Positions 1 to 64,000 of a stretch of DNA of 64,000 nucleotides are shown here, piece by piece. A program made the translations under genes and the position numbers. A model generated the notes under the pieces. That model was given only the letters and a program-made list of their open reading frames with translations, had not been told where the DNA came from and did no database searches. Every line of letters starts with the position of its first letter. Position 1 is the stretch's first letter. Source of the stretch: Epilithonimonas bovis DSM 19482. GTDB lineage: Bacteria > Bacteroidota > Bacteroidia > Flavobacteriales > Weeksellaceae. The stretch is taken from positions 1 through 64,000 of the forward strand of contig NZ_FTPU01000004.1 of assembly GCF_900108115.1 (NCBI RefSeq). Direction: 5' to 3'.

Positions 1-169
1 CAATAGAGGGTCTTCCTTCTTTTGAAAATAAACCCTCGAACTCAGCTTCTATTTTATCCCAAGAAATCTCATGCGCTAATTTTACAAGTGGATGATCCAT
101 ATTAATAAGCTCGGTAAGTCTGGTCTTGAATAAATTTTGCTGTAAATCCTGTTTTATTTTTCCTAACAT
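1..169 (-). CDS. IS transposase N-terminus, cut by the window edge (IS5-like)
   Basis: A minus-strand frame opens with ATG at 169 and runs without a stop to the window edge, 56 codons. It begins MLGKIKQDLQQNLF and includes LVKLAHEISWDKIE and a GRPSI motif. This pattern (hydrophilic start, an 'xxHPLVKLAxxIxWxxIE' stretch, then a G-R-P-S segment) is what I recognise as the N-terminus of IS5-group DDE transposases common in Flavobacteriia. The catalytic residues lie outside the window. The element's end should fall somewhere in 170-240, but I could not identify a terminal inverted repeat without the other end. It could be intact or a remnant. Confidence 0.6.
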   Translation of the reverse strand, partial: MLGKIKQDLQQNLFKTRLTELINMDHPLVKLAHEISWDKIEAEFEGLFSKEGRPSI

Positions 170-286
170 TTTGCCACTTTTTATACCCTAAAAATACGAT
201 TTTCTGCAATTTTATACAACATTTTTAAGCGAAATTTGATAATAAAATATTGAATATCAAATCGTTGTATTTATTTTAAGGAATGA

Positions 287-844
287 CTACTTAGTCACGT
301 TATCAATAAATTCCAGTATCGATTCTTTACTCCAGTCCATTGAACTGTCTTCCTTTTTTAGAATTCGGCCATCTTTCGCAATCAGATAGGTTGTCGGGAA
401 GGCGGAAGGTAAAATTTTAGGGTCAAGTGGGCTCTCTGCGATATAAACCGGCGCAGTATAATTATTATCTTTCAAAAACTTTCTTACCGCTTCCTCCTGA
501 TCCTGCATAGCAATCAGGGCAAATTCTACTTTGTCTTTTCGCAGATCATACAGTTTTTGTATTGTGGGCCATTCCGTCCTGCACGGCGGGCACCAAGTCC
601 CCCAAAAATTAAGAAACAACACCTTGCCCCGCAGATTTTTGACATTAGTACTGTTTGTATTGATTCCCTTAAGATCAATATCCAAAACCGCATCACTCAG
701 CGTTGTGTCGTTGTTAATCTTTTGCACTGTTGGGCTCATTGCGATCTGCTCTGTTACAAAATCACGTAAAGGTTTAATAAGCGCAAATGCAGACAAAACA
801 ACGATTAATACGATGTAAATTATATTTTTTTTGAAAAAATTCAT
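287..844 (-). CDS. TlpA-like thioredoxin-fold protein, membrane anchored
   Basis: This 185-residue protein has an uncleaved N-terminal membrane anchor (about residues 8-24). The thioredoxin fold follows with the active site WGTWCPPC at about residues 81-88 and the cis-proline loop SAFPTTYLI near residue 150. Family knowledge: TlpA/ResA proteins reduce or exchange disulfides outside the cytoplasmic membrane, often for cytochrome c maturation or oxidase assembly. The cbb3 oxidase locus 7 kb away makes such a role possible, but nothing links them directly. The gene lies 38 bp downstream of the metallopeptidase gene on the same strand, so the two may be cotranscribed. The exact partner is unknown. 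Confidence 0.85.
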   Translation of the reverse strand: MNFFKKNIIYIVLIVVLSAFALIKPLRDFVTEQIAMSPTVQKINNDTTLSDAVLDIDLKGINTNSTNVKNLRGKVLFLNFWGTWCPPCRTEWPTIQKLYDLRKDKVEFALIAMQDQEEAVRKFLKDNNYTAPVYIAESPLDPKILPSAFPTTYLIAKDGRILKKEDSSMDWSKESILEFIDNVTK

Positions 845-882
845 TATATATTTTCTATAGATTGAAGGCCAGCAGATACAGC

Positions 883-1734
883 TTATTTTAATAGGGCGTT
901 AAAGGTATCTCCTTGCCTGATATCGCCCGTGTTGTAACCTTTCATAAACCATTCTTCCCGTTGCGCAGAAGATCCGTGGGTAAAACTTTCCTGGTTAACA
1001 TAACCCTGTGCTCTTTTCTGGATGTTATCGTCGCCTACTGCTGCGGCTGCACCCATAGCTTCCTGAATATCACCTGGCTCAAGGAATTTTTCGCGGGTTT
1101 CAGTTTGTTTCGCCCACACCCCGGCGTAGAAGTCTGCCTGCAACTCTGTGGCAACAGATACTTTATTCATTTCTGCTTCCGGATAACGGCCACTCTGCCG
1201 CAGGGCATTAGTTTTGTCAAGGGTTCCCAGCAGATTCTGAATATGATGACCGTATTCGTGGGCAAGGACGTAAGCTACCGTAAACTGGCCTACTTTGGCA
1301 CCGAATTGTTGCTGAAGTTCATTAAAGAAACTCATATCCATATAAATCGTCTGATCTACCGGGCAGTAGAATGGCCCCATCTCAGACTGGGCAGTACCAC
1401 ATCCTGATCTGGTTGTGTTCTCAAACATTACCACTTTGGCAGGCGTAAACTGAATCCCGTTCTGGCTAAATACTTTTGCCCAGGTTTCTTCGTTTTCTGC
1501 AGTCAGCATTCGGACCAACTCGCGAACGCTAAGTTCTTCCTGAGTCAGGGTTCTCTGTTCAGTTTGGGTTTGTGTAGAGCTGCTGTTATTGAGAATAGCC
1601 GATGGATCTCCGCCTAAGAAAAAAACGATGGCCGCAATAATGATTGTTCCCAATCCGCCACCTACAAGTGCACCACCACCGCCGCTTCCTCTTCTGTCAT
1701 CTACATTATCACTTCTGTCGTTAGTCCATTTCAT
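883..1734 (-). CDS. YpfJ-type neutral zinc metallopeptidase
   Basis: The 283-residue product has a short charged N-terminus, a glycine-rich stretch (about residues 17-29) leading into one membrane segment (about 29-42), and a C-terminal catalytic domain. The zinc motif HExxH appears as AHEYGHHIQNLLG near residue 160. ELQADFYAG about 40 residues later supplies the probable third ligand region. Size and order match the YpfJ/KPN_02809 neutral zinc metallopeptidase family, whose physiological substrate is not established. It is probably anchored in the inner membrane with its domain outside. It is followed closely by the thioredoxin-like gene. Confidence 0.87.
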   Translation of the reverse strand: MKWTNDRSDNVDDRRGSGGGGALVGGGLGTIIIAAIVFFLGGDPSAILNNSSSTQTQTEQRTLTQEELSVRELVRMLTAENEETWAKVFSQNGIQFTPAKVVMFENTTRSGCGTAQSEMGPFYCPVDQTIYMDMSFFNELQQQFGAKVGQFTVAYVLAHEYGHHIQNLLGTLDKTNALRQSGRYPEAEMNKVSVATELQADFYAGVWAKQTETREKFLEPGDIQEAMGAAAAVGDDNIQKRAQGYVNQESFTHGSSAQREEWFMKGYNTGDIRQGDTFNALLK

Positions 1735-1895
1735 AACTTGAAAATTTGTGTTTTAAAATTAGCAAATTCTTTTTGATATAAAAGAAAATATTTAGAACAT
1801 GCTTTAGTCCAATGATTCTTTTTGAGGATAAAAATAGCTAAACAAAAAGATAAAGCCTTCGGCAAAGTCTGGATCAACTAATATTTGTTAATTCC

Positions 1896-2387
1896 CTAAA
1901 ATTTAGTTGTTTTGTTATTAAAGTCTATCATCCTCAGCGCCGTTGTGGCTGCTTCTACACCTTTATTGCCCAGAATACCGCCGCTTCTGGCAATAGACTG
2001 CGCTTTGGTATCATCTGTTAATACACAAAAAATGGTTGGTGTATTGGTTAGGATATTACAATCTTTAATGCCTTGCGTAACGCCGGAACAAACGTAATCA
2101 AAATGCGGGGTCTCTCCACGGATTACATTTCCAATAGCAATAACAGCCGCAAACCTGTTGGATTTACATAGCTTCATGCTGGCGAAACTGAGTTCAAAGG
2201 TGCCCGGGACATAATAGATATAGATATTCTCCTCTTTGATGCCTTCTGCTTTCAGCGTATCCAAAGCGCCATCACGAAGGTTGAAGGTTACAAAATCATT
2301 CCACTCAGAAACAACAATGCCGATTGAATATTCATCGGCATTGGATATGTTAAGTGGCTTGTAATCGGAAAGATTGGTAGTTGCCAT
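1896..2387 (-). CDS. ribH: 6,7-dimethyl-8-ribityllumazine synthase
   Basis: The 163-residue product condenses 5-amino-6-ribitylamino-uracil with 3,4-dihydroxy-2-butanone-4-phosphate, the penultimate riboflavin step, and normally assembles into a 60-mer shell or pentamers. Visible signatures are YYVPGTFELSFA (substrate-binding PG-FE loop), IAIGNVIRGETPHFDYV (catalytic GxTxHF-type loop) and the C-terminal GNKGVEAA segment. Length is typical. It starts 4 bp after the TPR protein gene, so it is almost certainly cotranscribed. The riboflavin synthase gene ribE is far away at 62.6 kb. No FMN riboswitch is visible upstream of either gene. Confidence 0.96.
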   Translation of the reverse strand: MATTNLSDYKPLNISNADEYSIGIVVSEWNDFVTFNLRDGALDTLKAEGIKEENIYIYYVPGTFELSFASMKLCKSNRFAAVIAIGNVIRGETPHFDYVCSGVTQGIKDCNILTNTPTIFCVLTDDTKAQSIARSGGILGNKGVEAATTALRMIDFNNKTTKF

Positions 2388-2391
2388 TTAT

Positions 2392-3096
2392 TTAATAATA
2401 TTTTGTCATTTCTATAAAAGCATCGGATTGGCCATTGTCATAATCCTGGTATTTCTCGTCTATAGCCGAAAAATACTTTTTAGCATCAGCATTTTTCTTA
2501 AGTGCCAAAGCCAGCATGCCCGCTTTTTTTGTAAAGTAATAAGATGTGTAAGGATCATCAGAAACAGAAGATGCTTTATCTGCAAGGGTTAACGCATCAT
2601 CACTTTTATTAAGGTTGGACAGGCAATCGGCCATTGCACCATACTTAAGCGCGACCAAAATTTTGTTGTCTGAACTGAAGTTATCTAATAAATCGTAAGC
2701 TTTCTGATAATTGCCTTTTTTGAATTCTATCAAACCCGCATTGTAAGCAGACAATTTTCCTGCTTTTGTGCTGGAAAAGTCGTTATATGTTCCTAAAAAA
2801 CCTGGGTTGGCAACTGATTTACCACCTAAAGCAAGGTCCTCTTTACCATCGGCAAGATTTTTTTGTGCGGCAAGATAACTTTTGGTAGCTTCCTCGTTTT
2901 GTGGCTCCAGGATAAACTGTTGGTAACCAAACCATCCCAAAACAGCAACGATTAAAATCCCAAAACCAATAGTTAGCTTCTTAGAATTTTTTTCTAAAAA
3001 TGATTCTATATTAAGTGCTTCTTTATCAAGATCTTTAAAGAATTCTACTGTTTCTTTACCTTCGCGTTCTTGTTTTTTGTTATGCAGATCTGCCAT
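2392..3096 (-). CDS. TPR-repeat membrane protein (YfgM-like)
   Basis: I set the start at ATG 3096 (MADLHNKKQ...), 234 residues, because the upstream in-frame extension to 3147 lacks family-like sequence. The protein has a charged cytoplasmic N-terminus, one membrane segment around residues 45-62 (LTIGFGILIVAVLGWFGYQ), then helical tetratricopeptide-like repeats (for example NYQKAYDLLDNF, and KKNADAKKYFSAI). The arrangement resembles YfgM-type ancillary factors of the Sec translocon/periplasmic chaperone network. That role is inferred from architecture only. In flavobacteria this gene commonly precedes ribH, as it does here with a 4 bp gap. Confidence 0.8.
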   Translation of the reverse strand: MADLHNKKQEREGKETVEFFKDLDKEALNIESFLEKNSKKLTIGFGILIVAVLGWFGYQQFILEPQNEEATKSYLAAQKNLADGKEDLALGGKSVANPGFLGTYNDFSSTKAGKLSAYNAGLIEFKKGNYQKAYDLLDNFSSDNKILVALKYGAMADCLSNLNKSDDALTLADKASSVSDDPYTSYYFTKKAGMLALALKKNADAKKYFSAIDEKYQDYDNGQSDAFIEMTKYY

Positions 3097-3177
3097 AATG
3101 ATGTTATAAATGAAGTGCAAATTTAATGCTTTACTTTTGATTTGCAAAAACTTCTTTTTCTGTTAGTTAAATTATTA

Positions 3178-3714
3178 TTAATATTGAAGAATTGAATAAA
3201 CTTCTGCATCAAATTTCTGAAGTCTCTCTTTCCCTTTTAATGCTTCTAAATCAATCAAAAAGCTGAATTGAGCAGGGATTGCGCCTTGCTTAGCAACTAA
3301 TTTGGCTGCCGCTTCTGTCGTGCCGCCTGTAGCCAGCAGATCATCGTGGATGAGGATGCGCTGTCCCGGCTTTAGATGCCCGGTTTTCATCTCTATTTCC
3401 GCAGAGCCATATTCCAGGTCATATTTTTCCCCTACAAATGGCGGAGGTAGTTTTCCTGCCTTTCTGATCAGTACAAAAGGGACATCCAGTGCTACGGCTA
3501 TTGCGATACCGAAAAGGTAACCACGACTCTCGATTCCGCATACTGCATCAATCTTTCCACGGCTGAAGTCTGCAAGATCGGCAATCACTTCTTCATATAA
3601 TTTTGGTTGGAGAAAAATAGGGCAGATGTCTTTGAACTGGATCCCTGGAATTGGGAAATCCGGGACGTTTTCTATTGTTTCTTCGAGTTTTTTAATTAGT
3701 TCTAAAGATGCCAT
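3178..3714 (-). CDS. apt: Adenine phosphoribosyltransferase
   Basis: The 178-residue enzyme converts adenine and PRPP to AMP in purine salvage. The PRPP-binding motif is RILIHDDLLATGGT (about residues 119-132). The N-terminal PDFPIPGIQFKDICPI segment and GIESRGYLFG are family signatures. Length is normal. The ATG is 2 bp beyond the stop codon of the upstream lipoprotein gene, suggesting translational coupling. The TPR gene follows after about 80 bp. Confidence 0.96.
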   Translation of the reverse strand: MASLELIKKLEETIENVPDFPIPGIQFKDICPIFLQPKLYEEVIADLADFSRGKIDAVCGIESRGYLFGIAIAVALDVPFVLIRKAGKLPPPFVGEKYDLEYGSAEIEMKTGHLKPGQRILIHDDLLATGGTTEAAAKLVAKQGAIPAQFSFLIDLEALKGKERLQKFDAEVYSILQY

Positions 3715-3715
3715 T

Positions 3716-4894
3716 TTATTTTTGAGAATTATTAATTTTATAAGTCGTAATCTTCCAGTTGTTGTTAACCGCTTTTAATCCGTAGGTGACATTAAGAGAA
3801 GTCGTTTTACCGTTTTTGTCTGTCACATCATAGGTGACGTTCACATTGGCCGAATTATCTTTGTGATAAGGAACAGCGATGTTTTTCACATTGATATTTT
3901 TAACAGAGCCAAAACCAGAATTGGGATTGGAGAATCTCTCATAAGAACCCCAGTTTGGATTTTCTGATGCATCAAACGCTGCTCTTAGATTCTGGGAAGA
4001 TATATTGCTGAGGAATTTGCTGACAGCAGCCTTCGGGTCACCAGTTGCTTTTGGAGTTGTGGTTGGTGCTGGCGGGTTTTCTAATCCCGGCGCAGCCTCT
4101 GGGATTTGATTAACCTGAGTAGAATCGCTTGTTACCGGTGCTGGTGGCGTATAAAGTGCATTGCCATTCACAGGGATGCCTGTTTTTATCATCTGCAAAA
4201 CTTTTTTGGTAGTTTTAACGCTTAGCTTGATATCAATTTTATTCTCAAAGATCTTTTCTTTTGGGAGTTTTGCATACAGAATTGTAAATCCTCTGAAAGC
4301 AGGATCCTGCATTAGGTTTTTAGATGTTGAGAGTTTTGTGCCGCCGCTGGACACTTCCATCACCGTTTCCAGAGCTGCACCTTCAAACTCGACACGGTTG
4401 CCGTTGTTATCTACCAATTGTGGAACAATGATTAATCCCTTAGAACCTGTAAGGCTGTCGCCGGCAATATTTCTTACAACAATGTTTAGCGCTGCAGCGT
4501 CTATGTCGTTAGGGTCTTTTTCAGAAGCGACTTCGTTTCCAAAAATGTTCATCTCACCCAAACTTGGCGGTGCGGTGCTGCTCCACGCAATTCCGTTTTT
4601 TTGCGCTACCTGATCTGCCATAGCAAAGATCTCAGCCGTATTTTTACCGTCCAGAAGTTTTCCGAGAGCCGCAATCTCTGCAACATCGCCATCGGCCTCT
4701 ACGCCAAATGTCTTGAGGATGTAGAGCGCTTCATTAAATTTTACCTGCTTAAGTGTAGGCAGGCTGGAAGCCATATCATTAATACTTTCCTGAAAACTTT
4801 TGCGGCTGCTGCCATCAACACTTGTCTTTTTGCAGCCGACCATCAATACCAGCAGCATCGAAAAAATTGCGTATTTTATGTATTTCATTTTCAA
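3716..4894 (-). CDS. Lipoprotein of unknown function with C-terminal NTF2-like region
   Basis: This 392-residue protein begins with a lipoprotein signal peptide ending in the lipobox LMVGC (Cys about residue 21); a second ATG at 4888 is an equally good start. The middle (about 40-260) has no motif I recognise. A proline-rich linker (PAPVTSDSTQ..., ENPPAPTTTP) follows near 260-290. The last ~100 residues (AVSKFLSNIS to the end, with NNWKITTYKI) look like an NTF2/DUF4878-type fold by pattern only. It should be anchored in the outer or inner membrane facing the periplasm. Its stop abuts the apt start. No specific function can be assigned. Confidence 0.75.
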   Translation of the reverse strand: MKMKYIKYAIFSMLLVLMVGCKKTSVDGSSRKSFQESINDMASSLPTLKQVKFNEALYILKTFGVEADGDVAEIAALGKLLDGKNTAEIFAMADQVAQKNGIAWSSTAPPSLGEMNIFGNEVASEKDPNDIDAAALNIVVRNIAGDSLTGSKGLIIVPQLVDNNGNRVEFEGAALETVMEVSSGGTKLSTSKNLMQDPAFRGFTILYAKLPKEKIFENKIDIKLSVKTTKKVLQMIKTGIPVNGNALYTPPAPVTSDSTQVNQIPEAAPGLENPPAPTTTPKATGDPKAAVSKFLSNISSQNLRAAFDASENPNWGSYERFSNPNSGFGSVKNINVKNIAVPYHKDNSANVNVTYDVTDKNGKTTSLNVTYGLKAVNNNWKITTYKINNSQK

Positions 4895-5038
4895 TGAGAT
4901 TTATTTCTAAAAATAGTCAATCTTTGTGATTCACTGAGTTAAAAACCAATTAATGTGCAAAATTAAATTTAAAATTTATAATTCGCTGATTTTTCAAAGA
5001 AAATTAAAAAAAGTAACTTTACAAAAAATTAGATTTTA

Positions 5039-5464
5039 ATGCAGAAAAAATTGATTGTTGATATTCACAGTTTTTCTTACAAAAAAGGAGGTATACCAAA
5101 AGATGAATCAGGTAACGGTGGCGGTTTTGTTTTTGACTGCCGTGGTATTTTGAATCCGGGAAGAATTGAAGAATACAAATCACAAACGGGAAGCGATCCT
5201 GGCGTTCAGGAATTTTTAGAAAATCAAACAGAGATGCCGGCGTTTCTCAAATTAGTTCAGGGCATCGTTTCTATTAATATAAAAAATTATTTAGGCAGAG
5301 GTTTTGAGCATCTGCAAATCAATTTTGGCTGCACTGGAGGCCAGCACCGCTCGGTATATGCCGCCATCAAAACTGCAGCTTTTATAAAGAATCATTTTCC
5401 TGAAGCGGAGGTTAACCTGCATCATGATGAACAGTTGCATCTTAATCCCGCCACTACTGTATGA
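5039..5464 (+). CDS. Stand-alone RapZ C-terminal domain protein
   Basis: The 141-residue protein consists of the RapZ C-terminal domain alone. Signatures are GGGFVFDCRGILNPG (about residues 29-43) and FGCTGGQHRSVYAA (about 97-110), the latter a phosphate/sugar-phosphate-binding loop. In Proteobacteria this domain is the C-terminal half of RapZ, which senses glucosamine-6-phosphate. The P-loop kinase half is absent here. In many Bacteroidetes the domain is fused to an aminoglycoside-phosphotransferase-like sugar kinase, which is also missing. Its TGA overlaps the next start (ATGA at 5461-5464). Context suggests amino-sugar or cell-wall recycling; this is inference. Confidence 0.88.
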   Translation: MQKKLIVDIHSFSYKKGGIPKDESGNGGGFVFDCRGILNPGRIEEYKSQTGSDPGVQEFLENQTEMPAFLKLVQGIVSINIKNYLGRGFEHLQINFGCTGGQHRSVYAAIKTAAFIKNHFPEAEVNLHHDEQLHLNPATTV

Positions 5465-6174
5465 AAGCACTAATTTTTGCGGCAGGACTGGGAACCAGAC
5501 TGAAGCCTTTTACAGACTCGCATCCAAAGGCCTTGGCAATAGTCAATAATAGGACACTTTTGGAACGGAATATCAAATATCTGCAGAGTTACGGGATTAA
5601 TGATTTTGTCATTAATATCCACCATTTTGGAGGCCAGATTTTAGCTTTTTTGGCTGAGAATGATAATTTTGGAGCTAACATCGAGATATCCAATGAATCC
5701 GAAGAACTGTTGGAAACCGGTGGCGGACTGCTTTTTGCAAAACGTTTTCTGGAAAATGAAGCTTCTTTCCTGATTATGAATGTTGATATATTAACAGATC
5801 TCAACATCAGCAATTTTGTAAAGCATCATCATAGCAAAGGCAGGATGATTACATTGGCCGTATCGGACAGGAATAGTACCAGAAAATTATTGTTTAACGA
5901 TCAGATGCTTCTCAAAGGATGGAAAAACCTTATCAATAATCAGAAAAAAGTGGTTGGCGGAATTTTTAAACTGAGAGAATTAGCATTCAGTGGAGTCCAT
6001 TGTGTAAATTCGGAGATTTTTGAGAAGATATCCAGAACGGGTAAATTTTCTATTATGGATGAATATATGGACTTTATGAAGGATGATTTGATTATTGGAT
6101 ATCAGCATACTGCCAACTTGATAGATGTAGGCAAACCGGAATCAATTGCCGAAGCAGAAAAATTTTTTAAATGA
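5461..6174 (+). CDS. Sugar-1-phosphate nucleotidyltransferase (MurU/HddC-like)
   Basis: The 237-residue GT-A-fold enzyme starts with MKALIFAAGLGTRLKPFT, the G-x-G-T-R-x-x-P nucleotide-binding signature, followed by HPKAL. The metal-binding region is IMNVDILTD near residue 105. Length fits the short MurNAc-1-phosphate uridylyltransferase (MurU) or mannose/heptose-1-phosphate guanylyltransferase families. It sits between a RapZ-C protein (4 bp overlap) and a LOG-family gene (4 bp overlap), so the three are translationally coupled. MurU is my first choice because MurU and AmgK form the peptidoglycan-recycling shortcut, but no adjacent kinase is visible and the substrate is not proven. Confidence 0.85.
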   Translation: MKALIFAAGLGTRLKPFTDSHPKALAIVNNRTLLERNIKYLQSYGINDFVINIHHFGGQILAFLAENDNFGANIEISNESEELLETGGGLLFAKRFLENEASFLIMNVDILTDLNISNFVKHHHSKGRMITLAVSDRNSTRKLLFNDQMLLKGWKNLINNQKKVVGGIFKLRELAFSGVHCVNSEIFEKISRTGKFSIMDEYMDFMKDDLIIGYQHTANLIDVGKPESIAEAEKFFK

Positions 6175-6881
6175 CACAAGAGGATAACGAGAAAAAACTG
6201 CACGAGAGCCTGAGGCAGAAGACCTGGGACGAAACAGTGACCAAAGACAGCTGGATGGTTTTCAAAATCATGTCAGAATTTGTAGATGGTTATGAGAAAA
6301 TGGCCAAGATAGGACCGTGTGTCTCTATCTTCGGTTCCGCCAGGCTAAAGCCGGAAAGCTATTATTATAAGATGGCTTCTGAGATCGCGAAGAAAATTAC
6401 AGAGATAGGTTTTGGCGTGATTACCGGAGGCGGACCGGGCATTATGGAGGCGGCTAACCGTGGTGCCAATGGTAACGGGAAATCTATAGGCCTTAATATC
6501 GATTTGCCGTTTGAGCAGCATTTTAATCCTTATATCGATAAGGGCTATAACATGAATTTTGACTACTTTTTTGTAAGAAAAGTGATGTTTGTAAAATACT
6601 CGCAGGGTTTTATTGTGATGCCTGGCGGATGGGGTACTTTGGATGAACTTTCTGAAGCCTTAACTCTGATACAGACCAACAAGATTGGCAGATTCCCGAT
6701 TGTATTGGTGGGAAGCGAGTTTTGGGGCGGTTTGCTGGACTGGTTTACAAATACATTACTCAAAGAAGGGCTTATTGCTGAGCACGATCTTTCACTCTTC
6801 CGCGTTGTGGATAATGCGGATGAGGCGGTTGCCCATATCAAGGCATTTTATGATAAATACTCGGTAAGTGTCAACTTTTGA
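6171..6881 (+). CDS. LOG-family Rossmann-fold protein (TIGR00730)
   Basis: The 236-residue product carries the lysine-decarboxylase-like LOG signature MPGGWGTLDELSEAL (PGGxGTxxE) near residue 145 and an upstream GGGPGIMEAANRGA nucleotide-binding stretch. Proteins of this family are phosphoribohydrolases that release a base from nucleoside 5'-monophosphates; plant and some bacterial members activate cytokinins. The old 'lysine decarboxylase' label is not supported for this family. The ATG overlaps the stop of the nucleotidyltransferase gene (ATGA). Its connection with the two preceding sugar-related genes is not obvious. Confidence 0.9.
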   Translation: MTQEDNEKKLHESLRQKTWDETVTKDSWMVFKIMSEFVDGYEKMAKIGPCVSIFGSARLKPESYYYKMASEIAKKITEIGFGVITGGGPGIMEAANRGANGNGKSIGLNIDLPFEQHFNPYIDKGYNMNFDYFFVRKVMFVKYSQGFIVMPGGWGTLDELSEALTLIQTNKIGRFPIVLVGSEFWGGLLDWFTNTLLKEGLIAEHDLSLFRVVDNADEAVAHIKAFYDKYSVSVNF

Positions 6882-6933
6882 TGTGGCATATAATTTGAGC
6901 AAATATTAAATATTATTGAAATAAATTTACACG

Positions 6934-7407
6934 ATGAAAAAATCAATTTTTATATGGTCTTTTGGGGTTCTATTACTCGGTTTGTGCAGTTTTGCAACAG
7001 TCGACTTTTTTTCCTCCATGACCAAGGTGGATTACATAGATGGTACCAAAACACTCAAGTTTACAACAAAGCTGAATACATCACATATCTCTCAGGCTGT
7101 TAAAATAGACCCTGCAACGGCGGGCTTTGAAGCTGAAGTTAAAAAGTATGTGAACAACAGTGTGGATGTTAGCATCAACGGATCTCCCAAAGCGCTTACT
7201 TTTACAGGTAGTCAGGTGAACGGGGAAACAGTCTGGGTTTATTACGAGATAGGAAATGTGCCTGATATCAGTAGCCTCAAAATCAGGAATAGCCTGTTGA
7301 TAGGTACTTTTCCCAAACAGGTCAATATCATGAATATTACTTACAAAGGAAATCTTAAAACCATCAACTTCCAGAAAGGTAAAGAATCTTCTGAAGTTAA
7401 TTTTTAG
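6934..7407 (+). CDS. Small exported protein, DUF6702-like
   Basis: This 157-residue protein has an N-terminal hydrophobic signal (about residues 4-22) and a beta-rich remainder (TKVDYIDGTKTLKFTTKL..., IRNSLLIGTFPKQVNIMNI). The sequence resembles the DUF6702 family of small secreted proteins found next to metallo- or respiratory genes in flavobacteria. It starts about 50 bp after the LOG-family gene and ends at a strong hairpin, so it may be the last gene of that operon or independent. Function unknown. Confidence 0.7.
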   Translation: MKKSIFIWSFGVLLLGLCSFATVDFFSSMTKVDYIDGTKTLKFTTKLNTSHISQAVKIDPATAGFEAEVKKYVNNSVDVSINGSPKALTFTGSQVNGETVWVYYEIGNVPDISSLKIRNSLLIGTFPKQVNIMNITYKGNLKTINFQKGKESSEVNF

Positions 7408-7408
7408 T

Positions 7409-7446
7409 AAAAAAAGATCAGCAATTTTAATGCTGATCTTTTTTTT
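7409..7446. terminator. Bidirectional intrinsic terminator
   Basis: The stem AAGATCAGCA/TGCTGATCTT encloses a short A/T loop, with an A-run before and a T-run after. It lies between two convergent genes (the small exported protein and the end of the cbb3 locus) and can serve both. Confidence 0.9.
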
Positions 7447-7448
7447 AT

Positions 7449-8186
7449 CTAATGGCAATGTGAGTGGTCCATCCCTTTTCCGCTGCCCGGTTGCTGGATG
7501 TGCATAGCTTCGGATCGTGGCGATACATACGGTATCCCCAGCTCTAGACCCCTGAGAACAAATAATCCTCCCAGGCAGATCATCATCACAGGAATGACTC
7601 TCAAAATTTTTACCCGGAATGCCGTTGTGATAAAATTCCCTAAGAAAACTACGGCAAACATAAAAGGAAAAGTACCTAGCCCGAATAAGAACATAAATAA
7701 AGCACTTTGCCAAATCCCACCGGATGCCAGTGATGCCGTTAAGGCCATATAAACCATGCCACAAGGCAAGAATCCGTTCAGAAGGCCTGTCGCAAAACGG
7801 GACTTATAATCCTGGCGCTGCAATATTTTACCAAGTTGCATTTTTACCTTTAGTAAAGCTTTTGAAACAAAAGGTATTCTGGCTGCAAAATCTTTACCTC
7901 CAAACGATGACACCGCCATTACAATGAGCAAAATCCCTACTGCTACCGTTAAGTACTGCTGAAATCCTGCAAACTCAAAACTCTGGCCAATAATCCCTAA
8001 GATTGCACCAAGAATAGAGTAGGTGAGGATTCTGCCTAATTGATAGGTGACATTCTGAAGGTAAAAATTAGCCTTTTGATTTTTGGTAAGTCCCATAGAC
8101 AGTGCAATTGGCCCACACATCCCAATGCAGTGGAACCCTGAGGCAAAGCCCAGGCCTAATGCTGATATGATAAGTGCTATTTCCAT
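7449..8186 (-). CDS. TauE/SafE-like (UreH-type) membrane transporter of the cbb3 locus
   Basis: The 245-residue polytopic protein begins MEIALIISALGLGFASGFHC and has the conserved HCIGMCGP motif near residues 19-26. Further membrane segments are visible, including FLPCGMVYMAL and MFLFGLGTFPFMFAVV. The C-terminus ends in a His/Cys-rich tail, MDHSHCH, suggestive of metal binding. This family ('sulfite exporter TauE/SafE' or UreH-like) is a regular last gene of flavobacterial cco operons, where a role in copper handling for oxidase assembly is suspected. It overlaps fixH by 10 bp, indicating cotranscription. The transported substrate is unknown. Confidence 0.85.
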   Translation of the reverse strand: MEIALIISALGLGFASGFHCIGMCGPIALSMGLTKNQKANFYLQNVTYQLGRILTYSILGAILGIIGQSFEFAGFQQYLTVAVGILLIVMAVSSFGGKDFAARIPFVSKALLKVKMQLGKILQRQDYKSRFATGLLNGFLPCGMVYMALTASLASGGIWQSALFMFLFGLGTFPFMFAVVFLGNFITTAFRVKILRVIPVMMICLGGLFVLRGLELGIPYVSPRSEAMHIQQPGSGKGMDHSHCH

Positions 8187-8626
8187 AAGATATCATAATC
8201 TACCTGATAATTCGTTTTATTTTCTGCCCATTTCAGTTTCAGTGTGTAGGAGCCTGCTGAAATAACTTTTTTAGGAATGAGGAAAACATTGTGCTGCAAA
8301 GAAATTTCCTTTTTTACATCCAGATTAGAATCATTAGTTCGGAAAAGAACAAAATCAACCTTGTCTCCGTCCACTTTTATATCTTGAGGGAACTTGATCA
8401 TAATGCCCTCTTTTGTTGCAGTGTATATTGGCAGTTCCTTTAGTTTAGTAGCATTGTTCTTGGCATCAATTACTTTTTGGTATTCCAGTTCTTCTTCATA
8501 ATAATTGTTACTTATCATTTCAGAATTCTGTTTCCCCATTGGGAAGATCAGGATCAGGAATAATATAAATATGATAAAGCATCCCAGAGCAATGGCAAGC
8601 CCGTGTCCCCAATGTAACTTTTTCAT
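8177..8626 (-). CDS. FixH-family cbb3 oxidase assembly protein
   Basis: The 149-residue protein has one N-terminal membrane helix (about residues 8-30) followed by KQNSEMISNNYYEEELEYQ, the typical FixH 'NYY..el.yq' segment. A beta-sandwich-like extracytoplasmic domain then ends in KLKWAENKTNYQVDYDILW. FixH proteins assist copper insertion or stability of cbb3 oxidase. It lies 8 bp after ccoG and overlaps the next gene, so it is inside the operon. Confidence 0.9.
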   Translation of the reverse strand: MKKLHWGHGLAIALGCFIIFILFLILIFPMGKQNSEMISNNYYEEELEYQKVIDAKNNATKLKELPIYTATKEGIMIKFPQDIKVDGDKVDFVLFRTNDSNLDVKKEISLQHNVFLIPKKVISAGSYTLKLKWAENKTNYQVDYDILWK

Positions 8627-8634
8627 TGTTTTAA

Positions 8635-10089
8635 TTAAAATTGAAATTTAAAAGGTCCTTCAAAATAAGTCGTGTATTTGTCCAGCAATTCACCATTCAT
8701 ATCATATACACCAAGTGTCAGATTTTGCTTAGACAGTTTTATCTGGCTTTGCGGGAAACTCACATTAATGGTTCCTTTTACCATGGCATCACGTTTCATT
8801 ACAATTTTTTCAGATCCGCCACCAGATGTAATCTCACCGTTGGCAGGCTCAATAATTTTAATGACAACAGTTTTTGTTTCATTAGATTTGTTAAGGAATG
8901 TATAGTTGTAAGTATTGGTGATTTTGCCATCTCTTACAAAAAATGTGGATCCCGGTGGTTTTAGGAATTTGGCTTCCATATCACCACGGTTATACAATAA
9001 AAATCCTAAGAAACCGATTAAGAAGACGAGAACAGCGGTGTAAGCTTTCATCTTCGCGGTAAATTTAAATTTTTCCTGATTTTCAATTTCCTTCTCAGAA
9101 GCGTATCTAATGAGGCCTGGCGGTAATCCCACTTTCACCATAACTTCGTCACAAGCATCTATACAAGCCGTACAGTTAACGCATTCCATTTGAAGGCCAT
9201 TCCTAATGTCTATCCCGGTAGGGCATACAACAACGCACTGTTTACAATCGATGCAATCGCCTTTGCCGGCAGCAGCCCGGTCTTCACCTTTTTTCCATTT
9301 GGACCGGTTTTCGCCTCTTTTATAATCGTAGAATACGTTGATAGTTTCTTTATCAATCAGTACGCCCTGTAGCCTGCCATAAGGACAAACCATGGTGCAA
9401 ACCTGCTCTCTGAACCATGCAAATACAAAGTAGAATGCTGCGGTAAAGAGAATCATCACCAGGAAGTTGGTTGGCTTAGCAAACGGGCCTTCCTGCATTA
9501 TTTTAAAAACCTCTTCATAGCCCACGATATACATAAACATGATGTGGGTAATGATTAAGGATATCAATATAAAAATAGCCCATTTAAGGGACTTTTTCCA
9601 GATTTTTTCTGAGGTCCAGGGTTGGTTATCCAGTTTTATCTGTTTGTTTCTGTCACCTTCTATGGCATATTCTACTTTCCGGAAGATCATTTCTAAAAAG
9701 ATCGTCTGTGGACAAATCCACCCACAAAAAATCCTTCCAAAAGTTACCGTAAAAAGGATGATAAAGACAAGAGAGGTGATGGCACCCAAAGCCAGAATAA
9801 AAAAATCCTGTGGATAAAATGGTTGCCCAAAGATGAAGAACTGCCTGTCTATTATATTGAAAAGTAATAATGGATTTCCATTGAATTTGAGGAATGGCAG
9901 TGTAAAATAGATAATTAATAAAACTATACTGACAATTACTCTGTAGTTGGTATATTTTCCCTTAGGCTTTCTTGGATAAACCCATTGTCTTTTTCCGGTG
10001 TTATCCATTGTACCAACAGAGTCCCGAAATGTTTCGGCTTCTGCCACCCAACTTTCAGCTTCGTTATACTTTTTTTCTGTTGTACTCAT
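8635..10089 (-). CDS. ccoG: Cytochrome c oxidase accessory protein CcoG (polyferredoxin)
   Basis: The 484-residue membrane protein has several helices (about residues 48-66, 85-110, 170-195, 208-225, 335-355). It carries the WICPQTIFLEMIFRKVE motif near residue 125 and a CTMVCPYGR segment. Two 4Fe-4S clusters are indicated by CIDCKQCVVVCP and CVNCTACIDACDE near residues 275-310. The C-terminus forms an Ig-like periplasmic domain. CcoG (RdxA/FixG) acts in cbb3 biogenesis, reported as a cupric reductase in Rhodobacter. Length is typical. Confidence 0.95.
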   Translation of the reverse strand: MSTTEKKYNEAESWVAEAETFRDSVGTMDNTGKRQWVYPRKPKGKYTNYRVIVSIVLLIIYFTLPFLKFNGNPLLLFNIIDRQFFIFGQPFYPQDFFILALGAITSLVFIILFTVTFGRIFCGWICPQTIFLEMIFRKVEYAIEGDRNKQIKLDNQPWTSEKIWKKSLKWAIFILISLIITHIMFMYIVGYEEVFKIMQEGPFAKPTNFLVMILFTAAFYFVFAWFREQVCTMVCPYGRLQGVLIDKETINVFYDYKRGENRSKWKKGEDRAAAGKGDCIDCKQCVVVCPTGIDIRNGLQMECVNCTACIDACDEVMVKVGLPPGLIRYASEKEIENQEKFKFTAKMKAYTAVLVFLIGFLGFLLYNRGDMEAKFLKPPGSTFFVRDGKITNTYNYTFLNKSNETKTVVIKIIEPANGEITSGGGSEKIVMKRDAMVKGTINVSFPQSQIKLSKQNLTLGVYDMNGELLDKYTTYFEGPFKFQF

Positions 10090-10092
10090 AAG

Positions 10093-10185
10093 TTATGGAT
10101 AAAAAAAAGAGATCGCCAGGAAAATAGCTGTAATTAAGCTTTTTCCAAATACCAGTCCCAAGGCAGGACGGTATTTTTTGACAAT
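10093..10185 (-). other. Possible 30-residue membrane micro-ORF between ccoP and ccoG
   Basis: The ccoP-ccoG spacer has an open frame reading IVKKYRPALGLVFG then KSLITAIFLAISFFYP before a stop 3 bp short of the ccoG start. Its basic N-terminus followed by one hydrophobic helix looks like a real small membrane protein. However, no ATG, GTG or TTG lies in frame: a stop codon is at 10198-10200 and the only candidate initiators are rare (ATT at 10185). It may be a micro-protein with unusual initiation, or chance. Confidence 0.25.
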
Positions 10186-10204
10186 CTCTCTTGTATGTTA
10201 AAAA

Positions 10205-11083
10205 TTATTTTTCCCAGTGTGCCTCTGTACCTTGTGGTGCAGCACCTCCCTGAGCTGGCGTAATTGGCGCCTGTTCCTGATTAATGTGATATACATATGC
10301 TGCTACATTTTGCATATCAAAACCAGATACTACACCATTTTTACCCCATGCCTGCATGGTAGGATTGTTTTTACTACCGTTATCCACCATGTAAAACACA
10401 TTTTTGAAAAGCGTTTTTTCCGGTTGATTGATCCAATAGTTATCTGTTAAGTTTGGCCCGATACCACCTTTACCACCTTCACCATGGCAAGATACACAGT
10501 TGGTTTCGAAAACTTGTTTACCAGCCTCTACATTATCTTCGGAAAAAACAGCTGTTTCCAATGTTGGCTGTGTTACGGTTTTCATATACTCATCTACTGC
10601 CGCAATCTGCTCTTTATATTCTTGGTCATACTCTTTGTATGGATGAGCAAAGTCTGTTAGGAAATATGATGAAACATATAACACACAATACGCTATACCG
10701 AAGTAGAATAGGCCCAACCACCATTTTGGAAGCTGATTATCTAGCTCCATAATACCGTCAAATCCATGATCGATAAGGATGTCTTTTTCTTCTTTCTCTG
10801 ATTGACTTTTGAATGCACCATTCCACAGATATTTAAAATAAGGTATTTTTTTCTCTGTAAGATATGCGGCTTTTTCTCCATCTGTCAATTTTTTGAATTT
10901 CTCATTCTCGATAAGATCGCCAATGGCTGTTTGGATAAATACAACGATAATACTTATAAGCGCCGTACCCAGGAAATACTTGGATGTTAAAAAATCGGAT
11001 GTTTGGGAGAACATGTAAAAGACTACAAGCAATAATCCTAATACAATTAGAATATTAATATAAACAGGGGTTCTTCTTTTCAT
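10205..11083 (-). CDS. ccoP: cbb3 cytochrome c oxidase diheme-type subunit CcoP, with one visible heme site
   Basis: The 292-residue protein has two N-terminal helices (about residues 8-24 and 36-54), a cytoplasmic-looking stretch, a third helix (about 123-142, WWLGLFYFGIAYCVLYV) typical of the CcoP N-terminal domain, then a cytochrome c domain with a single CVSCH motif near residue 195 and a distal Met (TMQAWGKNG). Proteobacterial CcoP carries two heme c sites; only one is present here. The C-terminal tail is Pro/Gly/Ala-rich. It follows ccoQ by 18 bp. Confidence 0.93.
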   Translation of the reverse strand: MKRRTPVYINILIVLGLLLVVFYMFSQTSDFLTSKYFLGTALISIIVVFIQTAIGDLIENEKFKKLTDGEKAAYLTEKKIPYFKYLWNGAFKSQSEKEEKDILIDHGFDGIMELDNQLPKWWLGLFYFGIAYCVLYVSSYFLTDFAHPYKEYDQEYKEQIAAVDEYMKTVTQPTLETAVFSEDNVEAGKQVFETNCVSCHGEGGKGGIGPNLTDNYWINQPEKTLFKNVFYMVDNGSKNNPTMQAWGKNGVVSGFDMQNVAAYVYHINQEQAPITPAQGGAAPQGTEAHWEK

Positions 11084-11101
11084 GATTGATTATCTTTTAA
11101 G

Positions 11102-11314
11102 TTACAAAGTTTTGTTGTTATCATCTTGCAGATCATCTTCTGAATCATCTTCCAATGGAAGGTTCTCCTCTTCTTTATAATATTTTTTTGGACGGTTAAT
11201 TACAATGTAAACAACAACCAAAAAGAACAGTATAAAGATGATCATAGCCAATGTCTGGAAAAATCCGGCATTTTCTACGCTAGAGACAATATCTTTAAAA
11301 CTTTGAGGAATCAT
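11102..11314 (-). CDS. ccoQ: CcoQ-like small subunit of cbb3 oxidase
   Basis: The 70-residue protein has one membrane helix (about residues 19-39, ending VVYIVINRPKKYY) and a strongly acidic C-terminus (DDSEDDLQDDN). Position between ccoNO and ccoP, length and helix placement match CcoQ/FixQ, which stabilises the oxidase and is not catalytic. The assignment rests mainly on context because sequence conservation in this family is weak. Confidence 0.85.
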   Translation of the reverse strand: MIPQSFKDIVSSVENAGFFQTLAMIIFILFFLVVVYIVINRPKKYYKEEENLPLEDDSEDDLQDDNNKTL

Positions 11315-11327
11315 TTTTTATAAAAAT

Positions 11328-13613
11328 TTAATTACTGGCAGTTTTAACTTCTGTAGTTTTGATATCTGTCCCTAGTCTTTGCAGATAAGAAATCAATGCT
11401 ACAATTTCTCTTTTTTCCAACGGAACAAATTTTTCACCAGCTTTGGTTTTATTAGCCTTAGCCTCTGCAAATGATTTTTTAACATCGTCTGCTTCGGCAA
11501 AAACATTTTTAACAATACCACTTGCCTGATGATTCATCCAGCTATCAACACTGTCTACCTGAGCCTGTGTGTACGGAACATCGAATGTGTTTTTCATCAG
11601 TTCTATCTTAGCTTTGCTCTTGCTTCTGTCCAGCGTATTTTCAATCAACCAAGGATATCTAGGCATGATAGAACCTGCAGATGTAGATCTTGGGTTATAC
11701 ATATGTTTGAAATGCCAAGAATCTGGTCTTACACCACCTTCTCTCTGTAAGTCCGGCCCAGTTCTTTTGGAACCCCATAGGAATGGCCTGTCATAAACAA
11801 ACTCTCCGGCTTTGGAATACTGCCCGTTTTTACCGTTAAATCTTACAACCTCATCTCGGAAAGGACGTATCATTTGAGAGTGGCAGGCATTACAACCTTC
11901 TCTGATATAGATATCTCTTCCCTCAAGCTCTAGTGGAGAATAAGGCTTAACCGCCGATATGGTAGGTACGTTGTCTTTTACAAAAATGGTAGGTAAGATC
12001 TCCATAGCACCACCGATTGCCAGTGCAATGAAAGCAAAAATTGATAAGAATAATGGTGTTCTTTCCAACCAAAGGTGGAATGTTTCACCTTCTTTTCTGC
12101 CTTTATTGATTTTTGCCAATGCAGGAGCTTCAGCAGGAACTTCTTTTTGGAATGATCCGCTTCTGGCTGTTGCAATAACATTGACAACCATAAGACAAGC
12201 ACCAAGAAAATATAGTAAACCTCCTACAAATCTCAATTTAAAGTAAGGCAGAATAGCTGTTACAGTATCCAACCAGTTTTTATAAACCAATGTTCCGTCT
12301 GGGTTAAACTGTTTCCACATCAGACCTTGTGTGAAACCAGAAATGTATAAAGGAACGGCATAGAATATAATCCCTAAAGTACCCAACCAGAAATGCCAGT
12401 TAGCTAATTTTACAGACCATAATTTGGTTCTCCACATTACGGGGATAAGGTAGTAGATCACCCCAAAAGCCATAAAACCATTCCATCCAAGGGCACCAAG
12501 GTGAACGTGACCAATAACCCAGTCTGTATAGTGACCTACCTTGTTAACCGTTTTTGTCGCTAATAGTGGTCCTTCAAAAGTGGCCATACCATAACAGGTA
12601 ACCGCGACAACAAAGAACTTAAGTACAGGGTTTTCCCTTACTTTATCCCAAGCTCCTCTCAGTGTCAGCAAACCGTTAAGCATACCTCCCCAAGATGGTG
12701 CAATTAGCATGATTGAGAAACCTGTACCTACAGCCTGAGCCCAAGCTGGTAGTGCTGTATATTGTAAGTGGTGAGGTCCTGCCCAGATATAAACAAATAT
12801 AAGTGACCAGAAGTGGATAATAGATAATTTATAAGAAAATACCGGTCTGTCTGCGGCTTTTGGTACGAAATAATACATCATACCCAATACAGGAGTCGTC
12901 AATACAAATGCCACCGCATTGTGACCGTACCACCATTGTACCAAAGCATCTTTCACACCAGCGTAGGCAGAATATGATTTCCAGCCCGCAAAGGATAGAG
13001 GAACTTCCAAGTTGTTGAAGATGTGAAGCATGGCAATAGCCACCCACGTTCCTATATAGAACCATATGGCCACATACAAATGCCTTACTCTTCTTACGGC
13101 GATAGTACCAAACATGTTAATACCAAAGATGACCCAAACTACCGTAATCAATATATCGATAGGCCATTCGTGCTCTGCATATTCTTTAGAGGTATTGATA
13201 CCCATAAAGAAAGTAATTACTACAGATACAATCATCAGCTGCCATCCCCAGAAATGAATCCACGACAGTGTATCACTCCACATTCTGGTTTTTAGAAGTC
13301 TTTGCATAGAGTAATAAGCTCCAGCAAAGAAAGAGTTACAGACGAATGCGAAAATTACCGCACTTGTATGCAGCATTCTAATACGTCCAAAACCAAATGC
13401 ACCCTGCGAATTGATTAGTCCCTGAAGACCGCCCGTTCGCAATGTGTGAATGGTGGGGTCATCTGTTCCCAGAAAAAACTCTGGTAATTCAGGATAAAAT
13501 AATAACAACGCAGCGGTAAGTCCTAATAAAAAACCTACAATGCCAAAAATGATTGTCGCAATAAGAAAGGCGCGAACAATACTGTTGTCATAACTAAACT
13601 TTTGTGTTTCCAT
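11328..13613 (-). CDS. ccoNO: Fused cbb3 oxidase subunits I and II (CcoN-CcoO)
   Basis: I take ATG 13613 (METQKFSYDN) as the start, 761 residues; a TTG at 13628 would add five. The first ~490 residues are the 12-helix heme-copper CcoN with its histidine-rich segments (for example WWYGHNAVAFVLTTP and GHVHLGALGWNG). A second region from about residue 530 is a membrane-anchored monoheme cytochrome c equal to CcoO, with GCNACHSQMIRPF. The fusion is typical of Bacteroidetes. It reduces oxygen at low concentrations and pumps protons in the cytoplasmic membrane. It lies directly after ccoS. Confidence 0.95.
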   Translation of the reverse strand: METQKFSYDNSIVRAFLIATIIFGIVGFLLGLTAALLLFYPELPEFFLGTDDPTIHTLRTGGLQGLINSQGAFGFGRIRMLHTSAVIFAFVCNSFFAGAYYSMQRLLKTRMWSDTLSWIHFWGWQLMIVSVVITFFMGINTSKEYAEHEWPIDILITVVWVIFGINMFGTIAVRRVRHLYVAIWFYIGTWVAIAMLHIFNNLEVPLSFAGWKSYSAYAGVKDALVQWWYGHNAVAFVLTTPVLGMMYYFVPKAADRPVFSYKLSIIHFWSLIFVYIWAGPHHLQYTALPAWAQAVGTGFSIMLIAPSWGGMLNGLLTLRGAWDKVRENPVLKFFVVAVTCYGMATFEGPLLATKTVNKVGHYTDWVIGHVHLGALGWNGFMAFGVIYYLIPVMWRTKLWSVKLANWHFWLGTLGIIFYAVPLYISGFTQGLMWKQFNPDGTLVYKNWLDTVTAILPYFKLRFVGGLLYFLGACLMVVNVIATARSGSFQKEVPAEAPALAKINKGRKEGETFHLWLERTPLFLSIFAFIALAIGGAMEILPTIFVKDNVPTISAVKPYSPLELEGRDIYIREGCNACHSQMIRPFRDEVVRFNGKNGQYSKAGEFVYDRPFLWGSKRTGPDLQREGGVRPDSWHFKHMYNPRSTSAGSIMPRYPWLIENTLDRSKSKAKIELMKNTFDVPYTQAQVDSVDSWMNHQASGIVKNVFAEADDVKKSFAEAKANKTKAGEKFVPLEKREIVALISYLQRLGTDIKTTEVKTASN

Positions 13614-13628
13614 ATCTACAAATAGCAA

Positions 13629-13817
13629 TTATTCTTTATTATCTTTTTCTGGAGTGATCTCTTTCTCCTCATCTTTAACCTCGTCATCAAACAGAATCCG
13701 CACTGCAGGCGATTCATCATCTTCAAACTGTCCTTTTCTTGCTCCAATAATAAAAATTACCAAGAATATAACAGCGAGTGAAACGCTGCAGACAATCATT
13801 AAATATAGGATCTCCAT
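13629..13817 (-). CDS. ccoS: cbb3 oxidase maturation protein CcoS
   Basis: The 62-residue protein has one N-terminal helix (about residues 3-25) followed by GARKGQFEDDESPAVRILFDD, the family's 'G-x-a-k-x-G-Q-F-D-D-x-x-x-p' signature. The tail is rich in Glu and Lys. CcoS is needed for cofactor insertion into CcoN. It opens the ccoS-NO-Q-P-G-fixH run. The preceding 109 bp hold a symmetric site and two TAnnTTTG boxes. Confidence 0.92.
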   Translation of the reverse strand: MEILYLMIVCSVSLAVIFLVIFIIGARKGQFEDDESPAVRILFDDEVKDEEKEITPEKDNKE

Positions 13818-13825
13818 TTGTGGTA

Positions 13826-13857
13826 CAAATTTACGTTAAAAAGAGTTCCCAAATTTA
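13826..13857 (-). promoter_or_regulatory. Candidate -7 boxes for the cco operon
   Basis: On the minus strand TAAATTTG occurs at 13857-13850 and again at 13833-13826, both matching the Bacteroidetes -7 consensus TAnnTTTG. The nearer copy is 9 nt before the ccoS ATG. No clear TTTG -33 box was found for either, which would fit activator dependence. Confidence 0.5.
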
Positions 13858-13867
13858 GTTAAAATTA

Positions 13868-13881
13868 CTGACTTTGGTCAG
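13868..13881. promoter_or_regulatory. Perfect palindrome, candidate Crp/Fnr-family site upstream of cco
   Basis: CTGACTTTGGTCAG is a perfect two-fold site (five-base arms, four-base centre) 51 bp upstream of ccoS and just upstream of the candidate -7 boxes. Its size and symmetry resemble Fnr-type operators (5-4-5 arrangement). A Crp/Fnr regulator gene lies at 16401. The pairing is inference. Confidence 0.5.
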
Positions 13882-13926
13882 AAGGGAGTAATTTAGGATA
13901 ATTTATAATGACTCTAAATAAAATTA

Positions 13927-16305
13927 TTAGAGGTTTATTTTAAAATATTTCGAACTCCTAATCCATGTTGATAGTGTAGTAAATGTAACCACGGTAATGG
14001 AACTAATAGGCATAAAGATAGCGGCGAACAATGGGTGCATTTTTCCCGATACTGCAAATCCAATACCAATAACATTGTAGCAGAGACTGATCACAAAAGT
14101 GATTTTTACAATCCTGATGGCGTCTTTGGACAGCTTAAGATATTTATCCAGTTCCGGGATTTTGTCGCCGGTCATAATGACATCAGAGGCTGGGGTAAAA
14201 GTGTTGCTGTCGTCTGCAATGGCTATTCCAACATTGCTTTGTTTTAAGGCTCCGGCATCATTAAGGCCATCACCCAGCATGGCTACTTTCTCGCCTTTAT
14301 CCTGTAATTCTTTGATAAAATCCAGTTTATTTTCCGGATTTTGGTTAAACTTCATTGCAGAAGCTGTGGGAATCAGTTTTTCCAGAATAGGCTGCTCCGA
14401 GGCATTGTCACCACTTAGGATATTGATTTTGTAATGTTTAAGGTTTTTGAAAAGTTGAGAAAGATTTTCTCGGTATTCATTTTTGAAAACAAATTTCCCC
14501 AAAAAGGCATTGTCTTTACTAATGTACACTGCTGTTTCAAGATTTAAGGCCTTCTGTCCGGTGAAACTCGCAGATCCGATCTTGTAGTTGCTGCTTCGTA
14601 CTTTTGCCTGATAGCCTTTGCCTGATATTTCTTCAAAATCAGTTATGTCAAAATAGTCGTCATTCATCTCAAGAAAATCATAAAGCGATTTTGATAGTGG
14701 ATGGTTCGAGTTTTTGAGCAGGGACTTAATATTCTTCAGGTCAAAATCCGTTATCTCATTACCAACAAAATGGATGTTGGTTTTTTTATTTTCTGTGATG
14801 GTGCCGGTCTTGTCAAATACAAGGGTATCAACCTTGGCAAGCCTCTCGATGGTTAAAGTGTCTTTTACATAAAACTTGTTTCTGCCCAGTATCCTCATAA
14901 TATGCCCAAAGGTAAATGGTGCAGAGAGTGCCAGCGCGCAAGGGCAAGCAACAATCAGTATAGCTGAGACCACTTGGAACATTTTTTCCATATCAATCCT
15001 GGACCAGTAGATCCCGGCAACCAATGTAATCCCCAATACAACAAACGTAAAATACTTACTGATCGTGTTTGTCATGGTATCCAGGCCGTTTTCAAATTTT
15101 TTGAATGCCTCTTTGTTCCAGAGTTGCGTCAGGTAACTCTGGTCAACACTTTTGATAACTTCCAGCTCCAGTACAGATCCTGACTGTTTGCCTCCGGCGA
15201 ATATTTTGTCGCCTGGTTTTTTTGTAATATAAGCAGACTCGCCGGTAATAAAACTGTTATCTATGTTGCCTTCCCCTTTTATAAGAATAGCATCTACCGG
15301 GATGATCTCCTGGTTCCTTACCATGATCCTGTCTCCAACAGCTAATTCCGAAAGCAGGATATTCTCCTGTTTGCCATCAAAATCAACTTTGGTAACGGCA
15401 ATCGGGTAAAAAGATTTGTAATCTCTGTCATACGACAGTGAGTTGTATGTTCTTTTCTGAAAAGTTTTCCCCAGTAACATAAAGAAAAGCAGCCCGCAAA
15501 GGGTGTCAAAGTAGCCAGGGCCGTAATCAGTCACCACTTCGTAGACGCTTCTGCCGTACAGTACAAAAATTCCTAAAACAATGGGCACATCAATATTGAC
15601 GATTTTGTTTTTCAGGCCATACCATGCCGATTTGTAATAGTCAGACGCGGAATAAAATACCACCGGCGTGGCCAGAAGGAACATGATGAGCCGGAACAGA
15701 TTCTTGTAAGAATGCAGCCAGACATCGTTACCGGAGATGTATTCGGGGAAGCTGAAGAACATCCCGTTACCAAATGCAAAACCTGCCACAGCCAGTTTTA
15801 CAAGAAGGCTTTTATCGAGATTATCATGTTTTTTATCAGCGGTTTCCAGGTTAATCACCGGTTTGTAACCAAGATTGGTCAGGAATTTTGCGAGTTCGCT
15901 AAGCTTAAGTTCTTCATCTTTAAAAGAAACCTGAAGGGTTTTTCTGGTAAAATTGACCTGAGAATACTTAATGCTTTTATTGATATTATGCAGGCTTTCC
16001 AATAGCCAGATGCAGGATGAGCAGTGGATAACAGGTATTTTGAATGTGACGAGTGTTGTTCCGCCCTCAGAAAAGTCTACAATTTTGGAAGAGATTTCAG
16101 GTGTGTCAAGATACTCAAACTGTGTCGTGTTGTCGTCACTTGGCCTTACACCGGAATTTTTATTGATTTTATAAAAATTATCGAGATTATGGACGTTCAG
16201 GATTTCGTAAACAGATTGGCATCCGTTGCAACAAAAGACTTTGTCGTCAAAAAGAATACGCTCTTTATCGATTTTCTGACCGCAGTGAAAGCATTGTTCT
16301 GCCAT
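13927..16305 (-). CDS. ccoI: CcoI-type heavy-metal P-type ATPase (copper export for cbb3 assembly)
   Basis: The 792-residue P1B-ATPase has an N-terminal cysteine-rich domain (CFHCGQKI, CCNGCQSVYEIL) then an HMA-like domain with HCSSCIWLLE (about residue 95). Membrane helices, the actuator TGES loop (ITGESAYITKK), the CPCALALSAP metal-transport motif, the phosphorylated DKTGTITE and GDGLNDAGAL hinge follow in order. The double-cysteine N-terminus plus cco context identify the CcoI/FixI subgroup, which supplies copper for cbb3 oxidase. It is separated from ccoS by 109 bp holding promoter-like sequence, so it may be an independent unit. Confidence 0.94.
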   Translation of the reverse strand: MAEQCFHCGQKIDKERILFDDKVFCCNGCQSVYEILNVHNLDNFYKINKNSGVRPSDDNTTQFEYLDTPEISSKIVDFSEGGTTLVTFKIPVIHCSSCIWLLESLHNINKSIKYSQVNFTRKTLQVSFKDEELKLSELAKFLTNLGYKPVINLETADKKHDNLDKSLLVKLAVAGFAFGNGMFFSFPEYISGNDVWLHSYKNLFRLIMFLLATPVVFYSASDYYKSAWYGLKNKIVNIDVPIVLGIFVLYGRSVYEVVTDYGPGYFDTLCGLLFFMLLGKTFQKRTYNSLSYDRDYKSFYPIAVTKVDFDGKQENILLSELAVGDRIMVRNQEIIPVDAILIKGEGNIDNSFITGESAYITKKPGDKIFAGGKQSGSVLELEVIKSVDQSYLTQLWNKEAFKKFENGLDTMTNTISKYFTFVVLGITLVAGIYWSRIDMEKMFQVVSAILIVACPCALALSAPFTFGHIMRILGRNKFYVKDTLTIERLAKVDTLVFDKTGTITENKKTNIHFVGNEITDFDLKNIKSLLKNSNHPLSKSLYDFLEMNDDYFDITDFEEISGKGYQAKVRSSNYKIGSASFTGQKALNLETAVYISKDNAFLGKFVFKNEYRENLSQLFKNLKHYKINILSGDNASEQPILEKLIPTASAMKFNQNPENKLDFIKELQDKGEKVAMLGDGLNDAGALKQSNVGIAIADDSNTFTPASDVIMTGDKIPELDKYLKLSKDAIRIVKITFVISLCYNVIGIGFAVSGKMHPLFAAIFMPISSITVVTFTTLSTWIRSSKYFKINL

Positions 16306-16350
16306 TAAAAAATTCTCAGATATTTGGATGACAAAATTACGCCAAAAATC

Positions 16351-16382
16351 TTTGTCGGTCGTGTTAAAAAGTCTTATTTTTG
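16351..16382 (+). promoter_or_regulatory. Bacteroidetes-type promoter for the Crp/Fnr gene
   Basis: TTTG at 16351-16354 and TATTTTTG at 16375-16382 are separated by 20 nt, matching the -33/-7 consensus. The gene's ATG is 18 bp beyond the -7 box, so the leader is very short. Confidence 0.6.
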
Positions 16383-16400
16383 CTGATAAATGTCATAGAT

Positions 16401-17114
16401 ATGTCTCTTGAACAGCAATTGGTTATAGAAGAAAACTTCTCAAAAGCTTTTAACAAAGAATCCTTGCGCAGCAGCTTGTCTGCGGAGGACTTTGAATCTT
16501 ATAAAAAAGCCCTTAAAAATCTTGAATTCGCAAAAGGTGATATCGTTTTTGAAGACGGTGAGTCGCCAAAAGGCGTTTATTATATAGAAAAAGGAACTGC
16601 CAAATTGTCTAAATCCGGAGTATATGGTAAAGATCAGATCCTTAGGTTTTGTAAAGACAAAGATCTTATTGGTTACCGTTCTTTGCTGTGTGGTGAAAAT
16701 TTCCAGGCTAAGGCAGAAGCCATGACATCAATGAAAGTTCAGTTTTTACCGGCTGATATTTTTCTGCATCTGCTGGAAGTTGATCCTAAACTGTCTTATG
16801 CCATGTTGCAAAAGATTGCTTATGAGTTGGGAGAATCAGCCAATACGGTTACCTTTCTTGCACAGAAAACAGTGAGGGAAAGATTGGCCGAGATCCTGAT
16901 TTTGCTTGAACAAAAATTAGGAATCGACCCAGAAGGTTTTATCAAAATATCTTTGACAAGGGAAGAAATTGCCAACCTAATCGGGACGGCTACGGAAAGC
17001 GCCATCCGCCTTATCTCGGAATTCAAACAAGATGATATGATTGTTGTGGAAGGCAGAAATATCAAGATCCTCAACAGAGAAAAATTAATCAAATTAGGAC
17101 ACGTGGTTATATAA
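16401..17114 (+). CDS. Crp/Fnr-family transcription regulator
   Basis: I use ATG 16401 (MSLEQQLVIEENF), 237 residues. Residues ~25-140 form a cyclic-nucleotide-binding-like beta-barrel (GDIVFEDGESPKGVYYIEKG). The C-terminal ~70 residues form a winged helix with SLTREEIANLIGTATESAIRLISEFK as recognition region. No N-terminal cysteine cluster for an oxygen-sensing 4Fe-4S centre is visible, so it is not a classical Fnr. It is divergent from ccoI across about 95 bp and is the obvious candidate regulator of the cbb3 locus, by position only. Confidence 0.88.
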   Translation: MSLEQQLVIEENFSKAFNKESLRSSLSAEDFESYKKALKNLEFAKGDIVFEDGESPKGVYYIEKGTAKLSKSGVYGKDQILRFCKDKDLIGYRSLLCGENFQAKAEAMTSMKVQFLPADIFLHLLEVDPKLSYAMLQKIAYELGESANTVTFLAQKTVRERLAEILILLEQKLGIDPEGFIKISLTREEIANLIGTATESAIRLISEFKQDDMIVVEGRNIKILNREKLIKLGHVVI

Positions 17115-17221
17115 ATGGTAAGAGATGAATGATAATTGATAGCACTTTGTCATTCAAAATCTTTACTTAAATCATTTTCATCTTTTCCACCATTAATTAC
17201 TATAATTCATCATTCAAAATC

Positions 17222-18037
17222 ATGTCTGTACATTCAGAAATAAAAAAAATTACGACAGAGACCTTACGAAAAATGAAATTCGATAAGGAAAAAATCACCA
17301 TGCTCACAGCTTACGATTTTACAACGGCGAAAATGGTAGATGCGGGCGGTGTAGATGCTATTCTTATTGGCGACTCTGCGGCCAATGTAATGGCCGGTTT
17401 CGAAACAACTTTGCCCATCACGCTGGACCAGATGATTTATCATACACAATGCGTGGTTCGTGGTGTAGACCGGGCTTTGGTTGTCGCGGATCTACCTTTC
17501 GGGACTTATCAGAGCAATCCGGAAAAAGCGCTGGAATCTGCGGTCAGAATGATGAAAGAGGGCGGTGCTCATGCCGTTAAAATCGAAGGTGGGAAGGAGA
17601 TTGAAGAATCTATCAGAAAGATCGTGAATGCTGGGATTCCTGTTTGCGGGCATCTTGGTTTGACACCACAAAGTATTTATCAGTTCGGAACCTACAAAGT
17701 TCGGGCAAAAGAAGAAGCTGAGGCAGAAAAATTGATTGCGGACTGTCAGCTGCTAGAAGAGTTAGGCTGCTTTGCTGTAGTTTTGGAAAAAATTCCTGCA
17801 GCGCTGGCAAAAAAGGCCTCCGAAAGTATCTCGATCCCAACTATCGGGATTGGTGCGGGGCCGGACTGTGATGGTCAGGTTTTGGTTTATCACGATATGG
17901 TCGGGATGAATCAGGGTTTTTCTCCAAAATTTCTGAGAAGGTATCTGGATTTGTATTCTGAAATAACAGGTGCGGTATCACAATATGTGAAAGATGTAAA
18001 AAGTTCAGATTTTCCTAATGACAAGGAGAGTTATTAA
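17222..18037 (+). CDS. panB: 3-methyl-2-oxobutanoate hydroxymethyltransferase
   Basis: The 271-residue enzyme transfers a hydroxymethyl group from methylene-tetrahydrofolate to 2-oxoisovalerate, the first committed pantothenate step. Signatures are MLTAYDFTTAKMVDAGGVD, LIGDSAANVMAGF (metal-binding Asp), VVADLPFGTYQ and VKIEGG, with GIGAGPDCDGQVLV near the C-terminus. Length is typical. It begins after a 107 bp spacer following the Crp/Fnr gene and ends before a hairpin terminator. No other pan genes are adjacent. Confidence 0.97.
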   Translation: MSVHSEIKKITTETLRKMKFDKEKITMLTAYDFTTAKMVDAGGVDAILIGDSAANVMAGFETTLPITLDQMIYHTQCVVRGVDRALVVADLPFGTYQSNPEKALESAVRMMKEGGAHAVKIEGGKEIEESIRKIVNAGIPVCGHLGLTPQSIYQFGTYKVRAKEEAEAEKLIADCQLLEELGCFAVVLEKIPAALAKKASESISIPTIGIGAGPDCDGQVLVYHDMVGMNQGFSPKFLRRYLDLYSEITGAVSQYVKDVKSSDFPNDKESY

Positions 18038-18059
18038 AATTAATTCAAAATAAAATTAG

Positions 18060-18092
18060 CCCTTTCAGAACTCGAACTCTGAAAGGGTTTTA
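18060..18092 (+). terminator. Hairpin terminator after panB (copy 1 of a dispersed hairpin)
   Basis: CCCTTTCAGA pairs with TCTGAAAGGG (18060-18069 with 18078-18087), followed by a T-rich stretch. An almost identical hairpin with a loop of the same length occurs at 49292-49319. Confidence 0.85.
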
Positions 18093-18110
18093 TTTAAAAT
18101 ACTATCAATA

Positions 18111-18956
18111 TTGAAGTTGCTCAAAGTTTCATTGCTGTTATCCGGAATCCTATTTCTGTTTTCTTGTACTTCGCAGAAAATGAAATATGGAATAAGGACG
18201 GAATTCCGAGACAAAGCCGATTCTCTGCAATCTTTAGCTAGAATCAGATATATCAAAAGCCTGGACTATTCTGATTTCAAAGCTGGTAAATTTAAAAATG
18301 GAAATGTGGATCTGAATTATCGTTTTCTGAAACCGAAGAAAATCGAACAGGACAAAAAATATCCATTGATCTTAGTGTTCCATGGTTCAGGTGCAGTAGG
18401 AACCAATAATACTGCTCAAATGGGTCTATTGTCCAAAATGTGGCTTCTTCAGGAAAATAGGGAAAAGTATCCTGTTTATGTTTTATCTCCGCAATTCCCT
18501 GTCCGCTCGTCAAATTATCATCTTGACGAATCAAGAAATGTAAAGGTTTCTCAATCTAATGAGTATCTTGATTTAGTTTTGAAATCGGTAGATTCTTTAA
18601 TCATTAATGAAAATATTGATCCGAACAGAATCTACGTCATGGGATTCTCTATGGGAGGCGCAACAACCTCCAATGCGATATCCAAAAGGCCGGATTTGTT
18701 TGCGGCAGCAATCAATATATCGGGTATTTCTCAGTTTGATAAGATGGATTCGCTTCTCCAAATGCCTATTTGGATTGTCCACGGAAGTTTGGATACCGAT
18801 AATTTCCCTCAAAGTAATTTTAAATTTTTTGATGAGATGAAACCAAAAGGCAAAGTTGTTATTTGGGAATTTAAAGACAAATACCACAACAATATTCTCT
18901 CTGCCGAATTGGTAGATCGAATTCCGAAATGGCTTTTTAAGCAAATTAAACCGTAA
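18111..18956 (+). CDS. Lipoprotein alpha/beta-hydrolase (esterase/PHB-depolymerase-like)
   Basis: The start is TTG 18111: the first codons encode a lipoprotein signal (MKLLKVSLLLSGILFLFSC, Cys residue 19) and no ATG lies upstream in frame. The 281-residue product has an alpha/beta hydrolase core: YPLILVFHGSGAVG (oxyanion region), nucleophile motif GFSMGGA near residue 182, a likely acid around DTDN, and a histidine near the C-terminus (KYHNN). Secreted predicted esterases/phospholipase-carboxylesterases share this layout. It is probably surface or periplasmic; the substrate is unknown. Confidence 0.85.
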   Translation: MKLLKVSLLLSGILFLFSCTSQKMKYGIRTEFRDKADSLQSLARIRYIKSLDYSDFKAGKFKNGNVDLNYRFLKPKKIEQDKKYPLILVFHGSGAVGTNNTAQMGLLSKMWLLQENREKYPVYVLSPQFPVRSSNYHLDESRNVKVSQSNEYLDLVLKSVDSLIINENIDPNRIYVMGFSMGGATTSNAISKRPDLFAAAINISGISQFDKMDSLLQMPIWIVHGSLDTDNFPQSNFKFFDEMKPKGKVVIWEFKDKYHNNILSAELVDRIPKWLFKQIKP

Positions 18957-18965
18957 ATTCACAAA

Positions 18966-19292
18966 ATGAAAAATTCTCAAACCATACAAGGTGTTTTGTC
19001 TGTGCTGGCACTCATTTGCCTTGCAGTAGGCTGGATCAATATATTCTCCCCAGAGATTACGGACTTACTATATAACCGTTTATTTTACATTCTTATAGGT
19101 CTTAGTTTCGTATTTCAGGCGCAAGCTTTTCTCAACAAAAAGTTTGTTTATCTGATGTATGTCGCTGCCGGATTGTGTATTGTTGGTTCGTTTTTACCGA
19201 TAGATTCTCCATTGGCAAAGATTAAAACAATAGGTCTTTTTGCAGGCGTTATTATTTCGGTGTTTAACAGACAAAGAATTCAAAGAAATTAA
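18966..19292 (+). CDS. Small four-helix membrane protein, unknown
   Basis: The 108-residue protein has about four hydrophobic segments (residues ~8-26, 38-55, 60-77, 85-101) and no polar motif. It starts 9 bp after the esterase gene and ends 4 bp before the ATG of the pseudouridine synthase gene, so all three are probably one transcript. I do not recognise a family. Confidence 0.7.
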   Translation: MKNSQTIQGVLSVLALICLAVGWINIFSPEITDLLYNRLFYILIGLSFVFQAQAFLNKKFVYLMYVAAGLCIVGSFLPIDSPLAKIKTIGLFAGVIISVFNRQRIQRN

Positions 19293-19296
19293 GATT

Positions 19297-19989
19297 ATGC
19301 TTCAGGATTTTTCGGAAGATCAGATCGTTTATGAAGACAACCACATGCTGGTGGTTAACAAAAAAGCCGGGCAACTCGTCCAAGGTGACAAAACCGGAGA
19401 TGAGTCTCTGCTGGAATCTGTCAAAAATTTTATCAAAAAAAGAGATAACAAACCTGGGAATGTTTTCCTTGGTTTAGTACATAGGATAGACAGGCCAACT
19501 TCCGGACTGGTGATCTATGCAAAAACGTCTAAAGCGCTTTCACGATTAACCCAAATGGTGAAAAATCGCGAAATCAAAAAAACCTATTGGGCAGTTGTTG
19601 GGAAAGAAATGATTCCCAATTCTCAAAGATTGGTTCATTACCTTAAAAAAAATGAGAAAAATAACAAAGCGATTGTCTTTCCAAAAGCTACAGAAGGTGC
19701 AAAAGAATCTATATTGACTTACAGTCTAATCAAGACTTTGGAAAATTATCTTTTGCTGGAAGTGGATTTGGAAACAGGAAGACATCATCAGATCAGAGCG
19801 CAACTTTCTAAAATTGGAGTTCCAATCAAAGGTGATTTGAAATACGGAAGTCAGCGTTCTAACCAAGATGGAGGAATTTCCCTTCACGCCAGAAAATTAG
19901 AATTTCTACATCCTGTCACTAAAGAAAATATTCAAATAACAGCTCCAGTTCCTCAGAATGATGCGGTTTGGAGAGCTTGTGAAGAATAA
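19297..19989 (+). CDS. RluA-family RNA pseudouridine synthase
   Basis: I use ATG 19297 (MLQDFSEDQIVYEDN), 230 residues, because an earlier start at 19240 would overlap the upstream gene by 53 bp. The catalytic motif is GLVHRIDRPTSGLVIYAKT with the nucleophilic Asp near residue 76; ETGRHHQIRAQL is the second conserved block. It has no N-terminal S4 domain, like RluA/TruC-type members rather than RluC/D. Which uridine in rRNA or tRNA it modifies cannot be told. Confidence 0.92.
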   Translation: MLQDFSEDQIVYEDNHMLVVNKKAGQLVQGDKTGDESLLESVKNFIKKRDNKPGNVFLGLVHRIDRPTSGLVIYAKTSKALSRLTQMVKNREIKKTYWAVVGKEMIPNSQRLVHYLKKNEKNNKAIVFPKATEGAKESILTYSLIKTLENYLLLEVDLETGRHHQIRAQLSKIGVPIKGDLKYGSQRSNQDGGISLHARKLEFLHPVTKENIQITAPVPQNDAVWRACEE

Positions 19990-19992
19990 AAC

Positions 19993-20028
19993 AAAAAGCC
20001 GAAGGAAATCAATCTTTCGGCTTTTTTT
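19993..20028. terminator. Intrinsic terminator between convergent genes
   Basis: AAAAGCCGAA pairs with TTCGGCTTTT around an ~11 nt loop, followed by a T-run. It can terminate both the pseudouridine synthase gene and the opposing outer-membrane gene. Confidence 0.88.
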
Positions 20029-20043
20029 AATTTAAATTCTTAT

Positions 20044-22203
20044 CTAAGGAGTTATAATTCCTCCACTAGAATCAGACGTGTTATTGTTCTTGATAAGATT
20101 CGGGTTCACTTTGGCTAATTTATTTTTGGTCGGAATTTTATAATTGAAAGAAATTCCGAATTTTCGGGTGTCGTTTTTGCTTGATAAAAGTACAGGACTC
20201 AAATCGTTTGGCGGAACAGAGTTGAAATAATTCTTATTCTGATTGAAAATATCATCTGCATAAAGCGAAACCGTAAGACGATCATTCATGAATTTTTTAG
20301 TCAGATTAATATCAAAAGATTGATTGAAAGGTTTGATGGCTTCAAAATAGAAATAATTTCCTTTGGTAATATGGCGGTAATTGGCTGTGAATTTGATGTC
20401 TTTTGGCAAAATAATCTGTGCCATTCCTCCAAAAACCCAGAATCCTTTGTTGTCCAGATCCGGAATTTCGTGTTTTTGATAATTGGTGTATAAATACAGA
20501 AAATTAATTTTATCCGGATTAAAATCAAACTTCAGCATCTCTTTCAGACTTTTGGTAAAAACCATAAAAGGAACCGGAATTCCCGCATTGAAGCTGTGGA
20601 TTCTCATTTTTGGGATGTTGATATTGGTGTTTGTAATCAACAGGTCTTTTCTACCCACTTGTTGCGCAATATTGTTGTCGGAATAGCTGATGCTGTAGCT
20701 AAAAAAGGCATAATCAAAAGCCGAAATTTTGACCTCGAAGTTATCAAAAATGGTAGGTTGCAAATATGGATTTCCACTATAGTTAATGTTTTGATTATTG
20801 AAAATCGTATTGTTTGGATTGAGGAAAGAAATGTTTGGAAGGTTAATTTTCTTGTTATAATTCAAACCAAAATAGACATTTTTCATGAAATTATATTGCA
20901 CGCTTGCATTCGGGAAAATCCGGAATTGATTGAACGGAACAAGATTTTTTTCTACAACAGCATTATTTTGCCAAATTCTCGTAATTCCGCTGATGTCATA
21001 GTTCTCTGCTCTGGCTCCTAGAATGAAATCGAATTTCTTTAGCTTAGATTGCAATTCTGCGTACATAGAAGAAGTTTGCCTTTGATAATCTAAATTTGTA
21101 ATGATTTTATTATCGGTGTCAAAACTCAGTTTTTCATATAGGCCTCCAACACTTATTTTACCTTCGTCCAAAATTTTCAAAGGCTGGGAAAAATCCACCT
21201 TGAAGCTGTAAACATTTTGATTGGAAGCATTGGCAATATTGTTAACAGGATTGATGAAGCTTTTTTGAGCAAAATCTGTATTGTAATTATTGTAATTCAA
21301 TTGGAAATCCAGCTTTTTGTTTTTGTCATCAAAGCGTTTTTGATAAGTAATAGTTGCTTCATTTCTGTTGACTAATGTATTGGCAAAATCCTCGGAATTA
21401 ATTGGCGTAAGAATATTGTTAACCAAGCCAAAACCATTGCTGGAAATGGCGTTGTCATTATTATTTTTATTAAATTCATAGTTTAAAAGCAAACGATCTT
21501 CTCCCAAATCAAAAGTCATTGCGGCATTGGCAAAATAGCCTCTTCCAATTCTATCTGTAATGGTTTTTGAGAAATCATCCATCGTGCTCCATTGCGCACT
21601 TTCCCGATAGTTTTGTCCAAAATTAACTTGCCAACCAAAGTATTTGTTTCTGGCATTCAGACTGAGACTGTTCACAGTTCTGTTTCGGAATTTGTCATAA
21701 TTGGTAAACGCATAGCTTCCGCTATAAGTTGCAGTAAGATAGCTTTTTGCGTTTTTGCTGGTAATGATATTAAGAATAGCGCCGCCGGAAGTTGCCGGAA
21801 ATTCTGCGCCAGGTTGCGTGATGATTTCTATTCTTTCTATAGAATTTGCGGGCATTCCATCGAGAAAAGCAGTCAGCTCGTTGCTGGAGATATTCAGTGG
21901 TCGTCCATCCATGAAAACATCCAGCAATTTTCCCTGATACATCATTCCGGCAATATCTGTTGAAACCAAACCGGGAAGTTTTTTCAAGCCTTCCATCAAT
22001 GTTCCGGAGTTGAGATTGGGTTGTTCAGAAAAGTCGAAAATCGTTCTGTCCGCCTTTTGTTCAACGGCTTTCTTCGTTTTGGTAATGGTTACTGTCTCAA
22101 TTTGTTTTTCCTTGTTGTCTGTTTCTTTTTTAGGAGTTTCCTGAGCAAAGTAAATTTGACTTAAAAATAAAACAGATATTGCAAGAGTAGATTTTATCTT
22201 CAT
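20044..22203 (-). CDS. TonB-dependent-receptor-like outer-membrane beta-barrel protein (1)
   Basis: The 719-residue protein has a signal peptide (cleaved after about residue 20, IYFAQE). A TonB-plug-like domain covers roughly residues 45-160 (DRTIFDFSEQP, MEGLKKLPGL, VFMDGRPLN, IERIEIITQPGAEF). A long beta-barrel with alternating aromatic strands completes it. It belongs to the 'outer membrane beta-barrel family' related to TonB receptors. It lacks the N-terminal carboxypeptidase-like domain of SusC proteins. It lies 52 bp after a second, similar barrel gene, suggesting a two-gene operon. The ligand is unknown. Confidence 0.85.
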   Translation of the reverse strand: MKIKSTLAISVLFLSQIYFAQETPKKETDNKEKQIETVTITKTKKAVEQKADRTIFDFSEQPNLNSGTLMEGLKKLPGLVSTDIAGMMYQGKLLDVFMDGRPLNISSNELTAFLDGMPANSIERIEIITQPGAEFPATSGGAILNIITSKNAKSYLTATYSGSYAFTNYDKFRNRTVNSLSLNARNKYFGWQVNFGQNYRESAQWSTMDDFSKTITDRIGRGYFANAAMTFDLGEDRLLLNYEFNKNNNDNAISSNGFGLVNNILTPINSEDFANTLVNRNEATITYQKRFDDKNKKLDFQLNYNNYNTDFAQKSFINPVNNIANASNQNVYSFKVDFSQPLKILDEGKISVGGLYEKLSFDTDNKIITNLDYQRQTSSMYAELQSKLKKFDFILGARAENYDISGITRIWQNNAVVEKNLVPFNQFRIFPNASVQYNFMKNVYFGLNYNKKINLPNISFLNPNNTIFNNQNINYSGNPYLQPTIFDNFEVKISAFDYAFFSYSISYSDNNIAQQVGRKDLLITNTNINIPKMRIHSFNAGIPVPFMVFTKSLKEMLKFDFNPDKINFLYLYTNYQKHEIPDLDNKGFWVFGGMAQIILPKDIKFTANYRHITKGNYFYFEAIKPFNQSFDINLTKKFMNDRLTVSLYADDIFNQNKNYFNSVPPNDLSPVLLSSKNDTRKFGISFNYKIPTKNKLAKVNPNLIKNNNTSDSSGGIITP

Positions 22204-22255
22204 AGATTAGTTTATAAACAATTAGACATCACAAAACCGCATTTGTTACATCAAA

Positions 22256-24358
22256 TTATTGCGCTCTATCTTTTTCTTCGAAATTAATCTGCTTTTTGTT
22301 GATTTGTTTTTTCTTGTTTCCGAAAGTATAATTCGCGCTCAAACGGAAGCTTCTCCCATCCCAATAATTATTAAAATGCTGGCTGTTATCATTGAAATAC
22401 ATATCTCCACGGAATCTCTGCGCAAAAATATTCGTCACTGTTGCGTTGATTTGAAGTTGCTTTTCCATTAGAGAAACCTTGATTCCAGAATTCAGTTCAG
22501 AGAAATTATGATAATAAGAGTTGACGTTTTTGTAGGGCAACATTTGGTCGTAATTCAGGAACAGAGCAACGGTTTTTGTTTTATTTAAAATAAATGTGTT
22601 GTTGATGGAATAGCTGAATGAAGTTCCTTCACTCGTTTCTGCATTGATGTTGAAAACTTCAGAATTTTGATAAGATGCATTTATTGTAATATTGGATTCC
22701 CAGAATTTGAAAAAAGTGTCTGTGTAAGAAACATTGGCGCCGTAAAAATTATTGTCATAATAATTCTGATAATCACCGGTTTGAGAAATTCCGTCCAAAT
22801 AAGCAACTTGTCCAAAAGCATTGTTTAGTTTTAAATAATAGATGCTTGTAGAAAGCTTGTTATTATAAGTGTAACCCAATTCATAGTTATTAATGTAAGA
22901 AGGCTTCAACAAAGGATTTCCTGACGAGTAAGAATACGGGTTTTCATACCAGCGGAACGGATTCAGGTTGCTCATACTTGGCCGGTTGATTCTTCTGGAA
23001 TAAGACAAACTGAATACGTTTTTATCTTCTTTATAAGAAATAAAAGCCGAAGGAAACCATTGCCCATAAGAGAAATTATTCATAGAGCTTTTTACAACCG
23101 TATTTTCGTACCGTATTCCTGCTTTCGTCTCCCAATGTTCCCCGAAGTTTTTCGCAAAACTTGCATAAGCAGCATAATTCTCCTCACGATAATTGAACGT
23201 GCTGCTTTTCTCATCATCAATGATGAATTGATTATTTTCAAAATCAAGATATTTCAAATCTGCAGAATTTCTGAACTGATTGAATTTTACACCAGTTTCA
23301 ATCGTTCCAAATGAATAAGGAAGTTCCAAATCGCCTTGAACAGAAAAAATCTGAGGTGTGATTTTCGATAGAGTTTTCACATTCTGAATTGAGTTTTCCG
23401 AAAGTGTCAAAGTTGAAAAATTAACTTCTGTATCATTTTTGTTTTTATAAAAATTCCCTGTAATGCTCAATTTCTTCCCAAGCGAATCCAGCTTCAAATC
23501 ATAATAAGTACTGAAAGTATGCGTCGGGGATTTTTCTCTGTGGAAGGTATTGGTCAAAAGATTTTTTTCTGTCAAATCGGAACTGATATTTCTGGTGGTG
23601 TTGAGAATATCCATTCCTGATTTTTCGTGTCCGAAAATATATTCCATTCCAATTTCTGAATTTTTATTGATTTTGTAAGAAGCGTTCAAACTTGGCGTCA
23701 AATCCTGCCACATATCTTTTCGCGTAGATTCGCTGTAATTTTTGGATTCACCGAGGATTGTGTATCTTTCGTTAGAGCGTTTTGCGCCATCGATGTAATT
23801 TGTTTTTAAGCTTAAACTTAATTTTTCGGTTTGGTAATTCAAAGTTCCGTTTGTCGTTCCGTTGAAGTAAGTTCGTTGTGTCAAACCAGTGCTGATATTT
23901 CCACTGAAACCGAGGTTCGGATTTTTCTTTAAGATAATATTAATGAGCCCGCTGTTTCCCTGCGCTTCGTATTTTGCAGGCGGCGTTGTAATCACTTCAA
24001 TTTTCGAGATATTTTCTGAACGGATAGATTTCAAATAATTCAAAAGCGCAGTTCCTGAGAGGTTCAGCATTTTTCCGTTAATCATCACATTCACGCTGCT
24101 TTTCCCTGTGATAGAGATTGTTCCGAGATTCTCATCCACTTTCAGCATTGGAACACTCGCCAAAGTTTCACCGGCATCCATTCCTTGAGAAGCGATTGAT
24201 GCATCTACATTGAAAACCAATCTGTCAGCTTTTCTTTCCAAAAGTTTTTTCTTCACAAGGATATTAACTTGTTCGACTTCTTTAAGACTGTCTGTTTTAG
24301 TTTGAGCAAAAATTCCTGTTGAAAGTAAGCCGGTGATAAATAGATATTTTAGTTTCAT
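22256..24358 (-). CDS. TonB-dependent-receptor-like outer-membrane beta-barrel protein (2)
   Basis: The 700-residue protein has a signal peptide (MKLKYLFITGLLSTGIFAQ), a plug-like region (KADRLVFNVDASI, ETLASVPMLKVDE, VMINGKMLNLSG, ISKIEVITTPPAKYE) and a C-terminal beta-barrel ending in FRLSANYTFGNKK plus a basic tail. It shares the plug pattern with the neighbouring barrel gene and looks like a diverged paralogue. It is divergent from a lipoprotein and a LytS/LytTR pair; control by that pair is plausible but unproven. Confidence 0.85.
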   Translation of the reverse strand: MKLKYLFITGLLSTGIFAQTKTDSLKEVEQVNILVKKKLLERKADRLVFNVDASIASQGMDAGETLASVPMLKVDENLGTISITGKSSVNVMINGKMLNLSGTALLNYLKSIRSENISKIEVITTPPAKYEAQGNSGLINIILKKNPNLGFSGNISTGLTQRTYFNGTTNGTLNYQTEKLSLSLKTNYIDGAKRSNERYTILGESKNYSESTRKDMWQDLTPSLNASYKINKNSEIGMEYIFGHEKSGMDILNTTRNISSDLTEKNLLTNTFHREKSPTHTFSTYYDLKLDSLGKKLSITGNFYKNKNDTEVNFSTLTLSENSIQNVKTLSKITPQIFSVQGDLELPYSFGTIETGVKFNQFRNSADLKYLDFENNQFIIDDEKSSTFNYREENYAAYASFAKNFGEHWETKAGIRYENTVVKSSMNNFSYGQWFPSAFISYKEDKNVFSLSYSRRINRPSMSNLNPFRWYENPYSYSSGNPLLKPSYINNYELGYTYNNKLSTSIYYLKLNNAFGQVAYLDGISQTGDYQNYYDNNFYGANVSYTDTFFKFWESNITINASYQNSEVFNINAETSEGTSFSYSINNTFILNKTKTVALFLNYDQMLPYKNVNSYYHNFSELNSGIKVSLMEKQLQINATVTNIFAQRFRGDMYFNDNSQHFNNYWDGRSFRLSANYTFGNKKKQINKKQINFEEKDRAQ

Positions 24359-24534
24359 AAGTTTATTTTAATCGTTGTAAAATCTTGATGCAAATGTATT
24401 TTCAAGACTTTCCTTATGAAATAGCGTTTAGATTTGATGAGGTTTTAATTCGACCAAACTATTTTCATCGATGAAAAAAGGGTGTTCATAGAATTGGGTA
24501 ATCCAGATGTTCTTCTCATCCTTATTTTTGAAAT

Positions 24535-24882
24535 ATGAAAAAAGTAACTCTCATTTTGATTTTGGCTTCAATGATGTCTTGTGTAGGAACACATCGGGTA
24601 GATGTTTGGAAAACAATGACAATCGCTTCTGGAGATAGTATTGTTGTAGATAAACTAAAAGCACCCGCAACTTTAGAAATTAAAAATCTTTCAAATGAAA
24701 ATGTCAGCTTGATTTCAGAATTGAATATGCCAAAAACCATCATCGCCAATTCTCAACTCAATTATAGATTACCGAAAAAGAGCCGATTGATACTGGAAAA
24801 TCAAAATCCTGACTCGGTTTCTATACATTTGCATTATTCTTCTAATAAACCAATTATTATTAATCATAAAGAATTACGATGA
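24535..24882 (+). CDS. Small lipoprotein upstream of a LytS-type kinase
   Basis: The 115-residue protein has a lipoprotein signal ending ASMMSC (Cys residue 16). The rest is a compact, beta-rich domain (TLEIKNLSNENVSLISEL...). I do not recognise a family. Its stop overlaps the start of the kinase gene (ATGA, 24879-24882), so it is translationally coupled and may provide an extracytoplasmic input for the sensor, which itself lacks an obvious sensory domain. That role is inference. Confidence 0.7.
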   Translation: MKKVTLILILASMMSCVGTHRVDVWKTMTIASGDSIVVDKLKAPATLEIKNLSNENVSLISELNMPKTIIANSQLNYRLPKKSRLILENQNPDSVSIHLHYSSNKPIIINHKELR

Positions 24883-25898
24883 AAAAAAAGCAAATCATAT
24901 GGCTTCAAATTATCTATTGGAGTCTCAACTTTTTTGGAACTGTCATCACGCCTGTTTTCTTTTTTCCTAAAGAAAGTGATTTGCAGAGTACAGTTTTGAG
25001 AATTACCTTCTTTCTTGCTGGGATTTTTACTTTCTATATTTGTTATTTAGCTATTATTCCGAAAGTTTTTAGACCAGAGAAAATTTATACAGTTATTCTT
25101 TCATTTTTCTTGTCGATTCTTTGTTTTGCGACTTTGCGATATTTGATGGAAGAAGTTCTTCTGCCTGCCACTTTTGGATTTAGAAACTATAATGAAGAAA
25201 CAGGATTGCTTTATTACTTTTTTGATAATATTTACTACGGCTGTATCAACGTTTTTATTGCTGGAATAATGTGGTTGCTGGAAAAATTTGGCGTGATTGA
25301 AACTGAAAAACAAAAACTGGAACAGGAAAGAAACGAAGCGAAAATTCAGGCTTTGAAGACGCAAATCAACCCACATTTTATTTTTAATACTTTAAATAAT
25401 ATCTATTCCTTGGTTTATCAGAACTCAGAAAAAGCATTGCCTGCGATTGAGGAATTAAGCCAGTTATTAAGATACAGTACGAAAGATTTAGAACAGGATT
25501 TCATTTCTCTGGAAAAAGAAATCGGCTATCTGGAAAGCCTCATAGAATTGGAAAAACTCAGAATCAAAAATCCTGATTTGCTAATGATTGAAAAGAAAAT
25601 CAATTTTCCGGATCTCAACATTTCGCCGATGCTTCTGGTTCCGTTTGTAGAAAATACTTTCAAGCACGGCGATTTCAGTGGAAAAGGTTTCATTATGAAA
25701 ATTTCGGATGAAAATAAAACTTTGAATTTCTATCTTCAAAACTTCAAAAAACAAAGGTCTAAAGACTCACTCTCCGGGATTGGAATCGGAAATGTGAAAA
25801 AAAGACTGGAAATCCTTTATCCAGGTAAGCACGAATTGAACATCACTGAAACAGGAACCGATTTTACAGTAGATTTGAAAATCGATTTGAATGTATAA
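24879..25898 (+). CDS. LytS/YehU-type sensor histidine kinase
   Basis: The 339-residue protein has four N-terminal membrane helices (about residues 7-27, 40-60, 75-95, 110-135) with short loops, then a coiled linker (KQKLEQERNEAKIQALKTQ). The His_kinase domain follows with INPHFIFNTLNNIYSLVYQN; the phosphoacceptor His is near residue 166. A degenerate GHKL ATPase has LLVPFVENTFKHG and GIGIGNVKKRL. It is typical of Bacteroidetes LytS/LytTR pairs. The partner regulator follows after a repeat element. The stop codon forms the edge of that repeat. Confidence 0.9.
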   Translation: MKKKQIIWLQIIYWSLNFFGTVITPVFFFPKESDLQSTVLRITFFLAGIFTFYICYLAIIPKVFRPEKIYTVILSFFLSILCFATLRYLMEEVLLPATFGFRNYNEETGLLYYFFDNIYYGCINVFIAGIMWLLEKFGVIETEKQKLEQERNEAKIQALKTQINPHFIFNTLNNIYSLVYQNSEKALPAIEELSQLLRYSTKDLEQDFISLEKEIGYLESLIELEKLRIKNPDLLMIEKKINFPDLNISPMLLVPFVENTFKHGDFSGKGFIMKISDENKTLNFYLQNFKKQRSKDSLSGIGIGNVKKRLEILYPGKHELNITETGTDFTVDLKIDLNV

Positions 25899-26009
25899 AC
25901 CACAAAAGACACAAAAGAGTTAGACTTTTGAATATTCATTAAAAGAAACAACCGTTTTTTTCTTTTGCATAACTTTATTTTCAATTATTTCTTTTGTGAC
26001 TTTGTGGTT
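25897..26009. repeat. Palindromic intergenic element, copy 1 (113 bp)
   Basis: The element is bounded by an inverted repeat: AACCACAAAAGACACAAAAG at the left end and CTTTTGTGACTTTGTGGTT at the right. The same termini bound 45765-45998. It fills most of the spacer between the LytS and LytTR genes, overlapping the LytS stop codon. It has no coding potential and looks like a MITE-type or REP-type repeat. Confidence 0.75.
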
Positions 26010-26062
26010 GAAAAAAAGAAATTGTAAAGTCTTATTTTCAGAATATAAATAATCATTGAAGG

Positions 26063-26746
26063 ATGAAAAGAATTAAATGCATTGTCGTTGATGATGAACC
26101 GCTCGCGGTTTCTTTGCTGGGAAGTTACGTTGAGAAAATTCCGTTTTTTGAGTTGGTTTTTTCTACAGAAAACCCGATTGAAGCTTTAGAATATATCCGG
26201 AAGAATGAAGCAGACCTGATTTTTCTGGACATCCAGATGTCGGAACTCACGGGAATCAACTTTATGAAGATCGTTGGTGATAAAATGAAATATATTCTCA
26301 CGACAGCCTATGCAGAATACGCTTTGGAAGGTTATGAGCATAATGTCATCGATTATCTTCTGAAACCGATTACATTTGATCGTTTCCAAAAAAGTGCTTT
26401 GAAAGCCCAGGAAAGATTTCCGAATGAAACCTCTCAGAATTCTTACTTCTTTATAAAGTCGTCCGGACAGCAGCATAAAATCAATTTTGATGAAATCCTT
26501 TACGTAGAAAGTATCAAAGATTACGTCAGCATCAAAACAGAAAATCAGGAATATATTGTACTGGATACTTTGAAATCATTAGAGAGACAGCTTTCTGATC
26601 GTTTTACAAGGATACATAAGTCGTTTATTGTAAACGTGGATAAAATTATCAGAATTAACCCTAAGACCATTTCCTTATTATCAGAGATAGAAATCCCAAT
26701 GGGAGAGACCTATAAATCTGATTTTTTTCTAAAACTGAAATCCTAA
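26063..26746 (+). CDS. LytTR-family response regulator
   Basis: The 227-residue protein has a receiver domain (VDDEP at the start, phospho-Asp in DLIFLDIQMSE near residue 56, LLKPI near 101) and a C-terminal LytTR DNA-binding domain (about 130-225; INFDEILYVESIKDYVSI, RIHKSFIVNVDKI). It is the evident partner of the LytS-type kinase upstream, separated from it by 164 bp containing the palindromic repeat. Targets may include the divergent outer-membrane genes; inference. Confidence 0.92.
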   Translation: MKRIKCIVVDDEPLAVSLLGSYVEKIPFFELVFSTENPIEALEYIRKNEADLIFLDIQMSELTGINFMKIVGDKMKYILTTAYAEYALEGYEHNVIDYLLKPITFDRFQKSALKAQERFPNETSQNSYFFIKSSGQQHKINFDEILYVESIKDYVSIKTENQEYIVLDTLKSLERQLSDRFTRIHKSFIVNVDKIIRINPKTISLLSEIEIPMGETYKSDFFLKLKS

Positions 26747-26804
26747 ATTATTTTTTTTTACTGATCCGTTAAGGTAAAAGAATCATCTCTGCCGTCATAT
26801 TCGT

Positions 26805-27380
26805 ATGGAGTCGCTATCTTTACAGCCAATGGCCGAAAAAAAATCTGTATCGATTACGGAAGTCGTGAAAAATTACGGTTCCCAGCTCTTGCGCTTTATC
26901 AGTTCTAAAGTGGCAAAGACAGAGGATGCAGAAGATATTCTTCAGGAAGTCTGGTTCCAGACAAGCAGGTTAACCAATCTGGACGAGCTGGAAAATGTAG
27001 GCGCCTGGCTCTACTCGGTTACCCGTAACAAAATAATTGACAGTTATCGGAAAAAGAAAACAGAGTCTCTGGAGGATTTTGTTTATCAGGATGAAGATGG
27101 TGAACTGAATGTGAAAGATATCCTGTTGGCCGATGACAGCAACAGCCCAGAGCTGGCAGTTTTTAAAGATATGTTCTGGAAGGAACTGATGAAAGCGCTG
27201 GACGAGCTACCGGAAAAACAGAAAAGGGTATATGTACAAAATGAGCTGGAGGATAAAACGCTGCAGGAGATTGCAGATGACGAAGGCGAAAATATCAAGA
27301 CGATTATCAGTAGGAAATCTTATGCGGTGAAGCATTTGAGAAAAAGGCTTCAGCAATTGTATACTGATCTAAATAATTAA
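26805..27380 (+). CDS. ECF-type RNA polymerase sigma factor
   Basis: The 191-residue protein has region 2 (KVAKTEDAEDILQEVWFQTSR, about residues 37-57; GAWLYSVTRNKIIDSYRK about 66-83) and region 4 (LDELPEKQKRVYVQNELED, LQEIADDEGENIKTIISRKSY, about 132-175). An alternative ATG lies at residue 9. It follows the LytTR gene by 58 bp and precedes a small membrane protein by 3 bp. No classical anti-sigma gene is beside it unless that protein acts as one. Confidence 0.88.
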   Translation: MESLSLQPMAEKKSVSITEVVKNYGSQLLRFISSKVAKTEDAEDILQEVWFQTSRLTNLDELENVGAWLYSVTRNKIIDSYRKKKTESLEDFVYQDEDGELNVKDILLADDSNSPELAVFKDMFWKELMKALDELPEKQKRVYVQNELEDKTLQEIADDEGENIKTIISRKSYAVKHLRKRLQQLYTDLNN

Positions 27381-27383
27381 AAA

Positions 27384-27782
27384 ATGAGAAAACATAAAAA
27401 GAAATTTTGGCTGATTTTCCCTTTTGTTATTGCGGCAATGGGATTATTTATTTGGTTTTTCCAATGGCTTTGGAATATCCTTTTGCCAGAGATATTAGGT
27501 GTAAAAGCCATTAGTTATTGGCAGGCTTTCGGGATTTTGTTATTATCGAAAATTTTATTCGGAGGTTTTAATGGGAAGAAATTCGGGAGAAGAAATCATT
27601 TCGAAGGGCGTGATGATTTGCGAGCAGGTTGGAAACAAAAATTCGAATCCAGATTTTGCGGCAGTGAAGAAGAGCGGGAAGAATTCAAAAAACGATGGAA
27701 AGAAAAGTTTGAATCCCGATTTTGCGGAGCAGAAGATGAAAAAGAAAAGTTCAAAGAAATGTGGAATCCGAAATCCGAATAG
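27384..27782 (+). CDS. Small membrane protein with a tandem 22-residue repeat
   Basis: The 132-residue protein has two hydrophobic segments (about residues 7-33 and 46-61). A soluble, highly charged tail contains two copies of a 22-residue unit beginning at Trp83 and Trp105, with core KFESRFCG followed by an acidic/basic helix ending in FK. A third Trp127 begins a new unit that is cut off by the stop codon. It starts 3 bp after the sigma-factor gene, hence likely cotranscribed and possibly its membrane regulator. No family recognised. Confidence 0.7.
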   Translation: MRKHKKKFWLIFPFVIAAMGLFIWFFQWLWNILLPEILGVKAISYWQAFGILLLSKILFGGFNGKKFGRRNHFEGRDDLRAGWKQKFESRFCGSEEEREEFKKRWKEKFESRFCGAEDEKEKFKEMWNPKSE

Positions 27783-27804
27783 AAGTTTTGGAATCCAGAT
27801 TTTG
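27630..27804 (+). repeat. 66-bp tandem coding repeat with a decayed third copy
   Basis: Units at 27630-27695 and 27696-27761 encode the repeated KFESRFCG module. Beyond the stop codon, 27791-27804 (GAATCCAGATTTTG) exactly matches 27645-27658 in unit 1, showing that a third unit has lost its frame. Confidence 0.75.
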
Positions 27805-27830
27805 AGCTAAAAGACAATAATGCATAAAAT

Positions 27831-27862
27831 AAAAATTCTCACAAACTTTGTGAGAATTTTTT
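27831..27862. terminator. Intrinsic terminator between convergent genes
   Basis: AATTCTCACA pairs with TGTGAGAATT around a short loop, with A-run and T-run on either side. It separates the tandem-repeat protein gene from the end of the aconitase gene. Confidence 0.88.
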
Positions 27863-27882
27863 TGCAATTAAAAGTTAAATTT

Positions 27883-30153
27883 TCAACCTTGTTTTTCCAT
27901 TTTCTTAATGAGATTAAGAGCAGAACCAGCTTTAAACCATTCGATTTGTCCAGCATTGTAGGTATGGTTAGCTTTAATAATATCTTTAGTTCCATCAGCG
28001 TGAACAAATTCCAAAGTCAATTGTTTGTCAGGTGCAAATTGGTCAAGGTCAAGGAAATTAATGATGTCATCTTCCTGGATTTTATCATAGTCTTCCTTGT
28101 TGTCAAATGTCAAGGCCAGCATTCCTTGTTTCTTAAGGTTTGTTTCGTGGATACGGGCAAAAGATTTTACCAAAACAGCTCTCACGCCAAGATGTCTTGG
28201 TTCCATCGCAGCGTGTTCTCTGGAAGAACCTTCACCATAATTTTCATCACCTACCACAATGGTTGGGATGTGTGCTGCCTTGTATTGTCTTGCAGAATCC
28301 GGCACTGGTTTATATTGCCCGTCCAATTGATTTTTAACTTTGTTGGTTTCCATATTAAAAGCATTCACAGCGCCAATTAGCAAATTGTTGGAAATGTTGT
28401 CAAGGTGTCCGCGATATTTCAGCCAAGGTCCAGCCATAGAAATATGGTCAGTCGTACATTTTCCGTATACTTTGATGAGTAATCTTGCGCCGGTAATATT
28501 GCGTCCATCCCAAGCCGGGAATTCTTCTAATAACTGAAGTCTATCAGATTTTGGCGAAACAATAACTTCTACATTAGAACCATCTTCCGCCGGCGCAATA
28601 TAACCCGGATCGTCCACATCAAATCCTAATCTTGGTAAATCATCTCCGCTTGGTTCGTCAAGAAGAACTTCGATTCCGTCCTTATTTTTAAGTTTATCTG
28701 TTAAAGGGTTGAATCTCAAATCTCCAGCAATTGCCAAAGCTGTAACCAATTCCGGAGAACCTACAAAGGCGTAAGTGTTCGGGTTGCCGTCGGCTCTTTT
28801 GGAGAAGTTTCTGTTAAAGGAATGTACAATCGTATTTTTCTCCTGCTTTTCTGCACCTTCACGAGCCCATTGCCCGATACACGGTCCGCAGGCATTGGCA
28901 AAAACTTTACCGCCAATTTCTTCAAAAGTTTTAATGAAACCATCTCTTTCTACAGTAAATCGTACTTGCTCGGAACCTGGAGTAATGGTATATTCTGCTT
29001 TGACGTCAAGGTTTTTATCTTTAGCTTGTTTAGCAACGGAAGCAGCTCTGGCAATATCTTCGTATGATGAATTGGTACAAGAACCAATTAAGCCAACTTC
29101 AATTTTTGTAGGCCATCCGTTTTTCTCTGCAATTTCTTTCATTTTAGAAATCGGAGTGTAAAGGTCTGGTGTGAAAGGTCCGTTCAGTGCTGGTTCTAGT
29201 TCACTTAAATTGATTTCAATAAGCTGGTCATAATATTTTTCAGGTTCTGCGTGAACTTCTGGGTCAGCTTTCAAAACGTGAGCAATTGCATCTGCTGCAT
29301 CAGCCAAATCTTCTCTGTCGGTTGAACGAAGATATTTGCTCATATTTTGGTCGTACTCAAAAATAGAAGTGGTTGCGCCGATTTCTGCGCCCATATTACA
29401 AATCGTTCCTTTTCCAGTACAAGACAATGAATTCGCACCTTCTCCGAAATATTCTACAATCGCACCAGTTCCACCTTTTACAGTAAGGATTCCGGCTACT
29501 TTTAGAATGATGTCTTTTGGAGCAGCCCAACCATTCAGTCTTCCGGTTAATTTAATACCAATCATTTTGGGGAATTTTAGTTCCCAAGGCATTCCTGCCA
29601 TCACATCAACGGCATCTGCGCCACCAACACCGATGGCGACCATTCCGAGTCCACCCGCATTTGGCGTGTGAGAATCTGTTCCGATCATCATTCCTCCGGG
29701 AAATGCGTAATTTTCTAAAACAACCTGGTGAATGATTCCTGCGCCGGCTTTCCAGAAACCAATTCCGTATTTATTAGAAACCGATTGAAGAAACTGATAA
29801 ACTTCGTTATTTTTGTTTTCGGCTTCTATCAGGTCTTTTGCAGATCCAACTCTTGCTTGTATCAAGTGGTCTAAATGGACGGTAGACGGTACAGCTACTC
29901 TTTTTTTACCGGCCTGCATAAACTGCAAGAGTGCCATTTGAGCTGTTGCATCCTGCATGGCGACACGGTCTGGTGCAAAATCTACATAAGATTCCCCACG
30001 TTTGAATGTGTCTTTATGCTGGCTGGGATATAGGTGCGCACAAAGTATTTTTTCTGAATAAGTAAGAGGCCTTCCCATGAATGCTCTTGCTTCGTTTACT
30101 CTATTTTCGAAGTCAGAGTAAACTTTCTTAATCATATCTAAGTCAAAAGTCAT
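27883..30153 (-). CDS. Aconitate hydratase, mitochondrial-type
   Basis: I use ATG 30153 ([12 protein letters not shown]), 756 residues, since the 13 codons upstream are not family-like. It interconverts citrate and isocitrate. Cysteines for the 4Fe-4S cluster are in [14 protein letters not shown] (near 372) and [10 protein letters not shown] (near 435). [14 protein letters not shown] and the C-terminal swivel domain with [14 protein letters not shown] are also present. The length (about 755) matches the mitochondrial/flavobacterial class rather than AcnA (~890). It lies 250 bp downstream of an acnB gene in the same direction. Confidence 0.95.
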
Positions 30154-30329
30154 ATCTGTAATTTTATTTTTATTCCTTGTAATTGTTATCAAATACCATT
30201 CCTAGCTGGTTTTTCAGTTTTATTAATCCTCATGTTTTTTAGACTATTAAGGTACTAAAATATTGTTTTTTTGATGCTATCTGTTTTGTCAAATTAAACC
30301 GGGAGTCATAATATGGAAAGATTCTAAAT

Positions 30330-30368
30330 AAAAAAGGAAGACTTCTGTTGAAATCTCCCTTTTTTTTA
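30330..30368 (-). terminator. Terminator-like hairpin downstream of acnB
   Basis: On the minus strand this is an interrupted stem with outer arms AAAAAGG/CCTTTTT followed by further A/T-rich sequence. It lies between acnB and the second aconitase gene, so the two may be separate transcripts. The stem is imperfect. Confidence 0.5.
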
Positions 30369-30404
30369 TTTGAAAAGTCTTAAGTGACTTTAATTTAAAA
30401 TAAA

Positions 30405-33188
30405 TTAGTGTCCAACTGCAACCAATTCTTTGATGGATGGGACAAAGGTTGTTAAGTCGATTCCTTTTACTGCTTCTTTGTATTCCTCGATGCTTGGGAT
30501 TCTACCTTTGATGGCGGATAAAACAACCACAGGTGTGGATGCCAGAAGAGATTCTCCTTTTTTACGTTCAGAATCTTCAACCACTCTTCCCTGGAAAAGT
30601 CGGGTAGAAGTTGCCAGAACTGTATCTCCCTTTGCCGCTTTTTCCTGATTACCCATACAAAGGTTGCAACCAGGGCGCTCAAGATACATGATGTTTTCGT
30701 ATTCTGTACGGGCGTGGTTTTTTGGAGCGTTATCATCAAATTCGAAACCGGAATATTTTTCCAGTAATTCCCAATCGCCTTCCGCTTTCAGTTCATCAAT
30801 GATATTATAAGTAGGAGCCGCAACAACTAATGGTGCCTGGAATTCTACTTTGCCATTTTGTTTTTCCAGGTTTCTCAACATTTGGGAAACAATCTTAAGG
30901 TCGCCTTTGTGAACCATACAAGATCCTACAAAACCCAAATCTACTTTTTTCTCACCACCGTAATAAGTAAGGTCTCTGATGGTGTCGTGGGTATATCTTT
31001 TAGAAATATCTTCATTATTAACGTCCGGATCCGCAATCATTGGTTCAACAATTTCATCTAGGTTTACAACCACTTCTGCATAATATTTTGCGTTATCATC
31101 AGGCGTCAAAGCTGGTTTTTCACCTGTTTTGATTTCTTCGATTCTCTTATTAGCCTTATTGATCAATCCCTGAAGAACCTCGTTGTGGTTATCCATCCCT
31201 TTGTCAATCATGATTTGGATTCTACCTTTTGCGATTTCTAGAGACTCGATCAGGGTGTCATCTTCAGAAATACAAATGGATGCTTTAGCTTTCATCTCAG
31301 CAGTCCAGTCGGTAAATGTAAAGGCCTGATCTGCCGGAAGTGTTCCGATGTGAACCTCGATAATCCTACCCTGGAAAACGTTTTCACCATCAAATTGTTT
31401 CAACATCTGTGCTTGTGTAGCATGAACCACATCACGGAAATCCATGTATTCTTTCATCTCACCTTTGAAGGTTACTTTTACAGATTCCGGGATTGGCATA
31501 GACGCTTCACCTGTTGCCAAAGCCAATGCTACAGTTCCAGAGTCGGCACCGAAAGCAACACCTTTAGACATCCTTGTGTGGGAATCTCCTCCAATAATAA
31601 TGGCCCACTCGTCCACGGTAATGTCATTCAGAACTTTGTGGATAACATCGGTCATGGCGTGGTATTCTCCTTTTGGATCTCTTGCGGTAATCACGCCGAA
31701 GTCATTCATAAACTTCATCAGTTTAGGAATGTTAGCCTGTGCTTTTTTATCCCAAACCGAAGCGGTGTGGCAGCCGGATTGGTAAGCGCCGTCAACAATT
31801 GGAGAAATTACTGTTGCAGCCATAGATTCCAGTTCCTGAGCTGTCATCAGCCCTGTGGTATCCTGAGAACCAACGATGTTAACTTCTACCCGAACGTCTG
31901 AACCAGCATGTAACAGTTTACCTTCGGGAACGCCTACTGCATTTTTGTTGAAGATTTTTTCAACGGCAGTAAGACCCTGTCCTTCAATCGAAATTTCTTT
32001 TGAAGGCGCAAAAACAGCAGGCGCAGTAATGCCTAAGGTTTTAGCTGCAAAAGTTTGTATTTTTTTACCAAAAACGATGGCGTAAGAACCACCTGCTTTG
32101 ATGAATTCTAATTTTTGAGGTGTGAAGGATTTTGTAATATCTTTCAGTACTCTGTCACCGTTGTATAATTTTTTTTCTTTGGTATTAATCGTCAAAACAG
32201 TTCCTGTCGCAACAGAATAAGCTTCTTCCAAAACAGGTTCTCCTTTTTCGTTTCTTACCAGTTCGCCATTCTCATCGTGTTTTTTCACCCAGTTTTGAAG
32301 GTCGATTCCGATACCTCCGGTTACATCAACTGTTGTTAAGAAAATCGGAGAAATACCGTTGGTTCCGGCCACAATTGGCGCAATATTCACAAACGGAATG
32401 TAAGGGCTAGCCCGTTTACCAGTCCACAATGCCACATTGTTCACACCCGACATACGGGAAGAGCCAACGCCCATTGTTCCTTTTTCTGCGATTAACATCA
32501 CGCTTGCATCAGGATGTTGGGCTTGTAAAGCTTTTATCTCTTCCTGTTGCTCAGGTGACATCATACATTTGCCGTGTAATTCGCGGTCAGAGCGTGAGTG
32601 TGCCTGGTTTCCCGGCGATAATAAATCGGTAGAGATGTCTCCTTCTGCAGCAATGTAAGTCACAACTTTGATTTCTTCCGGTACTTCCGGAAGCTTTGTG
32701 AAAAACTCTGCTTTTGCATAACTTTCCAATATATCTTTGGCTATCTCGTTACCTGCTTCGTAAGCTGCTTTTAATCGGTCAGTATCTGCATCGTACAAGA
32801 AAACCTGTGTTTTAAGAACTTTAGCAGCCTCTTTCGCAATAGTCTGATCCTCATTATCAAGAGCCAGGTCCAACAATACTTTGATAGATGGTCCTCCCTT
32901 CATGTGTGACAGCAGTTCAAAGGCATACGCAGGCGTAATCTCTTCTACAGTTGCGATCCCCAAAATGATTTCTTTAAGAAACTGAGCCTTTACGCCGGCA
33001 GCACTTGTGGTGCCCGGTAAGGTGTTGTAGATAAAAAAGGTAAGGGAATCTTTCCTGTACTCATTATTGACGTCTCTTATCTGAGCAATAATCTCGCTAA
33101 GTAATGCGGCACTGTCAATGGGTTTTGGGTGAAGTCCCTGTGTTTCTCTTTCTTCAATTTCTTTAAGGTAATCCTGATACAAGTTCAT
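30405..33188 (-). CDS. acnB: Bifunctional aconitate hydratase 2/2-methylisocitrate dehydratase
   Basis: The 927-residue protein has the AcnB order: N-terminal HEAT-like helical domain (about residues 1-160), swivel domain (about 165-390) and three catalytic domains. Cluster cysteines appear in GFVGSCMVHKGDL and RPGCNLCMGNQ. IIGGDSHTRMSKGVAFGADSG is the substrate/cluster block. It acts in the TCA cycle and, in some organisms, the methylcitrate cycle. A TAAATTTG box lies at 33346-33339 on this strand, about 150 bp upstream. Confidence 0.95.
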   Translation of the reverse strand: MNLYQDYLKEIEERETQGLHPKPIDSAALLSEIIAQIRDVNNEYRKDSLTFFIYNTLPGTTSAAGVKAQFLKEIILGIATVEEITPAYAFELLSHMKGGPSIKVLLDLALDNEDQTIAKEAAKVLKTQVFLYDADTDRLKAAYEAGNEIAKDILESYAKAEFFTKLPEVPEEIKVVTYIAAEGDISTDLLSPGNQAHSRSDRELHGKCMMSPEQQEEIKALQAQHPDASVMLIAEKGTMGVGSSRMSGVNNVALWTGKRASPYIPFVNIAPIVAGTNGISPIFLTTVDVTGGIGIDLQNWVKKHDENGELVRNEKGEPVLEEAYSVATGTVLTINTKEKKLYNGDRVLKDITKSFTPQKLEFIKAGGSYAIVFGKKIQTFAAKTLGITAPAVFAPSKEISIEGQGLTAVEKIFNKNAVGVPEGKLLHAGSDVRVEVNIVGSQDTTGLMTAQELESMAATVISPIVDGAYQSGCHTASVWDKKAQANIPKLMKFMNDFGVITARDPKGEYHAMTDVIHKVLNDITVDEWAIIIGGDSHTRMSKGVAFGADSGTVALALATGEASMPIPESVKVTFKGEMKEYMDFRDVVHATQAQMLKQFDGENVFQGRIIEVHIGTLPADQAFTFTDWTAEMKAKASICISEDDTLIESLEIAKGRIQIMIDKGMDNHNEVLQGLINKANKRIEEIKTGEKPALTPDDNAKYYAEVVVNLDEIVEPMIADPDVNNEDISKRYTHDTIRDLTYYGGEKKVDLGFVGSCMVHKGDLKIVSQMLRNLEKQNGKVEFQAPLVVAAPTYNIIDELKAEGDWELLEKYSGFEFDDNAPKNHARTEYENIMYLERPGCNLCMGNQEKAAKGDTVLATSTRLFQGRVVEDSERKKGESLLASTPVVVLSAIKGRIPSIEEYKEAVKGIDLTTFVPSIKELVAVGH

Positions 33189-33338
33189 ATAGATGTCTTT
33201 ATAAATTTTAATTGCAAAACATATCTGATTTTTGGCGAAAGATTTCGGCGTCTGTCAGAATTATGTTTATGCATAAGGTTTTTATATCATAGAAAATACT
33301 GAAGATATTACCATGATTTTATTTTAGTTAAATTCGCC

Positions 33339-33346
33339 CAAATTTA
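33339..33346 (-). promoter_or_regulatory. Candidate -7 box for acnB
   Basis: TAAATTTG on the minus strand matches TAnnTTTG. It would give an ~145 nt leader. The rest of the 272 bp acnB/DUF2752 spacer is AT-rich with no further structure seen, apart from a plus-strand TAGATTTG at 33396-33403 that could serve the DUF2752 gene. Confidence 0.45.
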
Positions 33347-33460
33347 CGAAATTCTAAAGTTTTTAAGAATAGAATAATTTAGATTTAAAATAAATTAGAT
33401 TTGTTTTTTCTATATTTTGTTTTTGTATCATAATAATTTATAATTTCTGAATCCAATCAA

Positions 33461-33886
33461 GTGAGAGTGCATCTTAATAATCTGTTTAATAAAAAAAATG
33501 TAGGATATATAATAGTTGTCGCTTTGGTGGTGGTAATTATAGCGGTGTATTATTTTTTGAATCCTTCTGACAGTCCTTTATTTTTATCATGCCCTTTAAA
33601 ATCTGTTACGGGTTATGACTGTCCGGGTTGCGGTTCCCAGCGGGCTTTGCATGCCTTGTTGCATGGGCGTTTTGCAGAGGCATTTGGTTTTAATCCTTTA
33701 TTTGTGATTTCTATCCCTTTGGTTTTATTGATTTTGCTCATTTCGTGGATTAACCAATACAGATCTGCGGAACAACAAATTTTGTTTTACCGTTCAAAAG
33801 CATTCTTAATCATTGTATTAATAATAGTTTTACTATTTTCGCTCTTTCGGAATACTGATTGCTACCATGGTATTTTTGAAAATTAG
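33461..33886 (+). CDS. DUF2752 membrane protein
   Basis: The 141-residue protein most likely starts at GTG 33461 (MRVHLNNLF); no in-frame ATG precedes the first helix. Helices lie at about residues 16-34, 81-98 and 113-129. The DUF2752 signature is CPLKSVTGYDCPGCGSQRALHAL written here in two parts: CPLKSVTGYDC and PGCGSQRALHALLHG. The family is of unknown function; conserved cysteines suggest metal or redox chemistry at the membrane. It is followed by a WG-repeat protein after 14 bp. Confidence 0.88.
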   Translation: MRVHLNNLFNKKNVGYIIVVALVVVIIAVYYFLNPSDSPLFLSCPLKSVTGYDCPGCGSQRALHALLHGRFAEAFGFNPLFVISIPLVLLILLISWINQYRSAEQQILFYRSKAFLIIVLIIVLLFSLFRNTDCYHGIFEN

Positions 33887-33900
33887 AAACACACACTAAG

Positions 33901-34566
33901 ATGAAAAACCTATTACGCATACTGTTTGTATCTGGCTTTGTGCTGGCTTATTCTCAACAAAACAATAGTATCCCAAAATTGATCCCTCAGGCTATCAATG
34001 GAAAAAAAGGCTATGTCAATCAAAAAGGCCAGGAAGTGATAAAGCCGGAGTATAATATTGCCATGTTTTTTTCCGAAGACTGTAATCTGCTTAACTCGCC
34101 CAAGAAGACTGTCAGAGTTTTTGGCTCTGCTAATTATGCCACTGTGGAGAAAGATAAAATCAGTTACCGGATCAATAAAAAAGGCGCCCGTGTTTATCAG
34201 TACAAAAAATCCGATCTTGGGAAATGCGAAATGTCTTATGAGCCACCTATATATAAACCTTTTGCCCTGAGTGGTGCTTATGGGCTGGTAAGCAAAGATG
34301 ACATAGATCTGGGCGGTTACAAAGATTTTGACATCTATCCTCAATACGACATGCTCTATGTGCTAAGTGGTGACAGGGAAAATCCGATGATTGTTGCCGT
34401 AAAAAATAATAAATTCGGTGTTGTAGATAAGGCAAACAAGGTTATCATTCCTTTTGTATATAATGATATCAAGGTTAACCTGTCCTGGAAGACAGCTCAT
34501 CTGTTTGAAGTTTCGCAGGATGGTAAAAATTATTATTTCGTTGATGAAAATAATAAAGCGTATTAA
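33901..34566 (+). CDS. WG-repeat secreted protein
   Basis: The 221-residue protein has a signal peptide (MKNLLRILFVSGFVLAYSQQ). WG-type beta repeats follow, recognisable as AINGKKGYVNQKGQEVIKPEYN, here split as NGKKGYVNQKG and EVIKPEYN, and again KNNKFGVVDKANKVIIPFVY. WG repeats are protein- or ligand-binding modules of unknown specific role. It is likely periplasmic or on the surface. It precedes the TPP riboswitch by about 30 bp but need not be related to it. Confidence 0.82.
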   Translation: MKNLLRILFVSGFVLAYSQQNNSIPKLIPQAINGKKGYVNQKGQEVIKPEYNIAMFFSEDCNLLNSPKKTVRVFGSANYATVEKDKISYRINKKGARVYQYKKSDLGKCEMSYEPPIYKPFALSGAYGLVSKDDIDLGGYKDFDIYPQYDMLYVLSGDRENPMIVAVKNNKFGVVDKANKVIIPFVYNDIKVNLSWKTAHLFEVSQDGKNYYFVDENNKAY

Positions 34567-34595
34567 TTAAAAATAATGTAATTTCGCAGCCAGTA

Positions 34596-34673
34596 ATTGA
34601 AGGGGTGCTGTCACAAGCTGAGATTATACCCAATGAACCTGGAACAGGTAATGCTGTTTAGGGAATTTTTGAA
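34596..34673 (+). ncRNA. TPP riboswitch (THI element)
   Basis: Core motifs are in order: GGGGTGCTG, then GCTGAGA, ACCC, GAACCTG, then GGTAATGCTG and TTAGGGAA. These are the conserved thiamine-pyrophosphate-sensing elements. It lies about 130 bp upstream of a TonB-dependent receptor gene in the same direction and should repress it when TPP is plentiful. The expression platform between 34674 and 34802 contains repeated TGTA/TACA words that can pair. Confidence 0.93.
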
Positions 34674-34674
34674 A

Positions 34675-34750
34675 TGTAACAATAGAACAATGTAGCGGTG
34701 TAACAATCAATAATTGATACATTGGTAAATTTTAAAATTGGTACATTGTA
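34675..34750 (+). repeat. Short repeat tract between riboswitch and receptor gene
   Basis: The stretch contains direct TGTAACAAT-type words and an inverted pair CAATGTA (34687 region) with TACATTG (34719 and 34743 regions). It may form the riboswitch expression platform, or be an independent intergenic repeat that moved in. Confidence 0.5.
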
Positions 34751-34802
34751 TTTAATCGCCCCTTTTATTCCTATAAATTTTAACAATCAAAAATTTAAAA
34801 GA

Positions 34803-36926
34803 ATGAAAGGATTTGTTTTTTTAGGGGTTTTCATTGCTCCGTTTTATCTTTCACAAACTGTTCAGGACACGGCAAATGTCACATCAATCCCAGCGGTTGA
34901 GTTTACCAAAAGAACACCGGTTGCCAAAACAATTATCAATGTGCAGAAGGATCTGGCAGACAAAAACCTGGGCCAGGATTTGCCAATTTTGCTGAAAAAT
35001 CAGATGTCGGTCGTCTCTACTTCTGATGCAGGGAATGGTATAGGTTACACAGGATTCCGGATTAGGGGAACGGCCGGTACGGCGATTAATGTCATGATGA
35101 ATGGTGTGCCTTACAACGATTCCGAATCGCAGGGAACCTTTTTTGTAGATGTTCCGGATCTTACCAGTTCGGCATCGCAGATCGTCATTCAGCGGGGTGT
35201 GGGTACTTCTTCCAACGGAGTTTCGGCTTTTGGTGCTAGCGTTAATGTGATTTCCAAAGATCCGTCTGGTGTTTTTTCTGTGAAGACCGATGATTCTTAT
35301 GGCTCATTCAACACGCAAAAGTATTCAGCAGAAATCAATTCGGGGAAATTCTGGAAAGACAGGCTCTCTGTGATGGGGCGGTATACTTATATCAAGTCAG
35401 ATGGCTATATAGACCGCGCTTCATCGGAGCTTAATTCTTATAATTTTTCAGCCTTGTTTCAGGAGAAAAATACTGAGTTGAGGTTTTTGGCTTTTGGTGG
35501 TAAAGAAAAAACCTACCAGGCATGGAATGGTGTTGACAAAGAAACTTGGGAAACCAATCCAAGGTTCAATTATTCCGGAATGTATACAGATTTGGTAACC
35601 GGTAAAATAAAATTTTACGATAATGAGACCGATAATTACCGGCAAAACCACTATCAGTTTTTATGGAACCAAAAGTTCTCTGACAGCTGGAAATTGGAAA
35701 CCACGGCGCATTATACCAAAGGAAAAGGATGGTATGAGAATTATAAGAGGGTAAATGAAACAAAAGAAACAGCTACTCATTACTCAGATTATAATTTACC
35801 TATCCCTGTGGTCAATGGTTCTCCGGTTGAAATTACAGACTTCATCCGTAAAAAATGGCTGGATAATGATTTCTATGGTGTGATATCTACGCTCTATGGG
35901 AATCTTGGTGATTTGGATCTCAATTTTGGTGCTGTTGCCAACCAATATTATGGGCGGCATTATGGTAATGTTACAGGTGTTTATTTCCCGGAGATCAATG
36001 AGTACGAGTATTATAGAAACCGGTCTGTAAAGAATGAAGTGTCCGGTTTTGCGAAAGCCATTTACAAATTAGGTGCGTTTGAACTTTTTGGGGACTTGCA
36101 GCTGAGAAATATTGGATACAATACCAAAATCATTACAGCAGGTGATGGCGAAGGTGCAGATCTATACAGAAAATGGACTTTTTTCAACCCGAAAGTTGGT
36201 GTCAATTTCAATATTGAAAACGGAAAAGTATTCGTTTCGTATGCCAATGCGCATCGCGAACCAAATAGAGATGACATCTTTGCAAATCCTAGCACAAAAG
36301 AAGAAACCTTACACGATTTTGAGGCTGGTTGGGAACAGCAATTTGGAAAGGTTGTGTTGACGGCTAATGCGTATTATATGGATTACCAAAATCAGTTGGT
36401 TTTGTCAGGTAGAATCAACAATGTTGGTGAATTCATTCGTCAGAATGTAGATAAAAGTTATAGATTAGGAATTGAACTTTCTGCCCAAAGCAGACTTTCT
36501 GATAAAATTCAATTAGGAGCTAATTTATCTTTGAGTCAGAATAAGATTAAGGAAATCAACTCGCTTCAAAATGGTGCGGATGTTGTTTTGAAAGATTCTG
36601 ATATCTCTTTTTCTCCTAACATCATTGCGAACGGAAATGTGATTTACTCGCCATTCAAAAATTTCAATCTTGGTGTTACTGCGCAATATGTGGGAAAACA
36701 ATATTTGGATAATTTAGAAACTGCAGATAATCAATTAAAAGATTACTTAGTTCCAGATTTTAATATGTCATACAAGTTGCCTTTTCAGAAACAAGAAGTT
36801 ACTTTGAGGTTCTTGTTAAATAATTTCACAAATACGAAGTATGTCAATAACGGTTTTAGTGGGCCAAATTACTTCTCACAAGCCGGAATTAACTTCCTTT
36901 TTGGTGTGTCAATTAAGATAAAATAA
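34803..36926 (+). CDS. TonB-dependent receptor, probably for thiamine or a precursor
   Basis: I use ATG 34803 (MKGFVFLGVFIAPFYLSQ), 707 residues, because the upstream frame is not signal-like. A signal peptide is followed by a plug domain (about 45-160: LADKNLGQDLPILLKNQ, GYTGFRIRGTAGTAINV, MNGVPYNDSESQGTFFVDVP) and a 22-strand-type barrel ending in FLFGVSIKIK. It resembles FecA-like receptors. TPP riboswitch control points to uptake of thiamine or a thiamine moiety, as described for predicted outer-membrane thiamine receptors in Bacteroidetes. No inner-membrane thiamine transporter or thi gene is adjacent. Confidence 0.9.
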   Translation: MKGFVFLGVFIAPFYLSQTVQDTANVTSIPAVEFTKRTPVAKTIINVQKDLADKNLGQDLPILLKNQMSVVSTSDAGNGIGYTGFRIRGTAGTAINVMMNGVPYNDSESQGTFFVDVPDLTSSASQIVIQRGVGTSSNGVSAFGASVNVISKDPSGVFSVKTDDSYGSFNTQKYSAEINSGKFWKDRLSVMGRYTYIKSDGYIDRASSELNSYNFSALFQEKNTELRFLAFGGKEKTYQAWNGVDKETWETNPRFNYSGMYTDLVTGKIKFYDNETDNYRQNHYQFLWNQKFSDSWKLETTAHYTKGKGWYENYKRVNETKETATHYSDYNLPIPVVNGSPVEITDFIRKKWLDNDFYGVISTLYGNLGDLDLNFGAVANQYYGRHYGNVTGVYFPEINEYEYYRNRSVKNEVSGFAKAIYKLGAFELFGDLQLRNIGYNTKIITAGDGEGADLYRKWTFFNPKVGVNFNIENGKVFVSYANAHREPNRDDIFANPSTKEETLHDFEAGWEQQFGKVVLTANAYYMDYQNQLVLSGRINNVGEFIRQNVDKSYRLGIELSAQSRLSDKIQLGANLSLSQNKIKEINSLQNGADVVLKDSDISFSPNIIANGNVIYSPFKNFNLGVTAQYVGKQYLDNLETADNQLKDYLVPDFNMSYKLPFQKQEVTLRFLLNNFTNTKYVNNGFSGPNYFSQAGINFLFGVSIKIK

Positions 36927-37030
36927 GACCTGTAGATTGTGTTTTTTATAATATAAATTCACAGTACTGTTTTAATTTATAAATCATTAGATCGATTTTT
37001 ATCAAATTAATCAATATTCAGATCAATTTT

Positions 37031-37057
37031 AAGCTTGCCGTAAAAGGCAGGCTTTTG
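37031..37057 (+). terminator. Terminator-like hairpin after the TonB receptor
   Basis: AAGCTTGCC and GGCAGGCTT form a stem with one mismatch and an A-rich loop, followed by TTTTG. It lies in the 150 bp spacer before the HU-like gene. Confidence 0.7.
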
Positions 37058-37095
37058 TATTTTCTATAACCCTAAAAATGTGTAGTTTTGTGGCG

Positions 37096-37776
37096 ATGAA
37101 TTTTGAATATTTTTTATATCAATATCTTCTAAAGAATAACACTGTAGAAGTGCCGGATTTTGGGGTTTTTCAGTTGACCAGAGAGTCCGCAAAAATTGAT
37201 GCGGAAAATGCAATCATAACGCCGCCAAGGGAGACTGTGGTTTTCTTTTACAAACCGGCGGTCTATGGCAATCATCTGGCGAAGTATATTGCGGATGAGA
37301 CTGGGACCAATCTTTTTGTTGTTCAAATGAACCTGAAGGCAGAAGTGGCTCGTTGGCATCAGTTAATGAAGGATAACCAACTTTTGGATCTCAAACATCT
37401 GGGACAGTTTCAGCTAGATGACAGGCAGGAGATTATAAAGATTAATGATAGCGGGTCGGATGTGTTTGGCTACGAAGAGATCAGTATACAAAACCTGCAA
37501 AGCCCAAAGACCTCAAAAAACAGCACCTCGCAGGAATATAGCATCAGTAAAAATGTAATCTGGACTTTTCTCGCAATTATCGTTGTGGGGGTTGCTGCCA
37601 TTTCCATTTTTGGAAATCAGGAATTGATTTTCGGAAAATCTTCTCACATTCCTGAGAAAAAAAATATTAAAAAAGTCACACCAAAAAAGGCTGTGGCTGT
37701 TCCTAAAAAAGACTCTGTCACAATAGATAGTATAAAATCTACAACACATGCAAAAATCCAAAAAATCAATAGATAG
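37096..37776 (+). CDS. HU-CCDC81-like DNA-binding-domain protein with membrane anchor
   Basis: I use ATG 37096 (MNFEYFLYQYLLKNNT), 226 residues; ATG 37078 is possible. The N-terminal ~125 residues resemble the paired HU-like (CCDC81) domain: VEVPDFGVFQLTRESA, ITPPRETVVFFYKP, LKHLGQFQLDD. One membrane helix is at about residues 157-176, followed by a Lys-rich tail. Flavobacterial relatives often end in a SPOR peptidoglycan-binding domain, which is missing here. Its 3' end overlaps the thioesterase gene by 29 bp. Function unknown; perhaps an envelope-nucleoid link. Confidence 0.78.
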   Translation: MNFEYFLYQYLLKNNTVEVPDFGVFQLTRESAKIDAENAIITPPRETVVFFYKPAVYGNHLAKYIADETGTNLFVVQMNLKAEVARWHQLMKDNQLLDLKHLGQFQLDDRQEIIKINDSGSDVFGYEEISIQNLQSPKTSKNSTSQEYSISKNVIWTFLAIIVVGVAAISIFGNQELIFGKSSHIPEKKNIKKVTPKKAVAVPKKDSVTIDSIKSTTHAKIQKINR

Positions 37777-38269
37777 CCTTACGGTAATGACCAATATCGT
37801 TCTTCCTAACGAGACCAATTCTTTGCGAAACCTTTTCGGCGGCGAGTTATTGGCCAGGATGGATCGCGCTGCTTCTATCTCTGCCACCAGGCATTGTGAG
37901 AGAAGGGTAGTGACGGCTTCCGTCAATCATGTGTCATTTGATCAACCAATTCCCGAAGGTGGCATTGTTGTTTTGGAGGCCAAGGTTTCCCGCGCATTTT
38001 CTACATCTATGGAGGTGTATGTAGATACATGGCTGGATGATCCTATCAATCAGAGAAAAACACATACCAATACAGGTATTTACACATTTGTTGCGGTGGA
38101 TGAGTTTAACAAACCTGTGCCTATCCCGCATCTGGAGCCAGAATCTGAAGAAGAAGTTCAGCGTTTCCATGCAGCATTACGAAGAAAAGAACTGTCCCTC
38201 ATCCTCTCCGGCAGAATGAAACCAACAGATTCTATAGAACTGAAAAAATTATTCTTAGGCGAGGAATAA
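37748..38269 (+). CDS. Acyl-CoA thioesterase (hotdog fold)
   Basis: The 173-residue protein starts MQKSKKSIDSLTVMTNIVLP. The hotdog fold carries NETNSLRNLFGGELLARMDRA (N-x-x-G-x-x-FGG active-site helix; written as NETNSLRNLFGG and ELLARMDRA), VTASVNHVSFDQPIPEG and a FVAVDE strand. It belongs to the YciA/BACH acyl-CoA hydrolase group, which releases free CoA from acyl-CoA. The 29 bp overlap with the preceding gene indicates coupling, though functions are not evidently related. Confidence 0.92.
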   Translation: MQKSKKSIDSLTVMTNIVLPNETNSLRNLFGGELLARMDRAASISATRHCERRVVTASVNHVSFDQPIPEGGIVVLEAKVSRAFSTSMEVYVDTWLDDPINQRKTHTNTGIYTFVAVDEFNKPVPIPHLEPESEEEVQRFHAALRRKELSLILSGRMKPTDSIELKKLFLGEE

Positions 38270-38270
38270 A

Positions 38271-38730
38271 AACACAAATAACACAAATGCTTAGCACAAA
38301 TTCTCACAACATTTCAGAAAATGAAATATCTAAAATTGTTTATGAATCCGGATTTTTAGTTCATAAATCATTAGGGCCGGGACTTCTGGAAAGTGCATAT
38401 GAAGAGTGCATGTTCTATGAAATTAAAAAACAAGGGCTATTTGTTGAAAAACAAAAACCAATGCCTCTTTTTTATGATGAAATAAAAATGGATGTTGGAT
38501 ACTGATTAGATTTATTAATTGAAAATAAATTTATTGTGGAAATCAAATCTGTTGAAGCTTTGAATGATGTCCATTTAGCTCAGATTCTTACTTATCTCAA
38601 ATTGAGTAAATGTAAACTTGGTATGTTGATTAATTTCAATACATCTCACTTTAAAAATGGAGTTAAACGAATTATCAATGGAAAACTCTAGAGTAGTGTG
38701 ACTTGTGATAATATTAGTGCAATTAGTGTT
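38271..38730. mobile_element. GxxExxY gene bounded by imperfect inverted repeats
   Basis: AACACAAATAACACAAAT at 38271-38288 and ATTAGTGCAATTAGTGTT at 38713-38730 are inverted copies with 14 of 18 positions matching. Between them lies only the broken GxxExxY gene. The layout suggests a small mobile or mobilised cassette. No transposase is present. Confidence 0.45.
38287..38691 (+). pseudogene. GxxExxY protein gene interrupted by a TGA codon
   Basis: The frame starts ATG 38287 and carries the name-giving motif in GPGLLESAYEECMFYE (about residues 30-45). At codon 73 (38503-38505) a TGA interrupts the otherwise open frame. Reading on in the same frame gives LDLLIENKFIVEIKSVEALN, HLAQILTYLKLSKCKLG and LINFN...KRIINGKL to a TAG at 38689-38691, which is the usual C-terminal half of this ~130-residue family. 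The position normally holds Arg (CGA to TGA is a single change). The family is linked to a PD-(D/E)XK nuclease-like fold; function unknown. Confidence 0.85.
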
Positions 38731-38736
38731 AAAAAA

Positions 38737-39666
38737 ATGAAAATCCTGCAACTCGATAAAAATCATCCGTTAATTTCTCAGCAGCTTACGGCAAAAGGAT
38801 TTGTGGTAGAGGAAGACCATACATCCAGCTATGACGAGGTTTTGGAAAAGATCTCTTATTATGACGCGCTTATTATTAGAAGCCGTATTCCGTTGGATAA
38901 AAATTTTTTGACTCGTGCTTCCCATCTCAAATTTATTGCGAGGGTAGGTGCCGGGATGGAAAATATTGATGCAGAAACGGCTGCTAATCTCGGAATCAAA
39001 TTGATTAATTCTCCGGAAGGCAATCGGGATTCTGTAGCGGAACATGTTGTCGGGATGCTGCTGATTCTTATGAACCGTTTGTTCATCGCAGCCAACGAAG
39101 TCAAAAACGGCATCTGGAAACGCGAAGAAAACCGTGGCGATGAGTTGCTGGGGAAAACCTTCGGGATTATCGGATATGGTAATATGGGAAAAGCGGTAGC
39201 CAAGAGATTATCCGGTTTTGGTGTTGAGGTTATTTTCTATGATATATTACCAGATCTCTCCGATGAATATGCCACGCAGGTTTCTTTGAAAGAACTTCAG
39301 GAACGAGCCGACATTTTAAGTCTTCACATTCCTTTGACTCCGGAAACACATTATCTGATTGATGAAGTATTCATCTCCAAAATGGAGAAGGATTTCTATT
39401 TCATCAATACCGCAAGAGGTAAAAATTTAAAAACTAAAGCCTTAGTAGAAGCCATTAGATCCGGGAAAGTTTTGGGAGCCTGCCTGGATGTTTTGGAGTA
39501 CGAAAAATCTTCTTTCGAAAACTTAGAATCAGAAAATCAGGATTTGAAGTTTCTTTTAGATTCTGATAAAGCGATCGTTACACCACATATTGCCGGTTGG
39601 ACCCATCAGAGCAAGGAGAAGCTGGCACAGGTGATTGTAGATAAAATTTTGGCCAGTTATTATTGA
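38737..39666 (+). CDS. D-2-hydroxyacid dehydrogenase (phosphoglycerate dehydrogenase-like)
   Basis: I use ATG 38737 (MKILQLDKNHPLI), 309 residues. The NAD-binding Rossmann motif is GKTFGIIGYGNMGKAVAKRL near residue 140. Catalytic Arg lies in FINTARGKN, Glu in the following helix, His in TPHIAGWTHQS near residue 280. ARVGAGMENID is the substrate-domain signature. It lacks the C-terminal ACT domain of full SerA. It could be a 3-phosphoglycerate dehydrogenase of the short type or another 2-hydroxyacid enzyme; no other serine-pathway gene is adjacent. Confidence 0.87.
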   Translation: MKILQLDKNHPLISQQLTAKGFVVEEDHTSSYDEVLEKISYYDALIIRSRIPLDKNFLTRASHLKFIARVGAGMENIDAETAANLGIKLINSPEGNRDSVAEHVVGMLLILMNRLFIAANEVKNGIWKREENRGDELLGKTFGIIGYGNMGKAVAKRLSGFGVEVIFYDILPDLSDEYATQVSLKELQERADILSLHIPLTPETHYLIDEVFISKMEKDFYFINTARGKNLKTKALVEAIRSGKVLGACLDVLEYEKSSFENLESENQDLKFLLDSDKAIVTPHIAGWTHQSKEKLAQVIVDKILASYY

Positions 39667-39781
39667 TTTTCTTAAAAAAATGTAAAATTAAGAGCGATAT
39701 TTTAACAGTTCTTAAGAAACCTGCAGGCCCGATAAAAAGTCATTTTATGTTAACTTGCGAATCTTTAGAAGTTGGCAAATA

Positions 39782-41038
39782 ATGAATTTTAGAAAAGCAA
39801 TAACCATCGCTTTTGCAGCAATGGCAATCTCGTCCTGCAAGAAGGAAGAAAAAAAATCACAAGAAACTTACCAGTCAAAACTACCTAATTACGGCAACGT
39901 AGATCTTTCAAAAGTTTTTACACCTGCAGACTGTGTTTTAGAAAACCAGGCCACAATTTTGCCGGTTATCAATAATTATTACCAGAAGGTTTGGGAGCAG
40001 GGCGACCTTAGCGGTGGTTTGCTGGTCGCAAAAGGAAACAAAATCTATTTTGAAAAGTACAGGGGCTTTGGCAGAGAAGGCCAGCAGATGCCTATAGATG
40101 CCAATACACCGCTGCACGTGGCATCCGTGAGTAAAACCATGACTTCTATGGCCGTTCTCAAGTTGATAGAAGCCGGAAAATTGAAGCTGGATGATGATAT
40201 TACTAAGTTTTTCCCTAAATTTCCTTACAAAGAAATTACGGTTTTCAGCCTTTTGTCTCAAAGAAGCGGCCTGCCAAAATATGAACATTTTGATCAAAGT
40301 ATAAAACCACTTCCCGAAGAATTAAACAAAGCATTCCTTACCAATCAGGATGTGCTGGATATGCTCATCAAATACCAGCCAGCCCTTGCAAGGATGAGTA
40401 ATACAGGATTTATGTATTGCAATACCAACTTTGCATTATTGGCGCTGATTGTAGAAAAAGTGACCAAAACACCTTTCCCGGAAGTGATGCAGGAGATTGT
40501 GTTCAAACCATTGAAGATGAGTCATACTTATATTTTCCAGGAAAAAGATATCCCCACGGCGTCCCAGTCCTTTTTTAGTGGGTACAGGTTATATCCTCTG
40601 GATAAGCTGGATTTGATCTACGGTGACAAAAACGTGTACACTACACCACGGGATTTACTCAATTTTTCTGTGGCCTTATTTTCCAAAGATTTCTTGAAGG
40701 CAGAACTGGCTGGTAAAATTTTTGAACCCAACAGCAACGAGAAAAAGGGGATTAATAATTATGGACTTGGATTCCGTATGAAAGAATTTGACAACGGTGA
40801 AAAACTGACTTACCATAATGGCTGGTGGCACGGTACCAACTCTGTGTTTGCGCACCTGCTGAAATCAAAAGTCACCATCATAGCCATAGGTAACAAATAT
40901 TCGGGCAGAGTATATTCCGCATTATCATTATCCGGCCTTTTTGAAAACTTTCCGTTTGAGATGGAAAAATTCAAAAAAACAATGAATCCGAAAGGTGGTC
41001 AACAAGCTGATTCTGCTAATGTAAATGGTGGAGAGTAA
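39782..41038 (+). CDS. Lipoprotein serine hydrolase (beta-lactamase/class C PBP fold)
   Basis: I use ATG 39782 (MNFRKAITIAFAAMAISSC), 418 residues, giving a lipoprotein signal with Cys at about residue 19. The catalytic SxxK is in VASVSKTMTSMA near residue 118. The Tyr-x-Asn-like element is YCNTNF, and a third motif HNGWWHGT takes the place of KTG. This places it in the class C beta-lactamase/DD-peptidase/esterase family. The true substrate is unknown. After the stop, 41040-41066 can form a hairpin (ATGGCGT/ACGCCAT) without a T-run. Confidence 0.87.
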   Translation: MNFRKAITIAFAAMAISSCKKEEKKSQETYQSKLPNYGNVDLSKVFTPADCVLENQATILPVINNYYQKVWEQGDLSGGLLVAKGNKIYFEKYRGFGREGQQMPIDANTPLHVASVSKTMTSMAVLKLIEAGKLKLDDDITKFFPKFPYKEITVFSLLSQRSGLPKYEHFDQSIKPLPEELNKAFLTNQDVLDMLIKYQPALARMSNTGFMYCNTNFALLALIVEKVTKTPFPEVMQEIVFKPLKMSHTYIFQEKDIPTASQSFFSGYRLYPLDKLDLIYGDKNVYTTPRDLLNFSVALFSKDFLKAELAGKIFEPNSNEKKGINNYGLGFRMKEFDNGEKLTYHNGWWHGTNSVFAHLLKSKVTIIAIGNKYSGRVYSALSLSGLFENFPFEMEKFKKTMNPKGGQQADSANVNGGE

Positions 41039-41159
41039 ATGGCGTATATTTCAGAATAACGCCATAGCCATCAATGCATATAGTAAGATAATCTTTGGGA
41101 TTACAGAGATTAGGAATGACCTTCTATAGAAACAATTGTCAAGATAACAAATTGATTAT

Positions 41160-41190
41160 AAGAACTTTAATAATTATTAAAGTTCTTTTT
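41160..41190. terminator. Perfect palindrome with T-run, probable terminator
   Basis: A 28 nt perfect palindrome spans 41160-41187 (arms AAGAACTTTAATAA and TTATTAAAGTTCTT) followed by TTTTT. It is in the spacer between the serine hydrolase and the sigma-factor gene. A TATTTTTG -7-like box follows at 41191-41198 and a near-palindrome TGTAAT...ATTACA at 41200-41220. Confidence 0.75.
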
Positions 41191-41292
41191 TATTTTTGAT
41201 GTAATAATATTTATATTACAGGTGTCTTACTTATAAACAACCAATTCTGAAAACTCAAGAAGCTTTGAAGTTTTAAAATTAAACTGAAATCT

Positions 41293-41811
41293 ATGACTCA
41301 AGAAGACTTTAAGCAAGCTGTATTTATTCTCAAGGATGAGATGTACCGCTTTGCCAAAAAGTTTCTCATGAGTGCTGATGAGGCAGAAGATGTGGTAATG
41401 GATCTGATGATGAAGTTCTGGCAAAAAAAAGATCAGCTAAATGGAATAGAAAACCTAAAAAGTTTTGCCCTGAGAAGTGTAAAAAACGAATGTCTCAACA
41501 GGCTGAAGCATCACGATGTAAAATTGGGATTTGCCAGCCAGGCCAGGCATCAGTCAGAGCTTTATCAGATCGAAACCAATAATATGCGGGAACAGATATT
41601 GGGATTTATCAATCAATTGCCCGAAAAACAAAAAATGGTCATTCACCTGAAGGATGTAGAAGAATATGAGATCTCGGAAATCTCAGAAATGATGGAAATG
41701 GAAGAAAATGCCGTCCGTGTCAACCTCATGAGAGCCAGGCAAAAGGTGAAAGACGCTGTAAACAAACTTTATGCATATGAAAACCGACAGATACAAGGAT
41801 TGGGAATATAA
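41293..41811 (+). CDS. ECF-type RNA polymerase sigma factor
   Basis: The 172-residue protein has region 2 (MSADEAEDVVMDLMMKFWQ, about residues 26-44; LKSFALRSVKNECLNRL about 55-71) and region 4 (INQLPEKQKMVIHLKDVEEYE, about 107-127, written here as INQLPEKQKMVIHLKDVEE; ISEMMEMEENAVRVNLMRARQ about 134-154). The downstream membrane protein gene overlaps it by 41 bp, which is the classic sigma/anti-sigma arrangement. Confidence 0.9.
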   Translation: MTQEDFKQAVFILKDEMYRFAKKFLMSADEAEDVVMDLMMKFWQKKDQLNGIENLKSFALRSVKNECLNRLKHHDVKLGFASQARHQSELYQIETNNMREQILGFINQLPEKQKMVIHLKDVEEYEISEISEMMEMEENAVRVNLMRARQKVKDAVNKLYAYENRQIQGLGI

Positions 41812-42478
41812 ATTTTTTGAAGGCGAAGAGCTGACGCCGGAGGAAGATCTGTTCCTGAAAAATGAAAGTGATAACCCGTACTTTTCATTTCTTAAAGATG
41901 AAAAGAATGAAAAAATGGATCTTAGTTTTGAAGAATTTCTGAAGAAGGCAGAGCAACCAAAAGTAGTTACTATTCCGGTTAAGAAAAAAGCCCCGGTTAT
42001 CTATTGGCTTGCAGCCAGCCTTGTGGTTGTCTTTGGCCTTGTGGTATTTTGGATTCAGTCGCCACCGGCTCATGTGGAAAAACAGATGGCACATCAGCCA
42101 GAAATAAAAGAAAGGACTGAAACTAAGACAGCTCCGGAGAGAGAAACCATACAGCCGGCGCCAGTTCTTGCTCAGGCAAAAAAACCGGTCAGAAAATCCT
42201 ATGACAAAACTAGAGGAGAAACAAATCTGCAGAATATAAAGTTGGCTGATTACCAGTACAAAGAAAACACAGAGCATAATCAAATAAAGGACGAAATATC
42301 AGATTATAATCCTAATTATGTGATAATCAACGGAAAGCCTGTCTATAATGAGGCGGAGGCTATTGCAATTACAGAGGATACATTCAACTATTTTGCAAGT
42401 AATGTGAGTCAGACAATAACCGAAGCAGAGAATGCACAAAACCTATCTAAAGATCTTTACAAAATCATAAATTATTAA
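41771..42478 (+). CDS. Probable anti-sigma factor, single-pass membrane protein
   Basis: The 235-residue protein (ATG 41771 or 41777) has an acidic cytoplasmic N-terminus of about 80 residues (YKDWEYKFFEGEELTPEEDL), one membrane helix (about residues 76-95, VIYWLAASLVVVFGLVVFWI) and a hydrophilic outer part. The layout and 41 bp overlap with the sigma gene suggest an anti-sigma factor, but no zinc-binding motif of the ZAS type is visible. In flavobacteria such proteins precede DUF4252 genes, as here. Confidence 0.7.
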   Translation: MHMKTDRYKDWEYKFFEGEELTPEEDLFLKNESDNPYFSFLKDEKNEKMDLSFEEFLKKAEQPKVVTIPVKKKAPVIYWLAASLVVVFGLVVFWIQSPPAHVEKQMAHQPEIKERTETKTAPERETIQPAPVLAQAKKPVRKSYDKTRGETNLQNIKLADYQYKENTEHNQIKDEISDYNPNYVIINGKPVYNEAEAIAITEDTFNYFASNVSQTITEAENAQNLSKDLYKIINY

Positions 42479-42523
42479 TGTCACGAAACCAATGGGTTTG
42501 ACACAAAAATGTAAATACCACCA

Positions 42524-43849
42524 ATGAAAAAAATAGCAATACTTATCATCCTTTTTCTGCTCTCCACCAATATTTTTGGGCAGACAGAAAAACTCAACGC
42601 ATTGTTTGACCAGTATCAGGACAAAGAAGGGGTCACGTCTATCAAGATTGCCAAGCCAATGTTCAAGATGCTGAATAATCTGAAGATTGATAACGAAGAA
42701 TTGGGCAAAATACAGCCATTGCTCGGCAAAGTCAACGGGCTGAAAATGCTGATTTTGGAAAAACCAAGAACGTCAGCAATGCCCGATGCCGAAGATCAGA
42801 AAATCCTGAAACAAACCGGATCTATAGAAAAAGAAATCACATCTTCCCTCAAAAATCTCAACTATGAGGAACTGATGTCCGTTAACAGTAAGGATAATAA
42901 AATCAAATTCCTCGCACAGAACACGTCTGCCAGCACACTGGATAACCTGATTCTCAATATCAGTTCAGAAGATAATACTGTTCTGATGATGCTCGACGGC
43001 AAGATCTCTATGGATGATATCAGCCGACTGATGGAGGAAAGTAAAAATGTAACGTCGGTGAATCCTGCAAAAACGATTAATACTTCAACACATACCATTA
43101 CAGACAACTCTGGGACGACTACTTTTACCACTACAGATACCGGTTTTTCCGGAACTGGAAGTGAGCGCTTGGTACCGGCTTTCAGCGGGATCGAAGTGTC
43201 AACAGGCGTGGATGTGGAGTTTACCCAAAGCCCGAAACAAAGCGTGGTGCTGAAGGTTGACGCGGATAAACAGCAATATGTGATAACGGAAGTAGAGAAC
43301 GGTGTTCTGAAGATATTTGTGAGAAACAGAAGTGTGAAAAACCTAAACTTCAACAGTTTGAAAGTTATCGTTTCCGGGCCAAAATTATCCAAATTGATTA
43401 CCAAATCGGGTGCATCTTTCAAAACGGTAACGCCTGTTAGTGAAAACTCTTTTAATGCCAGTTTTTCGTCTGGGTCTCAGGTTACCGGGGATTTCAAAAT
43501 TGCAACGGCAACGGCCATGGAACTTTCTTCTGGCGTAAGTGTGAAGATGAATCTGCAAACCAAATCTCTGGCTTTGGAAGCAAGCAGCGGCAGTTCTATC
43601 AAGTTGAGCGGCAAAGCAGATTCCGGGGTTTACAGCGCCAGCAGCGGCAGTTCCGTTTCTGCCAGTGATTTTGTAACAAGATCTGCTGTTGTGGATGCAT
43701 CGTCCGGCGCCAGTATCAAAGTTAACACCACCGAAACTATCACCGCCAGTGCCAGTTCAGCAGCCTCGGTGCAATATAGGGGGAATCCTTCTAGAGTTAC
43801 CAAATCCGCTCAGGAAATTACCGGCGCCAGTATCACTTCAATCAATTAA
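42524..43849 (+). CDS. DUF4252 plus GIN (DUF2807) domain protein
   Basis: The 441-residue protein has a signal peptide (MKKIAILIILFLLSTNIFGQ). A DUF4252 domain covers about residues 22-175 (YQDKEGVTSIKIAKPMFKML..., LILNISSEDNTVLMML), and a GIN/DUF2807 beta-helix covers about 210-430 with repeated ASSGSS/SSGAS turns. Both are secreted families of unknown function. The stacked Ser/Gly turns are typical of right-handed beta-helices. It lies 46 bp after the probable anti-sigma gene, suggesting it is a target of the sigma factor. Confidence 0.85.
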   Translation: MKKIAILIILFLLSTNIFGQTEKLNALFDQYQDKEGVTSIKIAKPMFKMLNNLKIDNEELGKIQPLLGKVNGLKMLILEKPRTSAMPDAEDQKILKQTGSIEKEITSSLKNLNYEELMSVNSKDNKIKFLAQNTSASTLDNLILNISSEDNTVLMMLDGKISMDDISRLMEESKNVTSVNPAKTINTSTHTITDNSGTTTFTTTDTGFSGTGSERLVPAFSGIEVSTGVDVEFTQSPKQSVVLKVDADKQQYVITEVENGVLKIFVRNRSVKNLNFNSLKVIVSGPKLSKLITKSGASFKTVTPVSENSFNASFSSGSQVTGDFKIATATAMELSSGVSVKMNLQTKSLALEASSGSSIKLSGKADSGVYSASSGSSVSASDFVTRSAVVDASSGASIKVNTTETITASASSAASVQYRGNPSRVTKSAQEITGASITSIN

Positions 43850-43852
43850 GCT

Positions 43853-44377
43853 ATGTTACGTTTTATATACATTATTATGTTGGCTATTTTAGGATTTTTT
43901 CTACAATCCTGTATGGTCTCACAGAAAAAAGTCCACACTGATTTTTTTGATAATCCGGACTTTAAAAATAATTCAACCTATGTAAGCATCAATGTTCCTA
44001 CTTTTTTAGCTAAGTCTTATGTAAAACACGCATTGAAAGAGGATGGGGAAAGCCAGGAAGTGATTGACCTTGTCAGGAAAATAAGTGACGTGAAGGTTCT
44101 TATTGTAGAGAGTTCCAAGACGTCTGTAAAATCTGAATTTCAGAAATACCTTACAAAAAACAATTATCAGGAGTGGATGTCTGTAAGGCAGGAAGGGCAG
44201 TTGGTCAGCATCAATGCGCAGGAGTCTAAAGATGTCATAAACCGCATGATCATCAATGTGAATGATGATAATGACCAAAGTGTTTTTGTAGATATTAAAG
44301 GCAAATTTTCTCCCGATGATATTTCAAAAATCATCAATGCAACAGAAAAACATCCGATTAAGATTCATAAGAATTAA
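43853..44377 (+). CDS. DUF4252 lipoprotein
   Basis: The 174-residue protein has a lipoprotein signal (MLRFIYIIMLAILGFFLQSC, Cys residue 20). A DUF4252-like domain follows (NVPTFLAKSYVKHALKEDG, VIDLVRKISDVKVLIVESS, WMSVRQEGQLVSINAQES, MIINVNDDNDQSVFVDIKG). It corresponds to the N-terminal half of its neighbour without the GIN domain, and starts 3 bp after it. Function unknown. Confidence 0.83.
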   Translation: MLRFIYIIMLAILGFFLQSCMVSQKKVHTDFFDNPDFKNNSTYVSINVPTFLAKSYVKHALKEDGESQEVIDLVRKISDVKVLIVESSKTSVKSEFQKYLTKNNYQEWMSVRQEGQLVSINAQESKDVINRMIINVNDDNDQSVFVDIKGKFSPDDISKIINATEKHPIKIHKN

Positions 44378-44470
44378 TTAGATGAAAAAAAATAGAGAAA
44401 AGATAAAAGACTTATTTTCAAACTGTTTTAGTTTAAAATATGCTATTAATTCTTCAAGAATTTAGTGCAC

Positions 44471-44498
44471 AAAAACCACTGTCAAAAGTGGTTTTTCT
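44471..44498. terminator. Bidirectional intrinsic terminator
   Basis: AAAAACCACT pairs with AGTGGTTTTT around a six-base loop. It separates the DUF4252 gene from pncB on the opposite strand. Confidence 0.9.
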
Positions 44499-44509
44499 AT
44501 TTAAGGCTA

Positions 44510-45688
44510 TTAATCTTTGATTCTTAAAAATTCTTTGGCCAGTTCTATCATTTTGGGGTCACCGGTATATTTGCCTTTCTCGTCAGATAGTTTTACGGTA
44601 GGGATCCATTCATTATTGATGCCTTTTACACTGATAAGTTTCATCACAATGTTCATAGGTTTCAGGCCAACATCATTGGTTAAGTTGGTTCCGATACCAA
44701 AAGAGATTCCTATTTTGCCTTTGCAGTAATTGGTAATTTCTTCAACTTTTTCCAGATTAAGGCCATCGGAGAAAATTATATATTTGAAAAGCGGGTTGAT
44801 ACCGTTCTCCTTGTAATGGGCGATGGTTTTATCCGCAAATTCCAACGGATCGCCACTGTCATGCCGCACACCATCAAAGAGTTTTGTAAACATTTTGTCA
44901 AACTGCTGGAAAAAAACATCCGTAGTATAAGTGTCTGACAATGCAACTCCCAAATCGCCACGGTAAACATTCACCCAATTTTCCAGCGCAATAGAATTGG
45001 CCATTTTAAAACCAAATTCTGCCGCATGGAACATAAACCATTCATGCGCATGCGTGCCAATAGGTTTTACCTTATACAGCATGGCGAGATGGATGTTGGA
45101 TGTTCCAATAAAAGTAGAACTTTTGTCCTGAGTAAGAGCGTCCATCACCAATCGGTGCACTTTGTAGGAATGCCTCCTCCTGGTCCCAAATTCCGCAAAC
45201 GGAACACCGAGTTCTGTCAGATGTCGGGCTTTTTCCACGGTTTTTTCAACCACTTCTTCATTAGTTTGCCTTTCCAGATGATTCATCTCATAATGGAGCT
45301 CGCTGATAAGCGCTAGAAGAGGCACTTCCCAAAGGATTGTTCTGTACCACAAGCCTTCTACAGACACTTTGAGATCGGCGCCGTCCTGCTCAATTTTGAC
45401 TTCCGAAGGATCGTAATGGAAACCTTCCAGAAAGTCAAGATAGGGCAAAGCCAGATACGGGCAGGTGATTTTAAGATATTTTTTTTCGTCTTTGGTCAGT
45501 TTAAGCTCTGCCATTGCGTTGACAGATTTTCTCAGTTCCTCGGCAAAACCCTCGGGAAAGTTGTGTTTTCCACGGTTGATGAATTCGTATTTTACAATTT
45601 CATTGGTAAACAATTTCACTACGGCATTTTGCATCGTGATCTTATAAAAGTCGTTGTCCAGAATGGAATTGAGCCTTACCTCGCGCAT
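44510..45688 (-). CDS. pncB: Nicotinate phosphoribosyltransferase
   Basis: The 392-residue enzyme makes nicotinate mononucleotide from nicotinate and PRPP in NAD salvage. Signatures are LDNDFYKITMQNAV at the N-terminus, EFGTRRRHSYKVH (with the regulatory/catalytic His region) near residue 167, GTSNIHLA, HEWFMFHAAEFG, and VRHDSGDPLEFADK. Length is normal. A TAGATTTG box lies at 45712-45705 on this strand, 17 bp before the ATG, so the leader is short. Confidence 0.96.
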   Translation of the reverse strand: MREVRLNSILDNDFYKITMQNAVVKLFTNEIVKYEFINRGKHNFPEGFAEELRKSVNAMAELKLTKDEKKYLKITCPYLALPYLDFLEGFHYDPSEVKIEQDGADLKVSVEGLWYRTILWEVPLLALISELHYEMNHLERQTNEEVVEKTVEKARHLTELGVPFAEFGTRRRHSYKVHRLVMDALTQDKSSTFIGTSNIHLAMLYKVKPIGTHAHEWFMFHAAEFGFKMANSIALENWVNVYRGDLGVALSDTYTTDVFFQQFDKMFTKLFDGVRHDSGDPLEFADKTIAHYKENGINPLFKYIIFSDGLNLEKVEEITNYCKGKIGISFGIGTNLTNDVGLKPMNIVMKLISVKGINNEWIPTVKLSDEKGKYTGDPKMIELAKEFLRIKD

Positions 45689-45764
45689 AAAAATATCATT
45701 TAAACAAATCTAAGGAATTTTGTTGAGGAGAGTTTTGAACTTGATTGATTTTAATCAAAATTTT

Positions 45765-45998
45765 AAACCACAAAAGCCACAAAAGAAAAACTTACTTGAA
45801 AACTTTGCAAAGTTGAAAACAAAAATACTTAAAATGCTTTCCTTTTTTGGGTTTTTGATCAACTGAAAAAAACATCTGAATGTCCGCTTTCTGGAACAAT
45901 TGTATTTTTAGCAGTTATTTTCTTCATCATGTATTAATTGACTAATTATGGATATTCAATAAGACTTATATAGTATAGCTTTTGTGACTTTGTGGTTT
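45765..45998. repeat. Palindromic intergenic element, copy 2 (234 bp)
   Basis: The left end AACCACAAAAGCCACAAAAG and right end CTTTTGTGACTTTGTGGTTT form the same terminal inverted repeat as in 25897-26009. The interior is longer and differs from copy 1. It fills most of the 378 bp spacer between pncB and the next gene and has no convincing coding potential. Confidence 0.75.
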
Positions 45999-46066
45999 TT
46001 ACAAACAATCTCTACACTTTTTCTATTGTACAAATACATTTCTTATTTTTGCGAAAATTATTTGAG

Positions 46067-46399
46067 ATGGTAAAGGCGCTGATGTATTTTGCAATAGGAA
46101 CTTTGATCAGTTTTTTCTTGAGACGTTTTACAGGAGAGCCTGCCAATTTCTGGGTAGAACTGTATGTGGCTTCTGCTTTTGGGATTGGTTGGGGATTAGC
46201 TTATTTTGTAGATCATCCGGAGTGGCCTCTTGCAAAAAAAATGGGCATTTCTTTAATTGGAATTGTTTTCTTGGTGGCTGTAGGACTGATATTTTTCGAT
46301 TTTGAAACGGCTGTTCCATCAATTATTAAGTTTTCTACGGTCTTTGTTGCCTATTATATGATCGCCAGTTTCCGAGAAAGCAAATCGCTGAGGTATTGA
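46067..46399 (+). CDS. Small membrane protein, unknown
   Basis: I use ATG 46067 (MVKALMYFAIGTLISFF), 110 residues. It has about three hydrophobic segments (residues 4-17, 30-47, 60-78, with another short one near 85-100). A TATTTTTG box at 46044-46051 lies 15 bp upstream. No family is recognised. Confidence 0.72.
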   Translation: MVKALMYFAIGTLISFFLRRFTGEPANFWVELYVASAFGIGWGLAYFVDHPEWPLAKKMGISLIGIVFLVAVGLIFFDFETAVPSIIKFSTVFVAYYMIASFRESKSLRY

Positions 46400-46450
46400 T
46401 TGGCTTGTAGCTTTTGGCTATTTGCTTTTTAGGCAATATTTAAATTTATA

Positions 46451-46486
46451 AAAAAGCCAGGCTTCTTAGAGAAATCTGGCTTTTGT
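46451..46486. terminator. Bidirectional intrinsic terminator
   Basis: AAAAGCCAG pairs with CTGGCTTTT, with an inner TTCT/AGAA stem; A-run and T-run flank it. It separates two convergent small membrane protein genes. Confidence 0.85.
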
Positions 46487-46489
46487 TTT

Positions 46490-47059
46490 TTAATGAATCA
46501 TGAGGAAACTGATCAGTCCTAGTCCGACAACCAAAAAAAGAAAGGCAATAAAGTTGATTGAGAATAAGATAAAGCCAATAATTAAACTGACAATACCATG
46601 TGAACGGTAAACTCTGCGGTGTGCAACGAAAAAATAGAGCGCGCTGTAGATGATCATCCCTGTCATTACCAGATATAAAAGCCAGTTGATGGCTCCGATA
46701 GTCACTACATTCGTTAGTTTGTTCAAAAATGAAAAGATGAGGATATTAAGCAGAAGGAAAGAAAAATAATGGAGCGTGAAAATACCATGATCAAAATACC
46801 ACCATTTTTTCTTGTCGTGAAACAGCCATAAAATAAAGGCAAAAATAGGCAAGTAGATAAAAAGTGCTTTTGGTAGAGTATGAACAAACGCTTCTGTGAA
46901 TTTTTCCTGAATTTTTTGTTGAGTAAAACCTTGTTCCTCAAAAATATAAAAAAGGCATGGGGCGGCTGCTAATCTTTTAAAAATTTGTGCAATTTTTTGA
47001 ATTTGATTTTTAAGCTTTAGTTTTAAGAAATGCAGGGCAGATAATTTATCAGGCAACAT
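46490..47059 (-). CDS. DUF3667-like membrane protein, short form without zinc ribbon
   Basis: The 189-residue protein contains the DUF3667 membrane core: HTLPKALFIYLPIFAFILWL, KKKWWYFDHGIFTLHYFSF, then further helices to the C-terminus. Typical family members carry an N-terminal zinc ribbon (CxxCG pair) and are longer. Here the frame is stopped 14 codons upstream of the ATG and the ribbon is absent. It may be a shortened gene or a distinct short subfamily. Function unknown. Confidence 0.72.
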   Translation of the reverse strand: MLPDKLSALHFLKLKLKNQIQKIAQIFKRLAAAPCLFYIFEEQGFTQQKIQEKFTEAFVHTLPKALFIYLPIFAFILWLFHDKKKWWYFDHGIFTLHYFSFLLLNILIFSFLNKLTNVVTIGAINWLLYLVMTGMIIYSALYFFVAHRRVYRSHGIVSLIIGFILFSINFIAFLFLVVGLGLISFLMIH

Positions 47060-47185
47060 TAGTAGTTTTGAAATAATGACGATAATTTCTGTTCTGTTTT
47101 ACGAAACAGGTATTACTTAACCATTTAATATTTAGAAAATTATAATATTTTTTGTGGGAAAATTTTTCATCCGGGAAAAATTTCA

Positions 47186-47193
47186 TACCTTTG
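47186..47193 (+). promoter_or_regulatory. -7 box for the rplM-rpsI operon
   Basis: TACCTTTG matches TAnnTTTG exactly and lies 45 bp before the rplM start. The short leader contains a small CCCTTTGAGGG hairpin and an ATCGTAAACGAT palindrome. Confidence 0.65.
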
Positions 47194-47238
47194 CACACCC
47201 TTTGAGGGAAAATTATGTTTAATCGTAAACGATAAATT

Positions 47239-47694
47239 GTGAATACATTAAGTTACAAAACAGTATCGGCAAACAAGGCTACCGCTAATAAAGAATGGGT
47301 TGTGGTAGACGCTGCTGAGCAACCGTTGGGAAGACTAGCTTCTACCGTTGCAAAGATTTTGAGAGGTAAGCACAAAACGAATTACACACCACACGTAGAT
47401 TGTGGAGACAACGTAATCGTTTTGAACGCTGGGAAAGTTACACTTTCCGGAAACAAGTGGGCAGACAAAACTTACATTTGGCACACGGGATATCCAGGTG
47501 GGCAAAAGTCGCAAACTGCAGAAGAGCTTTTGAAGAAAGATCCTTTGAAAGTGTTGGAAAAATCTGTAAAAGGGATGTTGCCTAAAAACAGATTGGGTTC
47601 AGCTTTATTCAGAAACCTTTATCTATATGAAGGGACTGAGCATAAGCACGAAGCGCAGCAGCCAAAAGTAATCAATGTTAACGAATTCAAATAA
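47239..47694 (+). CDS. rplM: 50S ribosomal protein L13
   Basis: The 151-residue protein starts at GTG 47239 (MNTLSYKTVSANKATANKEW). Signatures are VVVDAAEQPLGRLASTVAKIL, given in part as AAEQPLGRLAST, KWADKTYIWHTGYPGG and VKGMLPKNRLGSALFRNLYLYEG (KGMLPKNRLG). L13 is an early-assembly large-subunit protein. It is followed 7 bp later by rpsI, the conserved pairing. The GTG start is supported because no ATG lies in frame upstream and the length is normal. Confidence 0.97.
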   Translation: MNTLSYKTVSANKATANKEWVVVDAAEQPLGRLASTVAKILRGKHKTNYTPHVDCGDNVIVLNAGKVTLSGNKWADKTYIWHTGYPGGQKSQTAEELLKKDPLKVLEKSVKGMLPKNRLGSALFRNLYLYEGTEHKHEAQQPKVINVNEFK

Positions 47695-47701
47695 TTTGAG
47701 T

Positions 47702-48088
47702 ATGTCTATAGTACACAAAATCGGAAGAAGAAAAACTTCTGTTGCAAGAGTTTATGTAAAACCAGGAACTGGTAACATTACTATAAACGGGAAAGATGCT
47801 AAAACGTATTTCTGTACAGATGTTTTAGTTTACAAAGTTAATCAGCCATTTTTGTTAACAGAAACTTTGGGTCAGTATGATCTTACAGTTAATGTTTTTG
47901 GTGGTGGGATCACAGGTCAGGCAGAAGCTGTAAGACTAGGGGTTTCCAGAGCACTTTGCGAGATCAACGAAGAATTCAGATTGGCTCTTAAGCCACACGG
48001 ATTGCTTACAAGAGACGCAAGAATGGTTGAGAGAAAAAAACCAGGTCAGAAAAAAGCGAGAAAGAGATTCCAATTCTCAAAACGTTAA
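47702..48088 (+). CDS. rpsI: 30S ribosomal protein S9
   Basis: I use ATG 47702 (MSIVHKIGRRKTSVARVYVK), 128 residues. The family signatures are GRRKTSVARV, VFGGGITGQAEAVRLGVSRAL (given as GGGITGQAEAVRLG) and the C-terminal KKPGQKKARKRFQFSKR that reaches into the ribosomal P site. It forms a pair with rplM. Confidence 0.97.
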   Translation: MSIVHKIGRRKTSVARVYVKPGTGNITINGKDAKTYFCTDVLVYKVNQPFLLTETLGQYDLTVNVFGGGITGQAEAVRLGVSRALCEINEEFRLALKPHGLLTRDARMVERKKPGQKKARKRFQFSKR

Positions 48089-48204
48089 TTTTTTTTCAGA
48101 CTTCAGATTGGAGATGTCGGATTTCAGATTTTTTTGTCTGTGTCTTATGTCTAAAATCTATTTATCTAACAAAAAATATTGCCCGTTAGGTTTAGCATCC
48201 AAAC

Positions 48205-48245
48205 TCCGCTCCCATCTAAAGCTGAGTTGATTGCAAAAAAGCGGA
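48205..48245 (+). promoter_or_regulatory. Possible structured leader of rpsB
   Basis: TCCGCT (48205-48210) can pair with AGCGGA (48240-48245) around a ~29 nt region, 27 bp before the rpsB start. Earlier in the 183 bp spacer there is a tract of TCAGATT/TCGGATT direct repeats (48098-48140). A ribosomal-protein leader is possible but not a family I can name. Confidence 0.35.
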
Positions 48246-48271
48246 AAGTAAACTAACAAAAACAAGAAAAC

Positions 48272-49033
48272 ATGGCAAAAGCAAATGTAAAAGACCTTTT
48301 AGAGGCTGGCGTACACTTCGGTCACATGACCAGAAAGTGGAATCCAAATATGGCTCCATACATTTTCATGGAGAAAAACGGTATTCACATCATTGATTTA
48401 CATAAAACAGCAGTGAAATTGGACGAAGCTTGTGCAGCTTTGGAAAAATTGACATCTGCTGGTAAAAAAGTTCTTTTCGTAGCGACTAAAAAGCAAGCGA
48501 AAGAAGTTGTAGCAAAACATGCTGCAGAACTTAACATGCCTTACATCACAGAAAGATGGCCTGGTGGGATGTTGACCAACTTCGTAACAATCAGAAAAGC
48601 GGTTAAAAAAATGAACGCTATCGATAAAATGAAGAAAGACGGAACATTCGAAACTTTATCTAAAAAAGAAAGATTACAAGTGGATCGTCAAAGAGCTAAA
48701 CTTGAGAAAAACTTAGGATCTATCGCAGACATGGTTCGTCTTCCTTCAGCTATTTTCGTAGTTGATATCATGAGAGAACACATCGCAGTTACAGAAGCAA
48801 AAAAATTGGGTATCCCAGTTTTCGGTATCGTAGATACCAACTCAGATCCAAGAAAAGTGGATTACGTAATCCCAGGAAATGATGATGCTTCCAAATCTAT
48901 CGATATGATCCTTTCTGTTGTAGCAGATGCTGTAAAAGAAGGACAATCTCAAAGAAAAGCAGAAAAAGAAAAATCTAAAGAAGAAGGCGAAAAAGTATCT
49001 GCTGATGCAGATGCAGACTTCGATGCAGAATAA
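48272..49033 (+). CDS. rpsB: 30S ribosomal protein S2
   Basis: The 253-residue protein starts MAKANVKDLLEAGVHFGHMT. The S2 signatures are HFGHMTRKWNPNM, ERWPGGMLTNF, and IPVFGIVDTNSDP. The C-terminus ends in an acidic Asp/Ala-rich tail. Length is normal. The usual downstream neighbour tsf (elongation factor Ts) is not present within this window; a terminator and repeats follow instead. Confidence 0.97.
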   Translation: MAKANVKDLLEAGVHFGHMTRKWNPNMAPYIFMEKNGIHIIDLHKTAVKLDEACAALEKLTSAGKKVLFVATKKQAKEVVAKHAAELNMPYITERWPGGMLTNFVTIRKAVKKMNAIDKMKKDGTFETLSKKERLQVDRQRAKLEKNLGSIADMVRLPSAIFVVDIMREHIAVTEAKKLGIPVFGIVDTNSDPRKVDYVIPGNDDASKSIDMILSVVADAVKEGQSQRKAEKEKSKEEGEKVSADADADFDAE

Positions 49034-49056
49034 TTAGAAGATTTTTTCTAAATATA

Positions 49057-49090
49057 AAAAGCGGTTCAATTTGTTTGAGCCGCTTTTTTT
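49057..49090 (+). terminator. Terminator after rpsB
   Basis: AAAAGCGG and CCGCTTTT pair with an inner TCAA/TTGA stem, followed by a T-run. Confidence 0.88.
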
Positions 49091-49097
49091 GTAAAAT

Positions 49098-49320
49098 TAT
49101 TGGGGCGCCTTTATCCGCCTTCCACTCCCGCTTTGTCACTCTGAGCCTGTCGAAGAGTCCGTTCAAGTCGGGGCGCAGGACAAGGCAATCAAACGATGTT
49201 TGTCATATAATTGAAAGTCTGCTTGGTATCAATACAGAAAAGGCCTATCGTGGTTTAAAGCTTAACAAGGCTTATGAAAAAACAAAAAAAACCCTTTCAG
49301 GATTTGAACTCTGAAAGGGT
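49098..49320. repeat. Composite intergenic repeat with hairpin copy 2
   Basis: This gene-free stretch holds GGGGCGCCTTTATCCGCC, then a GTCACTCTGAGCCTGTCG-type word, then GTCGGGGCGCAGGACAAGG, all of which resemble scattered flavobacterial intergenic repeats as I recall them. A short open frame (49200-49314, containing NTEKAYRGLKLNKAY) may be a gene remnant. It ends with the hairpin ACCCTTTCAG...CTGAAAGGGT at 49291-49320, nearly identical to the one after panB. Confidence 0.6.
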
Positions 49321-49364
49321 CGTATAATTATTTGATTTCAAAGAAGTAAGCTAACAGCAAAGTG

Positions 49365-50321
49365 CTATCCTTTGAACTCACCCATGGCAATAAATTTGTC
49401 CTGTCTTTCTTCCACAATTTTATCAGTCGGGATTTTGGCAAAACTCTTTATATCTTTTAGAATGACTTTTTTTACGTTTTCAAAAGTGGCAGCGTAATCA
49501 TAGTGTGCCCCACCAAGAGGTTCCGGGATAATCGCATCAATCAGTTTCTGCTTCAGCATATCCTCACCAGTCAGCTTCATTGTGTTGGCAGCAGTTTCTT
49601 TATATTCCCAGCTTCTCCAAAGTATTGCAGAACAGTTTTCTGGAGAAATCACAGAGTACCAAGTGTTTTCCAACATATAAACTTTGTTTCCTACACCAAT
49701 TCCTAGAGCACCTCCACTTGCCCCTTCGCCAATGATGATTGTGATAATTGGAGTTTTTAGCTGGCACATTTCGTAGATGTTACGTGCGATAGCTTCGCCT
49801 TGTCCACGCTCTTCCGCTTCCAGGCCTGGATAAGCACCAGGTGTATCTACAAACGTTACCACAGGAATATTGAATTTCTCTGCCAGTTTCATCAGCCTTA
49901 GCGCCTTTCTGTAACCTTCAGGGTTAGACATCCCAAATCGTCTGTGTTGGCGTTCTTTGGTCGTTCTTCCCTTTTGGGTTCCGATTAACATCACAGTGTT
50001 CCCGCTAATGCTGGCAATACCGCCAATCATGGCCGGATCATCTCCAAAGTTTCTGTCACCGTGCAGTTCTACAAAACTTCCTGCATCTGCCAAACCGTTG
50101 ATGTAATCTAAGGTATAAGGCCTGTCCGGATGTCTTGACAGCTGGACTCTTTGCCAAGGCGTAAGATTGCCATATATTTTTTTCTTGGTATCCTCTATTT
50201 TTGTTTTGATCTTTTTGCAGGATTCATCTACATCGATGCCGCTCTCTGTACCCAATTGTACACATTTCTCGTACTGCTCGATCAGCTCTTTTACAGGTTG
50301 TTCAAATTCTAAATATTCCAT
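49365..50321 (-). CDS. accA: Acetyl-CoA carboxylase carboxyltransferase subunit alpha
   Basis: The 318-residue protein transfers CO2 from carboxybiotin to acetyl-CoA together with AccD. Signatures are [63 protein letters not shown] and [15 protein letters not shown]. Length is normal. It stands alone; accD is not in the window, accB and accC are at 58-60 kb. Confidence 0.97.
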
Positions 50322-50455
50322 ATTTCGTTTGGGTTAAACCATCCCAAAAATAATCTTTTTTTTTGAATTATCTTTAAGAGTCCTCAACAGCCTCAGACAG
50401 ACATTTTTAAAAATTAAAAAATTGTGAAACTGAGACTCATGAAGTGTTTTAATAA

Positions 50456-51967
50456 TTAATTTAAACGGATTGCTTTTTCTATTCTTGCAAGCGTTTCTTC
50501 TTTCCCGATAATATTCATAATATCTGGTACGTCAGGGCCTTTCAGTTCACCGACTAGTGCGAGACGAAGTGGCATCATAACTTTTCCCATGCCCAGGCTT
50601 TGCTCTTCTGCAAAATGATGGATTGTTTCTTTCAGTACTTCCGGTTCAAAGCTTTCTGTGGTAGACAGTTTTGCAGATAAATTGGCCAGGGTAGAAGAGG
50701 TCGTGTCATTCCATGCTTTTTTAAGCGCTTTTTCGTCGTAAGATGTAGGTGCCTGGAAAAAGAATTGGCCGTCATTATAGATATCAGCTACAAAACTGGC
50801 TCTTTCCTTCATCAACGAAACGATTTTGAGTAATTTTTCGTCTGAAAAACCGAAGGATTTGATACCATCTACTTCTTTTAACAAAGTTAAAACCTCTTCG
50901 TCAGATTTCAGTTTGAGGTACTCATGGTTAAACCATTTCGCTTTTTGAGGGTCAAACCTAGCTCCGGCTTTATGGACTTTATGAAGATCAAATTCGGCAA
51001 TCATTTCGTCCATTGATACCAATTCTTTATCATTGGCAGGTGTCCATCCCAAAAGTGCTGTCATATTGATAAAAGCTTCCGGGAAATAGCCGGATTCTTT
51101 GTAACCTTTCCAAACCTCATCACTTTCCGGGTCTTTAAAATCCATCGGAAATACTGGGAAACCAAATTTTGCACCGTCTCTTTTGCTGAGTTTTCCTTTG
51201 CCTTCTGGTTTTAGGATTAACGAAAGATGTGCAAATTCCGGAGCTTCCCATCCCATGGCTTCGTAAAGCAAAACGTGCAAAGGCATAGATGGCAGCCATT
51301 CTTCACCACGGATAACGTGAGAGATTTTCATCTCATAATCATCCACCACATTGGCGAAATGATAAGTTGGCATGCCGTCATTTTTAATTAAAACCTTATC
51401 GTCTAATGTATTAGTATTAACAGTAAAATTACCTCTGATAATATCCTGAAGATGAAGAACACGATCTACCGGCATTTTGAAACGTACAACATAAGGTACC
51501 TGGTCATTCAACAGTTGCTGAACTTCTTCATGAGGAAGAGAAATACTATTCCTCAATTGTTGCCTTGTCTGGTAGTTGTATGAGAAAACTTCGCCACGGG
51601 CTTCAAATTCTTTTCTGATATTGTCTAATTCTTCCGGCGTATCAAATGCGAGATAAGCATAATCTGTTTCCAGGATCTGATCTTTGTAGCGGTCATAGAT
51701 GGCTCTCCTTTCCGACTGGCGGTATGGTGCATAAGGACCACCAATTGCAGGGCTCTCATCCGGAACAATGCCGCACCATGCTAAAGATTGCATAATGTAA
51801 TTTTCTGCACCTTCTACATATCTTGCTGTATCGGTATCTTCGATTCTAAGAACGAATTCGCCACCTTTATTTTTTGCGAACAGATAATCATATAAAGCCG
51901 TTCTGACTCCTCCAAGGTGTAAAGCTCCTGTCGGACTGGGTGCAAATCGCACGCGTACTTTTTTCAT
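50456..51967 (-). CDS. gltX: Glutamate--tRNA ligase
   Basis: The 503-residue class I aminoacyl-tRNA synthetase has the HIGH-type motif in RFAPSPTGALHLGGVRTALY and the KMSKS-type motif KLSKRDGAKFG near residue 250. ERRAIYDRYKD and HVIRGEEWLPS are family blocks. A -7-like TAATTTTG box lies at 52044-52037 on this strand, about 70 bp upstream. Length is normal for a discriminating or nondiscriminating GluRS; sequence alone does not decide. Confidence 0.97.
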   Translation of the reverse strand: MKKVRVRFAPSPTGALHLGGVRTALYDYLFAKNKGGEFVLRIEDTDTARYVEGAENYIMQSLAWCGIVPDESPAIGGPYAPYRQSERRAIYDRYKDQILETDYAYLAFDTPEELDNIRKEFEARGEVFSYNYQTRQQLRNSISLPHEEVQQLLNDQVPYVVRFKMPVDRVLHLQDIIRGNFTVNTNTLDDKVLIKNDGMPTYHFANVVDDYEMKISHVIRGEEWLPSMPLHVLLYEAMGWEAPEFAHLSLILKPEGKGKLSKRDGAKFGFPVFPMDFKDPESDEVWKGYKESGYFPEAFINMTALLGWTPANDKELVSMDEMIAEFDLHKVHKAGARFDPQKAKWFNHEYLKLKSDEEVLTLLKEVDGIKSFGFSDEKLLKIVSLMKERASFVADIYNDGQFFFQAPTSYDEKALKKAWNDTTSSTLANLSAKLSTTESFEPEVLKETIHHFAEEQSLGMGKVMMPLRLALVGELKGPDVPDIMNIIGKEETLARIEKAIRLN

Positions 51968-52036
51968 TTGTAGATATTTAGTTTTTTAATATCAAATGCA
52001 AATCCTGTTATGCTTTGATGTCTAAAAAATGTGGTG

Positions 52037-52105
52037 CAAAATTAATAAAATTTAACCGTTTTGAGGTTTGAATTTGGTTATTCCTGAAGGAATTCATTAT
52101 TTTTG
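52037..52105. promoter_or_regulatory. Divergent promoter region gltX / glycosyltransferase island
   Basis: Minus strand: TAATTTTG at 52044-52037 for gltX. Plus strand: TTTG at 52073-52076 and TATTTTTG at 52098-52105 (21 nt apart) for the cupin gene starting at 52124. Confidence 0.6.
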
Positions 52106-52123
52106 ACAATTAAAATGATAACT

Positions 52124-52468
52124 ATGTTAGAAATTGGAGAGCGACCGTGGGGAAAATATTATGTGTTGGCAGATGAGCCTAACTATAAACTGAAAAGAAT
52201 TGAAGTGAACCCTGGTCAAAAATTATCTTACCAATATCATTATAAAAGACAAGAGCAGTGGACAATTATCGAAGGTAATGCGACGATTGTTCTGGATGAT
52301 GTAGAGATCCCTTTGGCTTATGGTCAAAGTATTTTCATCCCACTAGGTGCCAAGCACCGGATTATGAATCTTACAGATCAGCCTGTTGTTTTTATCGAGG
52401 TACAGACAGGGACTTACTTTGGCGAAGATGATATTGTGAGGCTGGAGGATGATTATGATAGGGAGTAA
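52124..52468 (+). CDS. Cupin, mannose-6-phosphate isomerase type II-like
   Basis: I use ATG 52124 (MLEIGERPWGKYYVL), 114 residues; ATG 52115 is possible. The cupin barrel carries RPWGKYYVLAD, NPGQKLSYQYHYKRQEQW (metal His and Glu), GNATIVLDD and FIPLGAKHRIMN. It matches the stand-alone C-terminal cupin domain of ManC/type II mannose-6-phosphate isomerases. It starts a run with four glycosyltransferases and may provide mannose- or GDP-mannose-linked precursor supply; inference. Confidence 0.85.
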   Translation: MLEIGERPWGKYYVLADEPNYKLKRIEVNPGQKLSYQYHYKRQEQWTIIEGNATIVLDDVEIPLAYGQSIFIPLGAKHRIMNLTDQPVVFIEVQTGTYFGEDDIVRLEDDYDRE

Positions 52469-52474
52469 CTAGCT

Positions 52475-53518
52475 GTGGAAAATAATATCTTTCTCCTAAT
52501 TGGTCTTAAAAACAATATAGAATACACAAAGTTTTTCTATCAACATACCAGAGAATTATATCCGGATGTAGAGATTGTTTTTGTGAGCTATGGAAGTATT
52601 GACGGAACGAACATATGGTTAGATAATTTGGAAGATTCTAACGTAAAGTACTTTTATTCCGAAGATAACAAAACGTTGTCTGATACTTATAACAAAGCTA
52701 CAAGTATAGCCACAAAAAAGTATGTCTGCTTTCTTCATAATGATATGGTTTTGGGAAAGGATTTTCTCGAAAATTTGTCAAAAAGTTTAGATTCAGATAA
52801 TATTTTTTGTTATAAAGTTGTAGAACCTCCTATTTTCGATGATGATAATAGAGATTGGAAAATTATAAAAGATTTCGGCGACGACTTCAAAACATTTAAA
52901 TTTTCTGATTTTTATCAATATGAAAAAGAATATTTAGATGGGGTAGTAGAACTAAAAAAAATAACAGTTCATACATTGTTCTTTCTTAGTGTACAGAGAG
53001 AGACTTTATTAAAAATAGGAGGTTTGGATCCACCTTTTTCTCCAATGTTTTGCGAAGATGATGATTTGATACTTCGCTTAAGATTATCAGGTGAGAAGAT
53101 TTTTTTATGTGCAAATGCTATCACTTATCATTTCGTAAGTAAGACCTCTAGATTTTCCGAAGAGTTTAGCAATAAATCTCTATCGATTGAAAAAAAATCC
53201 CAAAGAAATTTTGTTCGAAAATGGGGATTCGATTGTTTTATAGTTCCGCGAATCAATATTGTCGAGGGAATTACAGATTCTGATATTAGAAATTGGAATT
53301 GGAACGTTAATGAAAAAGATTATGTCAATTTTCCAGATTATCAGAATAGGATTTTTAAACTGGGCAAAAATATAAGATGGCAGAATAAAATTCAGGAAGT
53401 ACTTATCAATTTTAAAAAAGTTAAAAAATTGCCTTCCGATAATGAAGATTATTGTTTATTTCATATTAAAAATATCGATAAACAGAGAAATCAGAATGCT
53501 TTTTACGATACTTTATAG
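52475..53518 (+). CDS. Glycosyltransferase, GT2-like
   Basis: The 347-residue protein probably starts at GTG 52475 (MENNIFLLIGLKNN). It has a GT-A fold: EIVFVSYGSIDGTNIW, a metal-binding FLHNDMVLGKDF near residue 90, and the acceptor-side FCEDDDLILRLRLSGEK near residue 190. No membrane helix is visible, so it is cytoplasmic or peripheral. It starts 6 bp after the cupin stop. The sugar and acceptor are unknown. Confidence 0.82.
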   Translation: MENNIFLLIGLKNNIEYTKFFYQHTRELYPDVEIVFVSYGSIDGTNIWLDNLEDSNVKYFYSEDNKTLSDTYNKATSIATKKYVCFLHNDMVLGKDFLENLSKSLDSDNIFCYKVVEPPIFDDDNRDWKIIKDFGDDFKTFKFSDFYQYEKEYLDGVVELKKITVHTLFFLSVQRETLLKIGGLDPPFSPMFCEDDDLILRLRLSGEKIFLCANAITYHFVSKTSRFSEEFSNKSLSIEKKSQRNFVRKWGFDCFIVPRINIVEGITDSDIRNWNWNVNEKDYVNFPDYQNRIFKLGKNIRWQNKIQEVLINFKKVKKLPSDNEDYCLFHIKNIDKQRNQNAFYDTL

Positions 53519-53547
53519 TACAATTTTACACAAAAGTATTTATCAAC

Positions 53548-54771
53548 GTGAAAAAAATAAAAATTATATTTGATCTTGAGGTCATTGGCAACGCTTATAA
53601 GTATAATCAAACAGGCATTTTCAGAGTGGCTTATGAACTTTTTAAACGTTTTTTTTCAAATAACAGTTTAGAGGTTTTTTACGCTAATCATAATTTTAAT
53701 AATCATAAAGAAACTCATCTTAAAATTAATCGCTTTATTCTGGAAGAAAATTTTATTATTAAAAATGTTAATGACTGCATTCGAGTAAAATTTATTCCGT
53801 TTAGAAAGGAAAAACTTTTTAAAAAAATCTATAAGCTGATTGGTATTTCAGACTATGTTATTTCTTATAATGAAGAAATTAAGAATGCACAAATATATCA
53901 TACTTTCTATTACCCAATACACGAGAGTTTAGAGGTTTATCCTCATTTGAAAAAAGTCATTACTATTCACGATTTAATTCCTATTCTATATCCACAGTAT
54001 AACGAAAACACTGAATTGTTAGAGAAAACAATAAAAAGTATAGGTTCAAGTAATTTTGCAATTTGTGTGTCAGAAAACACCAAAAAAGACTTATTAAAAT
54101 ATGCACCTTACATAGATCCAAACAAAGTTTTTGTGAGTCTTTTAGCAGCATCAAAAGATTTTTTTTATAAATGTGATGACGGGAAAAAATTTTCTGAAGT
54201 TCAAAAGAAATATAATATTCCTAACAAGTATTTTTTAAGTCTTAGTACTTTGGAACCACGAAAAAATATAGATCACGTAATCAGAAGTTTTGTAAAAATG
54301 ATTACAGAGAAAAAAATTGATGATCTTAGTTTAGTTTTAGTAGGTAATAAAGGTTGGGATTTTGATAATATATTCCAAGAGTATGAAAATACAAAAGGAC
54401 GTAAAGATAAAATAATTATCACGGGTCGTATTCCGGATGAGGATTTGGCAAGCATATATAGTCATGCGAATTCTTTTTATTATATGTCATTTTATGAAGG
54501 GTTTGGTCTGCCTCCGTTAGAAGCAATGCAATGTGGAACTGCTGTAGTAGTTTCAAACACATCATCTTTACCAGAGGTTGTTGGTAATGCAGGTGTTTTA
54601 TTAGACCCAACAGATCAAGGTCAACTTGTTGAAACAATGTGGAAGATTTATGATAATGATGAGTATAGACAAGATCTAGGTAGAAAAGCAATAGAGCAGG
54701 CTAAGAATTTTTCTTGGGAAAAAACTGTTGCTGAACATTTGAAGATTTATGAAACAATTCTGCAATTTTAA
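53548..54771 (+). CDS. Glycosyltransferase family 4 (first)
   Basis: The 407-residue protein likely starts at GTG 53548 (MKKIKIIFDLEVIGNAY). It has a GT-B fold. The donor domain has LSTLEPRKNIDHVIRSFV and the EX7E motif in YEGFGLPPLEAMQCGTAVV, followed by NTSSLPEVVGNAGVLLDP. ITIHDLIPI is in the acceptor domain. It follows the GT2-like gene by 29 bp and belongs to the same island. Substrate unknown; mannosyl transfer is common in this family. Confidence 0.88.
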   Translation: MKKIKIIFDLEVIGNAYKYNQTGIFRVAYELFKRFFSNNSLEVFYANHNFNNHKETHLKINRFILEENFIIKNVNDCIRVKFIPFRKEKLFKKIYKLIGISDYVISYNEEIKNAQIYHTFYYPIHESLEVYPHLKKVITIHDLIPILYPQYNENTELLEKTIKSIGSSNFAICVSENTKKDLLKYAPYIDPNKVFVSLLAASKDFFYKCDDGKKFSEVQKKYNIPNKYFLSLSTLEPRKNIDHVIRSFVKMITEKKIDDLSLVLVGNKGWDFDNIFQEYENTKGRKDKIIITGRIPDEDLASIYSHANSFYYMSFYEGFGLPPLEAMQCGTAVVVSNTSSLPEVVGNAGVLLDPTDQGQLVETMWKIYDNDEYRQDLGRKAIEQAKNFSWEKTVAEHLKIYETILQF

Positions 54772-54787
54772 TAATTTGTAAATAATT

Positions 54788-55915
54788 TTGAAAAAAAAGC
54801 TTCTATATTTTATGCCTGATAATCCAATTTCTGGAAAAGCCGGTAATACAACTAGGCTCAATCAGTTGCTTTCAAATTTTAATGAAAATGAAAATCTGGA
54901 GGTTACTTTTGTTTCCCTGAGAGATTGGGGAATGTGGAATAATAATGATGAAGTTTTATTCAAACAAAAATATCCTAACATCAGTTTTTATTCATTAGAT
55001 AAGAAATACAAAAAAAACTTCTTTAAGTATTTCTTTTTGTATAAAATACCTTATTTTTTTAAAAATAATTCGATTGATTTAACAAGCTTCATTTTGCGAA
55101 AAGAATTTTCAGAAATTATAAAGAAGAATTCTTTTGATACTGCAATTATTAGCTACGCAGTTTGGGGTAAATTAGTTGAAGGTCTTTCTGATAATGTTTA
55201 TAAAATTATTGATACTCATGATTTTATAACTGCTCAAAGTCGAGATAAAGAGAATAAAATTGGAAAACTTTTTCAAGATGAAATTAATATTCTGCGAAAA
55301 TTTAATGAAATATGGACTTATTCAATAGAAGAAGCTTACATTTTTGAACAGTTTACGGGTAAAAAGATTACTTTAATGCCTGTGTCATTTCCTTTTAACT
55401 ATTATCAACATACAAATGATTTTAAGTATGATGTGATTTATGTAGCAAGTGATAATCAACATAACATCACGGGAATACATTGGTTTTTACACGATGTATT
55501 ACCAAATTTAAATAATATTAATATTCATCTGATTGGAAAAATCTGTAATACGATTTCTGAAGAGCATCCTAATGTCATAAAACATGGCGTTGTAGATGAT
55601 ATCGATTCATTTTACAAACAGGCAAGAATAGCAATATGTCCAATGCTAAGTGGGACTGGTATTAAAATAAAAGTTTTGGAGGCGCTATCGTTTGGCCTGC
55701 CAGTTGTTACTAACAGAAGAGGTGTAGATGGACTTATTAACAAAACTAACAATGGTTGTGTCGTTGCAGAAGATTCTCAAGACTTTGCCAATGCCATAAC
55801 AAGATTAATAAGTGACAATAATTATTATGAAAGAATTAAATCTAATGGAATTAATTATTTTTCAGAAAATCACAATCCAGAAACAGAAAAAAAAATAATA
55901 AATATATCTTTGTAA
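54788..55915 (+). CDS. Glycosyltransferase, GT4-like (second)
   Basis: The 375-residue protein probably starts at TTG 54788 (MKKKLLYFMPDNPISGKAGN), giving the usual glycine-rich first strand; ATG 54812 would lose it. The C-terminal donor domain has ICPMLSGTGIKIKVLEALSF near residue 282 and GLPVVTNRRGVDGL. It belongs with the GT4/Glyco_trans_1_4 group. It is strongly AT-rich and lies 16 bp after its neighbour. Confidence 0.83.
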   Translation: MKKKLLYFMPDNPISGKAGNTTRLNQLLSNFNENENLEVTFVSLRDWGMWNNNDEVLFKQKYPNISFYSLDKKYKKNFFKYFFLYKIPYFFKNNSIDLTSFILRKEFSEIIKKNSFDTAIISYAVWGKLVEGLSDNVYKIIDTHDFITAQSRDKENKIGKLFQDEINILRKFNEIWTYSIEEAYIFEQFTGKKITLMPVSFPFNYYQHTNDFKYDVIYVASDNQHNITGIHWFLHDVLPNLNNINIHLIGKICNTISEEHPNVIKHGVVDDIDSFYKQARIAICPMLSGTGIKIKVLEALSFGLPVVTNRRGVDGLINKTNNGCVVAEDSQDFANAITRLISDNNYYERIKSNGINYFSENHNPETEKKIINISL

Positions 55916-55923
55916 AAAAAAGT

Positions 55924-57003
55924 TTGAAGAAGAAGGTACTTGTAGATTTGGAACGCTTGCGCTATCCTAATTCTGGCATTGCATCTGTGTTTAGGAATTT
56001 AGCTAAAGGTTTGTTGACTTTAGAGTCTAATTTTGTTTTGGATTTTTTTGGGCCGATAGACGCCCTCGGAAAATATATTCCAAAATCTAATATTGTTAAT
56101 AGACACTTTTGGAACAAGTTTGCTGATATGTTTAGTTCAGGTTATGACCTTGTTCACGTGAGCCACCAATTATCTCCTTATTTCAAAAAAAATTACTCTA
56201 GAACAAAAAAGATTGTCACTCTGCATGATCTTAATTTTTTACACGAAAATTTCACTACTACCAAGAAGCGTAAAATGCTTTACAAGGTAAATAGAAGTTT
56301 AAAGTACGCTGACCATATTGTATGTATATCGAATTTTGTTAAAGACGATTTTGAAAAAAATAAGCATCTTTTTGGTCTGAAAAAACTTAAATCGACCGAA
56401 GTTATTTATAACGGAATTACTTTCCCTGAAAAAAAAGAATGTCAGATAAAAGATTTTCCAATTCTCAAAGACAAAAAATATCTTCTCAACATTGGTGTTT
56501 TATTTCCCAAAAAAAACCAATTAACATTGATTAAAATGCTAAAGTTTCTGGAAGAAGATTTAGTTTTAGTCGTATCTGGAAGTAAAAAAGACTATGAAGA
56601 TCAGATTTTAGAAGAAATTAAAGCTAATGGCTTAGAAAACAGAGTTCACATTCTAAGAAACATTAGTAACAAAGAAAAATTTGGACTTCTGAAAAACTGT
56701 GAAGCACTTTGCCAGCCTTCTGTAGCAGAAGGATTTGGGATTCCTCCAATCGAAGCAATGTATTTCGGAAGGCCTGTTTTCTTATCAACTTATACTAGTC
56801 TTCCAGAAGTTGGAGGTGATGTGGCTTTTTATTTTCAAAGTTTCGATCCAAAGGAAATGGCGAATGTCATTCTCCAAGGTCTTGAAAAATATAAAACCCA
56901 ACCGGAACTGGAAAAACAGTTGACAGATTGGGCTTTACAATTTGATTATAAAATCATGGCAAAACAATATCACGATTTATATGAAAGGATTTTGGAAAAT
57001 TAA
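55924..57003 (+). CDS. Glycosyltransferase family 4 (third)
   Basis: The 359-residue protein probably starts at TTG 55924 ([20 protein letters not shown]). GT-B fold: [10 protein letters not shown]-like acceptor side (here [13 protein letters not shown]), then [19 protein letters not shown] and the EX7E motif in [19 protein letters not shown]. It follows the previous gene by 8 bp. Its TAA (57001-57003) overlaps the stop of rocD on the other strand. It is the last gene of the island. Confidence 0.87.
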
Positions 57004-58238
57004 TTCTGAAATTCTAAAACAGTTTTCTCAATAATTCTCACACAATCCAGTAGCTGTTCTTCGGAGATTACCAAAGGTGGCGCTAGTCTGATGATGTTGC
57101 CGTGAGTTGGTTTGGCAAGCAATCCATTTTCTTTCAGTTGTAAGCAAAGATTCCAGGCTGTTTTGCTGTCCGGTGTATCGTTGATAAGGATAGCATTCAG
57201 CAAACCTTTTCCTCGGACTTTCGTAATTAAATCTGTTTTCTGAATTAATTTTTCAATCTCAGAACGGAAAAGTTGTCCTAAATCTTCAGCTCTTTCGGAT
57301 AATTTTTCTTCTTCTACGACATCTAAAGCTGCCACTGCCACTGCACAAGCAATCGGGTTTCCTCCAAAAGTAGAGCCGTGCTGGCCAGGCTTGATAACAT
57401 TCATAATCTCGTCATTCGCCAGGACTGCGGAAACAGGATACATTCCGCCGGAAAGCGCTTTTCCAAGAATCAAAATGTCGGGCTGAACATCTTCGTGATG
57501 ACAGGCAATTAATCTTCCGGTTCTTGCAATTCCGGTCTGAACTTCATCAGCAATGAAAAGGACGTTATATTTTTTACATAATTCTGATGCGCCTTTCAAA
57601 AATCCTTCGTCCGGAACAAAGACTCCAGCCTCACCTTGGATTGGTTCAGCCAAAAATGCAGCAATATTCTGGGCGTCATTTATTAGAGTTTCTTCCAACG
57701 CTGCCAAATCATTGTAAGGAATTTTTACAAATCCAGGCGTAAAAGGCCCGTAATTCTGATTCGCATCCGGGTCATTAGAAAAAGAAACGATCGTCGTTGT
57801 TCTTCCATGGAAGTTGTTTTCACAAACTATTATTTTTGCAGCATTTTCAGAAATTCCTTTTACCTCATAGCTCCATTTTCTGGCTAATTTTACCGCCGTT
57901 TCTACAGCTTCAGCGCCAGAATTCATGGGGAGTACTTTATCAAACCCAAAAAGAGTCGTGATTTTTTTCTCGTATTCACCAAGATTGGAATTGTAAAAAG
58001 CTCTTGATGTCAAAGCTAATTTCTTAGCCTGATTTACCAAAGCATCAACAATTTTTGGATGAGAATGACCTTGGTTTACAGCGGAATAGGCCGAAAGAAA
58101 ATCGTAATATTTTTTACCTTCTACATCCCACACAAAAACGCCTTCGCCGCGTTCCAAAACCACAGGTAGCGGATGATAATTGTGTGCACCGTATTGATTC
58201 TCCAAGTCTATGTAATATTGCGAAGGTCTGTTTTCCAT
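57000..58238 (-). CDS. rocD: Ornithine--oxo-acid transaminase
   Basis: I use ATG 58238 ([17 protein letters not shown]), 412 residues. This PLP-dependent class III aminotransferase converts ornithine and 2-oxoglutarate to glutamate semialdehyde and glutamate. Signatures are [22 protein letters not shown] (in part [12 protein letters not shown]), [28 protein letters not shown], the PLP-lysine region [19 protein letters not shown] and [23 protein letters not shown] box at 58262-58255 on this strand is 17 bp upstream. Length is normal. Confidence 0.94.
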
Positions 58239-58290
58239 AAATAAAAGATTTCTCCAAAAATAATAATAATCGATGATTAAAGCAGTAATA

Positions 58291-58324
58291 AAAATGCCCA
58301 ACTTATAAAGTCAGGCATTTTATC
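58291..58324 (-). terminator. Terminator after accC
   Basis: AAAATGCC pairs with GGCATTTT, with an inner ACTT/AAGT stem; it lies 19 bp beyond the accC stop on the minus strand. Confidence 0.8.
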
Positions 58325-58342
58325 TTAAAAGGATAATATTTA

Positions 58343-59701
58343 TTAGATATTATTATCGAAATTTTTGTCCATGACAAAAGATTCCATAAACTTAGTGGTA
58401 TAGTTACCAGCTACAAAATCCTCATTTTCCAAAAGTTGCCTGTGGAAAGGGATAGTCGTTTTCACACCTTCTATGTAAAATTCTTCCAAGGCACGTTTCA
58501 TTTTTGCAATAGCTTCTTCACGGGTTTGCGCCGTAACAATCAGCTTGGCAATCATAGAGTCGTAATTAGGCGGGATGGCATACCCAGAATAAACGTGTGT
58601 GTCAACTCTTACGCCATGGCCTCCTGGGATATTCAGTTCCGTTATCCTACCTGGTGAAGGACGGAAATCTGCGTAAGGATCTTCTGCATTAATCCTGCAT
58701 TCGATCGCATGCATTTTTGGGTAATAATTTTTTCCGCTGATTGGTGTTCCAGAGGCCAGCAGAATCTGCTCGCGGATCAGGTCATAATCTACCACCTGCT
58801 CTGTAATAGGATGTTCTACCTGGATTCGCGTATTCATTTCCATAAAGTAGAAATTCCTGTGCTTGTCTACCAAGAATTCTATAGTTCCCACACCTTCGTA
58901 ACCAATAAACTCAGCTGCTTTTACCGCAGCGGCACCCATTTTTTCTCGGAGCTCATCCGTCATAAAAGGGGATGGCGTTTCCTCGATCAATTTCTGATTT
59001 CTTCTTTGTATAGAGCAATCTCTTTCAGAAAGGTGGCAGGCTTTTCCGTACTGGTCACCAGCAACCTGAATCTCGATATGTCTTGGCTCTTCGATGAGTT
59101 TTTCCATATACATACCGCCATTTCCAAATGCTGCGACAGCTTCCTGGATGGCAGAGTCCCAATGGTCTTTGAGATCTTCCTCTTTCCAGACGGCTCTCAT
59201 CCCTTTTCCACCGCCACCGGCAGTTGCTTTGATCATTACGGGATAACCGATTTCTTTAGCGGTTTGCTTAGCATCTTCGTAAGAATCAATCAGGCCGTCA
59301 GATCCAGGCACACAAGGGATGCCGGCTGCTTTCATAGTAGCTTTGGCTGTCGCTTTGTCGCCCATTTTTTCGATCTGCTCCGGCGTAGCACCGATAAATT
59401 TGATACCGTTCTTTGCACAGATTCTTGAGAAATTAGCATTCTCTGATAGGAAACCATAACCCGGATGGATAGCATCTGCATTAGTAATCTCTGCAGCGGC
59501 AATAATATTAGGGATCTTAAGGTATGAGTCCTTGCTCATTGGCGGACCAATACAAACTGCCTCGTCTGCAAAACGGACGTGCAGGCTGTCTTTGTCTGCA
59601 GTAGAGTAGACTGCTACCGTTTTTATGCCCATTTCTTTGGCAGTCCGCAAAATGCGCATGGCGATCTCACCACGGTTTGCGATCAATATTTTTTTGAACA
59701 T
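58343..59701 (-). CDS. accC: Acetyl-CoA carboxylase biotin carboxylase subunit
   Basis: The 452-residue ATP-grasp enzyme carboxylates biotin on AccB. It shows [48 protein letters not shown] (glycine-rich loop), ECRINAEDP and [19 protein letters not shown]. Length is normal. It follows accB by 79 bp, which contain an AT-rich tract of repeated ATTAAGAATTAA words and a GATAA...TTATC hairpin. Confidence 0.97.
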
Positions 59702-59780
59702 CTTTTTATAATTAAGAATTAAGAATTAAAAATTAGGATAAAGTGTTTTATCACTTATCAATAATTATCTATCAATTATA

Positions 59781-60257
59781 TTAAGATGGATCTACTAAGA
59801 ATAATGGCTGATCATATTCTACCGGAGAAGAATCTTCTACCAGGATTTTCACAATTTTACCACTTACTTCTGATTCTATCTGGTTAAAAAGTTTCATCGC
59901 CTCGATTACACAAACGACTTTACCTTCTGTTACCGCATCGCCAACATTTACAAAAACATCTTTGTCGGGAGATGGTTTTCTGTAGAAAGTACCAATCATA
60001 GGAGACTTGATGGTGATGTATTTGCTGTTATCTGCAGTGTTTGCAGTTTCAGAACTTGCAGCGGGTGCTGATACAGGAGTTGCTGCCGTTGCAGGAGCTG
60101 CTGCCGGATACGCCACCTGTGGTGTTACGTAACTTACAGGTTCTCCGCCCAGCGGGGTTTTGATATAGATTTCGAAGTCCTTATTTTTATATTTAACTTC
60201 GGAAACACCTGCCTTTGCAACAAATCTTACAAGATTCTGAATGTCTTTTATATCCAT
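59781..60257 (-). CDS. accB: Acetyl-CoA carboxylase biotin carboxyl carrier protein
   Basis: I use ATG 60257 ([17 protein letters not shown]), 158 residues, since the upstream frame is not family-like. It has an N-terminal helical domain, a Pro/Ala-rich linker (about residues 55-85) and the C-terminal biotinyl domain with the biotin lysine in [10 protein letters not shown] near residue 123. It is preceded by a terminator-like hairpin, so read-through from rpmF may be partial. Confidence 0.96.
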
Positions 60258-60292
60258 ATAATTTTTAAATTGTTTTGAACGCCAAATATAAT

Positions 60293-60331
60293 AAAAAACC
60301 ACTCAAATTGATAAAATCCGAGTGGTTTTTT
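60293..60331 (-). terminator. Intrinsic terminator between rpmF and accB
   Basis: AAAAAACCACTC pairs with GAGTGGTTTTTT around a ~15 nt loop. Because accB and accC follow in the same direction only 35 bp later, it probably attenuates rather than ends the operon, or accB has its own promoter. Confidence 0.8.
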
Positions 60332-60362
60332 ATGCTAAGTATAAGATTATCAAAGATAGATC

Positions 60363-60566
60363 TTAGTTTTCTTCTGTTGTTTCTACAGTTTTCTCTAATA
60401 CAACTTTTCCTTTGTAATAAAGTTTTCCTTCATGCCAGTGCGCTCTGTGATACAAGTGCAGTTCACCAGTTGTAGCATCTTTTGCCAATTGTGGCGCTAC
60501 AGCTTTGTAGTGAGTTCTTCTTTTATCTCTTCTTGTAGACGACTGTCTTCTCTTAGGATGTGCCAT
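60363..60566 (-). CDS. rpmF: 50S ribosomal protein L32
   Basis: The 67-residue protein starts [20 protein letters not shown], the L32 signature. [20 protein letters not shown] follows. The zinc-finger cysteines of some L32 proteins are absent, so this is the Cys-free form. It lies 44 bp after the DUF177 gene, the conserved yceD-rpmF pairing seen widely in bacteria. Confidence 0.97.
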
Positions 60567-60610
60567 TGTAAATTATTTTAAAAAATTCTAAAGAATTATA
60601 TTGTTATTTA

Positions 60611-61144
60611 TTAATTGTTGTCTTTTAATTTTTTCAAAGCTGCCCAACGCGGATCTATACTTTGTTCTTCCTCATCTTCTTCGGTTATTTGCGGACTGTA
60701 CTGGTCAAGCAGTTTTTGATACTCATCATTATCCCTTACCGATGGTGCCAGTTTTTTCATTGGTATTGATAAAACCACGGCTTCATAGATAAGATTGGCG
60801 ATATTAAACTCGCTGTCTTTATGGGGAATCGTAATGATGTCTTCGTTACTGTCATCATATTCTTCACCAAATTTCACAAGGACTTTTAAGTCATTACTGA
60901 TGTTTTCGGAAAACTCATCATTGCTGATGTCGCAAATCAATTGCACTGTCCCCGATACATTAATATAAAACTCCAAAAATGTTGTATGCTTGTCCAAAAG
61001 AACGTCAATATTAATTTCTGGATTAAAAAACTCCCGTTCAGTCTCAAATAAATCAAAGAACTCCTGATTGATTTCAAATTTGAAATCATGCTTTCCGGTT
61101 TTGAGTCCGGAAAAAGCAATATCGTAGTTTCTAAATCTGTCCAT
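60611..61144 (-). CDS. DUF177/YceD family protein
   Basis: The 177-residue acidic protein starts MDRFRNYDIAFSGLKTGKHD. The family core includes VSGTVQLICDISNDEF and NLIYEAVVLSIPMKKLAPS, and it ends in a charged tail (PRWAALKKLKDN). DUF177 proteins are encoded before rpmF in most bacteria; a role in 23S rRNA accumulation is reported for plant and bacterial members. The ATG lies only about 14 bp after the -7 box. Confidence 0.9.
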   Translation of the reverse strand: MDRFRNYDIAFSGLKTGKHDFKFEINQEFFDLFETEREFFNPEINIDVLLDKHTTFLEFYINVSGTVQLICDISNDEFSENISNDLKVLVKFGEEYDDSNEDIITIPHKDSEFNIANLIYEAVVLSIPMKKLAPSVRDNDEYQKLLDQYSPQITEEDEEEQSIDPRWAALKKLKDNN

Positions 61145-61157
61145 AAAAAATGGTGTG

Positions 61158-61188
61158 CAAAAATAATTTATTTTTTTTAAATAACAAA
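61158..61188 (-). promoter_or_regulatory. Strong consensus promoter for DUF177-rpmF-accB-accC
   Basis: On the minus strand TTTG (61188-61185) and TATTTTTG (61165-61158) are separated by exactly 19 nt, a full match to the Bacteroidetes -33/-7 promoter. The leader to the ATG at 61144 would be only a few nucleotides. Confidence 0.75.
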
Positions 61189-61239
61189 ATCTTTTTGGAA
61201 ATACTTGAATTATAAAAAATTGACTTGCCTAATTACACT

Positions 61240-62328
61240 TTATTCAGCCGCGGCTGGCAAGTCTTCATCCACACCATTTTTCAAATGGGAAGCCTTTGGG
61301 CGTAGTCTGTTTTCCATCAGTTCTCGGTATTCTGTCCTGTTGTTGTATATTTTGATGGCGGTAAAAATAGCTTCGGAGAAAGACGTTTCGTCGGCCAGGT
61401 TTTTCCCAGCAATATCATAAGCTACACCATGATCCGGTGAAGTCCTGATGAATGGCAGTCCTGCAGTGTAATTGACACCTTCCTGATAAGCAATGGTTTT
61501 AAAAGGTGCCAGGCCCTGGTCATGATACATTGCCAATACGGCATCAAATGCCCTGTACTTCTCCGGCTGGAAAAAACTGTCTGCAGGATAAGGCCCAAAG
61601 GCCATGATGTCCTGATCAAATAATTCTCTTATCGCCGGTTCTATGATCTCGATCTCCTCTCTGCCAATAGCACCGCCGTCGCCGGCGTGAGGATTAAGGC
61701 CCAGGATTGCAATTTTCGGTTTTTCAATACAAAAATCCTCTTTAAGAGTTGTTACCAGTTGTTTTACCTGCTTTTTGATTTTTTCTTTAGAAATATTGGC
61801 GGCAATTTCTGCAACAGGGATATGGTGCGTGGACACGGCTACCTTCAGATCATCTGTTACCATAAACATCACAGCTTTTTTCTGTGCTTTTTCTTCAAAA
61901 TAGCCGGTGTGCCCCGGATGTGAGAAGCCATATTTCATCATCTCATCTTTGTTGATTGGCGCAGTTACCAGAACATCGATTTCGTTTTTAAGAAGAGCTT
62001 CTGTAGCGGCGTCCAGAGAGGCGATGGCCATCTTTGTAGATTCTTCTGTGGGGATACCAAATTCAATATTACTGTTTTCCTTGGTAAGGTTTACCATATT
62101 GATTTTTCCTGATTGCGCTTCTGTTGCAGTATTGATATAATTGAAATTCGTCTGCAGCTTAAAAACATTTTTCTGATAGGTGAAAAGTTTGCCGGAACCA
62201 AATATTACAGGTGTGAAAAACTCGGTTATGCTTTTGTCTTTCAGAGATTTTAAAATGATCTCCGGCCCGATCCCGTTGAAGTCACCGATAGAAATTCCTA
62301 CTCTGATTTTATGATGTTTGGAGCTCAT
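61240..62328 (-). CDS. pdxA: 4-hydroxythreonine-4-phosphate dehydrogenase
   Basis: The 362-residue enzyme oxidises 4-phosphohydroxy-threonine in DXP-dependent pyridoxal phosphate synthesis. Signatures are RVGISIGDFNGIGPEIIL, APINKDEMMKYGFSHPGHTGYF (in part FSHPGHTGYF, metal His), GLNPHAGDGGAIGREE, and MYHDQGLAPFKTIAYQEGVN (in part MYHDQGLAPFK). Length is typical. It ends in a short Glu/Ala tail. A TAAATTTG box lies at 62367-62360 on this strand. It is divergent from ribE across 256 bp. Confidence 0.96.
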   Translation of the reverse strand: MSSKHHKIRVGISIGDFNGIGPEIILKSLKDKSITEFFTPVIFGSGKLFTYQKNVFKLQTNFNYINTATEAQSGKINMVNLTKENSNIEFGIPTEESTKMAIASLDAATEALLKNEIDVLVTAPINKDEMMKYGFSHPGHTGYFEEKAQKKAVMFMVTDDLKVAVSTHHIPVAEIAANISKEKIKKQVKQLVTTLKEDFCIEKPKIAILGLNPHAGDGGAIGREEIEIIEPAIRELFDQDIMAFGPYPADSFFQPEKYRAFDAVLAMYHDQGLAPFKTIAYQEGVNYTAGLPFIRTSPDHGVAYDIAGKNLADETSFSEAIFTAIKIYNNRTEYRELMENRLRPKASHLKNGVDEDLPAAAE

Positions 62329-62471
62329 TTGTTTATCTTTGAAGATTAAAAGAATTTTACAAATTTACAATTTTTTGGGATAGGAGTAAAGTAACTTATG
62401 ATAACTGTCTGTGATCAGCTAATAAGATCTTGGATTGGATCAATAAAAGCTGTAATTATGACAAAGCTCAT

Positions 62472-62559
62472 AGCCCCGATAGAAGCGGCATCCTTTTTCT
62501 GCGGCGGCTTGTAAAGGTGCGGGCGAAAAAGATACAGCGGATAGCGGGATTAAGCTCCT
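62472..62559 (+). ncRNA. Structured intergenic element upstream of ribE
   Basis: The ~88 bp begins AGCCCCGATAGAAGCGG and ends GCGGATAGCGGGATTAAGC. Two CTTTTTC/GAAAAAG arms in the middle can pair, and AGCcCCG can pair with CGGg..GCT at the ends, giving a long hairpin. I recall very similar 'CCCGAT-GAAGCGG ... CAGCGGA-AGCGGG' elements recurring in flavobacterial intergenic regions, but cannot search. It lies 26 bp before the ribE ATG and is not an FMN riboswitch. Confidence 0.5.
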
Positions 62560-62584
62560 AAAAAATTTAGAAATATTAGAAAAC

Positions 62585-63199
62585 ATGTTTACAGGAATTA
62601 TAGAAGCGACAGGAAAAGTCGAAAAAATCGAAAAAAAAGAAGGAAATATTGATTTTACGGTGAGTTGCCCTTTTACACAGGAACTGAAAATAGACCAAAG
62701 CTTGGCGCACAACGGTTGTTGCCTGACCGTGGTAGAAGTAAACAGTGATTCTTATAAAGTGACTGCCATCAATGAGACGCTGGAAAAAACCAACCTTAAT
62801 TACTGGAATGTAGGTACTGAGGTAAATTTGGAACGCTGTTTGAGGTTTGAAGGCAGGCTAGATGGTCATATTGTGCAGGGGCATGTGGATAAAACGGGAA
62901 TCGTAAAAAGTATAGAAGACCAAAACGGCAGTTATTTTATTACGGTTTCTTACGAAGAGTCGGCTGATTATACAACGGTACCGCAAGGCTCGATTACGGT
63001 GAACGGGACAAGTCTTACCGTGGCAGAGAGCGGGAACAACCAGTTCTCTGTAGCGATAATACCTTACACTTGGGAGTTTACGAATATGAAATATTTAAAA
63101 CCGGGCGATGTGGTAAATCTTGAATTTGACATCATCGGAAAATATGTTGCAAAACTTTTAAAATCACCAATGGCTAATTTGATGCAGAAATATCAGTAA
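62585..63199 (+). CDS. ribE: Riboflavin synthase alpha chain
   Basis: The 204-residue enzyme dismutates two lumazine molecules to riboflavin. Its two similar beta-barrel halves each begin with the lumazine-binding pattern: MFTGIIEATGKVEKIEKKEG and GHVDKTGIVKSIEDQNG near residue 100. LAHNGCCLTVVEV and GSITVNGTSLTVAESG are the paired ligand loops. It ends with the family's C-terminal helix. It is separate from ribH (1.9 kb). Confidence 0.96.
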   Translation: MFTGIIEATGKVEKIEKKEGNIDFTVSCPFTQELKIDQSLAHNGCCLTVVEVNSDSYKVTAINETLEKTNLNYWNVGTEVNLERCLRFEGRLDGHIVQGHVDKTGIVKSIEDQNGSYFITVSYEESADYTTVPQGSITVNGTSLTVAESGNNQFSVAIIPYTWEFTNMKYLKPGDVVNLEFDIIGKYVAKLLKSPMANLMQKYQ

Positions 63200-63249
63200 A
63201 ATACCATTATAAGCTGCAGAATATAAAAACACATTTGAAAAAAAATATA

Positions 63250-64000
63250 ATGCCACTAAGTGAATATAAAGGGTACCGGTTAAGAAATAGAGTATTCATA
63301 GGCTTTTTAGCCATCTGCCTGCTGAGTGTTGTGACATCGGCAGTGTTGTCGTTTGTGATCTTAAGAGACAATGCTAAGAAGCAGAGCATGACGGATATGC
63401 AGAACAAATCCGAAGCGCTGATGTCATCCTTGGATTATGCGCTAAGCCATACGCAGGTGCAAACCAAAGAAATCCCGGAAGTGCTGGATAACAAAATCTA
63501 TGAGATTGCCGACATCAACAAGCACGATATTGTGATCTATGACCTGCAGGGGAATTATCTGCTGTCCAACAAAGATCCTAATCTGGTTGCGCAGAAAAAA
63601 ATCCCGGAATCTGTTATCAAAGCTATTAAGAAGAATGGCAAACGCTATGATGATAAATCATATGACAACAAGCTCAATGCGACGGTAATCTCCTCCTATA
63701 TGGTTCTCAAAAACAATATGCTGGATGATATTGCCTATGTGTACTTCCCGTATTACCACAATGAGAGCGCCTATATGGATGTCTTCAAACATTATTTTGC
63801 CTACATCATAGGCGTTAATCTCCTGATAGTGCTGTTTGGCATCTGGCTCAGCTGGATTATTTCCAATAATCTTACCGACGCAATTACCCGATTTACGTCC
63901 ATGATCAGCAAGATTAACCTTTTTGACAAAGACCTGAGGCCTATCAAATATTATAAAAATGATGAGCTTAATGCACTGGTAAAATCATACAATAAAATGA
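63250..64000 (+). CDS. Sensor histidine kinase N-terminal part, cut by the window edge
   Basis: The frame opens at ATG 63250 (MPLSEYKGYRLRNRVFIGF) and runs open to the window end, 250 codons. Helix 1 is at about residues 16-36 (VFIGFLAICLLSVVTSAVLSF) and helix 2 at about 185-205. Between them is an extracytoplasmic sensor domain (DNKIYEIADINKHDIVIYD). After helix 2 a HAMP-like segment follows (SNNLTDAITRFTSMISKI, then KNDELNALVKSYNKM). It looks like the NtrY-like sensor kinases of Bacteroidetes. The kinase core lies outside the window. Confidence 0.78.
   Translation, partial: MPLSEYKGYRLRNRVFIGFLAICLLSVVTSAVLSFVILRDNAKKQSMTDMQNKSEALMSSLDYALSHTQVQTKEIPEVLDNKIYEIADINKHDIVIYDLQGNYLLSNKDPNLVAQKKIPESVIKAIKKNGKRYDDKSYDNKLNATVISSYMVLKNNMLDDIAYVYFPYYHNESAYMDVFKHYFAYIIGVNLLIVLFGIWLSWIISNNLTDAITRFTSMISKINLFDKDLRPIKYYKNDELNALVKSYNKM

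Follow-up and report, generated by a model that had tools for sequence, protein, structure and literature searches.

The question raised by this locus is whether a GxxExxY gene that is interrupted by one TGA and lies between inverted repeats is simply a broken gene, or one copy of an element in which gene and repeats belong together. The locus lies in a 64,000-nucleotide stretch of Epilithonimonas bovis DSM 19482, here called the window, in which the following features are referred to below.

25898 to 26009, no strand assigned: non-coding element with inverted AACCACAAAAGACACAAAAG-type ends and an exact CCACAAAAGNCACAAAAG at 25900
38267 to 38269: stop of the upstream neighbour, a putative thioesterase-like gene, named from our own reading of its translation
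38270 to 38730, forward strand: GxxExxY element, the gap between the upstream stop and the A-tract preceding the downstream gene
38271 to 38311, forward strand: upstream array of four CAC-type units at 38273, 38282, 38295 and 38305 (spacing 9, 13, 10)
38287 to 38505, forward strand: GxxExxY gene, first half, closed by the TGA (open reading frame and profile matches)
38506 to 38691, forward strand: second half of the gene, in which the frame continues (D, ExK and QxxxY motifs intact)
38692 to 38728, reverse strand: downstream array of four inverse CAC-type units at 38728, 38719, 38707 and 38698 (spacing 9, 12, 9)
38737: ATG of the downstream neighbour, a putative dehydrogenase-like gene, likewise named from its translation
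45765 to 45998, no strand assigned: non-coding element with inverted AAACCACAAAAGCCACAAAAG-type ends and an exact CCACAAAAGNCACAAAAG at 45768

The reading frame of the window copy is not intact: its open frame at 38287-38505 comprises 72 codons, the TGA is codon 73, and the continuation at 38506-38691 is in the same frame. In a profile search the two halves matched TIGR04256 (GxxExxY) with E values of 3e-15 and 1e-18, exceeding the curated cut-off, and each half separately matched PF13366 (PDDEXK_3) above its cut-off, in agreement with the original prediction of a GxxExxY gene with a single TGA and a preserved second half. The frame is not an S23p or four-helix-bundle gene, and the site is intergenic, not in an rRNA gene. 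The genome to which the window belongs (G000, 3.35 Mb) holds seven GxxExxY members, the six others being without a stop. This TGA may be a sequencing error; elsewhere in the family, in-frame stops were found within the matched stretch at 4 of 75 loci of the genus, and at 8 of 80 loci that were the best 80 of at least 577 matches (one of the eight having its stop only at the extreme end). The window copy is thus an ordinary decayed member of the GxxExxY family. That the break is recent, as had been proposed, found weak support, the broken copy evolving at most slightly faster than its intact relatives.

The 18-bp inverted repeats claimed for the ends of the locus do match at 14 of 18 positions, and this match was equalled in 10 of 300 dinucleotide shuffles, which makes it marginal when taken alone; the arrays of four units on either side are the stronger signal. 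The upstream units fit CRCNA, with four copies upstream and four inverse copies downstream, and among 2,000 shuffles the unit counts were matched upstream in 9, downstream in 1 and at both ends in none, for a motif that was picked after inspection of the locus. Scanning of the window for the pattern at both ends returned 2 of 9,075 positions, both at the GxxExxY locus, and an Rfam search of 25500-46500 gave no match.

We then asked whether the gene and the arrays occur together elsewhere, using two sets of loci. The family is present in 22 of 23 genomes of the genus, with 88 matches, from which 75 loci were fetched after exclusion of five fragments and eight weak matches to proteins of ~360 aa; these are not independent, falling by their shared flanks into 13 groups and 6 single loci. 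The second set (the named loci) consists of the best 80 of at least 577 matches to one peptide pattern, and comes mostly from Bacteroidota, many of the records being MAGs. For each locus we took the best inverted match between the 300-bp flanks, with a threshold of 13 and with windows 600 bp further out as controls; loci lacking full windows were lost (3 of 75 in the genus, 13 of the 80 named loci). Inverted matches at or above the threshold framed 56 of 72 genus loci compared with 2 of 72 outer windows, so that repeats flanking other GxxExxY genes, which had been predicted, proved to be strong and frequent; among the named loci (from the best 80 of at least 577) the corresponding figures were 37 of 67 and 1 of 67.

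A stricter rule called for two CRCNRDG units 2-4 bp apart, and could be applied to 78 of the 80 named loci, two being dropped for short flanks. For these best 80 of at least 577 matches, inward-pointing pairs stood upstream of the gene at 51 of 78 loci and downstream at 57 of 78, with both ends bearing a pair at 42, not both at 36, and neither at 12, while outward-pointing pairs were seen upstream at 18 of 78 and downstream at 16 of 78. Inward pairs appeared in none of the 78 shuffles (one per locus) and in 0 and 1 of 66 outer windows. Within the genus the strict pair was present upstream at 13 of 75 loci, downstream at 8 and at both ends at only 7, and it is therefore the inverted repeats, with their drifted units, that carry the case there. 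Units in the arrays are mostly spaced 8-12 bp apart with a mode of 9 bp; this mode is slightly below one helical turn. Chance was considered as the source of the association, and was ruled out by the shuffles and the outer windows. The unit formed by a GxxExxY gene and its inverted arrays is solid.

This unit is present in records of several phyla. Judged by record title, and among the matches listed, clear arms were carried by loci from Bacteroidota, Anaerolineae (L221, L237), a cyanobacterium (L239) and a Caulobacteraceae MAG (L232), and clear misses with no arms were L202, L216 and L226. A Gemmatirosa replicon (L305) has a full hairpin on either side of its GxxExxY gene. A plasmid search with one query protein (L018) matched 7 of 72,556 records, and IMG/VR contributed one GxxExxY locus in a single alignment; the family is therefore not mainly plasmid-borne, and we rejected plasmid or viral spread as its main route. 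Five of the seven plasmid places and the IMG/VR locus were tested, and of these L302-L305 had inverted arms and L307 had none. At L306 (Sphingomonas parapaucimobilis), where the GxxExxY gene is annotated between fabD and fabG, there is an array upstream and the downstream arm is absent. No cas genes were found among the named neighbours in four plasmid-collection loci, these neighbours being adenine deaminase, radA, fabD/fabG and hypotheticals.

Repeats of this kind also occur by themselves. Both non-coding elements that had been noted at 25.9 and 45.8 kb are real, each pairing its exact CCACAAAAGNCACAAAAG with an inverse partner. Their likeness to the ends of the window gene holds at the level of repeat families and goes no further: the window copy has AACACAAAT arms, whereas these elements have CCACAAAAG arms, as do its sister copies L005 and L007 elsewhere in G000. 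The gene-free inverted-array elements that were read measured 59-234 bp. Dozens of places in the genus match the ends of L066 and L005, and in one genome (G004) all 19 of the 19 places fetched, which were chosen by end similarity, proved to be inverted pairs of 59-163 bp. Such repeat pairs are dispersed, and concentrated in genomes that encode the family. Among 148 sampled genomes of the phylum of the window, 75 of which have the family, CRCAAAGNNCRCAAAG was present in three or more copies in 27 of 75 genomes with the family compared with 2 of 73 without it (Fisher p = 1.4e-7, relatedness not modelled), and in total 304 times with the family compared with 25 times without it, the backwards pattern giving 16 and 12. 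Four of the 73 genomes held at least two copies despite having no GxxExxY gene. Some pattern matches may not be elements. The CGCAAAGAGCGCAAAG-type matches at G000:C60:116512-117821 follow one another on a single strand at intervals of ~300 bp, which may mark a repeated segment and not elements. In G071, none of 12 pattern matches lay within 20 kb of the three gene places listed (four in all).

The sites were then compared with those of relatives. At the window site the GxxExxY gene was absent in all 20 relatives fetched; the junction measured 55-166 bp in 19 of them, and G008 had another open reading frame. For G011 and G012 (outside the 20 fetched), no family match was found on the contigs concerned. 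Most window-site junctions hold what looks by eye like a terminator-like hairpin, and this is the position that the element occupies; the same was seen at another site (site 8). Here and at some other sites, then, the element replaces local sequence instead of splitting a site. Of the empty sites that had been predicted, element-free junctions were found at site B and at 45.8 kb; the window element itself did not split a clean empty site. No clear target duplication was seen at the window site, A, B, 45.8 kb, 4, 5 or 8, where flanks are diverged or replaced, and no excision junction was seen at the sites examined. A 17-bp duplication at site 4, from overlapping query ranges, was set aside as a chance likeness of the gene end to the arm.

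Site B bears the gene in G001, G004, G005 and G019, in G000 (a shortened gene) and, up to the contig end, in G012. The G000 copy (L007, G000:C51:14377-14661) has a start region shorter than that of its orthologs and an unbroken frame. In G011 and G014 (L131, L132) the same junction holds a derivative in which the two arms and the gene's initial codons are retained. Deletion derivatives, which had been suggested as the origin of the short elements, were thus seen at this one site. Five further genomes (G002, G009, G015, G017 and G022; L126, L129, L133, L140 and L141) have a non-coding CCACAAAAG-type element there, in which, by eye, a second, inner inverted pair similar to CGCAGATTT-type arms appears to be nested, most clearly in G022; the outer arms are worn in G015. 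Site B is element-free in G003, G006, G008, G018, G020 and G021, and holds other open reading frames in G007, G010, G013 and G016.

At site A (the site of L005; L071-L074), a single junction is occupied in different species by two GxxExxY subfamilies with different arms, one in G000 and the other in G004, G005, G016 and G019, and G002 has a non-coding form of the latter. A CACAAAG element takes this position in G003, G007, G009, G017, G018 and G020, only a short junction is found in G011 and G014, and the other nine genomes have another open reading frame. The 45.8 kb element was absent in 6 of 20 relatives (G006, G008, G011, G013, G014 and G015), with G006 retaining the flanks on both sides, and the remaining relatives hold related or other elements. 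Sites are thus polymorphic within the genus, and junctions have been reused repeatedly by different elements. Many sites are common to several species, and movement is therefore old or rare.

The GxxExxY protein is ~125-135 aa long, and in alignments of 20 and 60 sequences the residues E27, D67, E77, K79, Q91 and Y95 are invariant, giving a PD-(D/E)xK core with QxxxY; this set of E, D, ExK and QxxxY we take to be the mark of the RecB/Cas4 nuclease group. PF13366 was the only Pfam family to score above its cut-off (for the window halves and three relatives). An AlphaFold model of L163, an intact family member from Kaistella palustris, built on 60 sequences (pLDDT 94.7), had as its top Foldseek match the Cas4 protein Pcal_0546 (E = 8e-4, TM 0.49, rmsd 11.5), the only match below E 0.001, followed by a second Cas4, LHK-Exo and lambda exonuclease and, further down, tRNA-splicing endonucleases. 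The model weakly suggests that GxxExxY is a probable DNA-cutting enzyme whose nearest predicted fold is that of Cas4 and lambda exonuclease. Across 11 ortholog groups, dN/dS was 0.002-0.096 (pairs of equal length with dS > 0.05), and the copies are therefore under strong purifying selection.

Selection of this strength would also be expected of a nuclease that serves its host in repair or defence, with the arrays as binding or self-marking sites and no mobility involved. The protein matches Cas4 and one candidate defence profile weakly, with E values no better than 4e-4 in either case, and the sharing of sites between species would fit as well. Against this stand the presence, absence and replacement of elements at one gene junction within the genus, the nested elements, which look mobile, and the in-frame stops, whose frequency in the genus and in the best 80 of at least 577 matches looks like that of a mobile family. 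We consider this explanation very improbable.

Inverted repeats also frame other small genes. Short GIY-YIG open reading frames were located at 12 places in five genomes, and eight were tested. Four had inverted TGTCA..CTGAG..GTCGAAG-type repeats (L308, L313, L318 and L309, scoring 21, 22, 17 and 12, the last being weak, compared with 8-11 outside), two had inverted repeats of other sequence (L312, 33; L310, 15), and two had practically none (L319, 11; L321, 9). Five GIY-YIG genes of ~600 aa, presumably UvrC, scored 8-11 and had no framing repeats; three of 458-478 aa lay outside the test. Single-domain GIY-YIG frames at L300 and L301 also have an inverted CTTCGAC..GCTCAG..TGACA-type frame, and L297 and L298 are non-coding versions of the GIY-YIG repeat element at another site. 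Among four-helix-bundle genes (PF05635, L096-L125), 12 of 30 genus loci had inverted repeats (score at least 14); eight of these 12 carry AAAGAATAAAGAGAAAAGA and are maybe one ancestral locus. Strict unit pairs were found at 0 of 29 four-helix-bundle genus loci (one of 30 being excluded, as it is cut by a contig end), a mild contrast with the 13 and 8 of 75 at GxxExxY loci. The parallel GIY-YIG and four-helix cases suggest a wider class.

If the GxxExxY protein acts on the arrays, the two might be expected to vary together. Protein and arm distances were correlated in a Mantel test of genus representatives (r = 0.33, p = 0.001; 22 chosen and 20 kept, with 23 used in the orientation and flank tests) and, more weakly, at 71 of the named loci from the best 80 of at least 577 (r = 0.15, p = 0.001; with GC removed, r = 0.145, p = 0.0015). 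Since the representatives were hand-picked, in part because their arms were clear, and sites are shared by some of them, the 72-locus flank figure is the fairer one. Members of one protein subfamily at different sites (L005, L061, L049) have CCACAAAAG arms in common, and L035 and L016 have CGCAGATTTT arms in common. Arm type thus tracks protein subfamily, with modest covariation. Of the two roles that the original prediction had left standing for GxxExxY proteins, cargo or enzyme for the repeats, the covariation of arms and protein favours the enzyme.

If GxxExxY were instead a passenger, the repeats would be moved by another enzyme, for which a conventional transposase that uses the inverted ends would be a candidate. 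We regard this as unlikely: one array grammar accompanies the family across several phyla, subfamily predicts arm type, and the four-helix-bundle loci lack strict pairs, mild as that contrast is. It would nevertheless account for repeat ends that match far more places than there are genes, for repeats in some family-free genomes, and for a protein whose Pfam domains are of nuclease type only.

Gene orientation bears on how these copies are expressed. With orientation called from the longest open frames, 53 of the named loci (best 80 of at least 577) share the direction of both neighbours and 2 oppose both (p = 9e-14), 11 of the 80 having no call on one side and 14 having opposed neighbours; among 23 genus representatives, 22 were in the sense of their neighbours and 1 was against. 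Such a bias is not expected of mobile genes with their own promoters, and GxxExxY copies may therefore live on read-through transcription.

The same bias (53 to 2 in the best 80 of at least 577 matches, 22 to 1 in the genus) could arise if these were RNA-level elements like the 23S rRNA intervening sequence, with the protein a passenger or acting on RNA: sense insertion into an operon would be harmless because RNase III would cut the hairpin out of the transcript. The intervening sequence of Coxiella is, in the part of PMC4990558 available, an excised RNA element with an open reading frame, and both the inverted repeats around four-helix-bundle genes and the tRNA-splicing endonucleases among the weaker fold matches would be in keeping with this. 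In 47 elements, however, arm identity was 858/968 (89%) inside units and 144/258 (56%) between them, as expected of a recognition sequence and not of selected pairing; the value within units is inflated, because the same motif served to choose them. Strong purifying selection on the protein also speaks against an RNA-level element, which we hold to be a rather remote explanation.

GxxExxY genes inside mirror arrays and scattered empty arrays together seem, therefore, to make up one selfish or tamed element, and the locus in the window is probably a decayed copy of an element that joins a nuclease-like gene to inverted arrays and has a RAYT/REPIN-like mode of action. Its first part is a gene for a PD-(D/E)xK nuclease-like protein of ~125-135 aa, set in the sense direction in host gene strings; its second consists of ~9-bp units (CRCNRDG and variants), which bracket the gene as a pair of inverted arrays. 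We propose that the nuclease likely recognises the array units, and that it would nick or resect DNA at array-bounded hairpins. Array-bounded DNA might thereby be spread or preserved in trans, so that the protein, by analogy, could move the elements, while gene copies would be inherited mostly vertically, under selection. As a whole, then, the earlier interpretation of the locus is partly supported.

More tentatively, as a possibility that we would not yet call probable, the family may belong to a class of miniature mobile DNA whose drivers are solitary nucleases and not transposases, comprising Cas4-like GxxExxY with ~9-bp arrays and, in the same genomes, parallel GIY-YIG (perhaps also four-helix) systems, in which cleavage and host repair would spread hairpin repeats to intergenic, often terminator-bearing, sites. 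Through its link to arrays, a widespread family acquires a substrate that can be tested. The link would also account for one class of intergenic repeats, in flavobacteria and elsewhere, and it suggests that the spread or maintenance of repeats can rely on a lone nuclease in place of a transposase. Literature searches found no treatment of repeats under the GxxExxY name in the portions of text available, none on GxxExxY repeats by title or abstract start (among preprints, those in PubMed Central only, with few subscription papers), only unrelated papers among the matches listed for unit 8-mers (most subscription papers and non-PubMed Central preprints being outside the scope), and no paper for the exact GIY-YIG repeat strings.

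Among known systems, conventional MITEs are short non-coding elements with inverted ends whose parent insertion sequences are longer and coding. The GxxExxY family, too, has short inverted-end elements and a longer coding relative, but this relative has no DDE transposase, and no target duplication is visible. Cas4, lambda exonuclease and RecB-type nucleases come closest to GxxExxY in predicted fold and have the invariant set of E, D, ExK and QxxxY in common with it, whereas the GxxExxY protein has only ~126 aa and its gene is bracketed by repeats. The 23S rRNA intervening sequence carries an S23p open reading frame in a short element, according to the available part of PMC4990558. Like it, the GxxExxY element is short, has a small open reading frame in the sense of the host transcript, and has decaying copies; it differs in its protein, in the location of the loci read, which are not in an rRNA gene, and in its arms, which are conserved in the units more than between them. 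In RAYT/REPIN systems, as set out in the available part of PMC3116915, a small enzyme gene lies near repeats that are dispersed as inverted doublets in extragenic space, and repeat type and enzyme type vary together. GxxExxY likewise has nearby repeats, dispersed inverted doublets and covariation of arms with protein. RAYT, however, is a Y1 transposase and GxxExxY a PD-(D/E)xK nuclease-like protein with QxxxY, its repeats are arrays of ~9-bp units, and its gene stands in operon sense. Because the enzymes are unrelated, GxxExxY, which has the dispersed inverted doublets and lacks the RAYT-family Y1 transposase, falls outside RAYT/REPIN while the analogy stands, and we would take RAYT/REPIN as the nearest working model for GxxExxY arrays.
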